Source: an uncultured Synechococcus sp. (GTDB lineage Bacteria; Cyanobacteriota; Cyanobacteriia; PCC-6307; Cyanobiaceae). From it: 64,000 nt of DNA. The notes under the pieces are model-generated. The model searched no databases. It had not been told where the DNA came from and was given only the letters and a program-made list of their open reading frames with translations. This document shows positions 1 through 64,000 of the stretch, piece by piece (within the stretch, counting starts at the first letter, position 1; every line of letters begins with the position of its first letter). The position numbers were made by a program, and so were the translations under genes. The stretch is taken from positions 124,001 through 188,000 of the forward strand of contig CAJWYF010000001.1 of assembly GCA_913049535.1 (NCBI GenBank), read 5' to 3'.

Positions 1-345
1 AAAGCGCAGCAGGTGCGCACGCTGATCCGTCGCGAGTTTGATGCGGCCTTTGAACAGGTGGATCTGCTGCTGACACCGACCGCTCCCACCACGGCCTTCG
101 CCCCTGGAGAGCATGAGAATGATCCGCTGGCGATGTACCTGGCGGACCTGCTGACTATTCCCGCCAATCTGGCCGGACTGCCTGCCATTAGCGTTCCATG
201 CGGTTTTGATGATCAAGGGCTGCCGATCGGCCTCCAGTTGATGGCCCCGGTCCTGGCGGAAGAACGGCTGCTGCAGCTCGCTCATCACTACGAACAGGCC
301 GCTGATGTGATGGCTTCTCGCCCAAAGGCACCCCTGGTGCCCTAA
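1..345 (+). CDS. gatA: Glu-tRNA(Gln)/Asp-tRNA(Asn) amidotransferase subunit A, 3' end (partial)
   Basis: Only the last 114 codons are present; the frame is open from base 1 and ends at TAA 343-345. The sequence matches the C-terminal part of amidase-signature GatA: the segments [27 protein letters not shown] and [11 protein letters not shown] are typical of the family. GatA is the glutaminase subunit of GatCAB, which converts misacylated Glu-tRNA(Gln) to Gln-tRNA(Gln) in the cytoplasm. The catalytic Lys-Ser-Ser residues lie upstream of the window. dnaE follows on the same strand after 77 bases. Other amidases share this tail, but the close fit to GatA makes the call fairly safe. Confidence 0.9.
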
Positions 346-422
346 TTAGAACCGTCTGCTCTGGTCCCACCAGATCTGGTGTGCCTCGATAGGATGGACC
401 ATCGACTTGTGGAGTGCTGCCC

Positions 423-3400
423 GTGAGCTTTGTGCCGCTCCACAACCACAGCGACTACAGCTTGCTGGATGGGGCCACGCAACTACCGGCGATGGTGCAG
501 CGTGCTGTCGATCTGGGCATGCCTGCTGTGGCCCTCACCGATCACGGTGTGATGTACGGCGCTGTCGAGCTCCTCAAGCTCTGCTCCAAGGCTGGAATCA
601 AGCCGATCATTGGCAACGAGATGTATGTCGTCAACGGCAGCATCGATGACCCACAGCGCAAAAAAGAACGCCGCTACCACTTGGTCGTTCTGGCCAAGAA
701 CCGCACCGGCTATCGCAATCTGGTCAAGCTCACCAGCATCAGCCACCTGCGTGGCATGCGCGGCCGGGGCATCTTCTCGCGCGCGTGCATTGACAAGGAG
801 TTGCTCAAGGCCCACAGCGAAGGGCTGATCGTCGCGACGGCCTGCCTCGGCGGCGAGATTCCCCAGGCGATCATGCGGGGGCGCATGGACGTGGCCCGCG
901 AAGTGGCCCAGTGGTATCAGGAGATCTTTGGCGAGGACTTCTACCTCGAGATCCAGGACCATGGTTCACCAGAGGATCGCATCGTCAACACCGGGCTGGT
1001 GACCCTGGCCCGTGAGCTCGGCATCAGCCTGATTGCCACCAATGACGCGCACTACCTCAGCAGCGCTGATGTGGAAGCCCATGACGCCCTGCTCTGCGTG
1101 CTGACCGGCAAGTTGATCAGTGATGAGAAGCGCTTGCGCTACACCGGCACGGAATACATCAAGAGCCGCGAGGAGATGGCGCAGCTCTTCGCCGATCATC
1201 TCGAGCCCGAGGTGGTGGAAGAAGCTCTCAACAACACCGTCAAGGTGGCTGAGAAGGTGGAGGACTACGACATCCTTGGCCGCTATCAGATGCCCCGGTT
1301 CCCGATTCCGGAGGGGCACACACCGGTCAGTTATCTGCGCGAGGTGACCGAACAGGGCCTGCGGGAGCGGCTGCAGTTATCGCCTGGCGATGGCATTGAT
1401 GCCCTCTACGGCGAGCGTCTCAGCCATGAGCTCAAGATCATGGAGCAGATGGGGTTTCCCACCTACTTCTTGGTGGTCTGGGACTACATCCGCTTTGCGC
1501 GGGAGAGCGGCATTCCGGTCGGCCCTGGACGGGGCTCTGCCGCCGGTTCGCTTGTCGCCTACGCCTTGGGAATCACCAACATTGATCCGGTCAGCAACGG
1601 TCTGTTGTTCGAGCGATTCCTCAATCCCGAACGCAAATCCATGCCTGATATCGACACCGATTTCTGCATCGAGCGCCGTGGTGAGGTGATCGACTACGTC
1701 ACCCGTCGCTACGGCGAGGACAAGGTGGCACAGATCATCACCTTCAACCGCATGACCTCCAAGGCTGTGCTCAAGGATGTCGCTCGGGTGCTCGACATTC
1801 CCTACGGAGATGCCGACCGACTCGCCAAGCTGATCCCTGTGGTGCGGGGCAAGCCCGCCAAACTGGAGATGATGATTGGCGAGGAATCGCCTGAGCCTGA
1901 GTTCCGTCAGAAGTACGAGAGTGATCCCAACGTCAAGCGCTGGGTTGACATGGCCCGCCGCATTGAGGGCACCAACAAGACCTTTGGAGTCCATGCCGCT
2001 GGTGTCGTGATTGCCGCCGATCCACTCGATGAGCTGGTGCCGTTGCAGCGCAACAACGATGGCCAGGTGATCACGCAGTACTACATGGAGGACGTCGAAT
2101 CGATGGGCCTCCTGAAAATGGATTTCCTGGGGCTCAAGAACCTCACCATGATTGAGAAAACCCTCGAACTGGTGGCCCATCAGAGCGGAGATCGCCCCGA
2201 CCCCGACCAGTTGCCGGCCAATGATGAGAAGACCTACGACCTGCTAGCTCGCGGTGATCTTGAAGGCATTTTCCAGCTCGAATCCACAGGGATGCGCCAG
2301 ATCGTGCGCGACCTCAAGCCCTCCTCTCTGGAGGATATCTCCTCGATCCTGGCGCTCTACAGACCTGGTCCCCTTGATGCGGGCTTGATTCCCAAATTCA
2401 TCAACCGCAAGCACGGCCGGGAAGCGATTGAATTCGCCGATCGCAAGCTTGAGCCGATCCTGCAGGAGACCTACGGGATCATGGTCTACCAGGAACAGAT
2501 CATGCGGATCGCTCAGGATCTGGCTGGTTACTCCCTCGGGGAGGCTGATCTGCTGCGCCGTGCCATGGGTAAGAAGAAGGTGGCGGAGATGCAGAAGCAC
2601 CGTGGCATTTTTGTTGAGGGCGCCAGCCAGCGTGGTGTTGATGGCAAGGTCGCCGATGAACTGTTTGACCAGATGGTGCTCTTTGCGGAGTACTGCTTCA
2701 ACAAGAGCCATTCCACGGCCTATGGCGCCGTCACTTACCAGACCGCATACCTCAAGGCTCACTACCCCGTCGCCTACATGGCGGCATTGCTCACCGTCAA
2801 CGCTGGGATCACCGACAAGGTGCAGCGTTATATCTCCAACAGCAATGCCATGGGGATCGCCGTACTGCCGCCGGATGTCAACAGCTCCGGCATTGATTTC
2901 ACCCCTCAAGACGACAAGATCCTCTTTGGTCTCTCGGCTGTGCGCAATCTCGGTGATGGTGCCATCCATTCCCTGATCGCCTCACGCCAGAGCGGTGGCC
3001 CCTTCCTCTCCCTTGCCGATCTGTGTGATCGCATGGCTGGCTGCGGCCAGCTCAACCGTCGCGCCTTGGAATCGCTGATCCATTGTGGTGCCCTGGATGC
3101 CATGGAGCCCTCGGCCAACCGGGCTCAGCTGATGGCCGATCTCGACCTCCTCCTGGATTGGGCCAGTGCCCGCGCCCGGGATAAAGCCAGCGGTCAGGGC
3201 AACCTGCTTGATCTGCTCGGCGGTGGTGGTGCGGCGGAGACGGCTCCGGCCTCGGCCCCAAAAGCGGCTCCGGTGCCGGATTACGCCCCGACCGAAAAAC
3301 TCAGGCTTGAAAAGGAGCTGGTGGGCTTCTACCTTTCAGACCATCCGCTCAAGCAGCTCAGTGGTGCCAGCCGCCTGCTGATGCCCATTGGGCTGGGAAG

Positions 3401-3935
3401 TTTGGAAGAGAAATCCGATCGCAGCCGTGTTTCAGCCCTGGTGATGGTGCCTGAAATGCGTGTGGTCACCACCCGCAAGGGGGATCGGATGGCCATCCTG
3501 CAGCTCGAAGATCTGACCGGCAGTTGTGAAGCGGTGGTCTTCCCCAAGACCTACGCCCGGCTCAGCGATCATCTGATGGTGGATGCCCGCCTGCTGCTCT
3601 GGGGTCAGGTGGACCGCAGGGACGAGCGGGTGCAGATCATCGTCGACGACGTGGCCCTGATCGATGAACTGAACCTCGTTCTGGTGCGCCTCGATTGTCA
3701 GCAGGCGGGGGACATCACCGTGCAGCATCAGCTGCGCGAATGCCTGCTGCAACACAAGGTGGATGGCGAGACCCTGGGGCTCAGGGTTCCAGTGGTCGCT
3801 GAAGTCAATGCTCCTGGGGGGAGCTGCTTTGTGCGGCTCGGCCACCAGTTCTGCGTCAATGATGCTGAAGCGGCTGCCGCCAGCCTCAGCGCGGCTCGCT
3901 TCGACGTGCAACTGCGCCGTTGCGCAGCCGTGTGA
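423..3935 (+). CDS. dnaE: DNA polymerase III alpha subunit, uninterrupted (no intein)
   Basis: This is the replicative polymerase catalytic subunit, 1170 aa from GTG 423. An in-frame GTG at 414 would add three residues; I prefer 423 because GGAG lies at 411-414 and the protein then begins [12 protein letters not shown], the usual start of the PHP domain. The polymerase carboxylate motif PDIDTDF has Asp409, Asp411 and Asp413. A C-terminal OB-fold region follows ([14 protein letters not shown]). Many cyanobacteria split dnaE with a trans-splicing intein between Tyr and Cys of EYCFNKSHS; here that junction (Tyr757-Cys758, bases 2691-2696) is intact and the gene is one frame. Its 3' end overlaps the convergent PAM68-like gene by 50 bases. 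Confidence 0.97.
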
Positions 3936-4305
3936 TGTTCGGCCCGATCTGCTCAAAACCCAGCAGGGTGCCTGGCTCAGGCAACCAGCTGCTGGAGAAC
4001 AGTCCATAGCTCAGACCCACCAGGCCTAAAGCGAAGAAGCCCCCTGACACCAGCAGGGTGACCGCCGGTTGGACATCGGCAATCTGGCGAGTCACCAACA
4101 GGTAGCTGATGACAAAGGTGCTCATGCCGAAAAAGGTTGGGATGCCCGCCCCGATCACCACGCGGCGTGCCATTCGATTGGCCACAACCGGGGGAATGGT
4201 GTTGCGAGGTTTCGGCGCTTTGGGGGCAACGGCCCGGACGGGCTTGTCAGGCACCCCTTTGGCGAAACCTTCAACACCGTTGGAGGACGTGCCCTTGGAT
4301 GCCAT
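3886..4305 (-). CDS. PAM68-family photosystem II assembly protein
   Basis: This 139-aa protein has a basic, proline-rich N-terminus (residues about 1-45) followed by two membrane segments, roughly [20 protein letters not shown] and [20 protein letters not shown], and a short polar tail. The layout and the [17 protein letters not shown] stretch fit the PAM68 family (DUF3464), known in plants and Synechocystis as thylakoid factors that help early photosystem II assembly. It lies just downstream of rpsO on the minus strand (8-base gap), so cotranscription is likely. Its 3' end is antisense to the last 50 bases of dnaE. The family is recognised from memory of its pattern; the function is inferred. 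Confidence 0.8.
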
Positions 4306-4313
4306 TGAAAAAA

Positions 4314-4583
4314 TCAGCCGCGGATGCCGAGCTTATTGATCAGCCCCTGGTAACGGTCCTGGCTCTGGCTCTTGAGGTAGCTCAGCAGGCTCTTGCGGCG
4401 GCCCAGCATCTTCATCAGTCCCTGACGGGAGGAGAAGTCGTGCTTGTTGGCCTGGAGGTGGCCGGTCAGCTGGGTGATGCGCTCGGTGAGCATGGCCACC
4501 TGCACCTCAACTGAGCCGGTGTCCGTCGCATGCGTCTGGTGCGAGTTGATCAGTTCTTGCTTCTTCTCGGTGTTGAGGGGCAT
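4314..4583 (-). CDS. rpsO: 30S ribosomal protein S15
   Basis: The 89-aa protein starts [12 protein letters not shown] and carries the hallmark S15 segments [31 protein letters not shown] and [17 protein letters not shown]15 binds the central domain of 16S rRNA early in 30S assembly. The length is exactly the family norm and the start codon is ATG. ruvA lies 54 bases upstream on the same strand and the PAM68-like gene follows after 8 bases, so ruvA-rpsO-PAM68 could share a transcript. Confidence 0.97.
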
Positions 4584-4637
4584 GCGCTGCGAAGACCCTG
4601 TTCGGTGTAATCCAACAGCATACCCACTGCTGTCCCC

Positions 4638-5270
4638 TTAAGCGGCCTCGCGGCTCAGCCAGGCCAGACACTGGCGCAACCATTCCTCCAGGGGCGCTGA
4701 CTCCTCGAGCTCTGCGCTGCAGTGCGTCAGGGCCTGCTGCACTTCCACCGGGCCGTAGCCCAGGGCGCTGAGGGTGCTTTCAAGCTCCACCCGGAGCGCC
4801 TGCTGCGGCCCGGGTGATGCCACCACGGTCAAGGCTGCTGCTCCCCCCACCTGACTCCAACGCTCCTGAAGCCTCGAGCGCCACTCCAGTGTCAGCCGTT
4901 CGGCGATCCGTTTGCCCACCCCAGGGGCGCTGCAGAGTGCGGCGGTCTGATCACCGGCCAGGGCTTGCAGCAGACCGTCCAGTTCAAGGCTGCCCAGCAG
5001 CCCCATGGCCACCTGCGGTCCCACGCCATTAACGCTGATCAGCAGACGAAAGAGATCCCGTTCGGCTTTCGCCGCAAAGCCGAACAGGACGCTGCCGTCC
5101 TCCCGTTGCTGTTGATGGATATGCAGGCGGAGCGCAGCACCTGGCGTTGATGCCAGGTTGGAATCGTTGATCTGCACCTCGTAGCCCACGCCGGCGCAGA
5201 TCAGCAGCACCCCGCTGCGGTTGCCATCCCGCCAGCTGTCTCCGACCTGTCCGTCCAACCAGCCGATCAT
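4638..5270 (-). CDS. ruvA: Holliday junction branch migration protein RuvA
   Basis: This 210-aa protein begins MIGWLDGQVGDSW. A TTG at 5288 would add six residues, but ATG 5270 gives the standard MIG start of the family. RuvA tetramers grip four-way junctions and recruit the RuvB motor. The OB-fold N-terminus (LLICAGVGYEVQI), the helix-hairpin-helix segments (LLISVNGVGPQVAMGLLG and SAPGVGKRIAERLTLEW) and a C-terminal RuvB-contact domain (ALSALGYGPVEVQQAL) are all visible. ruvB is not in the window. The start is only about 20 bases from a divergent lipoprotein gene, so the two genes share a very small promoter region. Confidence 0.95.
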   Translation of the reverse strand: MIGWLDGQVGDSWRDGNRSGVLLICAGVGYEVQINDSNLASTPGAALRLHIHQQQREDGSVLFGFAAKAERDLFRLLISVNGVGPQVAMGLLGSLELDGLLQALAGDQTAALCSAPGVGKRIAERLTLEWRSRLQERWSQVGGAAALTVVASPGPQQALRVELESTLSALGYGPVEVQQALTHCSAELEESAPLEEWLRQCLAWLSREAA

Positions 5271-5291
5271 GCTCAAACCTGGTGTCAAGCC

Positions 5292-5750
5292 ATGTTGCCC
5301 CTGATGCGTGCTTTGCGCCGTTTTTGCTGCGTCTTTGCCTGTGGGTTGCTGCTGTTGTTGACCGCGTGTTCAGCCATCGGTCAACCGCCTCGCCAGGTGC
5401 TGCTGGAGGCCCTGGATCTGCAGGTGCGTTTCACGCAGAGCGATCTGGCGCAGGCCCTGCAGCTGCCTGTGCCTGAGGGTCACCCCACGCTGCGTCGCGT
5501 TCGGGTGGAGCAGCAGCATCGCCTGGAGGTGCAGGGCCTCTCGGCCTGGCAATTGCAGGGCCGGTTTGATTGGAGCCTGCCGGACGATCCGATCCGCATC
5601 GACAGTCCTTTTGATGTGGTCCTGCTCCCCGGTGAGAAGGGGGAGAGTTGGCGCTTGCTGCGTCCTCCCGGCCCCCAGAAGCCTGGATGGCGCAGTTATC
5701 CATTGGTGCGCCGCAACCTGGTTGTTGACGACACTCCCCAGCCTGGCTAG
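5292..5750 (+). CDS. putative lipoprotein of unknown function
   Basis: I do not recognise the family. The 152-aa protein has a basic N-terminus (MRALRRF), a hydrophobic core and a lipobox LLTAC near residues 22-26, so it is probably cleaved before Cys and lipidated. The mature part is about 127 residues, soluble and rich in Leu, Gln and Arg (RVRVEQQHRLEVQGL, WSLPDDPIRIDSPFDVVLLPG), with a beta-rich look. Start ATG 5292; an internal ATG at residue 5 (5304) is also possible. It lies divergently from ruvA and 24 bases before another exported protein gene on the same strand, likely its operon partner. Confidence 0.75.
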   Translation: MLPLMRALRRFCCVFACGLLLLLTACSAIGQPPRQVLLEALDLQVRFTQSDLAQALQLPVPEGHPTLRRVRVEQQHRLEVQGLSAWQLQGRFDWSLPDDPIRIDSPFDVVLLPGEKGESWRLLRPPGPQKPGWRSYPLVRRNLVVDDTPQPG

Positions 5751-5774
5751 CTGCTGATTAGAGCCTCTGGTCGG

Positions 5775-6158
5775 ATGAAATTCCAGGTCCTCGTCTTCAG
5801 CGTGGTGCTGGCGCTGATCAGCGTGAGCCCTGCCGCGGCAAATGACACGGCCATTGACACGGCCGGCGATGGCGCTGCTGCCGCTCAGGATTTGAAGTTG
5901 GCACGCCGCTGCGCCTGGCGCGATGCCAACGGGCGTTGGGTTGAGGCCGGCGAATGTGAGATCGAGGGCTGGCAGGGCCCGGGTGAGCTGCTGCTCACCG
6001 TGCGCTGGCCATCGGGTCAACGCAGCGTGATCGAAACGCTCCCTGAAGGCGGACAGGCCCGCATCAACCGTCGCCGTGGCTCCTTTCAGCCCGCTGGGGA
6101 CGGCACCTGGCTGTTCCGCCTTCAGCAAGGTGGTGCCCTTCGTTTCACTGGCAGCTGA
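5775..6158 (+). CDS. secreted protein of unknown function
   Basis: The 127-aa product has a clear signal peptide (MKFQVLVFSVVLALISVSPAAA, cleavage probably after AAA) and a mature domain of about 105 residues with two Cys (RRCAWRDANGRW and EAGECEIEGW) that could form a disulfide in the periplasm or thylakoid lumen. The rest is short beta-like segments rich in Gly, Arg and Trp. No named family is recognised. It follows the lipoprotein gene by 24 bases and precedes dnaG by about 50 bases. Confidence 0.7.
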   Translation: MKFQVLVFSVVLALISVSPAAANDTAIDTAGDGAAAAQDLKLARRCAWRDANGRWVEAGECEIEGWQGPGELLLTVRWPSGQRSVIETLPEGGQARINRRRGSFQPAGDGTWLFRLQQGGALRFTGS

Positions 6159-6211
6159 GCGCTGGCCGTTGCGGCTGAAGCAGGGAAAATGAAGCCTTGC
6201 TGCGAGCCAGC

Positions 6212-8245
6212 GTGAGCGTTCCCCGGCTGCATCCGCGCACAATTGAAGCCGTCAAGGAACGGGCCGACATCGTTGATGTCGTGGGTGAGCACGTGGTGCT
6301 CAAAAAGAAAGGACGCGAATTTGTCGGGCTCTGCCCCTTCCACGACGACAAGTCGCCGTCGATGACGGTCTCACCGGCCAAGCAGTTCTATTACTGCTTC
6401 TCCTGCGGTGCCGGCGGCAACAGCCTCAAGTTCCTGATGGAGCTCAAGCGCCAGAGCTTCGGGGACGTGGTGATGGAGCTGGCCAGGCGCTATTCGTTGC
6501 CGGTCGAAACCCTTGATGTCAAACAGCAGGAGCGACTCAAGCAGCAGCTCTCGCGCCGGGACCAGCTCCACAAGGCGCTGTCCATGGCCAGCGGCTGGTT
6601 TCGCTCCAACCTCAAGCGCCCTGAAGGCCAGGCTGCTCTGGAGTACCTGCGCCAGAAGCGAGGGCTCAGTGACGGCACGATCGAAGCGTTTGAACTGGGC
6701 TATGCACCGGAGGGCTGGGATGGACTGATCCGCCATCTGCAGCAGGCGCAAGGTCTCTCCCCAACGTTGCTGGAAGCGGCAGGACTGGTGATCCCTCGCA
6801 AGGGGGGCAATGGCTTTTATGACCGTTTCCGGCATCGGGTCATGGTGCCGATCCATGACCGCCAAGGCCGGATCATCGGCTTTGGCGGCCGCAGCCTTGA
6901 TGGCAGCGAACCCAAGTACATGAACTCGCCGGAGACGGAAGTCTTCGACAAAGGCAAGCACCTCTACGGCTTTGACAAGGCGGCTGATCCGATCCGCCGT
7001 GCTGACTGTGCCCTGGTGGTGGAGGGTTACTTCGATGTCATCGCCTTGCATGCCGCGGGGGTGCGCCATGCCGTCGCTGCCCTCGGTACGGCGATGAATA
7101 GCCAACAGATCACCCAGCTGTGCCGCTGCTCAGATAGCCGCCGCATCGTGTTGAACTTCGATGCCGATCGCGCTGGCGTGAAGGCGGCCCAGCGCGCCAT
7201 CGGTGAGGTGGAGCTCCAGGCTCTGCAAGGCCAGATCGAGCTGAGGGTGCTGCATCTGCCCTCAGGCAAGGACCCCGATGAATTCCTGCAGGAGAACAGT
7301 CCTGCTGACTATCTCGCCTTGCAGGACCAGGCACCGCTCTGGTTGGACTGGCAGATCGAGCAGGTGCTCGAAGGCAAGGACCTGGGGCGGGCCGATCAGT
7401 TCCAGCAGGCGATCCAGGGGCTGGTGGAGCTGCTTGGCAAGTTGCCTCAATCAGCCCTGCGCAGCCACTACCTGCAACGGGTTGCTGAGCGTCTTTCCGG
7501 TGGTCAGGCCCGGATGGCGCTGCAGCTCGAGGAGGATCTGCGTCAGCAGGTCAAGGGTCAGCGCTGGCATGGCCGCTCCAGTCGCCATGAGCAACCGTCT
7601 GATGCGGGGGTGCGTGAGAGGGCTGAGGCTGAACTGCTCAGGCTGTATCTGCATGTGCCGGCACTGCGGGCTGAAATCCGCCAGGAACTGCGCCAGCGGG
7701 AGCTTGAGGATTTCGGGCTGCCCCATCACCGCAAGCTCTGGGCCCAGATCAGCGCGCTGGAGGAGGACAACCTCGGCCTTGGTCTGCTCGAGACCATCAG
7801 CCGGGGCAGTGATCCTGGTGAACGTCTGGCGGAGTTGGATCTGCCTCGGTTGCTCAGTGATGCCCTGCTGATCGATGACGCCCCGCTGCTGCAGCGGCTG
7901 ACCCCATTGCTTGAGCCAAGTGAACTGCAGCAGCTCTCACTGGCCAATCCTGCTGATCAGTTGCGGGGAACCACCGCCAGCCTCGAGCGACACCGAGTGT
8001 TGCGCCGTTGCCGCCACCTGCTTGAGGCCTGGGGTTCCCAGCGGCTGCAGAGCCTGGAGCAATGCATCGCCCTGCTGCTGGAGAGCGATCGCGACAACGG
8101 TGGGCCCGATGAGGATGGCGAGAGCCGCATCGAGACCTTGTTCCAACAGCTCAATGCCGATGCCCTGCGTTTTCAGGAGTTGTATTACGCCGAACGTAAA
8201 TACCTGACGGAGCTGGATCAGCGGCGTTGCCGCACCGTGGCTTGA
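6212..8245 (+). CDS. dnaG: DNA primase
   Basis: DnaG makes RNA primers at the replication fork. The 677-aa protein is taken from GTG 6212 (SVPRLHPRTIEAVKER); a TTG at 6197 would add five untypical residues. The CHC2 zinc finger is intact: CPFHDDKSPS with Cys41 and His44, and YYCFSCGAGGN with Cys62 and Cys65. The TOPRIM acidic motif VVEGYFDVIALH (Glu271) and FDADRAG are present. The C-terminal third (residues about 420-677) is the helicase-binding type region, less conserved. The length is within the family range. Confidence 0.96.
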   Translation: MSVPRLHPRTIEAVKERADIVDVVGEHVVLKKKGREFVGLCPFHDDKSPSMTVSPAKQFYYCFSCGAGGNSLKFLMELKRQSFGDVVMELARRYSLPVETLDVKQQERLKQQLSRRDQLHKALSMASGWFRSNLKRPEGQAALEYLRQKRGLSDGTIEAFELGYAPEGWDGLIRHLQQAQGLSPTLLEAAGLVIPRKGGNGFYDRFRHRVMVPIHDRQGRIIGFGGRSLDGSEPKYMNSPETEVFDKGKHLYGFDKAADPIRRADCALVVEGYFDVIALHAAGVRHAVAALGTAMNSQQITQLCRCSDSRRIVLNFDADRAGVKAAQRAIGEVELQALQGQIELRVLHLPSGKDPDEFLQENSPADYLALQDQAPLWLDWQIEQVLEGKDLGRADQFQQAIQGLVELLGKLPQSALRSHYLQRVAERLSGGQARMALQLEEDLRQQVKGQRWHGRSSRHEQPSDAGVRERAEAELLRLYLHVPALRAEIRQELRQRELEDFGLPHHRKLWAQISALEEDNLGLGLLETISRGSDPGERLAELDLPRLLSDALLIDDAPLLQRLTPLLEPSELQQLSLANPADQLRGTTASLERHRVLRRCRHLLEAWGSQRLQSLEQCIALLLESDRDNGGPDEDGESRIETLFQQLNADALRFQELYYAERKYLTELDQRRCRTVA

Positions 8246-8307
8246 GGGCAAGGGGTCGCGCGCAGAGGCAAGACTCCTTAAAATCTCGACAAGGTTCTTA
8301 ATGGTCG

Positions 8308-8418
8308 ATGCTGCTCGGGGTTGCGATTGATGTGGTTTCGACGGTGTTCGGGCTGCCCCTGCGCCAAATCGGTCTTGCTGTGAGCTTTGGCACGGCCTTG
8401 TTCCAGCCCATCGGCTGA
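8308..8418 (+). CDS. possible 36-aa hydrophobic small protein
   Basis: In the 180-base gap between dnaG and the convergent gene at 8426 there is an ATG frame of 36 codons ending TGA 8416-8418. It would encode MLLGVAIDVVSTVFGLPLRQ followed by IGLAVSFGTALFQPIG, which is strongly hydrophobic and could span a membrane. There is only a poor Shine-Dalgarno match (AAGG about 13 bases upstream). No homology is recognised. It may be a real small membrane protein or chance; the even hydrophobicity and the otherwise empty gap are the only support. Confidence 0.3.
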   Translation: MLLGVAIDVVSTVFGLPLRQIGLAVSFGTALFQPIG

Positions 8419-8425
8419 GGTCGTT

Positions 8426-8791
8426 TCAATCGTCTTCTTCCAGCAGCAGCTGCTGAAAGGCCGTGTACAGCGCATCGTCTGCACTCGCGTTCTCGGTGCT
8501 TTTTTTGCGTCCCTTTGCAGGCCCTGCTGAAGGCTGGGCTGCAGCCGGGCTGATCGGATTGGGTTGTTCTTTTTCAAGCTGCTTCAACCGCGCCATCAGG
8601 TGCTCCGGCACCGTTCCGTCGGGGCTGACCTGCATCAACTGACGGAACAGTTCCTGGGGGTCCTCCTCGGTTTCAACGCGGTGCTGGCGTTGGGGCGTCG
8701 GTTCTGGTTTGGTTGCAGGCGGCTTGATGGGTTGGGGTAACTCCCGCCCCAGTTGCTTGAGCCGCTCAAGGCTGCGGGGATCAAAGCTCAT
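8426..8791 (-). CDS. conserved-looking hypothetical protein, charged and proline-rich
   Basis: I do not recognise a named domain. The 121-aa protein starts MSFDPRSLERLKQLGRELPQP and contains a second similar element, ARLKQLEKEQPNPI, so residues 8-22 and 67-81 look like an internal duplication (RLKQLxxExPxPI). It is soluble, highly charged, has low-complexity stretches rich in Pro, Gln and Lys, and ends in the acidic tail LLLEEDD. No signal peptide or membrane segment. It lies 18 bases downstream of the pentapeptide-repeat gene on the same strand. Confidence 0.65.
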   Translation of the reverse strand: MSFDPRSLERLKQLGRELPQPIKPPATKPEPTPQRQHRVETEEDPQELFRQLMQVSPDGTVPEHLMARLKQLEKEQPNPISPAAAQPSAGPAKGRKKSTENASADDALYTAFQQLLLEEDD

Positions 8792-8809
8792 CGTTCAGCT
8801 CAGCAGGCC

Positions 8810-9334
8810 TCAGGAGCAACCAAGGCTGTCCCTTGTACTGCGACCGGTAACGGGGTTGGTGCCATCGGCCACGGCGCAGAGGGTGCTCAGCACATCACCC
8901 CGCAGCGGCACATTGGTGAAATCAGCGCCGGTGATGGTCACGTTGCGAAAACGGGTGTTGAACGCAAAGGCGTCTTCCAGCACCGCATTGCTCAAGTTGG
9001 TGCCATCAAAAACGGCAGAATCCAGCGTCGCCTCCCGCAGGTCGGTGTCGCTCAAATCAGCATCTTGCAGCTTGGCGCCAAACAGGCTGGCGCCGCGTAA
9101 ATCACTACCCGAGAGATTGGCCTCCCGCAGGTTGGTCAGGTTGAAGGTCACCCCCCGCAGATCACGCCCAGAGAAATCGGCTTCGATCAACACCTGTTTG
9201 GCGTAGTCCATGGCGGCCTCGAGGCGCTGCGGGACCAGCAGCAGCACAGGCAGCAGCAGCAGCAGGCAAGCCAATGGAGCCAGAAGACGGGTGCGGGTCA
9301 CTGCGAGTGGGTCTTCAGGAATTGGCTGAACCAT
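8810..9334 (-). CDS. pentapeptide-repeat protein with N-terminal membrane/signal segment
   Basis: The 174-aa protein from ATG 9334 (a TTG at 9364 would add ten residues) has a hydrophobic segment (LLAPLACLLLLLPVLLLV) followed by about 15 A(D/N)LxX pentapeptides: DFSGRDLRGVTFNLTNLREANLSGSDLRG continues through the middle. Such repeats fold into a right-handed quadrilateral beta helix. In cyanobacteria, exported versions often go to the thylakoid lumen or periplasm; the N-terminus fits this. The C-terminal tail has two Cys (LCAVADG and LGCS). The specific role is unknown. Confidence 0.85.
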   Translation of the reverse strand: MVQPIPEDPLAVTRTRLLAPLACLLLLLPVLLLVPQRLEAAMDYAKQVLIEADFSGRDLRGVTFNLTNLREANLSGSDLRGASLFGAKLQDADLSDTDLREATLDSAVFDGTNLSNAVLEDAFAFNTRFRNVTITGADFTNVPLRGDVLSTLCAVADGTNPVTGRSTRDSLGCS

Positions 9335-9382
9335 AGAGCTGTTGACCCATCTCAGTGGCTGCAACCAGCCCCTGGCTGTTGC

Positions 9383-10102
9383 TCATGGGTCATGGCTTCC
9401 GTGGGATCGATCGGCGCCGTCCTTGAGCGCTGCGGTGTCCCCAGCGGTTGGCTGGATGCCGGGAATCAAGGGCATCACCTTGCTGAGCTGGTCACGGTTG
9501 CCCTTGAGCACCACGGTCGCCATGGCTTTGAGCGGGGTGATGAACTCACGCTCTCCGCGGCGCACTGGGCCCAGCATTTGGCGGATCACCCTCAGCGGCT
9601 GTCGCTGCCGCTGCCTGACATCACGCTTCAAGCGCCGCATCAGACGCTGCAGCTGTGGAACATCGATGTAGATGAGCAGGGCTGAATCGTCCTGCTGCAG
9701 CACCTGCTGAAGCCCATAAGCCCCCTCGAGCAGCACCATCTCATAGGGCCCCTGAATCGGCCGCCAGCTGCTGGTTCGCGTGGCCATGTCGTAGGTCCGT
9801 AATGGCGGCAGCCCTCCCTGGCGCACGGTATGCAGCTGTTGGATCAGCAGTTCGCTGTCGATGGCCGCCGGTGTATCAAAGCCATACGGCCCATCACCGC
9901 TCCAGCCGCAGCGGTAGTAGTCATCGCAGGCGATGGGCAACGGGTTGATGCCCTGGCTGCGCAGAGCAGCTGCCAGTTGCGCGCTGAGCTGGCTTTTACC
10001 TGCAGCCGATGGCCCGCCCACGCAGATCAGCGGCAGCAAGGGCTGGGGCAAGGTGATGGCAACGGATGGCTCCAGCCTGCTGCTGGATGGCGGTTGCTTC
10101 AA
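9383..10102 (-). CDS. P-loop kinase related to uridine kinase/phosphoribulokinase
   Basis: The 239-aa protein has a Walker A motif GGPSAAGKS (residues 29-37) and the family pattern of uridine kinase-like enzymes: CDDYYRCGW after the P-loop, a middle DTPAAIDSELL segment, and VLLEGAYGL as the Walker-B-like strand. The substrate cannot be named from sequence. TTG 10102 is the most upstream start in frame; no ATG is available and a later TTG is possible near residue 18, so the start is uncertain. It is divergent from rsmA with 65 bases between the starts. Confidence 0.75.
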   Translation of the reverse strand: MKQPPSSSRLEPSVAITLPQPLLPLICVGGPSAAGKSQLSAQLAAALRSQGINPLPIACDDYYRCGWSGDGPYGFDTPAAIDSELLIQQLHTVRQGGLPPLRTYDMATRTSSWRPIQGPYEMVLLEGAYGLQQVLQQDDSALLIYIDVPQLQRLMRRLKRDVRQRQRQPLRVIRQMLGPVRRGEREFITPLKAMATVVLKGNRDQLSKVMPLIPGIQPTAGDTAALKDGADRSHGSHDP

Positions 10103-10167
10103 GCTGAGGGAATGGTGTGGAGCGCCGTCATGGGAATCGGACAGCTGCGTTGGCGCAGCATGGCGGC

Positions 10168-10992
10168 ATGAGTTTTTCCGGCCACACCGCTCGCAAGCGT
10201 TTCGGTCAGCACTGGCTCAAGGATGGCTCCGTTCTTGATCGCATCGTCGCTGCCGCCGAGCTGTCTCCATCGGATTGTGTTCTCGAGGTGGGGCCTGGAC
10301 GCGGGGCCCTAACGGGCCGCTTGCTGGGCACCGCGGTGGCCCAGGTCCATGCCGTGGAATTGGATCGCGATCTGGTGGCTGGCCTGCAGGAGCGTTTCGG
10401 CGGCGATCCCCGCTTCTCCCTGCAAAGCGGTGATGTTCTTGACCTGCCGGTGCTGGGTGATCCCAGCCGACCCGCCAACAAGGTGGTGGCCAACATCCCG
10501 TACAACATCACCGGCCCGCTGCTGGAGCGCTTGGTGGGACGGCTCGATCGCCCGGTTGATCCGCCATACCAGCGTCTGGTTCTGCTGGTGCAACAGGAGG
10601 TGGCCCAGCGCATCAGCGCCCCACCAGGCCACAGCAGCTTCAGTGCACTCAGTGTGCGCATGCAGTTGCTGGCTCGCTGCCGCAGCGTCTGTCCCGTCCC
10701 GCCCCGCTGTTTTCAGCCGCCACCGAAGGTGCAGTCGGAGGTGATTGCACTGGAGCCTCTGCCTGCCTGCGAGCGGCTTGCGCCCAGCCTGGCCAAAACC
10801 GTTGAACGGCTGCTGCGCCAGGCTTTCCAGGCCCGCCGCAAGATGGTGCGCAACACCTTGGCGACGCTGGCGCCAAGCCAGGGGCTTGAGCCATGGCTGG
10901 CAGAGGCCTCGGTCGAGCCGCAGCAGCGTCCCCAGGACCTCAGCCCACAGCACTGGGTAGCGTTGGCCGCTGCCCTGGCCCCTGCCCCGTGA
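10168..10992 (+). CDS. rsmA: 16S rRNA adenine(1518/1519)-N6 dimethyltransferase
   Basis: RsmA (KsgA) dimethylates two adjacent adenines in the helix-45 loop of 16S rRNA, a late 30S quality step. The 274-aa protein is taken from ATG 10168 ([19 protein letters not shown]); an upstream ATG 10117 adds 17 untypical residues. The SAM-binding motif VGPGRGALT (residues 41-49) and the catalytic NIPY (109-112) are visible. ispE starts inside its stop codon (GTGA, 4-base overlap), so the genes are translationally coupled. Confidence 0.96.
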
Positions 10993-11918
10993 GTTCCCTC
11001 AGCCTCAGCGCCCCGGCCAAGCTGAATCTCCATCTCGAGGTTCTTGGCCTGCGCCGTGATGGCTTTCATGAACTGGCGATGGTGATGCAGACCATCGACC
11101 TGGCCGATGAGCTCATCGCCGCTGCTGCCCCCCCCGGTCAGCTGTCGCTGAGCTGCAGCGAGGCTTCGTTGGCCGTCGATGGCAGCAACCTGGTGCTGAA
11201 AGCGGCCGAACTGCTGCGCGAGGAAGTCTCCAATCCGCAGCTCAGCGCCGCGCTGCATCTCGACAAACGGATTCCCATCGGTGCCGGGCTCGCCGGCGGC
11301 TCCAGTGATGCCGCAACTGCCTTGCTGCTGTTGAACCGTTTCTGGCAGCTGCAGTTGCCTGAAGCGGTGCTGCTGCGGCTGGCGATCCAGCTGGGCTCCG
11401 ATGTGGCCTTCTGCCTCGCCGGGGGCAGCCAGCTCTGTTTCGGTCGCGGTGAGGTGCTTGAGCCCTTGGCCTCAACACCTCCACTGGGGGTGCTCTTGCT
11501 GAAAGATCCATTGGTGAGTGTCAGCACCCCCTGGGCCTATGGCCGCTGCAAGGCCCTGCGCTCCGCCCAGTACCTCGAGGGGGAGGAGGCTTTTGAAACG
11601 CGTCGTCAGGCCCTGCGCAGCGGCGCGTTGCTGCAGTGGTTCTGCGCCGCAGCTCAGGCGGGGCCACCACCGGTGCTGCGCAACGACCTGCAGACCGTGG
11701 TGGCACCTGAGGTGGAAAGCGTGCAGCTTGGGCTCAAGTTGCTGGAGCAGGCAGGCTCGCCCCTTGTCGTGGCGATGAGCGGTTCTGGGCCGAGCCTCTT
11801 TGCCCTCTACGCCAGCCCTGCTGAGGCTGCTGAGGCGGGAGCTTCGTTGGCACCGCTCAGCGCGGAGAATGGATTTGATCAATGGGTGTGCCGTTTCACC
11901 CCCGCACGTCATGGCTGA
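10989..11918 (+). CDS. ispE: 4-diphosphocytidyl-2-C-methyl-D-erythritol kinase
   Basis: IspE phosphorylates CDP-methylerythritol in the MEP isoprenoid pathway, which feeds carotenoids, chlorophyll phytyl chains and quinones. The 309-aa protein starts at GTG 10989 with [18 protein letters not shown] and has the GHMP-kinase glycine-rich motif [14 protein letters not shown] (residues 96-109) and the C-terminal [11 protein letters not shown] motif. It overlaps rsmA by 4 bases and the next gene by 8 bases, forming a compact operon. Confidence 0.96.
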
Positions 11919-12222
11919 CTCTCAACCCGACACCGATACCGGCGCACCGGTCAAAGGGCCGATGAGCTACCTCAGCGGCAGCCTCACCAGCGGTGGCTTC
12001 TGTGCAGTGGCCGTCGTGATCACGCTGAAATTGATCGCCTACTACTCCGCCCATCCGCCCCACTACAGCCAGCGCCTGGCCCAGTCCATCGCCACGGCTC
12101 TGAAGACGTTGATCATCGGTAGCGGTTGCGTGGCCACCTTCAGCTTCGGTTTGGTCTCAGCCGGCTTGATGCTGTTGTTTCTCAAGTCCATCTTCCAGAA
12201 CGAGAGCAAATCAGCTGCCTAA
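11911..12222 (+). CDS. DUF3082-type small membrane protein
   Basis: The 103-aa protein starts at ATG 11911, overlapping the end of ispE by 8 bases. It has two membrane segments, about residues 32-46 ([16 protein letters not shown]) and 70-91 ([20 protein letters not shown]), separated by a [20 protein letters not shown] loop. The pattern fits the cyanobacterial/plastid DUF3082 family, whose function is not known. The family name is from memory of the pattern, so moderate confidence; that it is a real gene is well supported by the overlap and coding character. Confidence 0.75.
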
Positions 12223-12245
12223 CCTGGGGCAACTGCTGTTTTGCC

Positions 12246-12341
12246 ATGACTCCCCACGATCTGGGGTTGCTGGCCCTGCTGCTCTCCCCCGGTCTGCTGC
12301 TCTCGGTGCTGCTGCTGACCACCTTTGCTGCCGGCGGCTGA
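12246..12341 (+). CDS. 31-aa single-span membrane peptide
   Basis: ATG 12246 opens a 31-codon frame ending at TGA 12339-12341, in the gap between the DUF3082 gene and pdhB. The peptide MTPHDLGLLALLLSPGLLLS plus VLLLTTFAAGG is a single strong hydrophobic helix with a short polar head, like the tiny subunits of photosynthetic complexes, but I cannot match it to PetL, PetN, PsbT, PsaM or Psb30. The ribosome site is weak. It is probably real because the whole frame is membrane-like and sits neatly between operon genes. Confidence 0.5.
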   Translation: MTPHDLGLLALLLSPGLLLSVLLLTTFAAGG

Positions 12342-12415
12342 GGGTTTTACCTGCCCGTCACTGATAAGTTGGCCCCTTGCCGGCCTGGTCCGGCGAGCAG
12401 CCTGCGCTTGACTCC

Positions 12416-13389
12416 GTGGCCGAAACCCTTCTGTTCAACGCCCTGCGCGAAGCCATCGATGAAGAGATGGCCCGCGATCCCCACGTCTGTGTGATGGGGG
12501 AGGACGTCGGCCATTACGGCGGGTCCTACAAAGTCACCAAAGACCTCTACGAGAAATACGGCGAGCTGAGGGTGCTGGACACCCCCATCGCTGAAAACAG
12601 CTTCACCGGCATGGCGGTCGGCGCAGCGATGACCGGCCTGAGGCCGATTGTCGAAGGCATGAACATGGGCTTCCTGCTCCTGGCCTTCAATCAGATCTCC
12701 AACAACATGGGCATGCTGCGCTACACCAGCGGCGGCAACTTCACCATTCCCACGGTGGTGCGTGGCCCCGGTGGGGTGGGGCGGCAGCTCGGTGCTGAGC
12801 ACAGCCAGCGGCTTGAGGCTTATTTCCATGCTGTCCCCGGCATCAAGATCGTCGCCTGTAGCACGCCCACCAATGCCAAGGGGCTGATGAAGGCCGCCAT
12901 TCGTGACAACAACCCGGTGCTCTTTTTCGAGCACGTTCTGCTCTACAACCTCAGCGAGGAGCTTCCCGCTGGCGATTACACCTTCGCCCTCGATAAGGCC
13001 GAGATGGTGCGCCAGGGCAAGGACATCACCCTGCTCACTTACTCGCGGATGCGTCACCACTGCCAGGTGGCCGTCAAGCAGCTCGAGGAGCAGGGCTATG
13101 ACCCCGAGCTGATCGATCTGATCAGCCTCAAGCCGTTCGACATCGAAGCGATCAAGCGATCGATCGCCAAGACTCACCGGGTGGTGATTGTCGAGGAGTG
13201 CATGAAGACCGGCGGTATTGGGGCCGAGTTGATTGCCCTGATCACCGAGCACTGCTTCGACGAGCTCGATGCACCACCGGTGCGCCTCTCCAGCCAGGAC
13301 ATCCCCACGCCTTACAACGGCAAGCTGGAAAACCTCACCATCATTCAGCCCCATCAGATCGTTGAAGCCGTTCAGCAGCTGGTGCAGCG

Positions 13390-13393
<4 letters not shown>
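12416..13393 (+). CDS. pdhB: pyruvate dehydrogenase E1 component subunit beta
   Basis: This is the beta subunit of the thiamine-diphosphate-dependent E1 heterotetramer that decarboxylates pyruvate to feed acetyl-CoA synthesis. The 325-aa protein is taken from GTG 12416 ([17 protein letters not shown]), which matches the usual start; a TTG at 12377 would add 13 residues. Typical segments are [49 protein letters not shown] and [17 protein letters not shown]. The alpha subunit gene is not in the window. secD overlaps its stop (ATGA). Confidence 0.95.
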
Positions 13394-14858
<1,465 letters not shown>

Positions 14859-14862
<4 letters not shown>

Positions 14863-15818
14863 CCTCCTCCAGCGGTGCGATCCTGCGTGAGCCGCGGCTG
14901 CGCATCACCCGACATCGGCGCCTGTGCCTCAGCATCACGGCCGTCATGCTCACGCTCAGCGTGGTGGGCATTGTTCTTTGCTGGATCTCACCGATTGGCG
15001 CTCCCCTCAAGCCCGGTCTGGATTTCACCGGTGGTACTGCGATTCAGGTGGAGCGCCTCTGCGGCGATCGCTGCAATGAGTTGACGGTTCAGCAGGTTCA
15101 AGATGTTCTGCCCTCGCCAGCTGTGGTGCAACTGCTCGATGGTGGCCAGGCCATCAGCCTGCGCAGCACCACCTTGAGCCCTGCCCAAAGCGGAGCCATC
15201 GTCGATGCGCTGGAGACATCCGTTGGTCCACTGGAGCTAACGGACACCCAGATCACCACGATTGGTCCTGTGCTCGGCAAGCAATTGCTCAGCAGCAGCA
15301 TCCTGGCCCTGAGCGTCAGCTTCATCGGCGTTGCGCTTTACATCACCGCCCGTTACGCCCGTCTTTACGCCGTCTTGGCGTTGCTGGCCCTGGCCCATGA
15401 CGTGTTGATCACTGCCGGCCTCTTTGCCTGGCTTGGTCTGCTGGCCGGCGTGGAGGTCAACAGCCTCTTTGCCGTGGCTCTTCTGACCCTGGCGGGCTAT
15501 TCGGTCAACGACACCGTGGTGGTGTTTGACCGCATCCGCGAACAGCAGCGCATCCTTCCTGATCTGAGCGTCGAGGATCAGGTGGACCGGGCTGTCGATG
15601 GCACCTTGACCCGTTCGATTTACACCAGCCTCAGTACCGAAATTCCGATCTTTGCGTTGATCCTCTTTGGTGGCGACAGTCTGTACTGGTTCGCGGTCGC
15701 ACTGTTTGTGGGTATCGCCGTCGGTGCCTGGTCAAGTGTTGCCGTGGTGCCACCGTTGCTGCCGCTCTTCGGGGGTCGCCTACCCCAGCGCAGTGGACCG
15801 GCAGGGGCTACGGCGTGA
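14859..15818 (+). CDS. secF: protein translocase subunit SecF
   Basis: The 319-aa protein has an N-terminal helix, the GLDFTGGTAIQV motif that mirrors SecD, and a C-terminal bundle with the conserved AGYSVNDTVVVFDRIREQ motif and RSIYTSLST. ATG 14859 overlaps the secD stop by 4 bases, so translation is coupled. The next small membrane protein gene starts inside its stop codon (GTGA). Confidence 0.95.
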
Positions 15819-16021
15819 GGATCCCCGCTGCGCTGTTCTGGGTTCTGTTGGTCCTGGCCCTGTTTGAACTGCGCAGCGAAATCGTGTTGCTGAGCCAGAA
15901 CTTCACCTGGACCGGACTGTTTTATGCCGCGGGTCATCACAAACTGGCCAGCATCATCGTGCTGCTGAGCCCCTGGTGGTTTCTGTCAGCCGGTCGCTCG
16001 ACCCGCTCCGGTCGGTTCTGA
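15815..16021 (+). CDS. small two-helix membrane protein of unknown function
   Basis: GTG 15815 overlaps the secF stop by 4 bases. The 68-aa protein has two predicted membrane helices: RIPAALFWVLLVLALFEL near the start and LASIIVLLSPWWFLSA near the end, joined by a polar loop with HHK. I do not recognise it as YajC or any named Sec accessory protein. Its position suggests a SecDF-linked or simply cotranscribed role; this is inference from context only. Confidence 0.65.
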   Translation: MRIPAALFWVLLVLALFELRSEIVLLSQNFTWTGLFYAAGHHKLASIIVLLSPWWFLSAGRSTRSGRF

Positions 16022-16036
16022 TCCCCTGTTGCATCC

Positions 16037-17128
16037 ATGTCCCCACTGCTGATTGCAGCGCTGGTTGCTCTTGCACCCCCGATCCCCCCACCGGCGAGCC
16101 AACCGCCGCCTTCAGGGCGCAGCCTTGAGCTGATCGATCAGCTCAAGGAGCTGCATCGACAGGGCTCCAGCGTCACCGGCGAGCGTGATCTGCTGCAGGC
16201 GCACCATGAACTGCTTGGGTTGTTCTGGAGTTCGATCGCGGCCGATGGCGATCAGGAGCTGCCTGATGTCACCTTGCTGGGACCGGGCGAGCGTTTCAAG
16301 GCCTGTGGCGGTGCACCAGCCAGCAATGCGTATTGCCCCCAATCAGCGGAGCTGGGCATTGACCATCGCGGTCTGCTGCGTCGCCTGCGTCTGCAATCCA
16401 ACCCCAGCCTTGAGCTCAGTGCCCTGACGGTCCTGGCCCATGAGTGGGGCCATCACGTCAATCAGGCCATTTCCCAGGGCCCCTTTGATGGCAAGGAGGA
16501 GGACGCCGCGGACTGGCGTGCTGGCCGTTATCTCGGCTGGCTGATCTATCAGCAGGTGTTGCCTGTCGAGGACTTCACTGAAGCCGCCAACATCCTGTTC
16601 CGCATCGGCGATTACCACCAGCTCTCTCCCCACGGTTATCCCCTCAGTCGCTTCCGCGCCTTCATCAAAGGGGTTCGCCGGCAGCTGCCGCCCGGCTCCC
16701 AGGTGGGCTCCTGGACCATGGACACCGAGGAGACCTTTTCCCAGGTGGTGGATCAGAACCCAGGTGAGCCTTGGGTGGACACCACCTTGAAGGTCTATCG
16801 CTTTGAAATCGAGCGGGGCAGTCAGATTGCGGGAAATCTGTTCAAGGTCGCCCTTGGCGCCTTGAACTGCGGTTTTGGTTCCGGTCGTGCCTGCGCCGGT
16901 TCGTTGATGTCGCAAGGTCAGGCCAAACCCGACGGTTGGTTTCGCTTGCGCACGATGCGATTGAACTGCCACAACGGCATGTTTGATATCCAAGGTGACG
17001 GGATTGCCCGTCAGCGCATCAGCCGCGATCGCAAAGGGCAGGCCCAACGCATTGCACAACGGATCTGCAGCACCTCAGCAGTGTCTGCAAAGCCCTGGGA
17101 GGACGATGACGTCAGTCCTCTTCCTTGA
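16037..17128 (+). CDS. exported neutral zinc metallopeptidase-like protein
   Basis: The 363-aa protein has a short hydrophobic N-terminus (MSPLLIAALVALAPP), probably a signal or anchor, then a proline-rich linker. The zincin motif HEWGHH places His135, Glu136 and His139 as metal and catalytic residues; EEDAADWRAG (residues 154-163) follows as in the YpfJ-type neutral zinc metallopeptidase family, where an acidic residue there is a likely third ligand. Several Cys in the C-terminal region (LNCGFGSGRACAG, LNCHNG, RICS) could form disulfides outside the cytoplasm. It converges with the next gene and overlaps it by 17 bases. Confidence 0.8.
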   Translation: MSPLLIAALVALAPPIPPPASQPPPSGRSLELIDQLKELHRQGSSVTGERDLLQAHHELLGLFWSSIAADGDQELPDVTLLGPGERFKACGGAPASNAYCPQSAELGIDHRGLLRRLRLQSNPSLELSALTVLAHEWGHHVNQAISQGPFDGKEEDAADWRAGRYLGWLIYQQVLPVEDFTEAANILFRIGDYHQLSPHGYPLSRFRAFIKGVRRQLPPGSQVGSWTMDTEETFSQVVDQNPGEPWVDTTLKVYRFEIERGSQIAGNLFKVALGALNCGFGSGRACAGSLMSQGQAKPDGWFRLRTMRLNCHNGMFDIQGDGIARQRISRDRKGQAQRIAQRICSTSAVSAKPWEDDDVSPLP

Positions 17129-17516
17129 GCAGCGGAGCACTCCAGCTGATGGCTGAGAGGAAGCCGCGACCCCCGGGCTGAAGGGCCTGGAAGCGACTGC
17201 CGTTGCTGTCGGGTTGTTGCAGGTCGTTGACCCTCTCCCAGAGCGCGCCGCCATCGTCGATGCGATACAGCGCACCACTAGCGGTGATCTCAACGGGCGT
17301 GAAGGCGTAGGAGCCATCGCGGGTGCCGATGCGGATCACACCATCGGCTTTCTCGCTGATGCGGCAACCGCTGCTGGTGATCAGTTCGGTTCCAACACTG
17401 AATCCGTCATCCCCGAATAGAAAGCAGCGCTGGCCGCTGAGCTTGAGGAACACCTGGGCTGATGCCGGAAGGCTGGCGCAGGCGAGCAGCAGGCTCATCG
17501 GCAGCAGGCGAAGCAT
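17112..17516 (-). CDS. secreted protein of unknown function
   Basis: The 134-aa protein has a classic signal peptide (MLRLLPMSLLLACASLPASA, cut before QVFLKL) and a mature domain of about 114 residues with two Cys (SGQRCFLFGDD and SSGCRISEK) likely to pair. Beta-like segments such as VIRIGTRDGSYAFTPVEI dominate. Ala-Cys-Ala in the signal is not a convincing lipobox. No family is recognised. It converges with the metallopeptidase gene with a 17-base overlap. Confidence 0.65.
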   Translation of the reverse strand: MLRLLPMSLLLACASLPASAQVFLKLSGQRCFLFGDDGFSVGTELITSSGCRISEKADGVIRIGTRDGSYAFTPVEITASGALYRIDDGGALWERVNDLQQPDSNGSRFQALQPGGRGFLSAISWSAPLLKEED

Positions 17517-17826
17517 GGCGACCGCATCAGTTGGCGACAGTTTGCCTGATTTGGGCGGGTCCTCAGCGCCCGCGGTGCAAGGGACGTTTTTGTCCCTGAT
17601 CGCGGCTCTGCTTGTTGCTTGGCAGCGAGAGCTGGGTCTCTGCCCAGTCGCTGGTGAGGGCCGCCAACAGCGAGAGACGGGAGCCGAGGATCCGGAGCAA
17701 GGTGCTTATTGCGAATACCTCTCAACGTACGCCGCTGTCAGGCCTAATGCAAGTGATTCGCAACATCAGGTCTTGCGGCGGTGCAGCCAAAGGGAACCTG
17801 AACCAGAGCCGTCGCTGTTCTGGCCC
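17517..17826. other. 310-base gap with no convincing gene
   Basis: No frame here looks coding. It holds a small hairpin AGGGAC-N6-GTCCCT (17580-17597) without a following T-run, and a widely spaced inverted repeat TTGCGAAT (17709-17716) / ATTCGCAA (17756-17763) upstream of the HTH gene at 17827. It should contain promoters for the divergent genes at 17516 (minus) and 17827 (plus), but I see no clear -35/-10 pair. Confidence 0.5.
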
Positions 17827-18057
17827 ATGCACACACTGCGGGCAGAACCCCCGTCCGTTCACGCCGTGGCTTGGCTGCATTCCCTCTTCCATACCGATCT
17901 GTATGCGCGCCTCGGCCGCTCCTACAGGCAGGATCAGCCCACCGTGAAGCGCATCGCCCGTCTGCGCGCCTACGGCATGTCCCAGATGCAGATCGCCCGT
18001 CGTCTGGGTCTCAAACCCCAGGAGGTCAGCAAAGCCGTGGGCCAGTTCTACGCCTGA
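17827..18057 (+). CDS. small helix-turn-helix protein
   Basis: The 76-aa protein from ATG 17827 ends with a helix-turn-helix: VKRIARLRAYGMSQMQIARR continuing LGLKPQEVSKAVGQF, about residues 41-74. The pattern resembles sigma-70 region-4 or small transcription factor HTHs, so DNA binding is likely. The N-terminal half (HAVAWLHSLFHTDLYARLGRSY) is probably helical and may mediate dimerisation. The frame is open upstream for 168 codons but that part does not look coding. It is isolated between two loose gaps, so no operon context. Confidence 0.6.
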   Translation: MHTLRAEPPSVHAVAWLHSLFHTDLYARLGRSYRQDQPTVKRIARLRAYGMSQMQIARRLGLKPQEVSKAVGQFYA

Positions 18058-18253
18058 GGCAAAAAAAATCGCCCCCCGCCGGAGACGATCAACTCATTCT
18101 TCCTTTTCAACTTAGCGGGAGGAAAATCATTGTCACCCCCTTCTGCCTCAGCTCTGCGGCTTCAAGGACCAACGATTCATCTCCTGGCCGTGTCGTGCTG
18201 CGCTACTGCTCCCACCTAAGTCAGCTTTGAGGATGCCAATCAGGCTGAGCATG
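18058..18253. other. intergenic region without a supported gene
   Basis: Downstream of the HTH gene there is an A8 run followed by C-rich sequence (18061-18080) but no proper terminator stem for the plus strand. A 34-codon minus-strand ATG frame lies here but lacks a ribosome site and starts downstream of the peptide gene's terminator. I see nothing else. Confidence 0.5.
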
Positions 18254-18275
18254 AAAAAGCCCCCTTGGCGGGGCT
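18254..18275 (-). terminator. rho-independent terminator of the double-glycine peptide gene
   Basis: Read on the minus strand, AGCCCC-GCCAA-GGGGGCT is followed by TTTTTC: a GC stem of 6 pairs, a short loop and a T-run, 23 bases after the stop of the peptide gene at 18299. This strongly suggests a monocistronic transcript. Confidence 0.8.
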
Positions 18276-18298
18276 CCATTGCTCCTGATTGTTGGCGC

Positions 18299-18493
18299 TC
18301 ATCCCATGGTGGACACGGTGGTGGAAGCCAGGAGGGACTGAAGCCCGTGGTCTGCGTGGTCAGTCTTCTGCTCAGCTAAGTGCTGCAGTTCAGTGTCACG
18401 GATCTTTGCGGTGTAGTGGGGGAAATGTCCACCAGCTGCACCCAGCAGCTCTTCATCAGTCACGGCTTTCAGTTCAAGCGTTTGAGTCGTCAT
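18299..18493 (-). CDS. double-glycine leader peptide (bacteriocin/RiPP-like precursor)
   Basis: The 64-aa product begins MTTQTLELKAVTDEELLGAAGG. Residues 1-22 form a short leader with the double-glycine consensus: Glu at -8, Leu at -7, small or hydrophobic residues at -4, and Gly-Gly at -2/-1. Leaders of this kind are cut by C39-peptidase ABC exporters. The 42-residue remainder starts HFPHYTAKIRD and has five His and no Cys, so it is not a lanthipeptide or prochlorosin-type core. ATG 18493 has an excellent ribosome site, AAGGAG with 8-base spacing, and a terminator follows. No exporter or modifying enzyme lies nearby. It could be an unmodified class II bacteriocin-like peptide or a secreted signal; function is unknown. 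Confidence 0.75.
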   Translation of the reverse strand: MTTQTLELKAVTDEELLGAAGGHFPHYTAKIRDTELQHLAEQKTDHADHGLQSLLASTTVSTMG

Positions 18494-18673
18494 TTCTCCA
18501 GCTCCTTCAAAAGATTTGAGTGGTGTCTCTTGAGGCCTCCCCCTTCGACTTCTTTGGTCTATTCCCAGGGAATGGCTTCGCTCGATACCTGAAACCGCCC
18601 CATCAGGTTCGGTTCTGCGAACCCATGCCAGGGCAAGTCACCCAAAAGCACTGAGGACCGGCGTTTGCGTGAT

Positions 18674-19696
18674 TCAGAGAGTCCAGCGGTCCATGATCTC
18701 CCTGACGAAAACCTCCTGCAGCAGCACCTGCAGCACCACCACAAAGGGAAGTGCCAGCAGCACACCCGGCAGCCCGAGTAGGGCTCCCAGGCTGAGCTGA
18801 GACATCAGGGCCACGGTGGGCAACAGGTTGACCGTGCGGGCCAGCAGCAGTGGAGTCAGCACAAACGCTTCCAGGTTCTGCAGCACCAGCCGCAGAATCA
18901 CCACCTTCAAGGCCAGCAGGGGAGAGACAACCAACGCCAGCGCCGTGGGCAGAAGTGTCGCCACGGTGGGGCCGATGGTGGGGACAAACGTCAGCAGTCC
19001 GCAGACCAGACCACTGAGCAGGGCCAGGGGCACCTGCAGCCAGGCCAGCCCAGCCCAAGTGAGCAGAAAGACACTCACCGCGGAGATGGTCATCCCTGCG
19101 AGCCAGCCGCCTAAAGCCTCGCGGCACTCGGCAATCAAACGACGGCTGTGCTGCCTGTAGAAATTGGGCGTCGCTGCGATCAACAGATTGGCGTGACTGG
19201 TGGGATCCAGGCACAGCAGCAGGGCCAGCAGGGCCATCAGCAGCACCTGGATGGAGGAATTGGCCGCACCACCGGCCAAGCCCAGCAACTGACCGCTGAC
19301 GGGTTTGAGTGCCGACAAAACACTGCCCGAGCCCAGGCCTTGAGCCAGCTGCTCCAGGCCCCTCACCTCCCCAAGCACGGCTGCAATGCGCTGCAGCAGC
19401 TGGGGCAGCAACGCATTGAGGGTCTGGATCTGCTGCACCAATTCGGGTAGCAACAGGGTTCCCATCACCCAGGCCAGCAGCACCAAGGCCAGCACCACCA
19501 GCATCAGGGCCTGGGGGCGCTGCAGTGGGGATCGGCGCTGCAACAGCTGCACCGGCACATCGAGGGCCACCGCCAGGACCACGGCCCCAAAGAGCACCAG
19601 CAGCACCCAGCGCAGTTCCCAGGCCAGCACCCCCAGCAGCACCAGAGTTATGCTGCCGAGCACGGCCGGCCAGCTGATCACGCTGCTGGATCTCAT
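18674..19696 (-). CDS. AI-2E family transporter (UPF0118 permease), copy 2
   Basis: The 340-aa protein has about eight membrane helices and the family hallmarks near the C-terminus: LTFVPTIGPTVATLLPTAL, VVILRLVLQNLEAFVLTPLLL and LGLPGVLLALPFVVVLQVLLQ. Members are thought to export small molecules or exchange ions; the substrate is unknown here and the family name does not prove AI-2 transport. It overlaps the preceding paralogue by 4 bases (ATGA), so the pair is translationally coupled and may form a heteromeric complex. Confidence 0.85.
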   Translation of the reverse strand: MRSSSVISWPAVLGSITLVLLGVLAWELRWVLLVLFGAVVLAVALDVPVQLLQRRSPLQRPQALMLVVLALVLLAWVMGTLLLPELVQQIQTLNALLPQLLQRIAAVLGEVRGLEQLAQGLGSGSVLSALKPVSGQLLGLAGGAANSSIQVLLMALLALLLCLDPTSHANLLIAATPNFYRQHSRRLIAECREALGGWLAGMTISAVSVFLLTWAGLAWLQVPLALLSGLVCGLLTFVPTIGPTVATLLPTALALVVSPLLALKVVILRLVLQNLEAFVLTPLLLARTVNLLPTVALMSQLSLGALLGLPGVLLALPFVVVLQVLLQEVFVREIMDRWTL

Positions 19697-20748
19697 TGCA
19701 GAAATCTCCTCGGCCGTTGCCAGGGATCCATCAGATCGCGGATCACGAATTCACGGATCAGCACCTGCAGGCAGACCGCCAGCGGCAAGGCCAGCAGCAA
19801 CCCCACCGGCCCAAAGATCACTGTGAAGATCACCTGGGCCGTCAAGGTCAGCCCCGGCAGCAGGCGCACCTGATGGTGCATCACCGAGGGGGTGATCAGA
19901 TAGCTCTCGACGTTCTGGATCACCACGTAGAGCACCAGCACGGCCAGGGCCTTCCAGGGGGCGTCCAGCAGGGCGACCGACATCGGGAAGATCGTGCTCA
20001 ATGTCGGCCCCACATTGGGGATCACGTTGAGCATCCCAGCCAGCAGTGCATTGGCTGTGGTCAGCTCAACCCCGAGCAGGCTCAGGCCGATGAAGGCCAG
20101 CACGGCAACGCATAGCGAGCTGATCAGCACCCCCACCATCCAGCTGCTCAGCGCGCTGGCGCAGGCATCGATCACCTCGCCCAGCCGCCGCCGCAGAAAC
20201 GACGGCGCCAGTTGGATCGCCACATGGCGGTATTCCTGCGGCTGAACGCTGAGCATCAGGGCCACAGCAACGACAAACAGAAGCTGCAGCACGCCGACGC
20301 CCACGTTTCCGGCTAGCTCGAGCACCTTGCCCACGCCGCTGCCCAGCCCCCAGCGGCTGGGGTCATTGAGGAGTGCCGACCAGGCCTCCGGTTCGGCGCC
20401 CTGGCCATGGACCAGGCCGCTGAGCTGGCCAATGCCATCAGCAGCGAGACGGCTTAAGGCATTGGCCGCTTTGGGAAGTTGGCGCAGTAGTTGCTGGAAC
20501 TGATCCAGGAACGGTGGCACCAAAGCGGTGACGATCACCAACACCGTGAGGATCACCAGCATCAAGGACAGCAGCAGCGACTGCCAGCGCCTGATCTGCA
20601 GACGCTGCTGCAGCCACCCCACCAGGGTGCAGAACGCGACCGCCAGCACGATCGAGCCGAACAGGCCGATCAGCACCTCACGCAGATCCCACAGGAGCAC
20701 AACGGCGGCCACCAATGCGGCAAAACCGCACCAGCGACCAAAGCCCAT
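19693..20748 (-). CDS. AI-2E family transporter (UPF0118 permease), copy 1
   Basis: The 351-aa protein is taken from ATG 20748 (MGFGRWCGFAALVAAVV), 16 bases after the psb28 stop; the frame extends upstream to 20892 but that would overlap psb28. Family motifs are clear: LNVIPNVGPTLSTIFPMSVA, VLYVVIQNVESYLITPSVM and FGPVGLLLALPLAVCLQVLI. It shares its architecture with the next gene (LREVLIGLFGSIVLAV versus LRWVLLVLFGAVVLAV), indicating tandem duplication followed by divergence. Part of the minus-strand run mnmH-psb28-permease-permease. Confidence 0.87.
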   Translation of the reverse strand: MGFGRWCGFAALVAAVVLLWDLREVLIGLFGSIVLAVAFCTLVGWLQQRLQIRRWQSLLLSLMLVILTVLVIVTALVPPFLDQFQQLLRQLPKAANALSRLAADGIGQLSGLVHGQGAEPEAWSALLNDPSRWGLGSGVGKVLELAGNVGVGVLQLLFVVAVALMLSVQPQEYRHVAIQLAPSFLRRRLGEVIDACASALSSWMVGVLISSLCVAVLAFIGLSLLGVELTTANALLAGMLNVIPNVGPTLSTIFPMSVALLDAPWKALAVLVLYVVIQNVESYLITPSVMHHQVRLLPGLTLTAQVIFTVIFGPVGLLLALPLAVCLQVLIREFVIRDLMDPWQRPRRFLQ

Positions 20749-20764
20749 CGTTGGCGGGGTTTTT

Positions 20765-21103
20765 TCAGCTTCCGCTGAACCCAAGCTCATTGCTGGCGGC
20801 ATAGCGCTCAGCAAAGCGCATGAACCGCTCAAAGTCAGCCTCGCTCTTCCAGGTGTAGGTGGCCTCGAGCGCACTGGCGACGCCGTTGACAAAACGGGCG
20901 TTGACGTTGCGGGTGGTCAGCTCGCCTTCCTCATCGACCATGAACATGCCGGTGATGTCGCCCATGGTCTCGGGTGCTAGGGCATTGGGCTGCTCAAAGA
21001 TGAACGTGGCCTGGCCGGTCATGCCATCCCGCGACCGGGTCACACGGATATCAGGCACCACGGGCTCATCGACACCACGGAAGAACTGAATCGCAGCGCC
21101 CAT
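20765..21103 (-). CDS. psb28: photosystem II assembly protein Psb28
   Basis: The 112-aa protein begins [20 protein letters not shown] and has the family segments [32 protein letters not shown] and [20 protein letters not shown]. Psb28 is a soluble cytoplasmic-side factor that binds the PSII assembly intermediate near CP47/cyt b559 and leaves before maturation. Length and start match the family. It follows mnmH by 23 bases on the minus strand and precedes the permease pair by 16 bases. Confidence 0.95.
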
Positions 21104-21126
21104 GCCAAGCCAACAAAGCGTTGAGC

Positions 21127-22146
21127 TTACGCAGGTTGCAGCGCCAACAGCTGCTCGGCCACCTGCTGTGGCGGTAGGCCTCCCACCTCAAGCGTTGCCA
21201 ACGGTGCTGGACGCCGGCTCAGTTCATGGTCGTAGCAGCGGTCGTAGTACTCAAGAATCACCCGGCAGGCTCCGGCAAGATCCCCACAGCGGATGCAGGT
21301 GGTGGCCTCCAGCGTGCGTTGCGGTCCAAGTCGCCGCTGCAGACGTTCGGTGGCCTGCAGCAGCCCGTTGGTCTCCTGCGGTCCATAGACCTGAACCAAA
21401 GCAGCGATGCGCTCCTGCGTCGGCCGTTGCAACACCACAACCGGTGCCTGCTGCATCTGCTCGAACAGGCTGTGGGGTAGCCGGCAACGGCCAATCTGAG
21501 CGCTTTCCGCCTCCAGCCAGATCGGGCTGCGGCCCCGTTGCCGCTCCAGAGCCAGGGCCAGGCGATTTTCAAAGTGTTCACTGCTGGGCTGGGGTGGTTG
21601 ACCCAAGGCGCCAAAACTGCTGCCGCGATGGTTGGCGAGCCCTTCCAGATCGACCATGGCTCCCCCCGCTGCTGCCAGGGCGATCAGCACGTCGGTCTTG
21701 CCGCAGCCGGTGCCTCCCCCCAGCAGGCGGATCGGCCAGTGCTGCTCAAAGCGCTGCAGCACCCAGCGCCGGAAGCTCTTGTAGCCACCGTCGAGCAGCA
21801 CCACATCGAGATCCAGGGTTTCGGCAAGCCAGGCGACGCTGGCGCTGCGCATGCCGCCGCGCCAGCAGTGCAGCCGCAGCGGTTCTTGGCTGCTGGCGCT
21901 GAGGTCACGGAGTTGCTGCCCCATCTGGGCCAACCTCGGCCCCACCAGTTCGAGCCCCCGTTGAATGGAGTCCCGCCGTCCCGAGTGCTTGTAGAGGGTG
22001 CCGACCTCAGCGCGCTCCTCGTCGCTGAACAACGGCAGATTGATGGCGCCAGGAATCCGCCCCTTTGCATGTTCGCTGGGGCTGCGCACATCAACGATCG
22101 GGCCTGATGCGCTCAGAAAGGCCTCGATCGCCAGGGTGGCTGCCAT
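21127..22146 (-). CDS. mnmH: tRNA 2-selenouridine/geranyl-2-thiouridine synthase
   Basis: The 339-aa protein from ATG 22146 has an N-terminal rhodanese domain with the reactive Cys94 ([10 protein letters not shown]) and a C-terminal P-loop domain with Walker [10 protein letters not shown] (residues 143-151), the layout of MnmH/SelU. The enzyme replaces sulfur of 2-thiouridine-34 by selenium using selenophosphate, through a geranylated intermediate. A GTG frame upstream (22170) adds eight residues. Whether selenium is used depends on a selD gene, not in this window. Divergent from the GUN4 gene by 48 bases. Confidence 0.92.
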
Positions 22147-22194
22147 GGAGCTGTCGCAGGGCCGCTGCAATACTGGCCTCTGGCCTGTTAAGCC

Positions 22195-22941
22195 ATGTTG
22201 TCCGGTCTGCGTCCATCCGCATCCTCCGCCAATCCAGCCGGTGGAGACCTGTCTGCTGCAGAGCAGTTGCAGCGCTTTCTCAAGGGCAACCCGCGCAGCC
22301 GCCAGCGCCTTTGGCTCCAGCTACAAGGGCTTGGAGCAGAGCTGTACCCGCTGGTCTGGACCCATTTGCAGTCGCTGGATCGCTCGCCCGATGACTGGGC
22401 CACCGGCTCGCTGTTGCGCCTGCTGGCACGGGATGGCGAGCAGCGGGTGCGTTTGCAGCAGATTGCTGCAGACGGCTGGTTACAAGCACCGCCAGCCGAG
22501 CACACCACCTACAGCGAGCTGCAGCTAGCCCTACTCCTCGGTGATCTTCAGGAGGCGGATCGGTTGACCAGCGTTCAGCTGCGCCGCCTTGCCGGCCCGT
22601 CAGCGGAGGAACGCGGTTACGTGTACTTCAGTGAAGTGCCAGCCATGGCGGAGGCGGAGCTGGGCTTTCTCGACACGGCCTGGTGGTTCTACAGCAACGG
22701 TCGTTTCAGCTTTCGCATGCAGCGTCAGCTCCTGGAACGTCTCGCCTGGCGCTGGGAGGAGCTCTGGCCCCGCATCGGTTGGAAGTGCGATGGCGTCTGG
22801 ACCCGCTACCCGGGGGCCTTCACCTGGAGCCATGACGCCCCGGAGGGGCATATGCCTTTGGTCAATCAGCTGCGCGGCGTTCGCCTGATGGATGCGCTCC
22901 TGCGCCATCCAGCCATCGACCGGGCTTGCGCAACTCCATAA
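22195..22941 (+). CDS. GUN4-domain protein (Mg-chelatase/tetrapyrrole regulator)
   Basis: The 248-aa protein has an N-terminal helical region (residues about 20-110, ARM/HEAT-like, as in Synechocystis GUN4) and a C-terminal GUN4 core with GYVYFSEVPAMAEAELG, WFYSNGRFSFRMQRQLL and TWSHDAPEGHMPLVNQLRG. GUN4 proteins bind protoporphyrin IX and Mg-protoporphyrin and stimulate Mg-chelatase in chlorophyll synthesis. Cyanobacteria often have several GUN4 paralogues, so I do not assign the symbol firmly. Start ATG 22195. A HATPase gene follows 26 bases later on the same strand. Confidence 0.85.
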   Translation: MLSGLRPSASSANPAGGDLSAAEQLQRFLKGNPRSRQRLWLQLQGLGAELYPLVWTHLQSLDRSPDDWATGSLLRLLARDGEQRVRLQQIAADGWLQAPPAEHTTYSELQLALLLGDLQEADRLTSVQLRRLAGPSAEERGYVYFSEVPAMAEAELGFLDTAWWFYSNGRFSFRMQRQLLERLAWRWEELWPRIGWKCDGVWTRYPGAFTWSHDAPEGHMPLVNQLRGVRLMDALLRHPAIDRACATP

Positions 22942-22967
22942 GATCGAATTCAGGTCGCAGGGTCGGC

Positions 22968-23387
22968 ATGGTGAGCTGTCTGGCCCGAGCAGGCCGCAGT
23001 CGCTGGTGTGAATTCATCACCCCATCCACCCTGCAGCTGCAGCCGCTGCTGGAGCTGTTGCTGGAACCGGTTCCAGCCAGTGAGAAAGATCTGCTGATGC
23101 TGGGTTTGCAAGAGGCACTGGTGAATGCCGTGCGCCACGGCAATCAGGCTGATCCGGCCAAGTGCCTGCGCATCCGCCGGATTCAGTCACCGCAGTGGAT
23201 CATCTGGCAAGTGCAGGATGAGGGTCCTGGTCTGCGGCCCCACCTGCGCTCTGCAGCATTGCCTGAGCGACCCGATGCCCTCTGCGGCCGCGGGCTGTTT
23301 CTCATGCATCAGTGCTTTGACGATGTGCGCTGGAGCCGTCGCGGTAATCGGGTGCAAGTGGCCAAACGACGTCAGCGCGCCCGCTGA
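22968..23387 (+). CDS. HATPase_c anti-sigma-factor/histidine-kinase-like ATP-binding protein
   Basis: The 139-aa protein (ATG 22968; a TTG at 22926 would overlap GUN4) is a lone GHKL ATPase domain. The N box is LGLQEALVNAVRHGN, the G1 box DEGPGL and the G2 box CGRGLFLMHQCFDDV. Size and layout fit RsbW/SpoIIAB-type serine kinases that act as anti-sigma factors or partner-switching regulators; no anti-anti-sigma partner is adjacent. It ends with a basic tail that overlaps the convergent gene by 16 bases. Confidence 0.82.
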   Translation: MVSCLARAGRSRWCEFITPSTLQLQPLLELLLEPVPASEKDLLMLGLQEALVNAVRHGNQADPAKCLRIRRIQSPQWIIWQVQDEGPGLRPHLRSAALPERPDALCGRGLFLMHQCFDDVRWSRRGNRVQVAKRRQRAR

Positions 23388-23632
23388 GTGTGGGGACAGC
23401 CCGGATCGCGCTGCTCGCGTTTGAGCCAGCGCTCTGCACTCTGCAGCAGTTCCAGCACGGCCTGATCCCCTTCTGCTCCCTGCAGCAGCAGGATCTGCAA
23501 GGCCGCTGCAAGCTGCTCAGCTGCGCGATGGTGCCGGTCTGACTTGAGCCGGTGCCAGTCCCGATCACTGATGCTCAAAGCGCCATGCAGATCCTGCGCC
23601 AGCTGCTGAACCGATGCTGAAACTTGCTCCAT
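23372..23632 (-). CDS. DUF6439-like small conserved protein
   Basis: The 86-aa protein is taken from ATG 23632 (MEQVSASVQQLAQDLHGALS); the frame is open further upstream but that part is not conserved-looking. It is helical and charged, with ISDRDWHRLKSDRHHRAAEQ and ALQILLLQGAEGDQAVLELLQ. The pattern recalls a picocyanobacterial family labelled DUF6439, of unknown function; the label is from memory. It converges with the HATPase gene with a 16-base overlap. Confidence 0.6.
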   Translation of the reverse strand: MEQVSASVQQLAQDLHGALSISDRDWHRLKSDRHHRAAEQLAAALQILLLQGAEGDQAVLELLQSAERWLKREQRDPGCPHTQRAR

Positions 23633-23676
23633 CAAGCGGTGGGGGCAATGATCATTCTGTGCTGTCTGCGACGTCG

Positions 23677-23931
23677 ATGGGGCCAAGGCCTGCTGTGCGC
23701 TGGATGCATCACGTCTCCAAGCTGCTGCACCTGGCGCAAGCGCCACGGGCGGCTTCCACGCATTCCTCAGCAGCAAGACGGCAGGCTCAGAGACGCCGGC
23801 TGCTGCTGGAGCTTCTCGCTGACGCCGAACTTGCACTGCCCACAGCTGAACCCCATTTCTGGAGGGTGCTGCGTTGGGGCGGGGCCGGCTTTTTAGTGGC
23901 CCAGGCCCTGCATTACCTCGTCACGGGGTGA
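23677..23931 (+). CDS. small tail-anchored-type membrane protein, unknown
   Basis: The 84-aa product (ATG 23677; ATG 23704 would give 75 aa) has a basic, Ala-rich N-terminal half (HSSAARRQAQRRRLLLELLAD) and a single C-terminal hydrophobic segment (VLRWGGAGFLVAQALHYLV), suggesting a tail-anchored or peripheral membrane protein. No family recognised. Its 3' end is antisense to the next gene over 39 bases (23893-23931), which is unusual enough to leave some doubt about its reality. Confidence 0.5.
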   Translation: MGPRPAVRWMHHVSKLLHLAQAPRAASTHSSAARRQAQRRRLLLELLADAELALPTAEPHFWRVLRWGGAGFLVAQALHYLVTG

Positions 23932-24243
23932 GAGGGAGGGCTCCAGCTGCTGGGCGCTGCGGATTAGATCGTCCTCGAGGGTGAGCTCCTCACCCCGCTC
24001 TACATCGAGCACCGTGTGCAACAGGTGCAGAGGTCCACGCTTCCAGGCATTGCGCAGAGAGCGGCGCAGACGGTCCTCGTCCAGCACCAACCGGTCAGCC
24101 GCTTCCCGCGGGCTTTCACCCGGGGCAATCTCGCCACGGAGGCAAACCCCAAAGCCGTAGGCCTCGATGGTCAGTCGTCCACCGAGCAGCACGGTCTGAA
24201 AGGTCCAGCCCTCAAGCCATCTCACCCGAAACGGGTTAGTCAT
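23893..24243 (-). CDS. hypothetical protein, 116 aa
   Basis: ATG 24243 is chosen over ATG 24267 because GGGAGG sits 6 bases before it. The protein MTNPFRVRWLEGWTFQTVLL continues with a compact beta-like N-terminus (GGRLTIEAYGFGVCLRGEI) and a charged helical C-terminal half (PREAADRLVLDEDRLRRSL, ERGEELTLEDDLIRSAQQL). No signal, no membrane segment, no recognised domain. It overlaps the convergent small membrane protein by 39 bases. Confidence 0.6.
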   Translation of the reverse strand: MTNPFRVRWLEGWTFQTVLLGGRLTIEAYGFGVCLRGEIAPGESPREAADRLVLDEDRLRRSLRNAWKRGPLHLLHTVLDVERGEELTLEDDLIRSAQQLEPSLSPRDEVMQGLGH

Positions 24244-24336
24244 CAACGGCCTCCCAGGCCTACCCATTGGAGCGGATTTCCCGGCGCTTCACAACTTTCT
24301 TCCAGTTTGTGTTTCGGTTTGGATATGTGCTGTACA

Positions 24337-25443
24337 TCACGAAATAACGGACGGTTTGCGGCAGCTCCATACTCTCGTCATGAAATAAGACAGAGCTGAG
24401 ATTTGCTCAAATCCGGCATTGCCTAGACGCTCATTGATGTCGTCGGTGATGTAATCGCGGTAGAAAGGCTCATGAAAGACGCGACGGAAGTTTTCCATCG
24501 CAGGGCTGAATTCAGGGCTGTCCTTGAGTTGCACCGAATCGGCCAGCACCAGGACACCGCCAGGTTCCATCACGCGCCAAGCTTCATTGATCACCTTCTG
24601 ACGGGCTTCACCAGGCAGTTCATGCAGCAGGAACACGCAGGTGACCGCCTGCATGGTGTTGTCGGCAAAGGGGAGGTCTTCCCCATTGCCCTGCACAAGC
24701 TGCGGCAGCTCACCAGGCAGTTCTGAGAGCCAACGGTTGGCCTGGCGCAGGTAAGCCGTGGAGAGATCAAGTCCCACCAGCTGGGCATCAGGCAGGGCCC
24801 CGCGCAGCTGCCGCAACGTTCGGCCGGTGCCGGTCGCCACATCAAGGATGCGGGGGTGGGCCGCTTGAGGTGCCTGGCTGCGCAGTCCCTCCAGCAACGG
24901 CGCAATCACGCGCCGGCGCATGGCATCAGCTGTGCCATTGAAGAGGATCTCCACCTGAAGGTCGTAGAGCTCGGCGGAGCGATCACTCAGGTAGCCGTCG
25001 GTCTGGTGATGAAAATTCTGCAGGTAGTAGTCGGGGTAGGCCTGGGGGTTGATGTCATTGGGTAGGTCCCTGACATCGCGCCGGCTGCGGCGCTGCCAGA
25101 TGGCTGGCAGGTCCAGCCACACCAGTGGATAGCGGGTCACCCAATCCAGCCACGGGGCGTCAAAGAGCAGAGAGGTGCTGTAGAGACCCTCCTGGGCCTC
25201 TTTCCAGTCCAATTCCACCAGCGCATCCATGCTGGTGCGCAGCGCGCTGATCATCTCTGGTGGCACCGCCACGGTGCTGGAGCTGGCATCAGGTGCCACC
25301 AGCTCCATCAAGCGGGTGCTGACTTCTTTATGGGCCAGCCCGAGGATGCTCTTGCCCTGCTGCAGGGTCTGGTAAGCCAGCTTGGTTACAGGGTCGCTCA
25401 CGTCAGTGCTGGCGAAAGGTTGTCCATTCCAGCGGATCAGCAC
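24337..25443 (-). CDS. class I SAM-dependent methyltransferase
   Basis: The 368-aa protein combines an N-terminal region of about 190 residues, helical and not assigned (ends HQTDGYLSDRSAELYDLQVE), with a Rossmann methyltransferase domain: motif I RILDVATGTGRTL (residues 198-210), motif II LVGLDLSTAYL, and motif post-I QGNGEDLPFADNTMQAVTCVF. It resembles UbiE/Coq5-like enzymes in the catalytic part, but the N-terminal extension is peculiar to this cyanobacterial group and the substrate is unknown. Start GTG 25443. Divergent from the repeat protein gene by 68 bases. Confidence 0.82.
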   Translation of the reverse strand: MLIRWNGQPFASTDVSDPVTKLAYQTLQQGKSILGLAHKEVSTRLMELVAPDASSSTVAVPPEMISALRTSMDALVELDWKEAQEGLYSTSLLFDAPWLDWVTRYPLVWLDLPAIWQRRSRRDVRDLPNDINPQAYPDYYLQNFHHQTDGYLSDRSAELYDLQVEILFNGTADAMRRRVIAPLLEGLRSQAPQAAHPRILDVATGTGRTLRQLRGALPDAQLVGLDLSTAYLRQANRWLSELPGELPQLVQGNGEDLPFADNTMQAVTCVFLLHELPGEARQKVINEAWRVMEPGGVLVLADSVQLKDSPEFSPAMENFRRVFHEPFYRDYITDDINERLGNAGFEQISALSYFMTRVWSCRKPSVIS

Positions 25444-25511
25444 CTCAATTGCGGTGGTGTTGCCTCTGACCTGGATGCCGGCTTTACAACTGGACCAGTC
25501 ACCGCAACGTC

Positions 25512-25859
25512 ATGGTTGAGCAGGTCCCCAGCAGCGTTGATCCCTTAGCCCAAGCCTGGGCGCGTGAGCACGCTCAGGAGCAGCGCCATCATCAGGCCGA
25601 ACTGGCGCAGATCACCACACACCCCGATGGCGAAGGTGATCCCTCCTCTGACAGCCAGCAGCTGCAACAGAGCTGGGCTGTTGATCATGCGCGCGCAGAA
25701 CGTCATCACCAGGCTGAACTGGCCCAGGTGACCTCCCATCAGGACCATGAGGGGGAGAGCGGTGCTGACAGTCAGCAGCTGCAGCAGACCTGGGCTGCTG
25801 ACCATGCCCGCGACCATCGCCTGCACGACAGCGCTACGGCGATGGAACGGCACGACTGA
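25512..25859 (+). CDS. small tandem-repeat protein, three 39-residue units
   Basis: The 115-aa acidic and His/Gln-rich protein has three imperfect repeats with a strict 39-residue period: the core LxQxWAxxHAxxxRHHQAELAQ has its Trp at residues 16, 55 and 94 (bases 25557, 25674, 25791). Units 1 and 2 are full (QRHHQAELAQITTHPDGEG, ERHHQAELAQVTSHQDHEG); unit 3 is cut short after WAADHARDHRLHDSA. The repeat is visible in the DNA as a 117-base period, so duplication is recent or maintained. No signal or membrane segment. The paired His residues could bind metal; that is speculation. Start ATG 25512. Confidence 0.7.
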   Translation: MVEQVPSSVDPLAQAWAREHAQEQRHHQAELAQITTHPDGEGDPSSDSQQLQQSWAVDHARAERHHQAELAQVTSHQDHEGESGADSQQLQQTWAADHARDHRLHDSATAMERHD

Positions 25860-25876
25860 CGCATCACCTGTGACAC

Positions 25877-25905
25877 AAAAAAAGCGCCGGGATGATTCCC
25901 GGCGC
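25877..25905 (-). terminator. rho-independent terminator of glnA
   Basis: On the minus strand GCGCCGGGA-ATCA-TCCCGGCGC, a perfect 9-bp stem with a 4-base loop (25884-25905), is followed by seven T (A7 at 25877-25883 on the plus strand). It lies 26 bases after the glnA stop. There is no T-run on the plus-strand side, so it does not obviously end the repeat-protein transcript. Confidence 0.9.
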
Positions 25906-25930
25906 CTGTGTCATGCGTCAACGCAGCCGA

Positions 25931-27349
25931 TCAGGCGTCGTAATACATGGTGAACTCATGGGGATGGGGGCGCTGGCGCAGCTGCTGAACTTCCTCGTAC
26001 TTGAGGGCGATCCAGTTCTCGATGAAGTCAGTGCTGAACACACCACCGGCTGTGAGGTACTCGTGATCGGCATCGAGCGCCTGCAGGGCACCGTTGAGGG
26101 ATGAGGGCACGGTCGAGATCTTAGCCAGCTCCTCCGCGGGCAGCTCAAACAGGTCGACGTCGGTGCCATCACCGGGATCGATCTGATTCTTGATCCCATC
26201 GAGGCCAGCCATCATCATGGCGCTGAAGGCCAGATAGGGATTGGCCAGAGCATCGCCGGAGCGGAACTCCAGGCGCTTGGCCTTGGGGCTCGGGCCGGTC
26301 AATGGAATCCGCACAGCGGCAGAGCGGTTGCCTTGGGAGTACACCAGGTTCACCGGTGCTTCGAAGCCAGGCACCAGACGCTTGTAGCTGTTGGTGGTGG
26401 GGTTGGTGAAGGCCAGGAAGCTGGGGGCGTGCTTGAGCAGGCCACCGATGTACCAGCGGGCGGTCTGGGAGAGGTTGGCGTAGGTGTTCTCGCCGAAGAA
26501 CAGGGGCTGACCACCTTTCCAGAGGCTCTGGTGCACGTGCATGCCGCTGCCGTTGTCGGCAAAGACCGGCTTGGGCATGAACGTGGCTGTGCGTCCGTAC
26601 TTGCGGGCCACGTTGCGGACGACGTACTTGTAGATCATCACGTTGTCCGCCGCGGTGATCAGCTCGGCGAACTTCATGCCCAGTTCGTGCTGGGCTGTGG
26701 CCACCTCGTGGTGATGCTTCTCGATGGGTATGCCCAGCTGGGCCATGGTCAGCAGCATCTCGCTGCGCATGTCCTGCAGGGTGTCGTTGGGGCCGACGGG
26801 GAAATAGCCCTCTTTGAGCTGGATCTTGTAAGCGAGGTTGCCCCCCTCTTCCTGGCGGGCGCTGTTCCATGGCGCCTCGACGGAATCGACGCTGTAGAAG
26901 CTGCTGCCGTTGCCGGAGTTGAAGCGGACGTCGTCGAAGACGAAGAATTCAGGCTCCGGTCCAAAGAAGGCCGTATCGGCGAGCCCGGTGCTGGCCAGGT
27001 GGCTGATGGCGCGTTGGGCCAGGGCGCGAGGGCAGCGGTCGTAGGGCTGGCCGCTGCGGGGCTCCTGGATCGAGCAGATCAGGCTGAGGGTTTTCTGGCT
27101 GTAGAAGGGATCGATCCAGGCGGTGCTGGCATCGGGCACCATCGCCATGTCCGATTCGTTGATGGCCTTCCAGCCGCGAATGGAGGATCCGTCAAAGGCC
27201 AGTCCTTCTGTGAAGGACTCCTCTTCCACCAGATCGCGGTGAACGGTCAGGTGCTGCCACTTTCCGTGGACATCGGTGAATTTCAGATCAATGAGTTCGA
27301 TGCCTTCATCCTTGATCTGACGAAGGATGTCCCCGGGTGTCTTGGCCAT
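25931..27349 (-). CDS. glnA: type I glutamine synthetase
   Basis: GlnA makes glutamine from glutamate, ammonium and ATP, the entry point of nitrogen in cyanobacteria. The 472-aa protein starts at ATG 27349 ([16 protein letters not shown]; a TTG at 27355 adds two residues). Signature segments are [46 protein letters not shown] and NRSAAVRIP. The position of the adenylylated Tyr of enterobacterial GS is Phe401 ([11 protein letters not shown]), so control by adenylylation is not possible; cyanobacteria instead use small inactivating factors. Transcription starts from a canonical NtcA promoter (see 27383-27424) and ends at the terminator 25877-25905. Confidence 0.98.
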
Positions 27350-27382
27350 GGACAACTACTGGAGTCGAAGAGGTGATTCCTG

Positions 27383-27424
27383 ACGGTAAGGAGCATCTGG
27401 CCCCCTTTGTGTATCGGCTGATAC
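27383..27424 (-). promoter_or_regulatory. NtcA-activated (class II) promoter of glnA
   Basis: On the minus strand, GTA-TCGGCTGA-TAC (27411-27424) matches the NtcA consensus GTA-N8-TAC exactly and lies inside an 8-bp-arm palindrome TGTGTATC-N4-GATACACA (27408-27427). Exactly 22 bases downstream is TACCGT (27383-27388), matching the TA-N3-T -10 box. This is the standard arrangement GTAN8TAC-N22-TAN3T. The start would lie near 27376, leaving a leader of about 26 bases, too short for a glutamine riboswitch. Confidence 0.92.
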
Positions 27425-27427
27425 ACA

Positions 27428-27559
27428 ACTTTTTCTGCTTATCGTCTGTTGCGCCGTCATGGCGGTGTTCCGACTTCATGTCAGATCGTTGGAATCCGCT
27501 CTGGCTCTGGGTTCTTGCAGGTTCGCAGGTGCTAGCTTCCGGCCACTGATCCCGGGGAC
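27428..27559. promoter_or_regulatory. apcF upstream region
   Basis: This gap between the NtcA palindrome and apcF should hold the apcF promoter. TGCTAGCTT (27531-27538) resembles an extended -10 (TG-N-TAN3T) about 20 bases before ATG 27560, but I find no good -35 at the right spacing. No gene is visible. Confidence 0.3.
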
Positions 27560-28078
27560 ATGCAGGACGCGATCACTGGCCTGATCGGTCGTTACGACCA
27601 ACAGGGCCGCTACTTCGACCGCTCCGCAATCGACCGCATCGACGATTATTTCGCCGGAGCCGAGGTGCGTCTGGCGGCTGTATCCCTGATCAATCGGGAA
27701 GCGGCCGAAATTGTGCGTGAGGCCAGCCAGCGTCTCTGGCTCGCTGATCCCGAACTGCTCCTGCCCGGCGGCAACGCTTACACCACCCGTCGCCTGGCCG
27801 CCTGCCTGCGGGATCTGGACTACTTCCTGCGTTACGCCTCCTATGCGCTGGTGGCGGCGGACTCGCGCATGCTCGACGAGCGCGTCCTCAATGGTCTCGA
27901 TGACACTTACAAGAGCCTCGGCGTGCCGACAGGACCTACCGCCCGCGGCATCCTGCTGATGGCCGATGTGCTGCAGGAGCTGCTCTCCAGCGAAGGCATG
28001 ACTGAGACCTCCTTGGTCCGCGCTCCCTTCGAGTACATGGCCCGCTTTCTGGCCGAAACCAGCCTCAGCGGCCGCTGA
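27560..28078 (+). CDS. apcF: allophycocyanin beta-18-type subunit
   Basis: ApcF is a minor beta-type allophycocyanin subunit of the phycobilisome core, pairing with ApcE in the terminal emitter trimer. The 172-aa protein has the globin-like phycobiliprotein fold, the conserved PGGNAYTTRR segment with Asn72, and the phycocyanobilin-binding Cys82 (RRLAACLRDLDYFLRYASYAL). It is ApcF rather than ApcB because of N-terminal MQDAITGLIGRYD, the divergent Trp/Leu-rich helix and overall low identity to ApcB as I recall it. Length is normal. It lies divergently from glnA. Confidence 0.88.
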   Translation: MQDAITGLIGRYDQQGRYFDRSAIDRIDDYFAGAEVRLAAVSLINREAAEIVREASQRLWLADPELLLPGGNAYTTRRLAACLRDLDYFLRYASYALVAADSRMLDERVLNGLDDTYKSLGVPTGPTARGILLMADVLQELLSSEGMTETSLVRAPFEYMARFLAETSLSGR

Positions 28079-28119
28079 GCCCTTTCCTTCTAACCTGCCC
28101 CCACAATCTTTCGATTCGC

Positions 28120-29310
28120 GTGTCCGTGTCCTCGCTCTCCCCTGTCCCGCAGACCGTGAGCGAGGACCATCGCCTGCGCCTCGATCCCATTGCGACCCCG
28201 GATCGCCTGCTGCTTGGCCCAGGCCCCTCCAATGCCGATCCCCGTGTTTTGCAAGCCATTTCGCGGCCCCCACTCAGTCATCTCGATCCGCTTTATCTCG
28301 AGCTGATGAACGAGGTGCAGGACATGCTGCGCTACGTCTGGCAAACCAATAACAGGTTCACGATCCCCGTCAGCGGCACCGGCAGTGCAGCGATGGAGGC
28401 CACCATCGCCAACTGTGTTGAGGCAGGCGACACCGTTGTTGTCGGGGTCATCGGCTATTTCGGCAAGCGTCTGGTCGATATGTGCGGCCGCTACGGCGCC
28501 AACGTTGTCCAGATCCATGCTCCCTGGGGCGAAGCCCTCAGCCTCGATGCCATCAAGGCAGCGGTTGCTGAGCACAAGCCGGCTGTGCTTGCCCTGGTTC
28601 ACGCTGAAACATCCACTGGGGTCTGGCAGCCCCTTGATGGCATCGGTGCGTTTTGCCACGAGCATGACTGCCTGCTGCTGCTTGACACCGTTACCTCACT
28701 CGGTGGTGTCCCTCTCAAACTGGACGAACTCGGTGTGGATCTGGCCTACAGCTGCAGCCAGAAGGGACTGAGCTGCCCTCCGGGCTTGGGACCCTTCACC
28801 ATGAGCGCCCGCGCCGAAGCCAAGCTTGATGGCCGCAAGAGCAAGGTGCCCAACTGGTACCTGGACATGTCTGGCCTCAAGTCCTATTGGGGTAGTCAGC
28901 GGACGTATCACCACACCGCTCCGGTGAACATGAATTTCGGTCTGCGCGAGGCCCTGCGCCTGCTCTGCGAAGAAGGGATCGAGAACTCCTGGGCCCGCCA
29001 CCGCCGCAACAGTGAGCGGCTCTGGGATGGTCTGCAGAACCTGGGCCTGGAGCTTCATGTTCCTGTCGAACTCCGCCTGCCGACCCTCACCACCGTTCGC
29101 ATCCCCGAGGGTGTCGATGGCAAGGCCTTTGCCCTGCACATGCTCAATGCCCATGGCGTTGAAATCGGCAATGGTCTGGGTGATCTGGCCGGTCAGGTCT
29201 GGCGCATTGGACTGATGGGCACCAATTCCAAGCCCGAGAACGTGGATCGCCTGCTCAAGCTGCTGGAGCAGGAGTTGCCTGCGTTCCGTCAGACCGCCGC
29301 CGTCGCCTGA
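28120..29310 (+). CDS. alanine/serine-glyoxylate aminotransferase family protein
   Basis: This class V PLP aminotransferase, 396 aa from GTG 28120, most likely transaminates glyoxylate in the photorespiratory 2-phosphoglycolate pathway. The family start LLLGPGPSNADPRVL is present; Asp189 in LLLLDTVTSLGG contacts the pyridine nitrogen and Lys215 in SCSQKGLSCPPG binds PLP. The amino donor (alanine or serine) cannot be told from sequence. Its last 56 bases are antisense to the end of tadA. Confidence 0.9.
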   Translation: MSVSSLSPVPQTVSEDHRLRLDPIATPDRLLLGPGPSNADPRVLQAISRPPLSHLDPLYLELMNEVQDMLRYVWQTNNRFTIPVSGTGSAAMEATIANCVEAGDTVVVGVIGYFGKRLVDMCGRYGANVVQIHAPWGEALSLDAIKAAVAEHKPAVLALVHAETSTGVWQPLDGIGAFCHEHDCLLLLDTVTSLGGVPLKLDELGVDLAYSCSQKGLSCPPGLGPFTMSARAEAKLDGRKSKVPNWYLDMSGLKSYWGSQRTYHHTAPVNMNFGLREALRLLCEEGIENSWARHRRNSERLWDGLQNLGLELHVPVELRLPTLTTVRIPEGVDGKAFALHMLNAHGVEIGNGLGDLAGQVWRIGLMGTNSKPENVDRLLKLLEQELPAFRQTAAVA

Positions 29311-29755
29311 ACCAGCTGCGCAGCTGCTCAGCGCATTCGGCTTCCAGCAGGCCCGCCTCAACCTTCATGTGATGGTGCGCGCTCTCGTTGATGGCCAGGT
29401 TGAGGCAGGACCCCAGCGCTCCCCGCTTGGGGTCCCTGGCTCCATAGACGACCCGTCCCATGCGCGCCTGCACCAGGGCACCTGCGCACATCGGGCACGG
29501 TTCCAGGGTGACCAACAGTGTGTGGCCGTTGAAGCGCCAGTCACTCTGCAGCCGTGCCGCCTGGCGCAGGGCCAGCAGTTCGGCGTGCCCGAGGGGATCC
29601 TGGTCCCGTTCCCGCCGGTTGATGCCCCAGCCGATGGCACGCCCGCGCGGATCAAGAATCACTGCAGCCACAGGCACTTCCCCGCACTCCCCAGCGCGTG
29701 CGGCCTGCCGCAGCAGCCGTTGCATCCATGGCCTGAGGCTCTGGTCCATCACCAT
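29255..29755 (-). CDS. tadA: tRNA adenosine(34) deaminase
   Basis: TadA converts A34 to inosine in tRNA-Arg(ACG). The 166-aa protein is taken from ATG 29755 (MVMDQSLRPWMQRLL); ATG 29749 is also possible and upstream codons to 29794 are untypical. Zinc and catalytic residues are visible: His57 and Glu59 in GHAELLALRQA, Cys87 and Cys90 in EPCPMCAGA. The basic C-terminal tail (RSWFRRRRRSDG) could help tRNA binding. The 3' end overlaps the aminotransferase gene in antisense by 56 bases. Confidence 0.93.
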   Translation of the reverse strand: MVMDQSLRPWMQRLLRQAARAGECGEVPVAAVILDPRGRAIGWGINRRERDQDPLGHAELLALRQAARLQSDWRFNGHTLLVTLEPCPMCAGALVQARMGRVVYGARDPKRGALGSCLNLAINESAHHHMKVEAGLLEAECAEQLRSWFRRRRRSDGTQATPAPAA

Positions 29756-29785
29756 TGAGAATGGCTGACTGACAGAGCGGCCGGC

Positions 29786-31192
29786 TTGGCTCAATCACTT
29801 CATCGAACAGAGCCCCAGCTGAACTGCTTCGCTGGACCTTTCGCGCCTGACCCAGGGCTGGAGGCGTTGCTGGAGCGCAGTACGGCGCTGTTGGTGGAAT
29901 GGCTTGGTGAGAGTGCTGCCCATGCCCCGCGCCCTGCGCTCACCTTGGAAGCGACGGTGGCGCCAGCTGCGCACGGCCTGGACCTCGAGGAGCTCTTCAG
30001 TGGTCTGCGCGGGGTGATGGCCGGCGCGTACCGCCCCAACCATCCAGGGGCCTTGGCCCATCTTGATCCGCCGGCCCTATCGGTCTCCATTGCCGCCGAC
30101 ATGATTGCCGCGGGCCTGAACAACAACCTGCTGGCCCAGGAGCTGTCACCATCCCTCAGTCGCTTGGAGCGACGTCTCTGCCACTGGCTCTCAACACGCG
30201 TCGGCCTGGGAGCTAACAGCGGTGGTGTGCCTGCCAGCGGCGGCAGCCTCAGCAACCTGATGGCCCTGGTCTGCGCCCGCAAGGCCGCTGGGCTTGCGGC
30301 CGATCCCCGTGCCGTTGTCCTGACGGGGTCTGCCGCCCATGTCTCCCTCAGCAAAGCCGCTGCGGTGATGGGGCTTCCGCCCGATGGTCTTCGCGCCCTG
30401 CCCACCGATGCCAACGGTCGTCTGCAGCCGGAAGCGGTGGCCAGCGCCCTAACGCAGCTGCGTTTGGAGGGACGTAAGCCGTTTGCTGTTGTTGCGGTGG
30501 CCGGCACCACGGTGCAGGGCACGGTGGATCCCCTCAAGGCTCTCGCTGAGCTGTGCCGCCGCGAGCAGCTTTGGCTCCATGTCGATGGGGCGATCGGGGC
30601 GGTCTGCGCCTTGGTGGAGTCCGAGCGCTGGCGCGTCGATGGCATTGAGCAGGCGGACTCGGTCACGCTCAATCCCCAGAAGGTGCTTGGCGTCAGCAAG
30701 CCCTCATCGGTCTTGCTGATGCGCCAGCTGGAGCTGCTGCATTCCAGCTTTGCCACCGGTCTGCCCTACATGGAATCGGGCGATGGACCGCAAGGGGGTG
30801 AGCTGGGCCTGCAGGGAACCCGTGCTGCGGAGGTGCTCAAGCTCTGGTTGAGCCTGCAGCACCTGGGACTCGATGGTGTGGAGCGCCTTCTGGCAGGAGC
30901 CTTCCAGCGTGCTGAACGTCTGCGCTCACTGCTGCGTGCTCCCCAATTGCAGTTGCTGGGCGGTGACCTGCATCTGGTGGCGATCGGGCTACAACCCCAC
31001 CTTGCTGAGCATGCCTCGGCCTGGCGGGATCACACCCATGCCGAACTGCAGCAGCAGGGTTTCTGGCTCTCGCGACCCGATCTCAACGGGCGCCCTTTGC
31101 TCAAGGCGGTGCTGGGCAATCCCTGCACCAGTGATCACCATCTCGAGCAGCTGGCGGCCATCATCAACCGATCCGCCCGTGAGCTGAGCTGA
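29786..31192 (+). CDS. group II PLP-dependent amino acid decarboxylase
   Basis: The 468-aa protein from TTG 29786 has the fold-type I decarboxylase layout: YRPNHPGALAHLDPPALSVS, the Gly/Ser segment GVPASGGSLSNLMAL, His185 stacking on PLP (TGSAAHVSLSKAA), Asp267 (LWLHVDGAIGA) and Lys299 (SVTLNPQKVLGV). Typical group II enzymes read HVDAA and NPHKW, so both motifs are somewhat divergent. Glutamate, aspartate or 2,4-diaminobutyrate are possible substrates; sequence alone does not decide. The next small gene starts in its stop codon (TGATG). Confidence 0.82.
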   Translation: MAQSLHRTEPQLNCFAGPFAPDPGLEALLERSTALLVEWLGESAAHAPRPALTLEATVAPAAHGLDLEELFSGLRGVMAGAYRPNHPGALAHLDPPALSVSIAADMIAAGLNNNLLAQELSPSLSRLERRLCHWLSTRVGLGANSGGVPASGGSLSNLMALVCARKAAGLAADPRAVVLTGSAAHVSLSKAAAVMGLPPDGLRALPTDANGRLQPEAVASALTQLRLEGRKPFAVVAVAGTTVQGTVDPLKALAELCRREQLWLHVDGAIGAVCALVESERWRVDGIEQADSVTLNPQKVLGVSKPSSVLLMRQLELLHSSFATGLPYMESGDGPQGGELGLQGTRAAEVLKLWLSLQHLGLDGVERLLAGAFQRAERLRSLLRAPQLQLLGGDLHLVAIGLQPHLAEHASAWRDHTHAELQQQGFWLSRPDLNGRPLLKAVLGNPCTSDHHLEQLAAIINRSARELS

Positions 31193-31407
31193 TGGCACAA
31201 CCCCAGGGACGCGGCCGTTGGGTCGCCATCGTCACCGGCGTGATCTCGGTGGTTCTGGCCCTGGCCTATCTGGCGCTGGTGACGCTGTTGGACCGCGCTG
31301 GTCCACTCCAGCCCCCGCCGCCCGAGGCCCTGGCTGGGGCGGCAGTCGTCGCCCCTTCCGCAGTGGATCGACCACCCGTGCCAAGGCCTGCTCCAGGAAG
31401 CGCTTGA
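31192..31407 (+). CDS. small single-span membrane protein with proline-rich tail
   Basis: The 71-aa protein begins one base inside the stop of the decarboxylase gene (TGATG), which suggests coupling. It has a basic N-terminus (MAQPQGRGRW), a clear membrane helix (VAIVTGVISVVLALAYLALV) and a Pro/Ala-rich tail (LQPPPPEALAG). From 31232 to its end it lies antisense to the 3' end of the GTPase gene (176 bases), so about 80 percent of its length is shared. Both frames look plausible; I consider this one real because of the coherent helix. Confidence 0.6.
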   Translation: MAQPQGRGRWVAIVTGVISVVLALAYLALVTLLDRAGPLQPPPPEALAGAAVVAPSAVDRPPVPRPAPGSA

Positions 31408-32854
31408 TATCGAGATCGCGTCGGTCGAGGTCGTACTGGCGCCGCACCACCTCCCCCATGCCACCGTCGCCCCAGTCCTGCTGTTGGGCGAAATAGGTGA
31501 TGAAACTGCGGCCGGCCAAGCGCGTCAGCCAGGCGGCAGTGACCGCCTGCAGCGCTTTGCCAGCCACCAGCGTCGGCAACTGGCTCGAGAGTGCTGCTGT
31601 CATGACGGCAGCCCCGCCTTTGACCACCCCCAAGCTGGCCAGGGTCCGGCCCAGCGACAGCGCCAGCTGCTGGCCCTGTTCACGGCTGATGCTGACGCCA
31701 TAGACCTGGGCGATCTCGACCACCATCTGCGCGTTCACCGCTGCGGTGGCCAGCAGATCCACACCCGGCAGCGGCGTCATGGCCACTGCCCCAGCACCGA
31801 TCCAGCCGTAGCGATCCACGATGGCCTGGGACTGGCTGCGGCGCTGCCGGTCCAGCAGGTCCTGGGAGCTATCGGCCAGCTGGCGGCTCTGCAGAAGAAT
31901 GTTGTCGGCCAGCAGTTCTTCCCCCTCCTCGCGCAGCACCTGGGCGAGCCGGCGGAGCAGCGGTTCGATTTCAGGCTGCGGTTGAAACGGCTGTGCGCCT
32001 GGCCTGGGGATGCTCTGGGGTGAGGCGCTGGCGCTCAGGACATCCTGGGCTGCCACCAGTCCTGCGCAGCGGCGACGCAGCAGTTGCAGCAGTCGGCTCT
32101 CCTCGGTCTCGCCGCGCAGATCGCATTTGTTGAGCACCAGCAACGTGCGTTTGCCCAGATCGGCCAGCCCCTTGAGCACCTGAAATTCACTGGCGCGCAG
32201 GTCGGCGTCCACCACAAACAGCAACAGGTCAGCCGCGACCGCATCGTTCCTGGCCTCCCTCTCACGTTGGAGCCCGGCATCACCGGCCTCCAAGATCCCC
32301 GGGGTGTCACGCAACTCAATGGCCCGCTGCAAGCCGCCGAGACGCAGGCGATAGCGCTGCATCGTTTGTGTCGAGCCCATGGCCGCTCCCACCTGGCCCA
32401 CCTGATCGTTGAGTAACGCCCGGATCAGCGATGTCTTGCCGCTGGAGCCGCTGCCGAAGACCACCACCACCAGATCACCTCGCTCCAGGGATGCCTCCAC
32501 CTGCTGGCGGCGTTGCTGCAGCGCCTCCCGGGCCACCGCATCACTGAGCTGATTGAGCTGCTGCTCGATCGATTCGAGATTGCGTCGCGCTGCCTCCTGT
32601 CGGTTGCGGGGCGCCTGGGGCGCCGCTGCCGCTGCCTGCTCACGGCGCATGCTGCGCAGCATGGGCCCCAGCAGCGGGTAAATGACCATCGCCAGCAGCG
32701 CCAGCAGCAGCAACAGGGCAGGCCCCACCAGCCATCCAGGCAGCCAGTAGCTCAGCTGCCAGATCAGGCTGTTGACCGCCTGCAGCACCAGCGAGAGCAC
32801 GATGATCAGCAGCAGCACACCGCCGAGCAGCAGCCAGAGGCGCGTGCGGCTCAT
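31232..32854 (-). CDS. membrane-anchored GTPase with DUF697-like C-terminal domain
   Basis: The 540-aa protein has two N-terminal membrane helices (residues about 6-28 and 40-62), a coiled segment (90-125), and a P-loop GTPase domain: Walker A GSGSSGKTS (134-142), DTPG (183-186) and NKCD (242-245). The C-terminal part (about 340-480) with GAGAVAMTPLPGVDLLATAAVN and YGVSISREQGQQLALSL is the DUF697 type found with YcjF/Era-like proteins. The last about 58 residues are basic, Pro-rich and encoded antisense to the small protein gene at 31192, so the tail may be an extension gained by loss of a stop. ATG overlaps the PBP stop by 4 bases. Confidence 0.82.
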   Translation of the reverse strand: MSRTRLWLLLGGVLLLIIVLSLVLQAVNSLIWQLSYWLPGWLVGPALLLLLALLAMVIYPLLGPMLRSMRREQAAAAAPQAPRNRQEAARRNLESIEQQLNQLSDAVAREALQQRRQQVEASLERGDLVVVVFGSGSSGKTSLIRALLNDQVGQVGAAMGSTQTMQRYRLRLGGLQRAIELRDTPGILEAGDAGLQREREARNDAVAADLLLFVVDADLRASEFQVLKGLADLGKRTLLVLNKCDLRGETEESRLLQLLRRRCAGLVAAQDVLSASASPQSIPRPGAQPFQPQPEIEPLLRRLAQVLREEGEELLADNILLQSRQLADSSQDLLDRQRRSQSQAIVDRYGWIGAGAVAMTPLPGVDLLATAAVNAQMVVEIAQVYGVSISREQGQQLALSLGRTLASLGVVKGGAAVMTAALSSQLPTLVAGKALQAVTAAWLTRLAGRSFITYFAQQQDWGDGGMGEVVRRQYDLDRRDLDIKRFLEQALARVVDPLRKGRRLPPQPGPRAAGAGVDQRGPTASPAPDRPGPEPPRSRR

Positions 32855-34974
32855 GAGGCTGCGTCGTCCGCGGTGCTGCCTCGACCAGCCGTGCGGATGA
32901 TGTCAGCCCAGAGCTGGGCCGCCACTGCACTGCTGCTGCCCGTCGGGCTGTTGTCGTCGTTGCCCAACCAGATGCCCATGACCCAGTCGCGACTGGGCTC
33001 GTAGCCAATGAAGAGCAGGTCACGGCCCTCATTGGTGGTGCCGGTCTTGCCGCCTTCCTGGCCGCCGAGCCTGGCGCCGCCGCCTGTGCCGCCCTGGATC
33101 ACCGAGCGCAGCAGCCCCTGCATCAACTTGGCCTGATCCTCGTTGAGCACACGCCGGCCCCTGGCCGTTGAGCGGGCGTCCTGGCGGCAGCCTTCCCCCT
33201 GGCCCTGGCAGGGTTCCGCGTCGGTGAGCTTGCGCACCGTGGTGGGCTCCATCCAGACGCCGTCATTGGCGATGGCGGCGTAGGCGGCGGTCAGCTCCAG
33301 CAGTCGGGTCTCGTTTTGCCCCAGCACTAGGCCTGGAACAGCGATCAGTGGTGTGCTGATGCCGAGATCACGGGCCTTGCGCACCACTGCTTCCAGTCCA
33401 TAGCGGCGCGCCAAGCGCAGTGCGGCGCAGTTGTCACTGCGGGCAAAGGCGCCCTGAAGACTGGTTTTACCGCCGCAGCCCGAGTTGTAGCTGACCCCTC
33501 CCCAGTCCAGGGGAGCTGCGCTGATGCTGGAGCCGGCCCTCAGTCCCCGCTCCAGCGCCACCAGGTAGGTGAACAACTTGAACGTGCTGCCGGGCTGACG
33601 CAGGGCCTGGGTGGCGCGATTGAACTGGCTGCTGGTGTAGTCGCGGCCTCCCACCATGGCCAGCACACCACCATTGCGGCTGTCGATGACCACGACGGCG
33701 CCTTCCTGGATCGAGCCGTAGCCGGTGCGGAGGTAGTCCCGCAGCTTGGCTTCGATCACCGCTTGGAGCACAGGATCAAGGTGGGTCTCCACCAGGAAAT
33801 TGCCCTCTGAGGCCACATCAGCCCCCACCAGGCGCTCTAGATCCCGGTTGACCTGATCGCTGTAGAACGGCGCTGGCCGGCGCCCATCACCGCTGCAGGC
33901 CTGCGGTGCCAGCACCACTGGGGTGCGGCGAGCCCGGCGCGCCTGGTCAGGGCTGAGGCGGCCCTCCCGCGCCATCTTGTTCAAGACACCATTGCGCGCC
34001 TCAAGGGCGGCTTGAGGATCGGCGCAGGGATCATGGCCATTGGGGGAAGGCAGCAGTCCCACCAGAAGGGCGGCCTGCTCGAGGTTCAACGCACGGGCGC
34101 TCACACCGAAATAGGCCTGAGCCGCATCCTCAAACCCCCAACCCACTCCCAGGTAGACGCGGTTGAGATAAGAGAGCAGCAGGTCGCGCTTGCTGAAGCG
34201 GGCCTCCAGCTGCAAGGCCACCAGCAGCTCACGCCATTTGCGAGCCAGCGTTTCCCCTCGCCCCACCTCCTCGGGGTACAGGCTGCGGGCCAGCTGCTGG
34301 GTCAACGTGCTGCCCCCTTCCAGCACGCGCCCTCCGATCACATTGGTCAACAGGGCCCTGATGGTGCCGATGGGATCGAGCCCCGGATGCCACCAGAAAC
34401 GCGTGTCCTCACTGGAGAGAAGCGCCCGACGCAGCGCTGGTGAGAAGTCCGAGAGGTGGGGGTTCTCCTGGTGGGAACTGTCTTGGGCACTGCTGATGGC
34501 GCGGTTGTTGCGGTCGTAGAGCACCAGTGGTCCCCGCACCGGCGCCAGGCTGCCGCGCACGGGCACGGTCAACAGGCCAAGCGCCAGCAGGCCCAGTGCA
34601 CCGCTGCCAAGGCTGAGGATCACCGCTGTGAGTGGCTTGGCCAGCCGTCGCCAGGGCTTGCTCTTTGCGGGATCCCTGAATTCCAGCAACGGCAGGCTTG
34701 TGTCCGCCTCGGGGCCAAGGCGGATGCAGTCGCCATCGCGCAGCTCCAGCCAGCTGACCCGTCGGCCCTGCCAGCTCAGGCCATTGGTGGAGCCCTGATC
34801 CCTTAGTTGCCACCGTCCCTGGCGCAGTTCCAGCAGGGCATGGCGCTTGCTGACCGCTGGGTGCATCACCGGCACCTCAGCATCGGGGTCACGGCCGATG
34901 CGATACACATGACCGTGCAGAACGATGGTGCGCAGCGGATCGGTGCCGTTGCGAATCAGCAGCTGCGCTGTCAT
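32851..34974 (-). CDS. FHA-domain class A penicillin-binding protein (PBP1A-like)
   Basis: The 707-aa protein is a bifunctional peptidoglycan synthase with an unusual cytoplasmic FHA domain. Residues 1-95 are FHA (YRIGRDPDAEVPV, HPAVSKRHALL, DQGSTNGL), a membrane helix lies at about 113-137, the GT51 transglycosylase has Glu189 (ALLSSEDTRFWWH) and EGGSTLTQQLAR (219-230), and the transpeptidase has STFK (463-466), SDN (513-515) and KTGT (643-646). FHA domains bind phosphothreonine, so regulation by Ser/Thr kinases is likely. Start ATG 34974 overlaps the lspA stop (ATGA); an upstream start at 35007 adds 11 residues. Confidence 0.93.
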   Translation of the reverse strand: MTAQLLIRNGTDPLRTIVLHGHVYRIGRDPDAEVPVMHPAVSKRHALLELRQGRWQLRDQGSTNGLSWQGRRVSWLELRDGDCIRLGPEADTSLPLLEFRDPAKSKPWRRLAKPLTAVILSLGSGALGLLALGLLTVPVRGSLAPVRGPLVLYDRNNRAISSAQDSSHQENPHLSDFSPALRRALLSSEDTRFWWHPGLDPIGTIRALLTNVIGGRVLEGGSTLTQQLARSLYPEEVGRGETLARKWRELLVALQLEARFSKRDLLLSYLNRVYLGVGWGFEDAAQAYFGVSARALNLEQAALLVGLLPSPNGHDPCADPQAALEARNGVLNKMAREGRLSPDQARRARRTPVVLAPQACSGDGRRPAPFYSDQVNRDLERLVGADVASEGNFLVETHLDPVLQAVIEAKLRDYLRTGYGSIQEGAVVVIDSRNGGVLAMVGGRDYTSSQFNRATQALRQPGSTFKLFTYLVALERGLRAGSSISAAPLDWGGVSYNSGCGGKTSLQGAFARSDNCAALRLARRYGLEAVVRKARDLGISTPLIAVPGLVLGQNETRLLELTAAYAAIANDGVWMEPTTVRKLTDAEPCQGQGEGCRQDARSTARGRRVLNEDQAKLMQGLLRSVIQGGTGGGARLGGQEGGKTGTTNEGRDLLFIGYEPSRDWVMGIWLGNDDNSPTGSSSAVAAQLWADIIRTAGRGSTADDAAS

Positions 34975-35432
34975 CGCCTGGTTCTGAGCGCGTCGATCAG
35001 CAGACACAACACGGCGAGGTTGATGGCAACGTCAGCCAGATTGAAGACCGGAAATTGGAATGGCACCAGTTCCAGCCCGTCAATCACCGCCCCAAATCGC
35101 CAGCGGTCGATGCCATTGCCCAGGCTCCCGCCCAGCAGCAGTCCCGCTGCAGCGGCCTGCAGGCTGCGCCATTGATCTCCCCGCTGCCAGATCCAGGCCA
35201 CCAGCGCCAGGCTCACCACCAGGCTGATGATGCCCAGCCACAGGGCTCCATTCCTGAACAGGCTGAAGGCGGCGCCGTCATTCCAGACCAGCCGCAGGTT
35301 GATCAGGCCCGGCACGAGGGGACGGCCCATCGCTGCTGGCTGCTGCAGCAACCACTGCTTGCTGAGCTGATCAACGCCCGCCACAACGGCAGCGAGGACC
35401 AATGTTGAGCCACGACGACGCAGGCCAGCCAT
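34971..35432 (-). CDS. lspA: lipoprotein signal peptidase
   Basis: LspA cleaves prolipoproteins before the lipidated Cys. The 153-aa protein from ATG 35432 has four membrane helices and the family motifs: DQLSKQWLL near the start, NDGAAFSLF, GGSLGNGIDRW with one catalytic Asp and VFNLADVAINL with the other. ATG overlaps the bioY stop by one base (TGATG) and its own stop overlaps the PBP start. The window contains at least one lipoprotein substrate candidate (5292-5750). Confidence 0.94.
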   Translation of the reverse strand: MAGLRRRGSTLVLAAVVAGVDQLSKQWLLQQPAAMGRPLVPGLINLRLVWNDGAAFSLFRNGALWLGIISLVVSLALVAWIWQRGDQWRSLQAAAAGLLLGGSLGNGIDRWRFGAVIDGLELVPFQFPVFNLADVAINLAVLCLLIDALRTRR

Positions 35433-36013
35433 CAGTGCTGCACCAGCAACAGTGGCCTCAGCATCCTGGCCAGCAGACCCACTAGACAGCACAGCAGCAG
35501 CTGGCCAGGCAGTGGCAGCAGGCTGTAGGTCAGCAGCAGTTGGCTCAAGGAGGGCTCCCAGCGCCCGGCCAGGCTGCCGAGCACCAGGTTGAGGGCCCCG
35601 CAGAGCTGGATCGTCACCAGGCCGAGCATCGCAGCACCGGTCAAGCCTTCCAACGTGTCGAGGCCGTCCTGCTGCGCCAGACGCCCGCTCAGCCACGCCG
35701 CAGGCAGGAATCCGGCGATGTAACCAAAGGCCGGCTGCTGCAGGTAATCCAGACCACCGCCTCCATGGAAGACCGGCAGGATGAACAAGCCAAAGACCAG
35801 ATAAGCCACCGAAGCAATGAAGGCGGCACGGGGCCCGCAGATCAGTGCGGTCAACAGCAGCGCCGGCACCTGAGCGGAGATGCCCAGATCCACAGCAGCG
35901 AGCCCGGTGCGTGGATCCCACAGGGGCAAGGCTGGGTAGAGCAGGCTTCCGGCGATGATGAGCAGCAGTCCCGCTAGCGCCCCGGACCAATTCAGCAAGG
36001 CGCGCACACCCAT
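35432..36013 (-). CDS. bioY: BioY-family biotin transporter (ECF S component)
   Basis: The 193-aa membrane protein has about six helices and BioY-like segments: PLWDPRTGLAAVDLGISAQV, GPRAAFIASVAYLVFGLFIL and GGGGLDYLQQPAFGYIAGFL. BioY takes up biotin alone or with an ECF energising module, which is not in the window. Start ATG 36013. It heads the minus-strand chain bioY-lspA-PBP-GTPase in which all junctions overlap. Confidence 0.88.
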   Translation of the reverse strand: MGVRALLNWSGALAGLLLIIAGSLLYPALPLWDPRTGLAAVDLGISAQVPALLLTALICGPRAAFIASVAYLVFGLFILPVFHGGGGLDYLQQPAFGYIAGFLPAAWLSGRLAQQDGLDTLEGLTGAAMLGLVTIQLCGALNLVLGSLAGRWEPSLSQLLLTYSLLPLPGQLLLCCLVGLLARMLRPLLLVQH

Positions 36014-36062
36014 TCAGCCTGAAGTGGGTTCATCCTGCACGAATCACGAGTCAGCAACAACG

Positions 36063-36332
36063 GTGCCCGATTCAGCAAGCCACCCGTTATCGATTGGCAT
36101 GGCCGTCCGCTTGGCTGAGCCGCAGAGCTATCTGAAAACCGCCGATGCCATGGCGATGCTCAGACCTGGTGATCTGATCGACGACGGCGAGGACGGCGAA
36201 GTGGTCGCTCTGCTGCCGCTGAATCAGGCAGCGGTGCGTTTCCGGCGGGGCACTTTTGTTCTTTCTAGCGAGCTGCTGCTGCCGATCGCTGCGGAGGAAC
36301 CACCTGCTGCCAACGGGACTGCAGAGCACTGA
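36063..36332 (+). CDS. sipA: regulatory protein SipA (NblS-interacting) homologue
   Basis: The protein contains SYLKTADAMAMLRPGDLI and AAVRFRRGTFVLSSELL, matching the small SH3-like SipA proteins that bind and stimulate the NblS histidine kinase in high-light and nutrient stress control. I choose GTG 36063 (89 aa) because the sequence LSIGMAVRL before the internal ATG 36099 aligns with the conserved first strand (IGxxVRL) of the family; ATG 36099 would give 77 aa. The C-terminal tail (EEPPAANGTAEH) is antisense over 68 bases to the M16 gene. Confidence 0.8.
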   Translation: MPDSASHPLSIGMAVRLAEPQSYLKTADAMAMLRPGDLIDDGEDGEVVALLPLNQAAVRFRRGTFVLSSELLLPIAAEEPPAANGTAEH

Positions 36333-37521
36333 GACTGGCTGCCGGCCCGCAAGCGCTGAGCACTGGATGCTGGAGCCAGCGGCGTGCTGCCTCCAGCACA
36401 TCCGTGGCGCTGATCGTCTCAATCCACTCCATGGCCCGCTGGTGATAGTCCCCCGGTAGTCCCAGGCTCAGACACAGTGCCGTCCGCTCCGCCCGTTGGG
36501 CCCCGGTCTGACGTCCCAGGGCTTCCTGGCCCCGCAGCTTGGCGCGCGCCAGCTCGAGGGATGCTTCTGGCAGGGGGGCCTGCAGCACCTGCTGCCATTC
36601 CGCCAGCAGAGCGTCGAGGGCGGCGACCGCCTGCTCGGCACTGGTGGACAGATGCCAGATGAAGGGCGATTCCAGTTCGCGCAGTGCCAGTTCGGCGCCG
36701 ACGTCGTACACCAACCCATGGGTCTCCCGCAGGCTCTGAAAGAGGCGACTGCTCATGCCCACGCCCAGATGCACCTGCAGCAGCCGCAGGGCCAGAGCCT
36801 CAGGGGCGTGGATCGGCACGGTCCGAAACCCAAGCATCAACACGGACTGCTCGGTGTCGGCGCCAACGCCAGCCCAGTTGTTGGCCGAGATACTGCCCAA
36901 CTGCGGCCGCACCCCAGCGCTGGCCTGCCAGCAGGAGATGCGCTCTTGCACCAACCGCTGCAGCGGCTCATCGGCCGGTCCGCTGATCACCATCGTGGCC
37001 TGGTGGCAAGGCAACGCTCGAGCGGCATGCCTGATGGCCTCGGGGTCGATTCCTTCGAGCTCATCGCGGCGCCCCAGAGGGTCGTGGCCATAGGTGCCGC
37101 TGCCATAGAGCAAGAGGCGCAACTGCTCGTGGGCCAGGGCAAATGGGTCCTCCTGCATGCGTTGCAGGGACTGCAGATTGAGATCCTGTTCCAGGCGCAC
37201 CTGCTCGTCTTGCAGGTGGGGTGTTTCGACCATCTCCAGCAGCAGCGGCAGGAGCTGCGGTGCATCCGTGCTGACGCATTTGAGGGCCAGCACGAGTCGG
37301 TCATCGCTCGTGTCGCTGCGCAGGCTGCCCCCAAGCGTTTCGATGTGCTCGGCGAACGCCACGGCCCCCAGATCCCCGCATCCACGAGTGAGGCTGCCGG
37401 CCAGCAGTTGGTGCATCCCTGCACCGCCTTGAGGATCCATGGCGCTGCCATGGGGGAGGACCAAGCGAGCGGCATGAATCCCCCCGAAACTGTGATCCAG
37501 CCAGATGATCGTGGGGCTCAC
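36265..37521 (-). CDS. M16-family peptidase subunit without the zinc motif
   Basis: The 418-aa protein has the M16 two-lobed fold signature but lacks HxxEH: the equivalent region reads GMHQLLAGSLTRG. It keeps the C-lobe substrate-binding element SSRLFQSLRETHGLVYDVGAEL. It is therefore probably the non-catalytic partner of the adjacent active M16 protein, as in mitochondrial-processing-peptidase-like heterodimers. GTG 37521 overlaps the stop of the upstream gene by 4 bases. Its 3' end is antisense to sipA over 68 bases. Confidence 0.88.
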   Translation of the reverse strand: MSPTIIWLDHSFGGIHAARLVLPHGSAMDPQGGAGMHQLLAGSLTRGCGDLGAVAFAEHIETLGGSLRSDTSDDRLVLALKCVSTDAPQLLPLLLEMVETPHLQDEQVRLEQDLNLQSLQRMQEDPFALAHEQLRLLLYGSGTYGHDPLGRRDELEGIDPEAIRHAARALPCHQATMVISGPADEPLQRLVQERISCWQASAGVRPQLGSISANNWAGVGADTEQSVLMLGFRTVPIHAPEALALRLLQVHLGVGMSSRLFQSLRETHGLVYDVGAELALRELESPFIWHLSTSAEQAVAALDALLAEWQQVLQAPLPEASLELARAKLRGQEALGRQTGAQRAERTALCLSLGLPGDYHQRAMEWIETISATDVLEAARRWLQHPVLSACGPAASLSALQSRWQQVVPPQRSAAAAR

Positions 37522-38789
37522 AGCGGCAGGACCTCGAGGATGCAGGCCAGGGATGGATCCAGAGCCGCTGCCAGGGGTTTCAGGCTGTCGCTGTTCCAGG
37601 ACGCGAGTCGCTGCAGCGGCTCATCAAAGCTCTGCAGACGTCTGCTCAGGCTCGTTTGACCCAGCATCTGGGTCAGGGGACCGATCGCTTCTAAAGAGAA
37701 GCGATGGCCGTGCTCCAGCAGGCGTCGCGCCCGCGCCAGCTCTGCCTGGCTCATCCCTGCAGCTGCTTGCTGCAGCAGCGTTTCCACCTCCTGAGCTACG
37801 GCTTCGAGTTGGCTGGGCTCGCAGACGGCCTCCAGCACCATGAGGCTCCCGTCTTCTAACGGATGGAGTTCCAGATCGATGGATTCCACCAGCTGCAACT
37901 CCTCCCTCAAGCGTTTGACCAGGCGGCTGCTGCGCCCCTCGGCCAGGGCGGTGGTCCAGAGATCCAGGCCGCTCAGCTGCTGTTGTGCCTTGGCCGGTGG
38001 TGCGGCCCAGAGCATCAGCAGCCGGGCCGATTCCAAGCGCGGCAGATGCACCCGGTGTCGCCCTGGTGCAACGGCAAGTCCTGCTGATGCCGCCTCTGCT
38101 GTTGTGGTTGCCGGGAGCTCACCGACCGGACCGCTTTGCAGTTGGTGGAGAACGACCTCTGGATCGAAGCGGCCTCCAATGGCAACGGCGCAGCGATCAG
38201 CCCGGTAATGGCGCGACTGGAAGGCCCCCATGGCCGCCGGTGTCATCCCTTGCAGATCCTCGCGGGTGCCCAGGATCGGCCGGCCATAGGGATGCTGACC
38301 GCAGCCGAGCGCCAGCAGCTGCTGAAACGCAACCTCCTCAGGCTGGTCCTCGCTCTGGGCGAGTTCTTCGAGCACAACCTGCCGCTCGAGCTGAAAATCC
38401 TGCTCCTGCAGGCCCGGCGTCAGGACGAGCCTGGGCAGGAGTTCCAAAGCCAGCGATAACCCCTCGGGCGGCAGCAGTACGTGATAGTGCACATCATCAA
38501 AACCCGTGGCGGCGTTGCTTTGACCACCAACGGCCTCTACCCGGTGATCAAACGCCCCCGCCGGTAAGCCGTCGCTGCCTTTGAACACCATGTGCTCAAG
38601 GAAATGGGCGATCCCTGCTTCCCCGCTCTGCTCACGCCAGCTGCCTGCCTGGCACCAGAACTGAAGGCAGGCCACTGACGCTTCAGCCAGCGGCAGAAGG
38701 GTCACCGGACAGCCGTTGTCGAGCGTGCGTTGCTGAGGAGCTGGATAACCGAGGCAGGGCCGCAGATCGGCCAGAGAATCCGTTGGCAT
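37518..38789 (-). CDS. M16-family zinc peptidase, catalytic subunit
   Basis: The 423-aa protein carries the inverted zinc motif HFLEH (His62, Glu65, His66) in GIAHFLEHMVFKG and the downstream acidic helix VVLEELAQSEDQPEEV with the expected third ligand Glu. M16 enzymes of this kind (PqqL/YmxG/MPP-like) degrade or process peptides; no PQQ genes are present. No signal peptide is seen, so the pair is probably cytoplasmic. Start ATG 38789 is 47 bases from the divergent pcyA start. Confidence 0.92.
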   Translation of the reverse strand: MPTDSLADLRPCLGYPAPQQRTLDNGCPVTLLPLAEASVACLQFWCQAGSWREQSGEAGIAHFLEHMVFKGSDGLPAGAFDHRVEAVGGQSNAATGFDDVHYHVLLPPEGLSLALELLPRLVLTPGLQEQDFQLERQVVLEELAQSEDQPEEVAFQQLLALGCGQHPYGRPILGTREDLQGMTPAAMGAFQSRHYRADRCAVAIGGRFDPEVVLHQLQSGPVGELPATTTAEAASAGLAVAPGRHRVHLPRLESARLLMLWAAPPAKAQQQLSGLDLWTTALAEGRSSRLVKRLREELQLVESIDLELHPLEDGSLMVLEAVCEPSQLEAVAQEVETLLQQAAAGMSQAELARARRLLEHGHRFSLEAIGPLTQMLGQTSLSRRLQSFDEPLQRLASWNSDSLKPLAAALDPSLACILEVLPL

Positions 38790-38836
38790 CCCTCCATGAT
38801 GGCGACCCCTGAGCGCGTAAGGGAGCCCCGTACGCT

Positions 38837-39598
38837 TTGGCTTTGCTCAGGACGCAGCAGCCGGTGCGCGATTTCCATCCGCTCATTCCCCGGATTGCCG
38901 CATCTCTGCGCTCTGCCTGGCAGGGGCTGACGAGCGTCAGTGCCTTGCCGATGGATGGCGACCTCGCCGAGATCCGTGGGGAGCTTGAGGGCGATGCCAT
39001 GGCAATCAGCAATCAGCTGCTGTGTTGCCCCGGTGTCCGCAAAATCCACTTGGAAACCGCCCAGGTTGGGCGCAACCTCGACATCCTTCATTGCGTTCTC
39101 TTCCCGGATCCCTGCTACGACCTGCCGATCTTTGGCGCCGATGTGGTGGTGGGTCGCGGTGCGGTTTCAGCGGCCATCGTCGATCTCTCCCCAACCGGTG
39201 CTTCCCTGCCAGAGCGTGTGGTGGCCCGCCTGCAGCAGCTGCCCAATCACCCGTTCTCCCAACCCAGAGAGGTGCCCAGCTGGGGCACGATCTTCTCACC
39301 GCATGTTCTGTTTGTGCGTCCCACAAGTGCTCAGGAAGAGGATTGGTTCCTCGCCCATCTCGAGGCGGTGCATGGGGTGATGCTGCGTTCCGTCGAAGAC
39401 TGTGAACCACAGCCGGCAGACCATCCCGACAGCCTCAGCCGTCATGCAGGGCAGCTCTTCTACTGCCAGCAGCAACGCCGCAACGACAAGACCCGGCGGG
39501 TTCTTGAAATGGCCTTTGATTCGCAGTGGGCCGACCGTTACATCCAGAATCTGCTCTTCGATGATCCACCAACCCCCGGGGAGCACTGTGGGAACTGA
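38837..39598 (+). CDS. pcyA: phycocyanobilin:ferredoxin oxidoreductase
   Basis: PcyA reduces biliverdin IXa by four electrons to phycocyanobilin, the chromophore of phycocyanin and allophycocyanin. The 253-aa protein starts at TTG 38837 with AAGGGAG 11 bases upstream. Catalytic residues align with the characterised enzyme: Glu73 (KIHLETAQ), His85 (DILHCVLFPDP) and Asp102 (PIFGADVV). It is followed directly by devB, whose start overlaps the pcyA stop by 11 bases, giving a pcyA-devBCA operon. Confidence 0.95.
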   Translation: MALLRTQQPVRDFHPLIPRIAASLRSAWQGLTSVSALPMDGDLAEIRGELEGDAMAISNQLLCCPGVRKIHLETAQVGRNLDILHCVLFPDPCYDLPIFGADVVVGRGAVSAAIVDLSPTGASLPERVVARLQQLPNHPFSQPREVPSWGTIFSPHVLFVRPTSAQEEDWFLAHLEAVHGVMLRSVEDCEPQPADHPDSLSRHAGQLFYCQQQRRNDKTRRVLEMAFDSQWADRYIQNLLFDDPPTPGEHCGN

Positions 39599-40565
39599 AT
39601 CCAGCACCCAAGACCTTCCCGCCGTCGCGGTGCCAAGCCATGCTCCAGCTCCCCAGCGCCAATCTCGGCGCTGGCGTCAGGCGCTGCTGGTGGTGGTTCC
39701 TGCCCTTCTCATTGCAGGGGGCCTGCGCTGGCTCAGCCGCGACCAGCCCCAACCGGCTCAGCAGGCCGTGCCCGCGCCGGTTCAACCGCGCCTGCAAGCG
39801 GTCTCTGCGCTGGGTCGCTTGACCCCTGAAGGTGATGTGCGCCGGCTCGCTGCCCCTTCCGGTGCCATGGGCGCCATGCCCAGGGTCAGCGAGTTGTTGG
39901 TTGAGGTGGGTGATCAGGTGCAGCAAGGTCAGTTGCTGGCCCGCTTTGACAACCAGGCCGATGCGCAGGCCGATCTGAATGTGGCGAAGGCCACGATCAA
40001 CAGCCTCGAGCGCCGTGAGCAGCTGCTGCGAGGCGACGTTGAGCGCTATCTCGAGCTGCAGGAGCTTGGAGCCATCTCCTTAGAAGGGCTGGAACTGCGC
40101 CAGCTGAAGTTGCTCGCGCTGCAACAGGAGCTCGCGTTGGCCCGCGCCGAGCTGGCGCGCCAGCAGGTGAAGCTGCCCGACAGTGAGCTACGCGCCCCAT
40201 TTGCCGGGACCGTGCTTTCCATCGCAGCGCGTCCCGGCGAGCGCGCTGGAGCTGATGGTGTGCTCCAACTGGGCCGCAGCAACGCCATGCAGGCTCTGCT
40301 GGAGGTTTACGAAAGCGATGTTGACCGTGTGCGCATCGGTCAACGCGTCCGCCTCGAGAGTGAGAACGGTGGTTTTGATGGCACCCTCCGCGGCCGTGTC
40401 ATCCGCGTCGATCCCCAGGTTCAGCAGCGCGGTGTGTTGAGCACCGACCCCACAGCTGACACCGATGCGCGGGTGATCGAGGTGCGCGTGGCACTGGATC
40501 CTGAGGATGCTGCCCGCGTCAGCAGCCTGACCGGATTGCGGTTGATCGCTCGTCTGCAGCCGTGA
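39588..40565 (+). CDS. DevB-type HlyD-family ABC exporter periplasmic adaptor
   Basis: The 325-aa membrane-fusion protein is taken from GTG 39588, preceded by GGGGAG at good spacing. It has one N-terminal membrane helix (ALLVVVPALLIAGGLRWL), a lipoyl/biotinyl-like half motif (VSELLVEVGDQVQQGQLLARFDN), a coiled-coil hairpin (residues about 125-205) and a beta-barrel region (SELRAPFAGTVLSIAARPGE). Together with the next two genes it forms a DevBCA exporter; in heterocystous cyanobacteria such exporters move glycolipids, but here the substrate is unknown. Overlaps pcyA by 11 bases and devC by 4. Confidence 0.86.
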   Translation: MGTESSTQDLPAVAVPSHAPAPQRQSRRWRQALLVVVPALLIAGGLRWLSRDQPQPAQQAVPAPVQPRLQAVSALGRLTPEGDVRRLAAPSGAMGAMPRVSELLVEVGDQVQQGQLLARFDNQADAQADLNVAKATINSLERREQLLRGDVERYLELQELGAISLEGLELRQLKLLALQQELALARAELARQQVKLPDSELRAPFAGTVLSIAARPGERAGADGVLQLGRSNAMQALLEVYESDVDRVRIGQRVRLESENGGFDGTLRGRVIRVDPQVQQRGVLSTDPTADTDARVIEVRVALDPEDAARVSSLTGLRLIARLQP

Positions 40566-41734
40566 GTTGGTCCTTCTGGCAGTCGCGCCGTGTCCCCTTG
40601 GCCTGGCTGCTTCTCAGCCGCCAGCCGGTGAGGCTGCTCATTGCCCTGGCTGGCATCAGCTTTGCGGGCATCTTGATGTTCATGCAGCTGGGCTTTCGTG
40701 ACGGCCTCTTTGATGCGAGCGTCACGATTCACCGGCTGTTCAATGCCGATCTGGTGCTGATGAGTCCGCGCTCGATGAGCTCGATCAGCATGTCGGGGTT
40801 TCCAGAGCGACGACTGATCCAGTCGCTTGCTGATGACGCGGTCGAGAGCATCACACCGGTGCACTGGAATTTCGTGCTCTGGCGCAACCCCGAGACCCGC
40901 AAGACCCGCTCGATCCTGGCGCTTGGCTTCGAGCCCGACGATGGGCTGTTCATCAGTCCCATGGTGGCTGAACAGTCCCATCTGCTGCGCCAGAAAGGCC
41001 GTGTCCTGTTCGATGAGCTCTCCAGACCCGAATTTGGACCCGTGGCTGAGCGTTTCAATGCCGGCAAGGTGGTGGAGACCGAAGTCGCCGGTCAGCGGGT
41101 GCGGGTGAGCGGCCTGGTCCGGCTTGGCCCCTCCTTTGGCGCCGATGGCAATCTCATCACCAGCCGTGAAACCTTCCGCAGCCTGCTGCCCAACACCCCC
41201 AGAGGCAGCATCGAAATCGGTCTGATCCGCCTGAAGTCCGGCAGTGATCCTGAACGTGTCTCGGAGCGTCTGCAGGGTCAGCTTCCCGCTGATGTGAAGG
41301 TCTTCACCAAACAGGATTTCATCGAGTTCGAGAAGAACTACTGGCGCAGCAGCACCGCCATCGGCTTCATCTTCACCCTCGGCGCCGCCATGGGATTCGT
41401 GGTCGGCTGCGTCATCGTCTATCAAATTCTGTATGGCGATGTCAGTGATCACCTGCCGGAGTACGCCACGTTGATGGCGATGGGCTACAGGCTGCGCGAG
41501 CTGCTGGGAGTGGTGGCCCGAGAGGGCCTTCTGCTGGCGATCATCGGGTATTTGCCGGCCTATGCCGCCGGTGAGGGTTTGTATGCCCTCATCCGCAGTT
41601 CAACGAAACTTCCGGTGTCCATGGCACCTGAACGAGCCTTGCTGGTGTTCAGCATGGTGCTGGTCATGTGCCTGGGCTCGGCCATGCTCGCGATGCGCAA
41701 GCTCGCCGACGCTGACCCCGCCGACATCTTCTGA
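40562..41734 (+). CDS. DevC-type ABC exporter permease
   Basis: The 390-aa protein is a FtsX/MacB-like permease with four helices: one near residues 24-46 (LIALAGISFAGILMFMQLGF), a large extracytoplasmic domain, then three C-terminal helices beginning IGFIFTLGAAMGFVVGCVIV. The segment YGDVSDHLPEYATLMAMGYR is typical of DevC. GTG 40562 overlaps the devB stop by 4 bases and its own stop overlaps devA (TGATG). Confidence 0.87.
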   Translation: MSWSFWQSRRVPLAWLLLSRQPVRLLIALAGISFAGILMFMQLGFRDGLFDASVTIHRLFNADLVLMSPRSMSSISMSGFPERRLIQSLADDAVESITPVHWNFVLWRNPETRKTRSILALGFEPDDGLFISPMVAEQSHLLRQKGRVLFDELSRPEFGPVAERFNAGKVVETEVAGQRVRVSGLVRLGPSFGADGNLITSRETFRSLLPNTPRGSIEIGLIRLKSGSDPERVSERLQGQLPADVKVFTKQDFIEFEKNYWRSSTAIGFIFTLGAAMGFVVGCVIVYQILYGDVSDHLPEYATLMAMGYRLRELLGVVAREGLLLAIIGYLPAYAAGEGLYALIRSSTKLPVSMAPERALLVFSMVLVMCLGSAMLAMRKLADADPADIF

Positions 41735-42453
41735 TGAAAGCTTCAACAGCCACGTCCGCGGTGATCCGTGCCTCTGCCCTGTGCCACAGCTACGGGAAGG
41801 GCAGCATGCGTCGCCGCGTTCTGCAGGGCATCGACGTTGAGATCCAGCCAGGTGAAGTGGTCCTGCTGACGGGACCATCCGGATGTGGCAAGACCACCTT
41901 GCTGACCTTGATCGGTGCGTTGCGCAGCGTCCAGGAGGGGCAGTTGGATGTGCTGGGCGTTCCCCTGCGCGGGGCCAATGCAGGCCAGCGTCGCCGGGTG
42001 CGCGAACGCATCGGCATGATTTTTCAGGGCCACAACCTGCTGCGTTGCCTGACGGCTGAGCAGAACGTGCAGATGGGCGCTGATCTTCTGCCGGGCCGCA
42101 GTTATGACGCCCGCAGAGGGCTGGCCCGGGAGTGGTTGCGCGCTGTGGGTCTTGGCGATCAGCTGCGCAAGCTCCCCCATGATCTTTCCGGCGGTCAAAA
42201 GCAACGGGTTGCCATTGCCAGAGCTCTGGCGGCTCAGCCCGAGTTGTTGCTTGCCGATGAACCGACGGCAGCCCTCGATGGACGCACCGGGCGTGAAGTA
42301 GTCGAGCTGCTGCGTCGTCTTGCCCGCGAGCAGGGATGCGGTGTCTTGATGGTCACCCACGACCCGCGGATTCTTGATGTGGCGGATCGATTGCTTGAAA
42401 TGGAAGATGGACTCATGCAAGAGGTGTCGGTCTTACAGAAGACGGCCGGTTAA
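41734..42453 (+). CDS. DevA-type ABC exporter ATP-binding protein
   Basis: The 239-aa ATPase has Walker A GPSGCGKTT, the Q-loop region IGMIFQGHNLLRCLT, the signature LSGGQKQRVAIARAL and Walker B LLLADEPTAALDG, with the switch His in MVTHDPRIL. It belongs to the LolD/MacB/DevA branch. It overlaps devC by one base and ends 35 bases before the next small gene. Completes the pcyA-devBCA operon. Confidence 0.9.
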   Translation: MKASTATSAVIRASALCHSYGKGSMRRRVLQGIDVEIQPGEVVLLTGPSGCGKTTLLTLIGALRSVQEGQLDVLGVPLRGANAGQRRRVRERIGMIFQGHNLLRCLTAEQNVQMGADLLPGRSYDARRGLAREWLRAVGLGDQLRKLPHDLSGGQKQRVAIARALAAQPELLLADEPTAALDGRTGREVVELLRRLAREQGCGVLMVTHDPRILDVADRLLEMEDGLMQEVSVLQKTAG

Positions 42454-42488
42454 GGTGTTGGAAGAAGACAAACCTCAAAGAGCAATCA

Positions 42489-42644
42489 ATGGCAAAGCGC
42501 CGCAACCTCAAGCGCGAGAAACAGGAACGCAACCGCGCTTACGCCCGTAAGTTCAAGAAGCGCAAGATGCGCAACGACGGCCGTGGTGAAGGTGCAGGTA
42601 ACGGCGTCACCGGCACAGCCAATAACGGTGGCGCTGCCGACTGA
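42489..42644 (+). CDS. small basic protein, 51 aa
   Basis: ATG 42489 opens a 51-codon gene ending TGA 42642-42644. The first 30 residues are extremely basic (MAKRRNLKREKQERNRAYAR and KFKKRKMR), the rest is Gly/Asn-rich (GRGEGAGNGVTGTANNGG). The N-terminal pattern is shared by a short conserved cyanobacterial protein of unknown role, as I recall it; RNA or ribosome binding is plausible from composition. A strong terminator follows. The gene is 35 bases after devA and may end that transcript. Confidence 0.75.
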   Translation: MAKRRNLKREKQERNRAYARKFKKRKMRNDGRGEGAGNGVTGTANNGGAAD

Positions 42645-42669
42645 TCTTCGTTTTCAAACCCTGACCAAA

Positions 42670-42704
42670 GACCCACCCGGATTTTGATTCGGGTGGGTCT
42701 TTTT
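42670..42704 (+). terminator. rho-independent terminator
   Basis: GACCCACCCG (42670-42679) and CGGGTGGGTC (42690-42699) form a perfect 10-bp stem around a 10-base loop, followed by TTTTT (42700-42704). It closes the devA/small-basic-protein transcript and isolates the Exb-like operon that starts at 42747. Confidence 0.92.
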
Positions 42705-42746
42705 GTTGGACGCTGTCTAGCCTGGTATTGACAGATACAGCTTCTC

Positions 42747-43349
42747 GTGCTTCAGCAGCTTTCGCTTGGCGGTCCCGTCATGGTTCCGCTGCTGCTCCTC
42801 TCGGTTGCCGTTGTGGCCATCGCCTTTGACAGGGCCCGTTTTTGGCGTGAGTTAGGCAGTGCAGGTTCAAGGCGCTGGCAGCGTCTTGAGCAGGATCTGC
42901 TCGCTGGTGCCTTGCCGCCGCTCGCCTCGCTGCAGGCACCAGCAGCTGATCTGCTCCGCCGTCTCACTGCGGCCCAGGGAGAAGCGGCTCGGCAGCTGGA
43001 GCTCCAGCTCTGCCTGCAGCTGGAAAGCCAGCGCATGGCCCGTGGGGAGCGGATCCTTGAGGCCTCCGCTGCCCTTGGTCCCCTGCTCGGTCTGCTGGGC
43101 ACGGTGACTGGTTTGATGCGCACCTTTGCCTCGCTTGGCGGTCCCAGCGCCGCTGCATCGGCTGATGTCGTCGCCCTGGGCATTTCCGAGGTGCTGGTGG
43201 CGACGGCCATGGGCATCCTTCTGGCCCTGCTGGCGGTTGTTGTTTTGCGGATCAACACCGCTTTCCGCAGCAGTCATCTGGCGCTGCTGGAGCGTCTGGC
43301 CCTGGCCTTTGAACTGAACCATCAGCAGCTCATCTCAAGCCATGGCTGA
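42747..43349 (+). CDS. MotA/TolQ/ExbB-family proton channel protein
   Basis: The 200-aa protein from GTG 42747 has three membrane helices (about residues 12-28, 106-126 and 146-168) and the family core ASAALGPLLGLLGTVTGLMRTFASLGG followed by GISEVLVATAMGILLALLAVV. Such proteins form the pentameric stator of proton-driven motors that energise outer-membrane transport or envelope maintenance. It is shorter than E. coli ExbB and lacks its periplasmic extension. It overlaps the first ExbD gene by 8 bases; a terminator just upstream suggests a new transcription unit. Confidence 0.85.
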   Translation: MLQQLSLGGPVMVPLLLLSVAVVAIAFDRARFWRELGSAGSRRWQRLEQDLLAGALPPLASLQAPAADLLRRLTAAQGEAARQLELQLCLQLESQRMARGERILEASAALGPLLGLLGTVTGLMRTFASLGGPSAAASADVVALGISEVLVATAMGILLALLAVVVLRINTAFRSSHLALLERLALAFELNHQQLISSHG

Positions 43350-43752
43350 TCTCGGTCGCAGCACAGAGCTCAACGCCAACGTCGGCACCTTGATCCCCCT
43401 GATCGATGTGCTCTTGGTGGTGCTCAGCTTTCTGATCTGGATGGCCGTGACGCCGGCGCCGGCCCCCCCTGCTCCGCGCCCGTTGCCGTCAGCACTTCCT
43501 CTCAGTGCCCCAAAGCAGATGCTGGCGATGGCCCGCGATGGCGGGTGGCGCCTTGATGGGCGCTCCATCAGTCAGGCCGACCTCATCGCTGCCATTACCG
43601 CTCAGAACGCGCTGGAGCAGCCTCCCCGTCTGCTCCTGATCCCGGCTGATGGCATGGCACTCGAGCAGGTCAGTGCCCGCTTCAGTGCCATGCAGGCCAT
43701 TGCCGGGGCGCGCCTGCAACTGCAGCTCCCGTCCATGGAGGTGCAGCCATGA
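43342..43752 (+). CDS. ExbD/TolR-family protein, first copy
   Basis: The 136-aa protein has a short cytoplasmic start, one membrane helix with the essential proton-carrying Asp22 (LIPLIDVLLVVLSFLIWMAV), a proline-rich linker (APAPPAPRPLPSALPL) and a small periplasmic domain (residues about 60-136). This is the ExbD/TolR layout. It overlaps ExbB by 8 bases and the second ExbD by 4 bases. Confidence 0.85.
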   Translation: MADLGRSTELNANVGTLIPLIDVLLVVLSFLIWMAVTPAPAPPAPRPLPSALPLSAPKQMLAMARDGGWRLDGRSISQADLIAAITAQNALEQPPRLLLIPADGMALEQVSARFSAMQAIAGARLQLQLPSMEVQP

Positions 43753-44123
43753 ATCGCCCCTGCCACCGTCACCCTCTCCAGGCGGTTGATGAGGGCGCTT
43801 ACTGGCTGCCGCTAGCTGATGTGCTGCTGGTCTTGATCGCGTTCTGCGCCCTGTTGGTGCCGATCAGGACCGCCACCACCCCGCTGATGACGTCCATCCT
43901 GCCGGTGCGCATCGACCCGCGCGGCAATCTCACCATCCAGGGCCGTTCGATCCCCCTCGATCGCTTGGCGGTTGTGGCAGCGGCCTATGCCAGCCGCCAG
44001 CCCGATGGTCGCCTGCGCCTGGTGCCTGCAGCCCAGACCCACTGGGGCTCGCTGCGGCCGGTGCTGACCGCACTGCAGGGATCTCCTGCTCCGGTTGAAC
44101 TCAAACTTCCTGAATCACCGTGA
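43749..44123 (+). CDS. ExbD/TolR-family protein, second copy
   Basis: The 124-aa protein repeats the ExbD layout but is quite different in sequence: a helix with conserved Asp24 (WLPLADVLLVLIAFCALLVP) and a periplasmic domain with RIDPRGNLTIQGRSIPLDRL. Both copies keep the membrane Asp, so a heterodimeric ExbD within the ExbB ring is plausible. ATG 43749 overlaps the previous stop by 4 bases and the next gene overlaps its stop by 4 bases. Confidence 0.82.
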   Translation: MNRPCHRHPLQAVDEGAYWLPLADVLLVLIAFCALLVPIRTATTPLMTSILPVRIDPRGNLTIQGRSIPLDRLAVVAAAYASRQPDGRLRLVPAAQTHWGSLRPVLTALQGSPAPVELKLPESP

Positions 44124-44896
44124 CATCCCTCAGTCCCCTCCCCTTGCTGCGCGATCGCTGGCACCATCGCCCCGCCTGGACCGTCCCTGTCCTGATCGCC
44201 CTGATCGCCCACGGCCTGCTGCTCTCGCTGCCTTTGCAGCAGGCCACGTCAAGCCGACGTGCTGACGGTGCGCAGCGCGATCGCACTCCCATCGGTGCTC
44301 TGTTGGACCTGACCTCCCAGCTCCAGCAGCAGCTGCCCTCCCAGCTCAGCAGCGTGCCGTTGCGCATCCCCTTTGCGGATGTGTTGCCTCCGCCTCCGCC
44401 GGATGCCCTGATGGTTCCCGTTCCGGGGGCTGTCGCTGAGGTGGAACTCCCCGATGCGGCTGAGGCCGCCGATCAGGAGTCTCCCCTGGCGGCTCAGGAA
44501 TCCTCTGCCACTGCGGTTGATCCATCGGAGGACCAGGTGGCATCGGTTGAAAACGCCACCGTCGCCATCGCCGATCCCTTCAGCTCCGCTGATTCAGCTC
44601 TGGAGCCTGCTGCTGATGTGGCTCCATCAACCAAGCTGATTGCGCTGGTGCCTGAGCAGCAATCTGCCGTGCTCGAGGTCTGGCGTGATGCTGAGGTGGC
44701 CGAAGCCGGTGAGCAGCGCGACTGGTTGCAGCGGCAGGAGTTCAGGCGCATCGATGCGGAGGTGCTGGCCAGCCTGCTGATGGAGCTCAAGCTCGAGCGC
44801 TGGAAGGAGAACGAGCGGCTTCAGTTGGCCGATGGTGAGCTCAAGCTCTATCGCGATGGCGAGCAGCTGATCCTCGTGCGCACCTATCGCTCCTGA
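44120..44896 (+). CDS. TonB-position protein of an Exb-like system, divergent
   Basis: The 258-aa protein from GTG 44120 has a single N-terminal membrane helix (TVPVLIALIAHGLLLSLPLQ) with a His in it, as in TonB/TolA, a proline run (DVLPPPPPDALMVPVPG), a long acidic Ala/Glu/Ser-rich middle and a charged C-terminal helical region (FRRIDAEVLASLLMELKLER). I do not see the usual TonB C-terminal domain (YP motif). By place and topology it should be the energy-transducing arm of the ExbB/ExbD complex, but the binding partner in the outer membrane is unknown. Confidence 0.65.
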   Translation: MTSLSPLPLLRDRWHHRPAWTVPVLIALIAHGLLLSLPLQQATSSRRADGAQRDRTPIGALLDLTSQLQQQLPSQLSSVPLRIPFADVLPPPPPDALMVPVPGAVAEVELPDAAEAADQESPLAAQESSATAVDPSEDQVASVENATVAIADPFSSADSALEPAADVAPSTKLIALVPEQQSAVLEVWRDAEVAEAGEQRDWLQRQEFRRIDAEVLASLLMELKLERWKENERLQLADGELKLYRDGEQLILVRTYRS

Positions 44897-44933
44897 GGGC
44901 ATCAGCGATCATGGAGCGATCCAGGTTGGACAT

Positions 44934-45866
44934 GTGCTCGTCAGCGTCGTCATCCCCACCTACGACCGGCTGCCGATCCTGCAGCAGTGCCTGAGCGCGC
45001 TTGAAGCCCAGGTTGAGCTGCCTGAGGGTGATGACTTCGAGATCGTGCTGGTCGATGACGGCTCCACCGACGGCACCGTGGATTGGGTTGCCGCCCACGC
45101 CCCATCGCTGCCCCATGTGCGGCTGCTTCAACAGGAGCACGGCGGCCCGGCCCTGGGCCGCAACCTCGGCGTTGATCAAGCTCGCGGCGAGCTGATCATC
45201 TTTATCGACAGTGACCTGGTGGTGGTTCCCACCTTCTTGCGTGAACACCTCAGTGCTTTGCGTCAGGCGTGGCAGAGGCAAGGAACCCGGCTCTGCTTCA
45301 CCTACGGAGCTGTGATCAACACCCACAATTTTGAGTCCCCCCAGAGCGAACCCCACAAGCTGAGCGATCTCTCCTGGGCCTACTTCGCCACGGGCAATGT
45401 GGCGATCGATCGGAACGTGCTGGTGGAATCGGGGGTGTTTGACCCCTCGTTCCGTCTGTATGGCTGGGAGGATCTGGAGCTGGGGGAGCGGCTGCGCCGG
45501 ATGGGGGTGAAGCTGGTGCGCTGCCCTGCTGCTGCCGGCTACCACTGGCATCCGCCCCTGTCGCTCGAGCAGGTACCCGATCTCATTCGCAAGGAGCGTG
45601 AACGGGCCAAGATGGGGTTGATCTTCTACAAAAAGCACCCCACGCGACGGGTGCGTTTCATCATTCAGTTCACCCTGTTGCATCGCCTGCTCTGGGAGCT
45701 GCTCACCCTCGGTGGCCTGGTGAATGAGCGCAGCTTGAGGCCGTTGCTGGCCTGGCTCATCCGGCGCGGTCATCCCGGTACGGCGATGGAGCTGCTGCGG
45801 TTGCCCTTAAACCGGATCAGTGTGCGGGCCCTGTTTGCGGAGGCGCGTCTGGCCGGCATTCGCTGA
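44934..45866 (+). CDS. family 2 glycosyltransferase
   Basis: The 310-aa protein from GTG 44934 has the GT-A fold hallmarks: [20 protein letters not shown], the nucleotide-binding [11 protein letters not shown] and the DxD-type [12 protein letters not shown]. The later segment [19 protein letters not shown] is typical of GT2/GT27-like enzymes. No membrane helix is clear. The sugar donor and acceptor are not predictable; envelope or exopolysaccharide assembly is likely. It lies 37 bases after the Exb-like operon and may be read through from it. Confidence 0.88.
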
Positions 45867-45991
45867 ACCCCCCGCTGTTAAGTTGGGGAGTCCCTTTCAA
45901 CACCGCACACCCGCATGTTTCGGGTGAGGACGTCAGCCGGTTCCGGCCGTTCTCCCTGGCGGGTGGTGGCCAACCCGAAACCAACCTCAAC
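45867..45991 (+). promoter_or_regulatory. rpsB leader region
   Basis: The 125-base gap before rpsB should carry its promoter and 5' leader. TTAAGT at about 45881 could be a weak -10. Ribosomal protein S2 leaders are often autoregulatory RNAs, and GC-rich self-complementary stretches are present (CCGGTTCCGGCCG near 45938), but I cannot assign a known motif. Confidence 0.3.
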
Positions 45992-46711
45992 ATGGCTGTT
46001 GTCACGCTCTCCGAAATGATGGAGGCCGGTGCCCACTTTGGGCACCAAACCCGCCGCTGGAATCCCAAGATGCAGCGGTACATCTATTGCGCCCGCAACG
46101 GCGTTCACATCATTGATCTGGTGCAGACCGCCGTCTGCATGAACAACGCCTACAAGTGGACCCGCAGTGCCGCCCGTTCCGGCAAACGCTTTCTCTTTGT
46201 CGGCACCAAGAAGCAAGCCGCTGAGGTGGTGGCCCATGAAGCCACCCGTTGCGGTGCCAGCTACGTCAACCAGCGCTGGCTGGGCGGCATGCTCACCAAT
46301 TGGTCGACTATGCGCGCCCGGATCGATCGACTCAAGGATCTGGAGCGTATGGAAAGCTCCGGTGCCATCGCCATGCGCCCCAAGAAGGAAGGCGCGGTGC
46401 TGCGGCGTGAGCTCGATCGTCTGCAGAAGTATCTCGGCGGCCTGAAGAACATGCGTCGCCTGCCGGATGTGGTCGTGCTGATTGATCAGAAGCGCGAATC
46501 CAACGCCGTGCTCGAGTGCCGCAAGCTCGACATCCCCCTGGTGTCGATGCTCGACACCAACTGCGATCCCGACCTCTGCGATGTCCCCATCCCCTGCAAC
46601 GACGACGCCGTGCGTTCGGTGCAGCTGATCATTGGCCGCCTGGCTGATGCCATCAATGAGGGTCGTCACAGCAGCAACGACCACGGTGCTGAGCGCGAGG
46701 AGGAGGGCTGA
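45992..46711 (+). CDS. rpsB: 30S ribosomal protein S2
   Basis: The 239-aa protein has the S2 landmarks [45 protein letters not shown] and [20 protein letters not shown]2 binds late to the 30S head-body junction. ATG 45992. The classical rpsB-tsf order is kept, with 60 bases between the genes. Confidence 0.98.
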
Positions 46712-46771
46712 GGCCCTCCCCCGTAGCTGCTTACAATCCGCCCCGCCTACCACCCGCCTCACAACCCCGAC

Positions 46772-47425
46772 ATGGCCGACGTTTCAGCCAAGCTCGTCAA
46801 GGAGCTCCGCGACCAAACCGGCGCGGGGATGATGGACTGCAAAAAGGCCCTCAAGGAGTCCGATGGCGATCTGACCAAAGCCAATGAGTGGCTGCGGCAG
46901 AAAGGGATCGCCTCGGCCGAAAAGAAGGCTGGCCGCACCGCCGCTGAGGGCGCCGTCGGCAGCTACATCCACACCGGTGCCCGCGTTGGTGTGCTGGTGG
47001 AAGTGAACTGCGAAACCGATTTCGTCGCCCGTGGAGAGCAGTTCCAGGAGTTGGTGCGCAACATCGCCATGCAGATTGCTGCATGCCCCAATGTTGAGTT
47101 CGTCAGCACGGAGGATATCCCCGCTGAGGTTTCGGAACGGGAAGCGGCCATCGAGATGGGCCGTGACGATCTCGGCAGCAAGCCCGAGGCCATGAAGGCC
47201 AAGATCGTTGAAGGTCGTGTGGCCAAGCGCCTCAAGGAGATTGCCCTGCTGGAGCAGCCCTTCATCAAGGACACCTCCTTGACGGTGGCGGAGATGGTCA
47301 AGCAGTTGGCCGGCAAGATCGGTGAAAACATCCAGGTGCGCCGTTTCACCCGTTACACCCTCGGTGAAGGCATCGAGGTGGAGGAGAAGGACTTCGCGGC
47401 AGAAGTGGCCGCCGTCTCTGTTTGA
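46772..47425 (+). CDS. tsf: elongation factor Ts
   Basis: EF-Ts recharges EF-Tu by GDP exchange. The 217-aa protein begins [20 protein letters not shown] and keeps the signature [16 protein letters not shown], the TDFV element ([13 protein letters not shown]) and the C-terminal [17 protein letters not shown]. It is the short cyanobacterial form with one core subdomain reduced. TACAAT (46732-46737) about 35 bases upstream could be a -10 for tsf in addition to rpsB read-through. Confidence 0.97.
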
Positions 47426-48507
47426 CCCGTACCGATGGTGGGGCCGCTGCGTCGGCCCGTCGTGAGCTTCAGGAGCTCGAACTCCTGAGTGAAAAGGCGG
47501 CCGTCAAGCTTTATCAGCTTGTCGCCGCCTACGCCGCTGATCTGCGGCTCCAGCTGGAGCCGCTGTTGTTGCAAGCCGTCTTTCAGCTCTGCACCCGCCA
47601 GCTGCCCGAGGCGTTCAACGCCATGGGCGAGGCGCGGCGCCGTGACCTGCGTGAACGCCTGCATGAGCTGGCTCAGCGCTGCAGCTGTTTGTTGACCGTT
47701 GAGCAGCTCGCCCAGTTGGCCCTGCGCCTCGACGCTGCTGGTTTGGAGGACGACACCGACGAGCCTGAGGCTGACGACTCAGAGGAGGAGCTGGACATCG
47801 CCGTGTTGCCGGCGCCTGCCCAGTCACCCTCCATTGAACTGAGCCTTGAGCCACCGCGTTTTTTGGGGGACTTTGACCCCAGCAGCTTCTGCCCTTCTCC
47901 TTCCTCACCCGCGGCTGCTGAGTCAGGAGATGACGCTGAGGAGGTTGAGCTTCACGATGCAGCCGAGGCCATGGACCTGCTGCGGCAAATGGTGCATGGG
48001 GCTGTGATCACCATCCCCTCGCGGCAGAGCAGTGAGCCGCCCCAGGCGTTCCCCTTGCCCCGCGACCCAGCTGGGCTGCGGCGTTGGTTCCAAAGCTGGG
48101 ATCGGGCCCTGCAGCGCCGTCTGCGCAATTTCAGCCATGCGGTCAATCTTGAGCTGATGCGCAGCGGACTATGCCGCTCACTGGTTCCCCTGACCCTCCT
48201 GGATGCCGCCCTCGAAGGCCAGACCGACCTGCAGGCCGCACCCCCCAACGTGCTCAGCGTGCAGATGCCTTTGCTCGATCCGACCACGTCGCAGGAGCTC
48301 CGTCTTCACGGCGTGCTGCTGCGGGTGGCTGAGTATGAACATCTGCGCCCTGAATTGCGCGAGCACCGCCGCCAGCTCCACCAGTTGGAGGCCACACTGC
48401 TCAAAATGGAACGCCGCACCCAGCACTGGCAGCAGCGGCTGGCCGTACTGCAAGCTCAGACACTGTGGTTGGAGGACAGCAGCGACAACCCGCCCCCTCA
48501 GCTCTGA
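47422..48507 (+). CDS. large hypothetical protein downstream of tsf
   Basis: TTG 47422 overlaps the tsf stop by 4 bases (TTGA). The 361-aa protein is not recognised. The N-terminal 110 residues are helical ([40 protein letters not shown]), residues about 115-190 are acidic and Ser/Pro-rich, probably disordered, and the rest is helical again, ending with a coiled coil ([20 protein letters not shown]). No membrane segment. Its end overlaps recG by 43 bases. The operon link to tsf and recG is positional only. Confidence 0.7.
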
Positions 48508-50975
48508 CGCCGCAGCTTGACGCCTGGCTCAAACGTCTGCAGCGCAGCCTCAGCGTTGAGGCTGAGCATGGATTCAGCAACCTGCAGGGACGTAGTAGCA
48601 GCTTTTGTGTCTTTGCCGAGCAGTGCTGCTTCAAGGGGGAGCCATCACTGCCGGCCTCGGAGCTACCGCCGTTGCAGCGCTTTGCCAAAGCGCTCAATGG
48701 TTATGGCGCCTTGAGCACCGATCAGCGACGGCGTCTGGTCACTCAGTTGCGGCAGCACCTGCACCAGCTGCGTCAGCGTCTGGATCCCCCCGCGCCACCC
48801 GGGCCGCCGCGGTTGCGGTTGCCGGACTCTGCAGCCCAAGTCAGTCATGGCAGTGCGGGCTGTGATGCCTATCAGCCCCAGCAAGCGCTGGCTGAGGTGC
48901 CCGGGGTCGGCCCCAAACTCGCCTCCCGGCTGGCCCCGTTGGGACTGCTCACCCTGGAGGATTTGATCCGCCATTACCCGCGCGACTACGTCGACTACTC
49001 GCGGCTGGTGCGGATCCAGGATCTGGAGCCTGGAGAGACCGCCACGGTGGTGGCCAGCGTGCGCCGCTGTCACGCCTTCGCCAGCCCGCGCAATCCCAAC
49101 CTGGCGATCCTTGAGCTGCAACTGCAGGACAGCACGGGGCGGCTGCGCATCAGCAAGTTCATGGCGGGGCGACGGTTCACCTCAGCTGGCTGGTTGCACC
49201 AGCAGCAGCGGCTCTATCCCGCCGGGGCCACTATCGCGGCCAGCGGCCTGGTCAAGGAGAACCGCTTTGGCATCAGCCTCCAAGATCCGTTGCTGGAAGT
49301 TCTCGATGGACCAGGCAGCACGGTGCGCTCCGGTGAAATCGGCCGCCTGGTGCCCATCTATGCCCTGACCGAAGGACTGACCGCAGAACGGTTGCGGCAA
49401 GCCATCGCCAAGGTGATGCCCCGTCTGCGCCGCAGGCCTGATCCATTGCCCGAGCGCTGGCGCGCCGCATTCGCTCTCCCAGGTCTGGTGGATGCCCTGA
49501 CGCAGATTCATCAGCCCAGCAGTCGTGATGCTCTTGATGCAGCACGTCATCGCCTGGTGTTTGATGAGTTTCTCTTGCTCCAGCTCACCCTGGCTCAGCG
49601 GCGCTTGATGCACCGCCAGAGGCAGGCTCCGGCCCTCAGTGCCACGCTCTGCGCTGAACGCCTCACGGCATTTCGGCAGCTGCTGCCGTTCAGCTTCACC
49701 AACGCCCAGGACAAGGTGCTGCAGGAGGTCTGTGCCGATATGACCCAGCCCAAGCCCATGGCGCGCCTGGTGCAGGGGGATGTGGGCAGCGGCAAGACCG
49801 TTGTGGCGGTTGCCGCGCTGCTGGTGGCGATTGACTCCGGTCTGCAAGGTGCGCTCATGGCGCCGACCGAAGTGCTGGCCCAGCAGCACTACGCCAAGCT
49901 CTGCGAGTGGATGCCGCAGCTGCATGTCAACGTCGCGTTGCTGACCGGTTCAACGCCGACTCCCCGCCGCCGAGCCCTGCTGCAGGATCTGGCCAACGGT
50001 CAGCTCCATCTTCTGGTGGGTACCCACGCCCTGCTGGAGGACCCCGTTGATTTCGTCCAGCTGGGACTGGTCGTTGTTGATGAGCAGCATCGCTTTGGTG
50101 TCGCCCAGCGCAATCGCCTGCTCAGCAAAGGCCTGCAGCCCCATCTGTTGACCATGACGGCAACACCGATCCCGCGCACCCTGGCCCTGAGCGTTCATGG
50201 GGATCTCGATGTCAGTCAGATCGACGAGCTTCCCCCTGGACGAACGCCGATTCAGACCCAGGTGCTGTCTGCAGCGCAGAAACCCAAGGCGGAAGCCTTG
50301 ATCCGTGAGCAGATCGGCGAGGGTCGTCAGGCCTATGTGGTTCTGCCCCTGGTTGACGAGTCCGACAAGCTCGAGCTGCGCTCAGCCATCGAGGAGCACC
50401 GTCGCCTGCAAGAGGAGGTGTTCCCGGACCTGCGTCTTGGTCTGCTGCATGGACGTCTCTCCAGTGCCGAGAAGCAGGCCTCCATTGAGGCCTTCAGCTC
50501 CGGCCAGGTCGATGTACTGGTCTCCACCACCGTTGTGGAGGTGGGGGTGGATGTTCCCAATGCCACGGTCATGGTGATCGACCATGCCGAACGCTTTGGC
50601 CTGGCCCAGCTGCACCAGTTGCGTGGCCGCGTCGGACGGGGTGCCGCAGCGTCCCATTGCCTTTTGATCAATGACAGCCAGTCCGCGGTCGCCCGTCAGC
50701 GCCTCGAGGTGATGGCCAGAAGCAATGACGGCTTTGAGATCGCTGAGGTGGATCTGCGTCTGCGCGGACCGGGTGAAGTTCTCGGCACGCGCCAATCGGG
50801 CTTGCCGGATTTGGCTTTGGCCAGCCTCAGTGATGATGGCAGCGTGCTGGAGGAGGCCCGCAGCGTGGCTCAGGCCATCGTGGAGCAGGATCCAACACTC
50901 GCCAGCCATCAACTCTTGGCGGATCAGCTTGCGGCTCAGCGCCGCTCCCAAGCCGCTGCTGCCCGGCTCAACTGA
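48465..50975 (+). CDS. recG: ATP-dependent DNA helicase RecG
   Basis: RecG reverses stalled forks and drives branch migration. The 836-aa protein from GTG 48465 has an N-terminal extension (about 130 residues) common in cyanobacteria, the wedge/OB region (LEDLIRHYPRDYVDYSRL), Walker A GDVGSGKT (438-445), DEQH box (539-542) and the C-terminal helicase motifs VSTTVVEVGVDVPNATVM and QLRGRVGRGAAAS. The start overlaps the previous gene by 43 bases and no other good start is available, so the exact start is uncertain. Confidence 0.95.
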   Translation: MVGGQQRQPAPSALTPQLDAWLKRLQRSLSVEAEHGFSNLQGRSSSFCVFAEQCCFKGEPSLPASELPPLQRFAKALNGYGALSTDQRRRLVTQLRQHLHQLRQRLDPPAPPGPPRLRLPDSAAQVSHGSAGCDAYQPQQALAEVPGVGPKLASRLAPLGLLTLEDLIRHYPRDYVDYSRLVRIQDLEPGETATVVASVRRCHAFASPRNPNLAILELQLQDSTGRLRISKFMAGRRFTSAGWLHQQQRLYPAGATIAASGLVKENRFGISLQDPLLEVLDGPGSTVRSGEIGRLVPIYALTEGLTAERLRQAIAKVMPRLRRRPDPLPERWRAAFALPGLVDALTQIHQPSSRDALDAARHRLVFDEFLLLQLTLAQRRLMHRQRQAPALSATLCAERLTAFRQLLPFSFTNAQDKVLQEVCADMTQPKPMARLVQGDVGSGKTVVAVAALLVAIDSGLQGALMAPTEVLAQQHYAKLCEWMPQLHVNVALLTGSTPTPRRRALLQDLANGQLHLLVGTHALLEDPVDFVQLGLVVVDEQHRFGVAQRNRLLSKGLQPHLLTMTATPIPRTLALSVHGDLDVSQIDELPPGRTPIQTQVLSAAQKPKAEALIREQIGEGRQAYVVLPLVDESDKLELRSAIEEHRRLQEEVFPDLRLGLLHGRLSSAEKQASIEAFSSGQVDVLVSTTVVEVGVDVPNATVMVIDHAERFGLAQLHQLRGRVGRGAAASHCLLINDSQSAVARQRLEVMARSNDGFEIAEVDLRLRGPGEVLGTRQSGLPDLALASLSDDGSVLEEARSVAQAIVEQDPTLASHQLLADQLAAQRRSQAAAARLN

Positions 50976-50976
50976 G

Positions 50977-51630
50977 ATGACACGACCCTGGCACGCCATT
51001 CCGATTGCAGGCAGCGCGGAAGCGCTGCAATCGTTGCCGGAGACGTTGCTGCGCTTTGATCCCCATCCCTACGTCGCCCTTGGAGCGCCCTACCCCCCTG
51101 GCAGTGATCCCTTTCGGCTACGTCGATCTGTCGTTCAGCGGCTGCTGCAGGCTCAGACGTGGCTGCAGCACCACGCTGATGGGGTCAATGTGCTGATCTT
51201 TGATGCCTGGCGCCCTTTGGCTGTTCAGCGCTTCATGGTCGAGTACACCCGGGCGTTGCCCGGTGTCAGTGAAGACCAGGTTCTGGCCCTGTGGGCCACC
51301 CCGAGTGAGGATCCGTCCACACCGCCACCCCACAGCACCGGAGCTGCCGTCGATCTCACGCTTGCTGATGCTCAAGGCCAGCCCCTTGATCTGGGCGGCG
51401 CGATCGATGCTGTCGGCGCGATTGCTGAGCCTGACCACTTCGCTGGGGCATCAGCAGGCAGCGCTGAGGCACGGTTTCACCAGCGCAGGAGCCTCTTGAA
51501 TGACGCCATGAGCTCGGCAGGATTTGCCCGCCACCCACGGGAGTGGTGGCATTTCAGCTGGGGTGATCAGCTGTGGGCCTGGCAGAGCGGCCAGACGCAG
51601 GCCAGCTACGGCCGCTCGGCTCAGGCCTGA
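50977..51630 (+). CDS. VanX-type D-alanyl-D-alanine dipeptidase (M15D)
   Basis: The 217-aa protein from ATG 50977 keeps the VanX active-site set: Arg79 (IFDAWRPLAVQRF), zinc ligands His119 and Asp126 (PHSTGAAVDLTL), catalytic Glu189 and ligand His192 (REWWHFSWG). VanX enzymes hydrolyse free D-Ala-D-Ala. No vanH/vanA-like ligase is present, so a role in peptidoglycan dipeptide recycling is more likely than glycopeptide resistance. No signal peptide: cytoplasmic. It starts 1 base after the recG stop and overlaps sir by 10 bases at the 3' end. Confidence 0.88.
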   Translation: MTRPWHAIPIAGSAEALQSLPETLLRFDPHPYVALGAPYPPGSDPFRLRRSVVQRLLQAQTWLQHHADGVNVLIFDAWRPLAVQRFMVEYTRALPGVSEDQVLALWATPSEDPSTPPPHSTGAAVDLTLADAQGQPLDLGGAIDAVGAIAEPDHFAGASAGSAEARFHQRRSLLNDAMSSAGFARHPREWWHFSWGDQLWAWQSGQTQASYGRSAQA

Positions 51631-53378
51631 AGCAGCGCGTCGAGCTCTTCGCCGAGGCCGTGGCAGAAATCGCCAAAGCTCGCTTGAGGGGAACGGCTCA
51701 GCCAGAGCTTGAGCAAGGGCCTCAATGTAGTTTCCAGATCTGCCAAGGGCATGCGTTGCAGCACCGGTCGCGCCAAACGGGTTAACCCGGCGCTGCCACC
51801 AAGCCAAAGCTGGTACTGATCAACGCCGCTGCCCACCAAGGCCAGTTCTGCCATGTAAGGCCGGGCGCAGCCATTGGGACATCCGGTCATGCGCACCAGG
51901 ATCGGTTGCTCGATGCCCTCCTCGTCCAAAAGCGTCTCCAGGCGTTCGAGCACCTGGGGCAGGATTCGCTCCGATTCGGTGATGGCCAGCCCGCAGGTGG
52001 GCAGCGCCGGACAGGCAATGGCATGGCGGCCCAGAAGGCTGGTTTCGGTTGGCTCGCTCCAGCCAAGCTCCGTAAGGGCCTCACTGATCTCTTGCCGCTG
52101 GGTCTTGCCGATGTTGCAAAGCAGGAGATCTTGATTGGCAGTCAGCCGAATTTCAGGTTGGTAGCGCTCGACGAGAGCCCGCAGACCCCGTTTGCGCTCA
52201 CCATCAAGCCGGCCGCACAACAGCGGCAAGCCGACAAACCAAAGCCCATCCCCTTGGGGGTGCCAGCCGAGGTAGTCCAGCAGCTCCGGTGTTGTCTCCT
52301 TCTGGGCTGGAGCAATGGGACCGTCGAAGTAGCGGCCGATTTCCTCGCGGAACCATGCAATTCCCCGGTCATGCAGCAGATATTTCATCCGTGCATGGCG
52401 GCGCACCACCCGATCACCGTGGTCACGCTGCAGGGCCACGACCGCCTGGACCAGATTCAGGATCTGCGAGCCTTTGATGTAACCGAGGCAGTCGGCCGTG
52501 CGCGCGAAGGTCTCCTCTTTGTTGTGGGTGCGGCCCATGCCACCACCGACGTAGACGTTGCAGCCACGCAGGCGGCCCGCCAGATCCGTGAATGCCACCA
52601 GTCCCAGGTCCTGGGTCAGCAGATCAACGGAGTTGTCCCCCGGCACGGTGACAGCCACCTTGAATTTGCGCGGCAGGTAGGTCGATCCATAGAGGGGCTC
52701 CTGCTCATCGCCGCTGCTGAGTTGCTCTTGGTGCTGCTGTTTGCGCACCTTGCTGGCTTTGACGGAAGGCCGGATTTTGTAGCGCTTTTCCCCATCGACC
52801 CAGAGCTCCAGGTAAGCCCCCGCTGCGGCGTGGGGTGCCAGCAGATCAGCGATGTCATCCGCCAGGCGCCTGGCAACCGGATAGCCGGACTTGGTGTAGG
52901 GCGCCGGCGGTGCCATCACATTGCGGTTGATGTCACCGCAGGCGGCCAGGGTGGAGCCCATGTTCCGCACGATCGTGCCCACCACCGTGCGCAGATCCTG
53001 TTTGGGGATGCCATGGAGCTGGAAGGCCTGCCGGGTGGTGGCCCGCATCGAACCATTGCCGTAGGTGTCAGCGAGGCTGTCGAGCGCCAGATACAGCTGG
53101 GCGGGGATGCGACCACCGGGGCTTCTGAGCCGCAGCATCATTCCCCAGTCTTTCTCCTGGCCCTTCTGGCGGTGATCCCGGTTGTCCTGCTGGTAGCTGC
53201 CGTGAAACTTGAGGATTTGCACCGCCTGCTCGGTGAAGAACGGCAGTTCGTTCTCCAGTTCCGTCGCCAACGGCTCACGCAGGTGGCCGCTACCGGCTTT
53301 CAACAGCTCGAATTTGCTGCGCTCGGTGGAGGCTGAACGGTCGGGCGCAAGCGTCACGGGCAGAAGGGATGGGCGCAA
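51621..53378 (-). CDS. sir: ferredoxin-sulfite reductase
   Basis: Sir reduces sulfite to sulfide with six electrons from ferredoxin in assimilatory sulfur metabolism. The 585-aa protein (TTG 53378; GTG 53357 is an equally possible start) has the paired sirohaem/4Fe-4S ligands Cys456, Cys462 (ACPALPTC) and Cys500, Cys504 (GCPNGC), plus the sulfite-binding Arg/Lys-rich segments (MRATTRQAFQLHG, GGGMGRTHNKEET). The ferredoxin type is indicated by the single-chain plant-like form. Divergent from glyS with about 70 bases between starts. Confidence 0.95.
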   Translation of the reverse strand: MRPSLLPVTLAPDRSASTERSKFELLKAGSGHLREPLATELENELPFFTEQAVQILKFHGSYQQDNRDHRQKGQEKDWGMMLRLRSPGGRIPAQLYLALDSLADTYGNGSMRATTRQAFQLHGIPKQDLRTVVGTIVRNMGSTLAACGDINRNVMAPPAPYTKSGYPVARRLADDIADLLAPHAAAGAYLELWVDGEKRYKIRPSVKASKVRKQQHQEQLSSGDEQEPLYGSTYLPRKFKVAVTVPGDNSVDLLTQDLGLVAFTDLAGRLRGCNVYVGGGMGRTHNKEETFARTADCLGYIKGSQILNLVQAVVALQRDHGDRVVRRHARMKYLLHDRGIAWFREEIGRYFDGPIAPAQKETTPELLDYLGWHPQGDGLWFVGLPLLCGRLDGERKRGLRALVERYQPEIRLTANQDLLLCNIGKTQRQEISEALTELGWSEPTETSLLGRHAIACPALPTCGLAITESERILPQVLERLETLLDEEGIEQPILVRMTGCPNGCARPYMAELALVGSGVDQYQLWLGGSAGLTRLARPVLQRMPLADLETTLRPLLKLWLSRSPQASFGDFCHGLGEELDALLQA

Positions 53379-53449
53379 AGGCTCTTTTGACCCTAAACAA
53401 TCACTGCAGCAGGTGTTTCATAAAGTCAGCAGCTGCTGGAGATCACTCC

Positions 53450-55615
53450 GTGGCCACCTTTCTGCTGGAGATCGGGACTGAGGAGTTGCCTGCTGATTTC
53501 GCCAGGTTGGCTCTCGATCAGCTCGAGCCGATGGTGGCCCGGGATCTGAACGAGCAGAGGCTGAATCACACAGGCCTGTCCTGCACCAGTACGCCCCGCC
53601 GCATCGCCTTGATCGTGGAGGGCCTCTCCCTTGCCGCTGCTGATCTACAGGAGGAGCGCAAGGGGCCGCCGGCGGCCCAGGCTTTCAAGGATGGTGAGCC
53701 GACCAAAGCGGCCATCGGCTTTGCCCAACGCTGCGGCCTCGAGCCCGCAGCGTTGCAGATCCGTGACACCCCGAAAGGCCCCTTTGTCTTTGCTGATGTG
53801 CTGGAGCGTGGCCGACCGACGCTGGAGTTGCTCGCTGAGTTGATCCCCTCCTGGTTGGGGGCTCTGCAAGGCCGGCGTTTCATGCGCTGGGGCTCCGGCG
53901 AGCGGCGTTTCTCCCGTCCGATCCGCTGGCTCGTGGCCTTGCTCGATGAGCTGGTTGTGCCGGTGACCCTTCAGGGCAGCGACCCCGTGGTCTGCGCCGG
54001 CAACCGCAGCTGCGGGCACCGACTGGTGTCGACTTCCATTGAGATTCCAGAAGCCTCCGCCTACCACCAGGCCCTCGCAGCGGCAGGGGTGCAGGTCGAT
54101 CGCCGGCGGCGGCGCACCACCATTGCAGAGGCTGTTGACACTGCTGCTGCTGCGCTCAAGGCCCGGCCTGACATCCCCTCCTCCTTGCTTGAGGAGCTCA
54201 CCGATTTGGTCGAGCGTCCCGCCTTGATCCAAGGTTCCATCGACGAGGCGTCCCTTGCACTGCCCGCTGAGGTGCTCAGCACCGTGATGCGCGCGCATCA
54301 GCGTTATGTGCCCCTCTATGACATCAACGCCGCAGTGGACCCGCTGGCGTTGACGGCCCAGGACGCGCTCAAGCCGCAGTTCCTCTGCATTGCCAATGGT
54401 CTTGATCAAGCAGCCGACAGCATTCGCCGCGGCAATGAACGGGTGCTCAAGGCCCGTTTGGCTGATGCCGCGTTCTTCATCGATGCCGATCGAGCTGTGG
54501 CCAGTTCCCGGCGCCGCCAGCAGTTGGAACGGGTGACATTCGCTGAAGGGCTGGGCAGTTTGCTGGATCGTTGTGAGCGCCTGGAGTGGCTCGCTGATCT
54601 GCTGGCGCAGCGTTTGCAACTCGAGCCCGAAACCAGCGCCGATGCCAAGCGTGCGGCCCACCTCTGCAAGCACGATCTCGTCAGTCAGATGGTGGGGGAA
54701 TTCCCAGAACTGCAGGGCCTGATGGGAGGGAAGTACCTCCTTGCTGAGGGGGAACCCCGCGCGGTGGCTCAGGCTGTGCAGGAGCACTACTCCCCCAAAG
54801 GTGCTGATGACGCTCCGCCGTCATCGGATGCCGGGGCTGTTGTGGCGTTGGGTGAACGCTTGGAGTTGTTGCTGAGCATCTTTGCCAAAGGGGAGCGCCC
54901 CAGCGGCTCGTCTGATCCCTACGCCCTGCGCCGCGCCGGTAATGGTGTGCTGCAGATTCTCTGGGATCGAGGTTGGCGTCTGGATCTCCCCTCACTGCTT
55001 GATCGGGCCGCTGGCCATTGGGCTGGGGTGTTGCCGTCCTTTGCCATCGAGCCGATGGCCCTGGCTGGTGAGTTGGGCGATTTTCTGCGCCAGCGTCTTG
55101 TTTCGCAGCTGGAAGAGCAGGGGGAAGCGATCGATCTGGTCCAGGCGGTCACCGCAGAAGCGGATGGTTCCCAGCGCCTGCTCACCGATCCGCTGGATGC
55201 CCTCGATCGTCTGCAACTCCTGGCGCAATTACGGCAGAACTCTCGCCTTGCGCCCGTTCAGGCCGTTGTGCAGCGCGCATCGCGCCTGGCCGAAAAAGGT
55301 GATCTGGAGCGCAATCAGCTCAGTGCAGCGGATGTCGTGGATCCAGCCCTCTTCGAGCAGCCCAGCGAGGCGGCCATGCTTGAGGTCATCCACCAGCTCG
55401 CAGGCATCGTCAACACGCCGGGGCGTGAGCGCTATCCACAGCTCTGTGAGGCTTTGGCGGCCAGCGCCTCAACCCTGGGCGAGTTCTTTGATGGCGAGAA
55501 CAGCGTCATGGTGATGGCAGACGATGAGGCGGTGCGTCGCAACCGCCTCAACCTGCTGGCTGTCCTGCGCAATCAAGCCGCAGTGCTCGCCGATTTTGCC
55601 TTGATCAACGGCTGA
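53450..55615 (+). CDS. glyS: glycyl-tRNA synthetase beta subunit
   Basis: The 721-aa protein is taken from GTG 53450, giving the usual ATFLLEIGTEELPADF start; the frame is open to 53369 but that part is untypical. Family segments include LSCTSTPRRIALIVEGL, GNRSCGHRLVS, CKHDLVSQMVGEFPELQGLM and the C-terminal anticodon-binding region (FFDGENSVMVMADDEAVRRN). With GlyQ (not in the window) it forms the alpha2-beta2 glycyl-tRNA synthetase. The 3' end overlaps chlP by 11 bases. Confidence 0.96.
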   Translation: MATFLLEIGTEELPADFARLALDQLEPMVARDLNEQRLNHTGLSCTSTPRRIALIVEGLSLAAADLQEERKGPPAAQAFKDGEPTKAAIGFAQRCGLEPAALQIRDTPKGPFVFADVLERGRPTLELLAELIPSWLGALQGRRFMRWGSGERRFSRPIRWLVALLDELVVPVTLQGSDPVVCAGNRSCGHRLVSTSIEIPEASAYHQALAAAGVQVDRRRRRTTIAEAVDTAAAALKARPDIPSSLLEELTDLVERPALIQGSIDEASLALPAEVLSTVMRAHQRYVPLYDINAAVDPLALTAQDALKPQFLCIANGLDQAADSIRRGNERVLKARLADAAFFIDADRAVASSRRRQQLERVTFAEGLGSLLDRCERLEWLADLLAQRLQLEPETSADAKRAAHLCKHDLVSQMVGEFPELQGLMGGKYLLAEGEPRAVAQAVQEHYSPKGADDAPPSSDAGAVVALGERLELLLSIFAKGERPSGSSDPYALRRAGNGVLQILWDRGWRLDLPSLLDRAAGHWAGVLPSFAIEPMALAGELGDFLRQRLVSQLEEQGEAIDLVQAVTAEADGSQRLLTDPLDALDRLQLLAQLRQNSRLAPVQAVVQRASRLAEKGDLERNQLSAADVVDPALFEQPSEAAMLEVIHQLAGIVNTPGRERYPQLCEALAASASTLGEFFDGENSVMVMADDEAVRRNRLNLLAVLRNQAAVLADFALING

Positions 55616-56972
55616 GGACGGCCTGGCGGCTCTCCTCCTCTGACGCGGCGGCGGCTTCTCGTCCGGCTTTCAAACCGCCGCGAATTCCTCCTTCCGCCAG
55701 GATCTGCTGGGCTTCATCCTCGGTGCGCACTGCACTGGGGACGGCTTTGTAGTCCGCTGGAGCCAAAGCGTTGCCGCGCAGCACAGCGCCGAGCGTCAGC
55801 ACGGTCAATTTGAGCTGCTGCCAGGGGTTCATTGTCACCACCCGCTTGTACAGGTAGCTGTCGAAGGTCAGGCGCTGCACGTCCTTGTCGTCGCACATCT
55901 CGACGAACGCCTCTCGGGCGGCATCGTTGCGATAGAAAATGTTCTGCAGGATTTCCAGGACTTTGTAAGTGGCGCCGTACTTGCGGTCCCACTTGCGCAG
56001 GTATCCCTTGAGGTCACGCTCGCTCGGCACGGTCTTGCCGCCGTTGCTGGTGGCCACGATCTGTTCGGCGCACATGCGACCGCTCTTGGCGGCGAAGTAG
56101 ATGCCCTCCCCAGAGCTCTTGGTCACATAACCCGCGGCATCACCCACCAAGGCCATGCCGCCGACAACCCGGCGCGGCCGGGGATGCTCGGGGATGGGGT
56201 GGGCTTCCACCTTGATCACTTCTCCTTTGAGCAGGCGGTTCTTGGCGCGCTCCCGAATGCCCACCTGAAGCCCCTTGATCAGGCTCTGGTTCTCCTGCAT
56301 GGTGCCGGTGCCCACCGCCACGTGGTCGTATTTGGGGAACACCCAGGCGTAAAAGTCAGGAGAGACGTCAGTGCCGACGTACATCTCAGCCAGGCTTTCG
56401 TAATAAGCCATCTCCTCACTGGGAAGCTTGATCCGCTCTTGGAAGGCGATGGCCACGTTGTAGTCACCGGCATCCATGGCTTTGGCCACCCGGCTGTTGG
56501 CTCCGTCGGCACCAATGATCAGGTCGACCTCGAGGCTCTTGGCCTCACCGGTCTTCTCACCGGCGCTGTAGTCGGAGTAATGCAGGGTGTAAGGCCCTTG
56601 ACGGTTCTTACCGGTGTCGATCTTGGTCACCAGGCCATTGATCAACTGGGCCCCCAGATCTGCGGCACGGTTGCGCAGGAAGGAGTCCATCACCTCGCGG
56701 CGGCACATGCCGATGTACTCATCGTCGCGATCAAGATTGATCTCCACCTCCCGATTCGAAGGGGAGATCATCCGCATGTTGCGCACCTTGCGGTCGATGA
56801 TCTCCTCGGGCATGTCGAACTCCTCGACCATGCACAGCGGAATGGCACCACCACAAGGTTTGGCGTTGTCTAGTTTTCGCTCGAAGATCCAGGTCTCGAT
56901 GCCAGCCTTGGCCAGCACCTCAGCGGCACAGGACCCACTGGGCCCCCCGCCGACAACGGCAACACGCAACAT
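55605..56972 (-). CDS. chlP: geranylgeranyl diphosphate/chlorophyll geranylgeranyl reductase
   Basis: ChlP reduces the geranylgeranyl chain to phytyl for chlorophyll a, tocopherol and phylloquinone. The 455-aa flavoprotein from ATG 56972 (GTG 56999 would add nine residues) has the FAD motif VAVVGGGPSGSCAAEVLAKAG, PCGGAIPLCMVEEF, LIIGADGANSRVAKAM and GGMALVGDAAGYVTKSSGEGI. It converges with glyS and is divergent from the VanY-like gene with 119 bases between starts. Confidence 0.95.
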   Translation of the reverse strand: MLRVAVVGGGPSGSCAAEVLAKAGIETWIFERKLDNAKPCGGAIPLCMVEEFDMPEEIIDRKVRNMRMISPSNREVEINLDRDDEYIGMCRREVMDSFLRNRAADLGAQLINGLVTKIDTGKNRQGPYTLHYSDYSAGEKTGEAKSLEVDLIIGADGANSRVAKAMDAGDYNVAIAFQERIKLPSEEMAYYESLAEMYVGTDVSPDFYAWVFPKYDHVAVGTGTMQENQSLIKGLQVGIRERAKNRLLKGEVIKVEAHPIPEHPRPRRVVGGMALVGDAAGYVTKSSGEGIYFAAKSGRMCAEQIVATSNGGKTVPSERDLKGYLRKWDRKYGATYKVLEILQNIFYRNDAAREAFVEMCDDKDVQRLTFDSYLYKRVVTMNPWQQLKLTVLTLGAVLRGNALAPADYKAVPSAVRTEDEAQQILAEGGIRGGLKAGREAAAASEEESRQAVLSR

Positions 56973-57091
56973 TCCTGAGGCCCCAACGGGGGTTTGCACA
57001 GATGATTTGAAGCTAACACTGCTTCTGGTTTAGATGCTGGCGAAATCGAAGCCTGGGACTACGATCTCAACAATTAAATCGCCCCGCCCGG

Positions 57092-57829
57092 ATGCTCCGC
57101 ACCCGAGAGGACGTCCCGGTCGCTCGCCGGCAGAAGCCTTCCAACGCACCACGCAAGCTGCCCATCGGCCCTGTCGTCATCAGTGTGAGCGTGGCTCTTG
57201 GTGGGGGTTTAGCGGCGTTGTTCCTGCTGCAGGAACAGTTCCTCAGCCGTTGGTCGTTGCCTAAAACCCCAGCGGTGGAAGGCATTGATGCCACGCCCGA
57301 TCGCTACGGCCGCCTGCTGGGCCACTTCCCTTATCCCGAGGCTGATCCTGACAACCTTGTCGAGGTGAGACCCGGTGTCCAATTGCAGCGTCAGGCGGCT
57401 GAGGCCCTGCAAGCCCTTTTGGCTGCATCACGCTCCGACGGGGTCAGGCTCAGTCTCATCAGCGGATTCCGCTCGCGCGACACCCAGCGCAGCGTCTTTT
57501 TTGATGTCAAATCACTGCGCAACCAGAGCGCCGAGGAGCGGGCCAAGGTCAGTGCTCCACCGGGGTATTCCGAGCACAGCACTGGTTATGCGGTGGATTT
57601 CGGTGATCGCAGCAGACCCCAGAGCGACCTGGCCGAAAGCTTTGAGACCACACCAGCGTTTTACTGGCTGCAAAACAACGCCCACCGCTATCACTTCCGC
57701 CTGTCCTTTCCCCGCCAGAACGCCCAAGGCTTGAGCTACGAACCCTGGCACTGGAGGTTTGAGGGTTCCGCTGCAGCACTGCAGCAATTCAATGCTGCAC
57801 AGAAGTTGCAAGCTGGCCGTCTCAACTGA
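57092..57829 (+). CDS. VanY-type D-alanyl-D-alanine carboxypeptidase (M15B), membrane-anchored
   Basis: The 245-aa protein has a basic N-terminus, one membrane helix (PVVISVSVALGGGLAALFLL, residues about 28-47) and an extracytoplasmic M15B domain with SGFRSRDTQ, zinc ligands His162 and Asp169 (GYSEHSTGYAVDFGD), Glu217 and His220 (SYEPWHWRF). It trims the terminal D-Ala from peptidoglycan stem peptides. With the VanX-like enzyme 5.5 kb away it gives this window two M15 peptidases of different subfamilies. No vancomycin-type regulators are present. Confidence 0.9.
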   Translation: MLRTREDVPVARRQKPSNAPRKLPIGPVVISVSVALGGGLAALFLLQEQFLSRWSLPKTPAVEGIDATPDRYGRLLGHFPYPEADPDNLVEVRPGVQLQRQAAEALQALLAASRSDGVRLSLISGFRSRDTQRSVFFDVKSLRNQSAEERAKVSAPPGYSEHSTGYAVDFGDRSRPQSDLAESFETTPAFYWLQNNAHRYHFRLSFPRQNAQGLSYEPWHWRFEGSAAALQQFNAAQKLQAGRLN

Positions 57830-57922
57830 AACCGGTTTCCGCTCGGTGAGGAGATAGAGTCTCGGCGTCCAGACCCAGTCTCAGAGTGGGGCAGGGCGGC
57901 CGTCTCCAGGATTCTTAACCCA

Positions 57923-59731
57923 ATGAGCGCCACGACCACGCGCGCCGCGATTCGCAACATTGCGATCATCGCTCACGTCGACCACGGCAAAACCACCTTG
58001 GTGGATGCCCTGCTGCAGCAATCCGGCATCTTCCGCGACGGTGAGGCTGTGCCCACCTGTGTGTTGGACTCCAACGATCTGGAGCGTGAGCGCGGCATCA
58101 CCATCCTCTCCAAGAACACGGCGGTCGACTACCAGGACACGCGCATCAATATCGTTGACACCCCTGGTCACGCGGACTTCGGCGGTGAGGTGGAGCGCGT
58201 CCTGGGCATGGTTGATGGCTGCCTGCTGATCGTCGATGCCAATGAGGGGCCGATGCCCCAGACCCGTTTCGTGCTCAAGAAGGCTCTTGAGAAGGGTCTG
58301 CGCCCGATCGTTTTTGTCAACAAGATCGATCGTCCCCGCGCAGACCCTGAGGTGGCTGTCAGCAAGGTGCTGGACCTGTTCATCGAGCTCGGTGCCGATG
58401 ATGATCAGTGCGACTTCCCCTATCTCTTCGGTAGTGGTCTGGGCGGCTTCGCCAAGCCGGATATGGCCACAGACAGCGAAGACATGCGGCCGCTCTTTGA
58501 TGCCATCCTGCGCCATGTTCCGCCGCCGGTTGGCGATGTGGAAAAGCCCCTGCAACTGCAGGTCACCACATTGGATTACTCCGACTTCCTCGGTCGGATC
58601 ATGATCGGCAAGATTCACAATGGCTCCATCAAGGCTGGTCAGCAGGCGGCACTGATCCGCGATACGGGCAACATCAAGCGCGGCCGCATCAGCAAATTGC
58701 TCGGTTTCCAAGGTCTGCGTCGGGTGGAGATCGAAGAGGCTTTCGCCGGTGATCTCGTGGCCATCGCTGGTTTTGATGAGGTCAACATCGGCGAAACCGT
58801 TGCCTGCCCGGAGAACCCTGAGGCTCTGCCCCTGATCAAGGTGGATGAACCCACCCTGCAGATGACCTTTGTGGTCAACGATTCACCGTTTGCCGGCAAG
58901 GAGGGCAAGTTCGTCACCAGTCGTCAGGTGCGTGACCGTTTGCAGAAGGAGCTGCTGACAAACGTCGCCCTGCGTGTTGAAGACACCGACTCCCCGGATC
59001 GCTTCGCCGTCAGCGGTCGCGGTGAACTCCACCTCGGCATCTTGATCGAGACGATGCGCCGCGAGGGCTATGAGTTCCAGGTCTCCCAGCCACAGGTGAT
59101 CTTCCGCACCGTTGATGGGACGCCGTGTGAACCGTTTGAGACCCTGGTTCTTGATGTCCCCGAAGAAGCTGTCGGTAACTGCATCGAGCGCCTGGGTGTT
59201 CGCAAAGGTGAGATGCAGAACATGGAAACGGGCGATGACGGCCGCACCCAGCTTGAATTTGTCGTTCCTTCTCGCGGTTTGATTGGCTTCCGCGGTGATT
59301 TCATTCGTGCCACGCGCGGCGAAGGAATCATGAGCCACTCCTTCCTTGAGTACCGCAAGATGCAGGGTGATTTTGACACCCGTCGCAATGGCGTGTTGAT
59401 CTCCTTTGAGGAGGGCACCGCCACCTTCTATGCCCTCAAGAATGCGGAGGACCGCGGTCAGTTCTTCATTACCCCGGGCACCAAGGTGTACAAGGGCATG
59501 ATCGTCGGCGAAAACAATCGCCCTCAGGATCTTGAGATCAACGTCTGCAAGACCAAGCAGCTCACCAACATGCGCTCGGCCGGTGCCGATGAACTCGATA
59601 CCCTCCAGTCCCCTGTACAAATGACCCTTGAGCGGGCACTCGAGTACATCGGTCCCGATGAAATGCTCGAAGTGACGCCCGAGTCGATCCGTCTGCGCAA
59701 ACTGCCCGCCAAGAAAGCAGCCAAGCGCTGA
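57923..59731 (+). CDS. typA: translational GTPase TypA/BipA
   Basis: The 602-aa protein begins with the G domain ([56 protein letters not shown]) and continues with EF-G-like domains III and V and the TypA-specific C-terminal domain ([19 protein letters not shown]). TypA binds ribosomes under stress and helps 50S assembly. ATG 57923. A DUF309 gene follows after 4 bases. Confidence 0.97.
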
Positions 59732-59735
59732 GTCC

Positions 59736-60107
59736 ATGGATCCCTATGCCGACCCCCGCTTCGCGCAGGGGGTCGAGCTCTTCAATGCAGCCCAGTGGTA
59801 CGAAGCCCACGATGTCTTCGAAGACCTTTGGCACGACACCGCTGAACCGGAGCGTCGCTGGGTTCAGGGGGTCGTTCAGATCGCGGTGGCCATGGTTCAC
59901 CTCGGACGGGGAAACCGCAATGGAGCCGCGATCCTTTTAGGAGAAGGCCTCGGACGACTCACCAGCTCGATGGCACCTCCACCGAGCTGGCGAGCAGCGC
60001 AGTTGCTTCACCCCTGCCGGCTACAACTGTTGCGGCTCCAGGGCCAGAGCAATGACTCAGAACCGGCAACGCTGGTTCCAACACTGGTTTTTGATTCCCC
60101 TGAGTGA
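59736..60107 (+). CDS. DUF309 domain protein
   Basis: The 123-aa helical protein has the DUF309 hallmark EAHDVFEDLWHD (residues about 23-34) and RRWVQGVVQIAVAMVHLGRGN, a pattern conserved in cyanobacteria and plastids with conserved Glu, His and Asp suggesting a metal or substrate site. Function unknown. It starts 4 bases after typA, so they are likely cotranscribed. The C-terminal 35 residues look less conserved. Confidence 0.85.
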   Translation: MDPYADPRFAQGVELFNAAQWYEAHDVFEDLWHDTAEPERRWVQGVVQIAVAMVHLGRGNRNGAAILLGEGLGRLTSSMAPPPSWRAAQLLHPCRLQLLRLQGQSNDSEPATLVPTLVFDSPE

Positions 60108-60145
60108 TCTCCTTAAACTGCCAATCCAGTGCTTGTCGCAGAGCG

Positions 60146-60625
60146 ATGTCCGGCCTACGCCTGCGCCTGGTCCTGATTGGCAGTCTGATCTCAGCTGCAC
60201 CACTGCTGGCGCAGCCCGTGAGCGAGCGGCTTTACACAACTGAAGGGCCTTTTGTTCCGGCCTCTCCTGCGTTGGAGTCCAACGTGGAGAACGATGGCCC
60301 CATGGGCTTGGTCACGGTCGAATCAGATCTGCAGCAGGCCGACAACGTCACCGGTGTGGTCACCGCCAGCGGCAATGTCCGTGTGATTTACCCCCAGCGC
60401 GATCTGGTGGCGACCGCCCGCGAAGCCCGTTATTTCACCAAGGAGGAGCGCATTGTCCTCGAGGGGGATGTTGATGTGCTCCAGGAGGGTGGCAACCGAC
60501 TGATCGCCGAGCGTGTCACCTACCTGGTGCTCGAGGATCGCCTGGTGGCTGATCCAGCCTTGGGCGATCAGGTGCGCAGCTGGTTCAAGCTCCAACCCAG
60601 GCCCGCTGCCGAGGCCACCCGATGA
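60146..60625 (+). CDS. LptA/OstA-like periplasmic LPS transport protein
   Basis: The 159-aa protein from ATG 60146 has a signal peptide (SGLRLRLVLIGSLISAAPLLA, cut near AQP) and one OstA/LptA beta-jellyroll repeat: VTASGNVRVIYPQRDLVATA and ARYFTKEERIVLEGDVDVLQ. LptA forms the periplasmic bridge for lipopolysaccharide. A GTG at 60104 would overlap the DUF309 gene but remove the clean signal peptide. It is followed by lptB (4-base overlap) and an LptF/G permease, the usual partners. Confidence 0.88.
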   Translation: MSGLRLRLVLIGSLISAAPLLAQPVSERLYTTEGPFVPASPALESNVENDGPMGLVTVESDLQQADNVTGVVTASGNVRVIYPQRDLVATAREARYFTKEERIVLEGDVDVLQEGGNRLIAERVTYLVLEDRLVADPALGDQVRSWFKLQPRPAAEATR

Positions 60626-61350
60626 CGCTTCGCCTGAATCAGGTGGAACTGTCCTTTGCGGGCCGCCCTGTGGTTCGCGGGGTCAGCCTGCAGCTTGATG
60701 CTGGTGAAGTGGTCGGGTTGCTGGGGCCCAATGGAGCGGGCAAGACCACCACGTTCAACCTTGTCACCGGCATGCTTCGGCCAGATCGTGGTGATGTGCT
60801 CCTCGATGGCGAATCGATCAGTCCGCTTGCCATGCCTGAGCGTGCCCGCAAGGGCATCGGCTATCTGCCTCAGGAGGCCAGCGTTTTCCGCAACCTGACC
60901 GTGCAGGACAATCTGCTGCTGGCCATGCAGCAAAGCGGTTATCCATCCCATCTGCGTCGCGCCCGCCTCGCTGAACTGGTCGAGGACTTTCAGTTGGAGC
61001 GTTTTCTGCATCGCAAGGGCTTTCAGCTCTCTGGAGGGGAACGCCGCCGCACCGAAGTGGCGCGGGCTCTGGCGGTCGGTGCCAATGGTCCGCGCTACCT
61101 GCTGCTGGATGAACCCTTTGCTGGCGTTGACCCCCTCGCGGTCAATGACCTGCAACAACTGATCCGCAGCCTGCGGGAGCGTGGTGTCGGCATGCTCATC
61201 ACCGACCACAACGTGCGTGAAACGCTGTCGATCACCGATCAGGCGTACATCCTCACTGATGGCTCAATCCTGGCTTCCGGCACGGCCGATCAGTTGGCAA
61301 GTGATGCCAACGTCAAGCGCCACTACCTCGGGGAGGATTTCAGGCTGTGA
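60622..61350 (+). CDS. lptB: LPS export ABC transporter ATP-binding protein
   Basis: The 242-aa ATPase has Walker A GPNGAGKTT, Q-loop GYLPQEASVFRNLTV, signature LSGGERRRTEVARAL, Walker B YLLLDEPFAGVDP and switch His in LITDHNVRETL, all in the LptB style. It powers extraction of LPS from the inner membrane. ATG 60622 overlaps lptA by 4 bases; GTG of the permease gene overlaps its stop. Confidence 0.94.
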   Translation: MTLRLNQVELSFAGRPVVRGVSLQLDAGEVVGLLGPNGAGKTTTFNLVTGMLRPDRGDVLLDGESISPLAMPERARKGIGYLPQEASVFRNLTVQDNLLLAMQQSGYPSHLRRARLAELVEDFQLERFLHRKGFQLSGGERRRTEVARALAVGANGPRYLLLDEPFAGVDPLAVNDLQQLIRSLRERGVGMLITDHNVRETLSITDQAYILTDGSILASGTADQLASDANVKRHYLGEDFRL

Positions 61351-62561
61351 CCACTGCCCCCTCCGATCTGGTGCAGGTCTCTGCTGATTTCATGCGGCGG
61401 GGCCAGAGCCGACTGCTGCGCCTGTGGCATCGCGTTCCACTGATGGATCGCTGGTTGCTCGGTGAACTCATCGGCCCATTGCTCTTTGGCATTGCAGCCT
61501 TCACCGCCGTGACCCTGTCGGTGGGTGTGCTCTTCGAGCTGGTTCGCAAGGTGGCGGAGGCGGGACTGCCCCTGGCCATTGCTGTGAAGGTGCTGATTCT
61601 TCGGTTGCCAGGCTTCCTGGTGCTGTCTTTCCCGATGGCCACGCTGATGGCCACCCTGCTGGCTTTCAGCCGTCTATCCAGCGGCAGTGAACTGACGGCG
61701 CTGCGCAGCATCGGTGTGGCCACTTACCGCTTCGTCATTCCTGCTCTGGTGCTGGCTGGGCTGATGAGTGCTCTGACCTTTGTGTTCAACGATGTGATCG
61801 TGCCGCCGGCTAACCGCGCCGGTCACATCACATTGCATCGTTCCATCGGTCGCAGCATTGATTCCGAACGGGGTTCCAACATCATTTATCCCCGCTACGG
61901 CTTCATCACCCACGGTCCGCCCCAGAAGCAAGAGCGATTGACCCAGCTGTTTTATGCCAAGGAGTTCTTTGAAGGCGAGATGCAGGACGTCACGCTCCTG
62001 GACATGAGCCGTTTCGGCCAGAAGCAGGTGCTCAACGCCAAGACCGCTGTCTATGACGAGGCCCGTGGCATGTGGGAATTCCGCGACGGCTCCATCGTCA
62101 CCATTGATGGTGTCGCCAAGCCCAAAACCACCACAGCGCGCTTCACCACTTACTCCTATCCCATGGGCAACGCACCGCTGGATTTGGCAGCGTTGCCCAG
62201 TGATGCCAACAACATGACCGTCAAGGAGTCGGTCGCCGCCTTGGCGTTGCTTGAAGAAGCCGGCGACATCAAGGCCGCGCGCAAGATGCGGGTGCGCATT
62301 CAAGAGAAATTTTCCTTCCCGGCGATCTGTCTGGTGTTCGGCCTGATCGGCGCCAGTCTTGGGGCTCGTCCCAACAGCCGAACCAGTCGCAGTCAGGGGT
62401 TTGGCATCAGCGTGCTGCTGATCTTCGTGTATTACCTCTTGGCCTTTGTCTTCAGTTCCCTGGGGGTCAAAGGCACCTTGACGCCGCTGCTTTCAGCCTG
62501 GAGCCCCGTGCTGATCGGACTTGGTGGTGGAGTGTTGCTGCTCAGGCAAGCAAGCCGCTGA
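61347..62561 (+). CDS. LptF/LptG-family permease
   Basis: The 404-aa protein has the six-helix YjgP/YjgQ layout: helices near residues 35-60 (LIGPLLFGIAAFTAVTLSV), 75-100, 115-140, a periplasmic beta-jellyroll (about 145-300) and three C-terminal helices ending SPVLIGLGGGVLLL. Conserved FPMATLMATLLAFSRLSSGSEL and NSRTSRSQGFGISVLL are present. Cyanobacteria often encode a single LptF/G-type permease, possibly acting as a homodimer. GTG 61347 overlaps lptB by 4 bases. Confidence 0.92.
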   Translation: MTTAPSDLVQVSADFMRRGQSRLLRLWHRVPLMDRWLLGELIGPLLFGIAAFTAVTLSVGVLFELVRKVAEAGLPLAIAVKVLILRLPGFLVLSFPMATLMATLLAFSRLSSGSELTALRSIGVATYRFVIPALVLAGLMSALTFVFNDVIVPPANRAGHITLHRSIGRSIDSERGSNIIYPRYGFITHGPPQKQERLTQLFYAKEFFEGEMQDVTLLDMSRFGQKQVLNAKTAVYDEARGMWEFRDGSIVTIDGVAKPKTTTARFTTYSYPMGNAPLDLAALPSDANNMTVKESVAALALLEEAGDIKAARKMRVRIQEKFSFPAICLVFGLIGASLGARPNSRTSRSQGFGISVLLIFVYYLLAFVFSSLGVKGTLTPLLSAWSPVLIGLGGGVLLLRQASR

Positions 62562-62606
62562 CCGTGGCCACAATGGTTTAAACCTGTTGGGTCTGGTTTT
62601 TTTGAC

Positions 62607-63524
62607 TTGAACGACCCGGTTCTGCTGCTGGGCCTGGCGGCCTTTGCCTGTCTGCTGATTGCTCTGCCTCTCGCCTTCTGGGGTCTCAGTGGACGGCATG
62701 GAGACACCACCAGCCGGGTTGTGCAGCTGCTGGTGGTTGGAGCCAATCTTCTGCTGACCAGTCAGTTGTTGCTGCGCTGGCTGGATTCAGGTCACTTCCC
62801 CATCAGCAATCTCTACGAGTCGCTCTGTTTCCTGGCCTGGGGCTGCACCCTGACCCAACTGCTCGTTGAACGCAGCTGGCCGTCTCCCCTGGTGCCGGCT
62901 GCCACGACCCCAATGGCTCTGGTCTGTGTTGCTTTTGCAAGCTTCGCCTTGCCTGACACCTTGCAGAATGCCGCTCCGCTGGTGCCAGCACTGCGATCCA
63001 GCTGGCTGGTGATGCACGTCAGCGTGATCATGATGAGTTATGCGGCCCTACTGGTGGGATCGCTGCTTTCGGTCGCTGTTCTGCTGACCCAACCCGGTCA
63101 GGCGATGGAGTTACGCAGCAGTTCCATCGGCAGCGGCAGTTTTCAACGGGCTGGGCTGCAGACCGACGGCGGCGCCGTCATGCTTCAGGCTGCACCGATT
63201 GCCCTGAGCGAACGACTGGACAATCTCAGCTACCGCACGATCACCGTTGGTTTTCTGCTGCTGACCGTTGGCATCATCAGCGGCGCTGTCTGGGCTAACG
63301 AGGCCTGGGGCAGCTGGTGGAGCTGGGATCCCAAAGAAACCTGGGCCTTGATCTGCTGGCTGGTCTATGCGGCTTACCTGCACACCCGCCTCAGCCGAGG
63401 CTGGCAGGGCCGGCGTCCGGCCTGGGTTGCCGTCAGCGGCTTAGTCGTGATCAGTGTTTGCTACATCGGCGTCAATTTGCTTGGCATCGGTCTTCACAGC
63501 TACGGCTGGTTCTTTGACAGCTGA
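62607..63524 (+). CDS. ccsA: c-type cytochrome biogenesis protein CcsA (ResC)
   Basis: CcsA, with CcsB, delivers haem for covalent attachment to cytochromes f and c6. The 305-aa protein from TTG 62607 has about eight helices, the haem-handling motif [17 protein letters not shown] and conserved His in [15 protein letters not shown] and GIGLHSYGW. ccsB is not in the window. It lies 45 bases after the permease gene on the same strand. Confidence 0.94.
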
Positions 63525-63553
63525 GCTGAGCTCCTGACAGATGCCAGTGCATG

Positions 63554-63575
63554 AAAAAAGGGGCCTGAGGGCCCC
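63554..63575 (-). terminator. rho-independent terminator of rpe
   Basis: On the minus strand GGGGCC-CTCA-GGCCCC (63560-63575) is followed by six T (A6 at 63554-63559 on the plus strand). It lies 33 bases after the rpe stop; the plus-strand side has only TT, so it serves rpe rather than ccsA. Confidence 0.85.
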
Positions 63576-63608
63576 TTCCGATGCGTTGTTCTGAGTGTTG
63601 CTCGGCGA

Positions 63609-64000
63609 TCAGGCAGCAGCCAGCTCAGGACGGCGGCTGTTGCGAATCCCGTCGATGGCAGCGGCGTAATCCGCCTGCTTGAAGATTCCAGAGCCACTGA
63701 CGATGGCATTGGCGCCGGCTTCGATCACCTTCCAAGCGTTGCCGGCTTTGATGCCGCCATCGACCTCGATCCAGGGATCAACGCCTTTGTCGTCGCACAT
63801 GCGGCGCAGGTCGCGGATCTTGGAAACCTGGTTTTCGATGAAGCTCTGCCCACCGAAACCGGGGTTCACACTCATCACCAGCACCAGATCGCAAAGCTCG
63901 AGGCAGTATTCAAGGGTTTCAATCGGGGTGCCGGGGTTGAGCACGGCGCCGGCCATCTTGCCGAGATCCTTGATCTGGGCAAGGTTGCGATGGAGATGGG
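63609..64000 (-). CDS. rpe: ribulose-phosphate 3-epimerase, C-terminal part (partial)
   Basis: The gene enters from the right edge; about 130 codons are present, ending at 63609. The TIM-barrel segments [49 protein letters not shown] and [20 protein letters not shown] are diagnostic. Rpe interconverts ribulose-5-P and xylulose-5-P in the Calvin cycle and pentose phosphate pathway. The C-terminal catalytic Asp (VDGGI) is visible; the N-terminal active-site residues lie outside the window. Confidence 0.96.

What the first reader, a model, noticed from the sequence alone, without database searches (positions are those of the whole stretch)
18299..18493. Orphan, Cys-free double-glycine leader peptide with its own ribosome site and terminator
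The 64-codon gene has a textbook double-glycine leader (Glu -8, Leu -7, Gly-Gly -2/-1), AAGGAG at ideal spacing and a rho-independent terminator, so it is very likely expressed. The 42-residue core has no Cys or paired hydrophobic blocks but five His. It does not fit prochlorosins or usual Nif11-leader RiPPs. No C39 exporter or modifying enzyme is in the window, so it must use a distant exporter. It sits in the loosest part of the window, between gaps, as expected for a recently gained gene.
Basis: partly seen in the sequence, partly recalled or inferred. Interest (0 to 1): 0.68.

Follow-up and report, generated by a model that had tools for sequence, protein, structure and literature searches.

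The report
Secreted-peptide gene from a cassette family
A tiny gene in a marine Synechococcus-type genome encodes a probable exported peptide with a cut-here leader; it is not a lone orphan but one copy of a previously unnamed, genus-limited family of small gene cassettes that share the same upstream DNA and leader while the mature peptide varies almost freely.

Summary
ORF 18299-18493(-) encodes MTTQTLELKAVTDEELLGAAGG|HFPHYTAK..., 64 codons, with AAGGAG 8 nt before ATG and a terminator-like hairpin after the stop. It is the only one of 668 ATG ORFs (30-120 aa) in the window with such a leader.

It is not an orphan in its genus. Two same-genus Synechococcus MAGs carry 10 and 3 paralogs in tandem clusters. 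They share the leader (MTTQxxELQAVTDEELxxxxGG) and a 129-nt untranslated 5' block. Cores vary to shuffled-level similarity, fall into at least three recurring types, and 13 of 14 lack Cys. No Pfam, NCBIfam or Rfam family covers peptide or block; the block was found complete only in these three genomes.

In one relative the cluster directly follows an NHLM-ABC2-like exporter gene cut by a contig end; its homologs elsewhere sit in HlyD / C39-ABC1 / ABC2 cassettes. The window's own assembly (90.7% complete) has one C39-like exporter, without the catalytic Cys, so the exporter there is unidentified. Relatives lack the ~0.5-kb insert at this site, which supports recent gain.

Most likely: a C39-exported, probably unmodified peptide, bacteriocin- or signal-like; export and function are inferred.

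The parts
18299..18493 (-). precursor gene, 64 aa: leader residues 1-22 (MTTQTLELKAVTDEELLGAAGG), core residues 23-64
18428..18493 (-). conserved leader codons 1-22 ending in Gly-Gly
   Evidence: invariant M1, E14, G21, G22 in 14 family members
18302..18349 (-). conserved C-terminal core module HGLQSLLASTTVSTMG, shared with relatives in L022 and L024; shorter versions in L023 and other L024 genes
18502..18507 (-). Shine-Dalgarno AAGGAG, 8 nt before ATG
   Evidence: read
18494..18622 (-). conserved 129-nt untranslated 5' block, 81-91% identical to seven family operon heads; more conserved than the leader
18254..18275 (-). terminator-like hairpin and T run
18230..18653 (-). extent of DNA similarity to family cassettes in related genomes (18230-18622 colinear with L024:6456-6838, 77% identity)
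18181..18680 (.). ~500-bp segment absent at the same site in relatives G001 and G003 (and G002); approximate boundaries

Best explanation
The gene is one member of a genus-restricted family of secreted double-glycine peptides. It moves and duplicates as a self-contained cassette: conserved 5' block, RBS, precursor, terminator. Shown by sequence: the leader, the family, the variable and mostly Cys-free cores, the conserved 5' block and the empty site in relatives. Inferred: the leader is recognised by a C39 peptidase-transporter of the NHLM type (HlyD + C39-ABC1 + ABC2), cut after Gly22, and the unmodified 42-residue core is released outside the cell, where it acts against or signals to close relatives. 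In this genome the exporter is either in the unassembled part, or lost, or replaced by another exporter.
For: Leader with E(-9), L(-7) and GG invariant or nearly so in 14 members. Family in three same-genus genomes, in tandem units with own RBS. Coding signature: third positions vary most in leaders (0.20/0.14/0.33) and in the shared C-terminal module (0.04/0.04/0.19). Same core types recur in two genomes (22b/24c, 22a/24e, and the window type). In G001 the first block and gene of the cluster start 141 and 269 nt after an ABC gene scoring best to NHLM_micro_ABC2 (461 bits). That gene's four closest homologs (41-43%) lie in HlyD - C39-ABC1 (with ECGAASL) - ABC2 cassettes, and one of those (L130) has GG-leader ORFs just downstream. 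13 of 14 cores lack Cys.
Against: No C39 peptidase with a catalytic Cys was found in any of six same-genus genomes, including the one 99% complete genome, which however has no precursors either. The G001 ABC2-like gene is below its family cut-off (461 vs 709 bits), starts at a contig end, and its C39 partner is not in the assembly. The window's genome lacks even the ABC2-like gene. No expression, cleavage or activity data.
Confidence: 0.6

Rival explanations
1. The peptide is exported by the genome's long-type exporter (SurA/PpiC - ABC with cNMP-like and C39-like domains - HlyD on contig C20), whose C39-like domain lacks the catalytic Cys. It would leave uncleaved, or be cleaved by another protease.
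For: This three-gene set is the only C39-domain exporter found in the assembly and matches 'group I' bacteriocin clusters of Wang et al. 2011 (PMC3140520). HlyB, its best solved relative, works with an inactive C39-like domain (own knowledge).
Against: The same exporter is present in genus member G002, which has no precursors, so it probably has another job. The catalytic Cys position is not Cys in 5 of 5 genus members and in the six other long types aligned. In S. elongatus the PteB Cys is required for efficient GG-peptide secretion (PMC4997328).
Confidence: 0.15
2. The window copy is a recently transposed cassette without its exporter in this genome: transcribed perhaps, but non-functional or on its way to decay.
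For: Only copy in the assembly; inserted where relatives have none; no competent C39 and no ABC2-like gene found.
Against: Frame, RBS, leader, C-terminal module and terminator are all intact although the cassette is only 77% identical in DNA to its nearest relative, which a dead copy would not be expected to keep. Assembly is only 90.7% complete.
Confidence: 0.2
3. The conserved 5' block is the functional and mobile unit (regulatory RNA or DNA repeat) and the peptide is a passenger.
For: The block (87% mean pairwise identity) is more conserved than the leader (76%), leader third positions (64%) and core (48%, equal to shuffled). Related short palindromes occur in L104 without a gene.
Against: Every complete block found stands directly before a precursor ORF. 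No RNA structure support: fold z -0.5, almost no covariation. Leaders are conserved as protein.
Confidence: 0.05

Closest known systems
EbfG1-4 / PteB of Synechococcus elongatus (PMC4997328)
   Same: Small cyanobacterial proteins with a GG secretion motif, several per genome, co-transcribed; no modifying enzyme is needed in that model
   Different: EbfG secretion depends on PteB, which has a catalytic C39 Cys; no sequence comparison with EbfG was made here; the present family shares a 5' block and has near-random cores
Prochlorosins / Nif11-leader lanthipeptides
   Same: One conserved leader, many variable cores, scattered precursors in picocyanobacteria
   Different: No Nif11 leader match, leader of 22 residues only, 13 of 14 cores without Cys, so no lanthionine rings possible in those
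NHLM/NHLP export clusters (groups IV/V of Wang et al. 2011, PMC3140520)
   Same: ABC2-like exporter next to the precursor cluster in relative G001
   Different: No profile match of the leader to NHLP or Nif11; C39-ABC1 and HlyD not seen because the contig ends; absent from the window's assembly
CCRG-2 family RiPP (NF033456)
   Same: Weak leader resemblance in 3 of 14 members (best E 0.086)
   Different: Not significant; not a member by this test

Membership tests
C39-processed double-glycine precursor peptides | Leader ending in GG with Glu(-8) and Leu(-7), hydrophobic -12 | tested here: met
   Window: V(-12), E(-8), L(-7), GG; 14-member alignment; consensus from PMC6363468
C39-processed double-glycine precursor peptides | Cognate exporter with catalytic C39 Cys in the genome | tested here: not met
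   Own assembly: one C39-like domain, Cys replaced. Assembly 90.7% complete, so absence is not proven; membership of a C39-dependent system is therefore not claimed for this genome
C39-processed double-glycine precursor peptides | Cleavage after GG and secretion of the core | not testable with these tools
   Needs peptidomics
Prochlorosin / Nif11-leader RiPP | Nif11-type leader | tested here: not met
   No Pfam or NCBIfam match up to E 10 for the window peptide; no Nif11 match in 14 members
Prochlorosin / Nif11-leader RiPP | Cys in core for lanthionine rings | tested here: not met
   0 Cys in window core; 13 of 14 cores Cys-free
Prochlorosin / Nif11-leader RiPP | LanM (ProcM) in genome | not tested
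   Genome search not spent on LanM
NHLM export system (in relative G001) | ABC2 subunit | tested here: inconclusive
   Best NCBIfam hit TIGR03797, 461 bits vs cut-off 709; homologs in complete cassettes score the same (462-468)
NHLM export system (in relative G001) | C39-ABC1 and HlyD next to ABC2 | tested here: inconclusive
   Contig starts at the ABC2-like gene; no canonical C39 elsewhere in G001
CCRG-2 family RiPP (NF033456) | Significant match to the family model | tested here: not met
   3 of 14 members, best E 0.086
Known structured RNA (for the 5' block) | Match to an Rfam 15 family | tested here: not met
   No relevant match at gathering or E up to 10

The most novel reading that the evidence does not exclude
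A genus-restricted system of mobile peptide cassettes: a shared, strongly conserved untranslated block and leader act as an interchangeable expression-and-export module onto which near-freely diversifying, mostly Cys-free cores are attached, and which inserts singly at new chromosomal sites, giving strains different repertoires of secreted unmodified peptides.
Probability: 0.3. Interest if true: 0.7.

Novelty: new variant of a known kind. Interest (0 to 1): 0.5.

Why it matters
Picocyanobacterial secreted peptides are known mostly as lanthipeptides of unknown function. A Cys-poor family with the same conserved-leader, variable-core plan would show that diversification of secreted peptides does not depend on a promiscuous modifying enzyme. 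The conserved 5' block gives a handle to find such cassettes and to study how they are regulated and relocated.

Tried and rejected
Structured RNA in the 5' block: fold z -0.5, consensus fold with little covariation (3 of 31 pairs with any two-sided change), no Rfam match; not claimed. Wider distribution of the block: DNA search of 300 and sequence-model search of 400 family genomes gave complete copies only in the genus trio; four weak matches outside the trio (E 0.0006-0.009) are about what 400 searches at E 0.01 give by chance. Wider distribution of the precursor: weak leader-only matches outside the genus (E 6e-6 to 0.01), some real-looking GG-leader ORFs with unrelated cores. Phage carriage: no match in viral contigs or phage records. 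Second own-genome copy: one weak match on C2, no leader ORF there. Structure prediction: mean pLDDT 59, pTM 0.19, not used. Target-site duplication at the insertion: GATTCA occurs near both ends but is not seen in the relatives' site; not claimed.

Full report
Observation. The ORF 18299-18493 on the minus strand is 64 codons with an ATG start. The minus strand reads ...TTTTGAAGGAGCTGGAGAAATGACG..., so AAGGAG stands 8 nt before ATG. The leader MTTQTLELKAVTDEELLGAAGG has Val(-12), Glu(-8), Leu(-7) and Gly-Gly, close to the published C39 recognition consensus (PMC6363468). The core has 42 residues, five His, no Cys. A hairpin AGCCCC-GCCAAG-GGGGCT followed by TTTT lies at 18275-18254. It folds and recurs after related genes, although the pattern scanner missed it. 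Of 668 ATG ORFs of 30-120 aa in the window, only this one has the leader pattern.

It belongs to a family. In the window's genome it is the only copy found. Two of five other same-genus genomes carry relatives: G001 (record title Synechococcus sp. TMED19, loci L023, L024) with ten, and G003 (uncultured Synechococcus MAG, L022) with three. In the 14-row alignment M1, E14, G21 and G22 are invariant and T2, Q4, E7, T12, D13 and L16 nearly so. Leaders differ most at third codon positions (0.20/0.14/0.33 for positions 1/2/3). The C-terminal module HGLQSLLASTTVxTMG, shared with L022 and L024 genes, shows the same (0.04/0.04/0.19). Core types recur between G001 and G003. The genes therefore look translated and kept by selection; expression itself was not tested.

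The plan is conserved head, free tail. Across eight operon heads, mean pairwise identity is 87% for the 129-nt untranslated block before the gene, 76% for the leader, 64% for leader third positions and 48% for cores, the last equal to shuffled cores (47.5%). The block is thus more conserved than neighbouring synonymous sites, which recent duplication or gene conversion alone would not readily give. I infer a regulatory role. There is no support for a conserved RNA fold, and Rfam has no match. Complete blocks were found only in the three genomes with precursors, each before a precursor. Truncated copies lie at contig ends in G001:C32 and G003:C48, a sign that the repeats break assemblies.

It was gained at this site. 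The window flanks align to G001 and G003 up to 18180 and again from 18681 (76-77% and 79-80% identity), and the ~500 bp between is missing there; G002 lacks it too. Window 18230-18622 (block, gene, terminator and some DNA beyond) aligns colinearly with G001:C12:6456-6838 at 77%, a different locus. The cassette has therefore moved, or been copied, as a unit. How is unknown; no clear target-site duplication was seen.

Exporter. In G001 the cluster follows an ABC gene cut by the contig start (L024:5-2155) whose best NCBIfam model is NHLM_micro_ABC2 (461 bits, below the 709 cut-off). Its four closest homologs among 251 family genomes (41-43%) all lie third in HlyD - C39-ABC1 - ABC2 sets with an intact ECGAASL motif, and the two ABC2s tested score about the same against the model. 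One set (L130) is followed by GG-leader ORFs. In the window's assembly the only C39-like exporter is the long type on contig C20 with SurA/PpiC and HlyD, 'group I' of Wang et al. (PMC3140520). Aligned with intact C39 domains, its catalytic Cys position is not Cys, in 5 of 5 genus members and in the six other long types aligned. In S. elongatus the corresponding Cys of PteB is needed for efficient GG-peptide secretion (PMC4997328). No canonical C39 was found in any of the six same-genus genomes. The assembly is 90.7% complete and precursor clusters sit at contig ends, so the missing exporter may be a gap, but this is not shown.

Interpretation. Most likely the gene encodes a secreted, probably unmodified, bacteriocin- or signal-like peptide of a genus-limited family, exported by an NHLM-type system where that system is present. 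Works-like: double-glycine peptides such as EbfG. Member-of: no Pfam or NCBIfam family fits, Nif11/prochlorosin features fail, and the C39 exporter requirement is not met in this assembly. Rivals are export by the Cys-less long-type exporter, a stranded cassette without exporter, and a mobile 5' block with a passenger peptide.

The observation and the recent-gain guess stand; 'orphan' does not hold within the genus; the exporter claim is open.

Noticed in passing
window 18494-18622 (-); L022, L023, L024: 129-nt untranslated block more conserved than the adjacent coding leader, no Rfam match, no fold support
   Followed up: yes
L104:11386-11426 and 12724-12753 (G003:C48): Short palindrome GGCTTCGCAGAACCGACCCATCAGGTTCGGCTCTGCGAAGCC related to the first 40 nt of the block, without a precursor; may be a dispersed repeat from which the block derives
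   Followed up: partly
L144 around 1545 (-) (G244:C1): Weak block-like match (ATAGACCAAAGAGGTCGA) just before an ORF that resembles a cyanobacterial metallothionein (by eye); E 0.009, compatible with chance
   Followed up: no
L141 around 1500-1592 (G002:C1:1306023): Weak block-like match (AAACCGAACC...GGATCGGTTT) before a 32-aa ORF in the otherwise precursor-free G002; E 6e-4
   Followed up: no
G000:C20 (L026:7400-12312): Long-type exporter with degenerate C39 domain, found across the genus and in other picocyanobacteria sampled, although Wang et al. class such exporters as C39-peptidase transporters
   Followed up: partly
L056, L064, L068 (G282, G191; genus g57): Another GG-leader family, MTTQ(T/A)FDAQ(T/N)I(K/N)EDDLEAVQGG, with different cores, in other picocyanobacteria
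   Followed up: no
L130:8083-8659 (-): GG-leader ORFs next to a complete HlyD/C39-ABC1/ABC2 set in genome G187
   Followed up: partly
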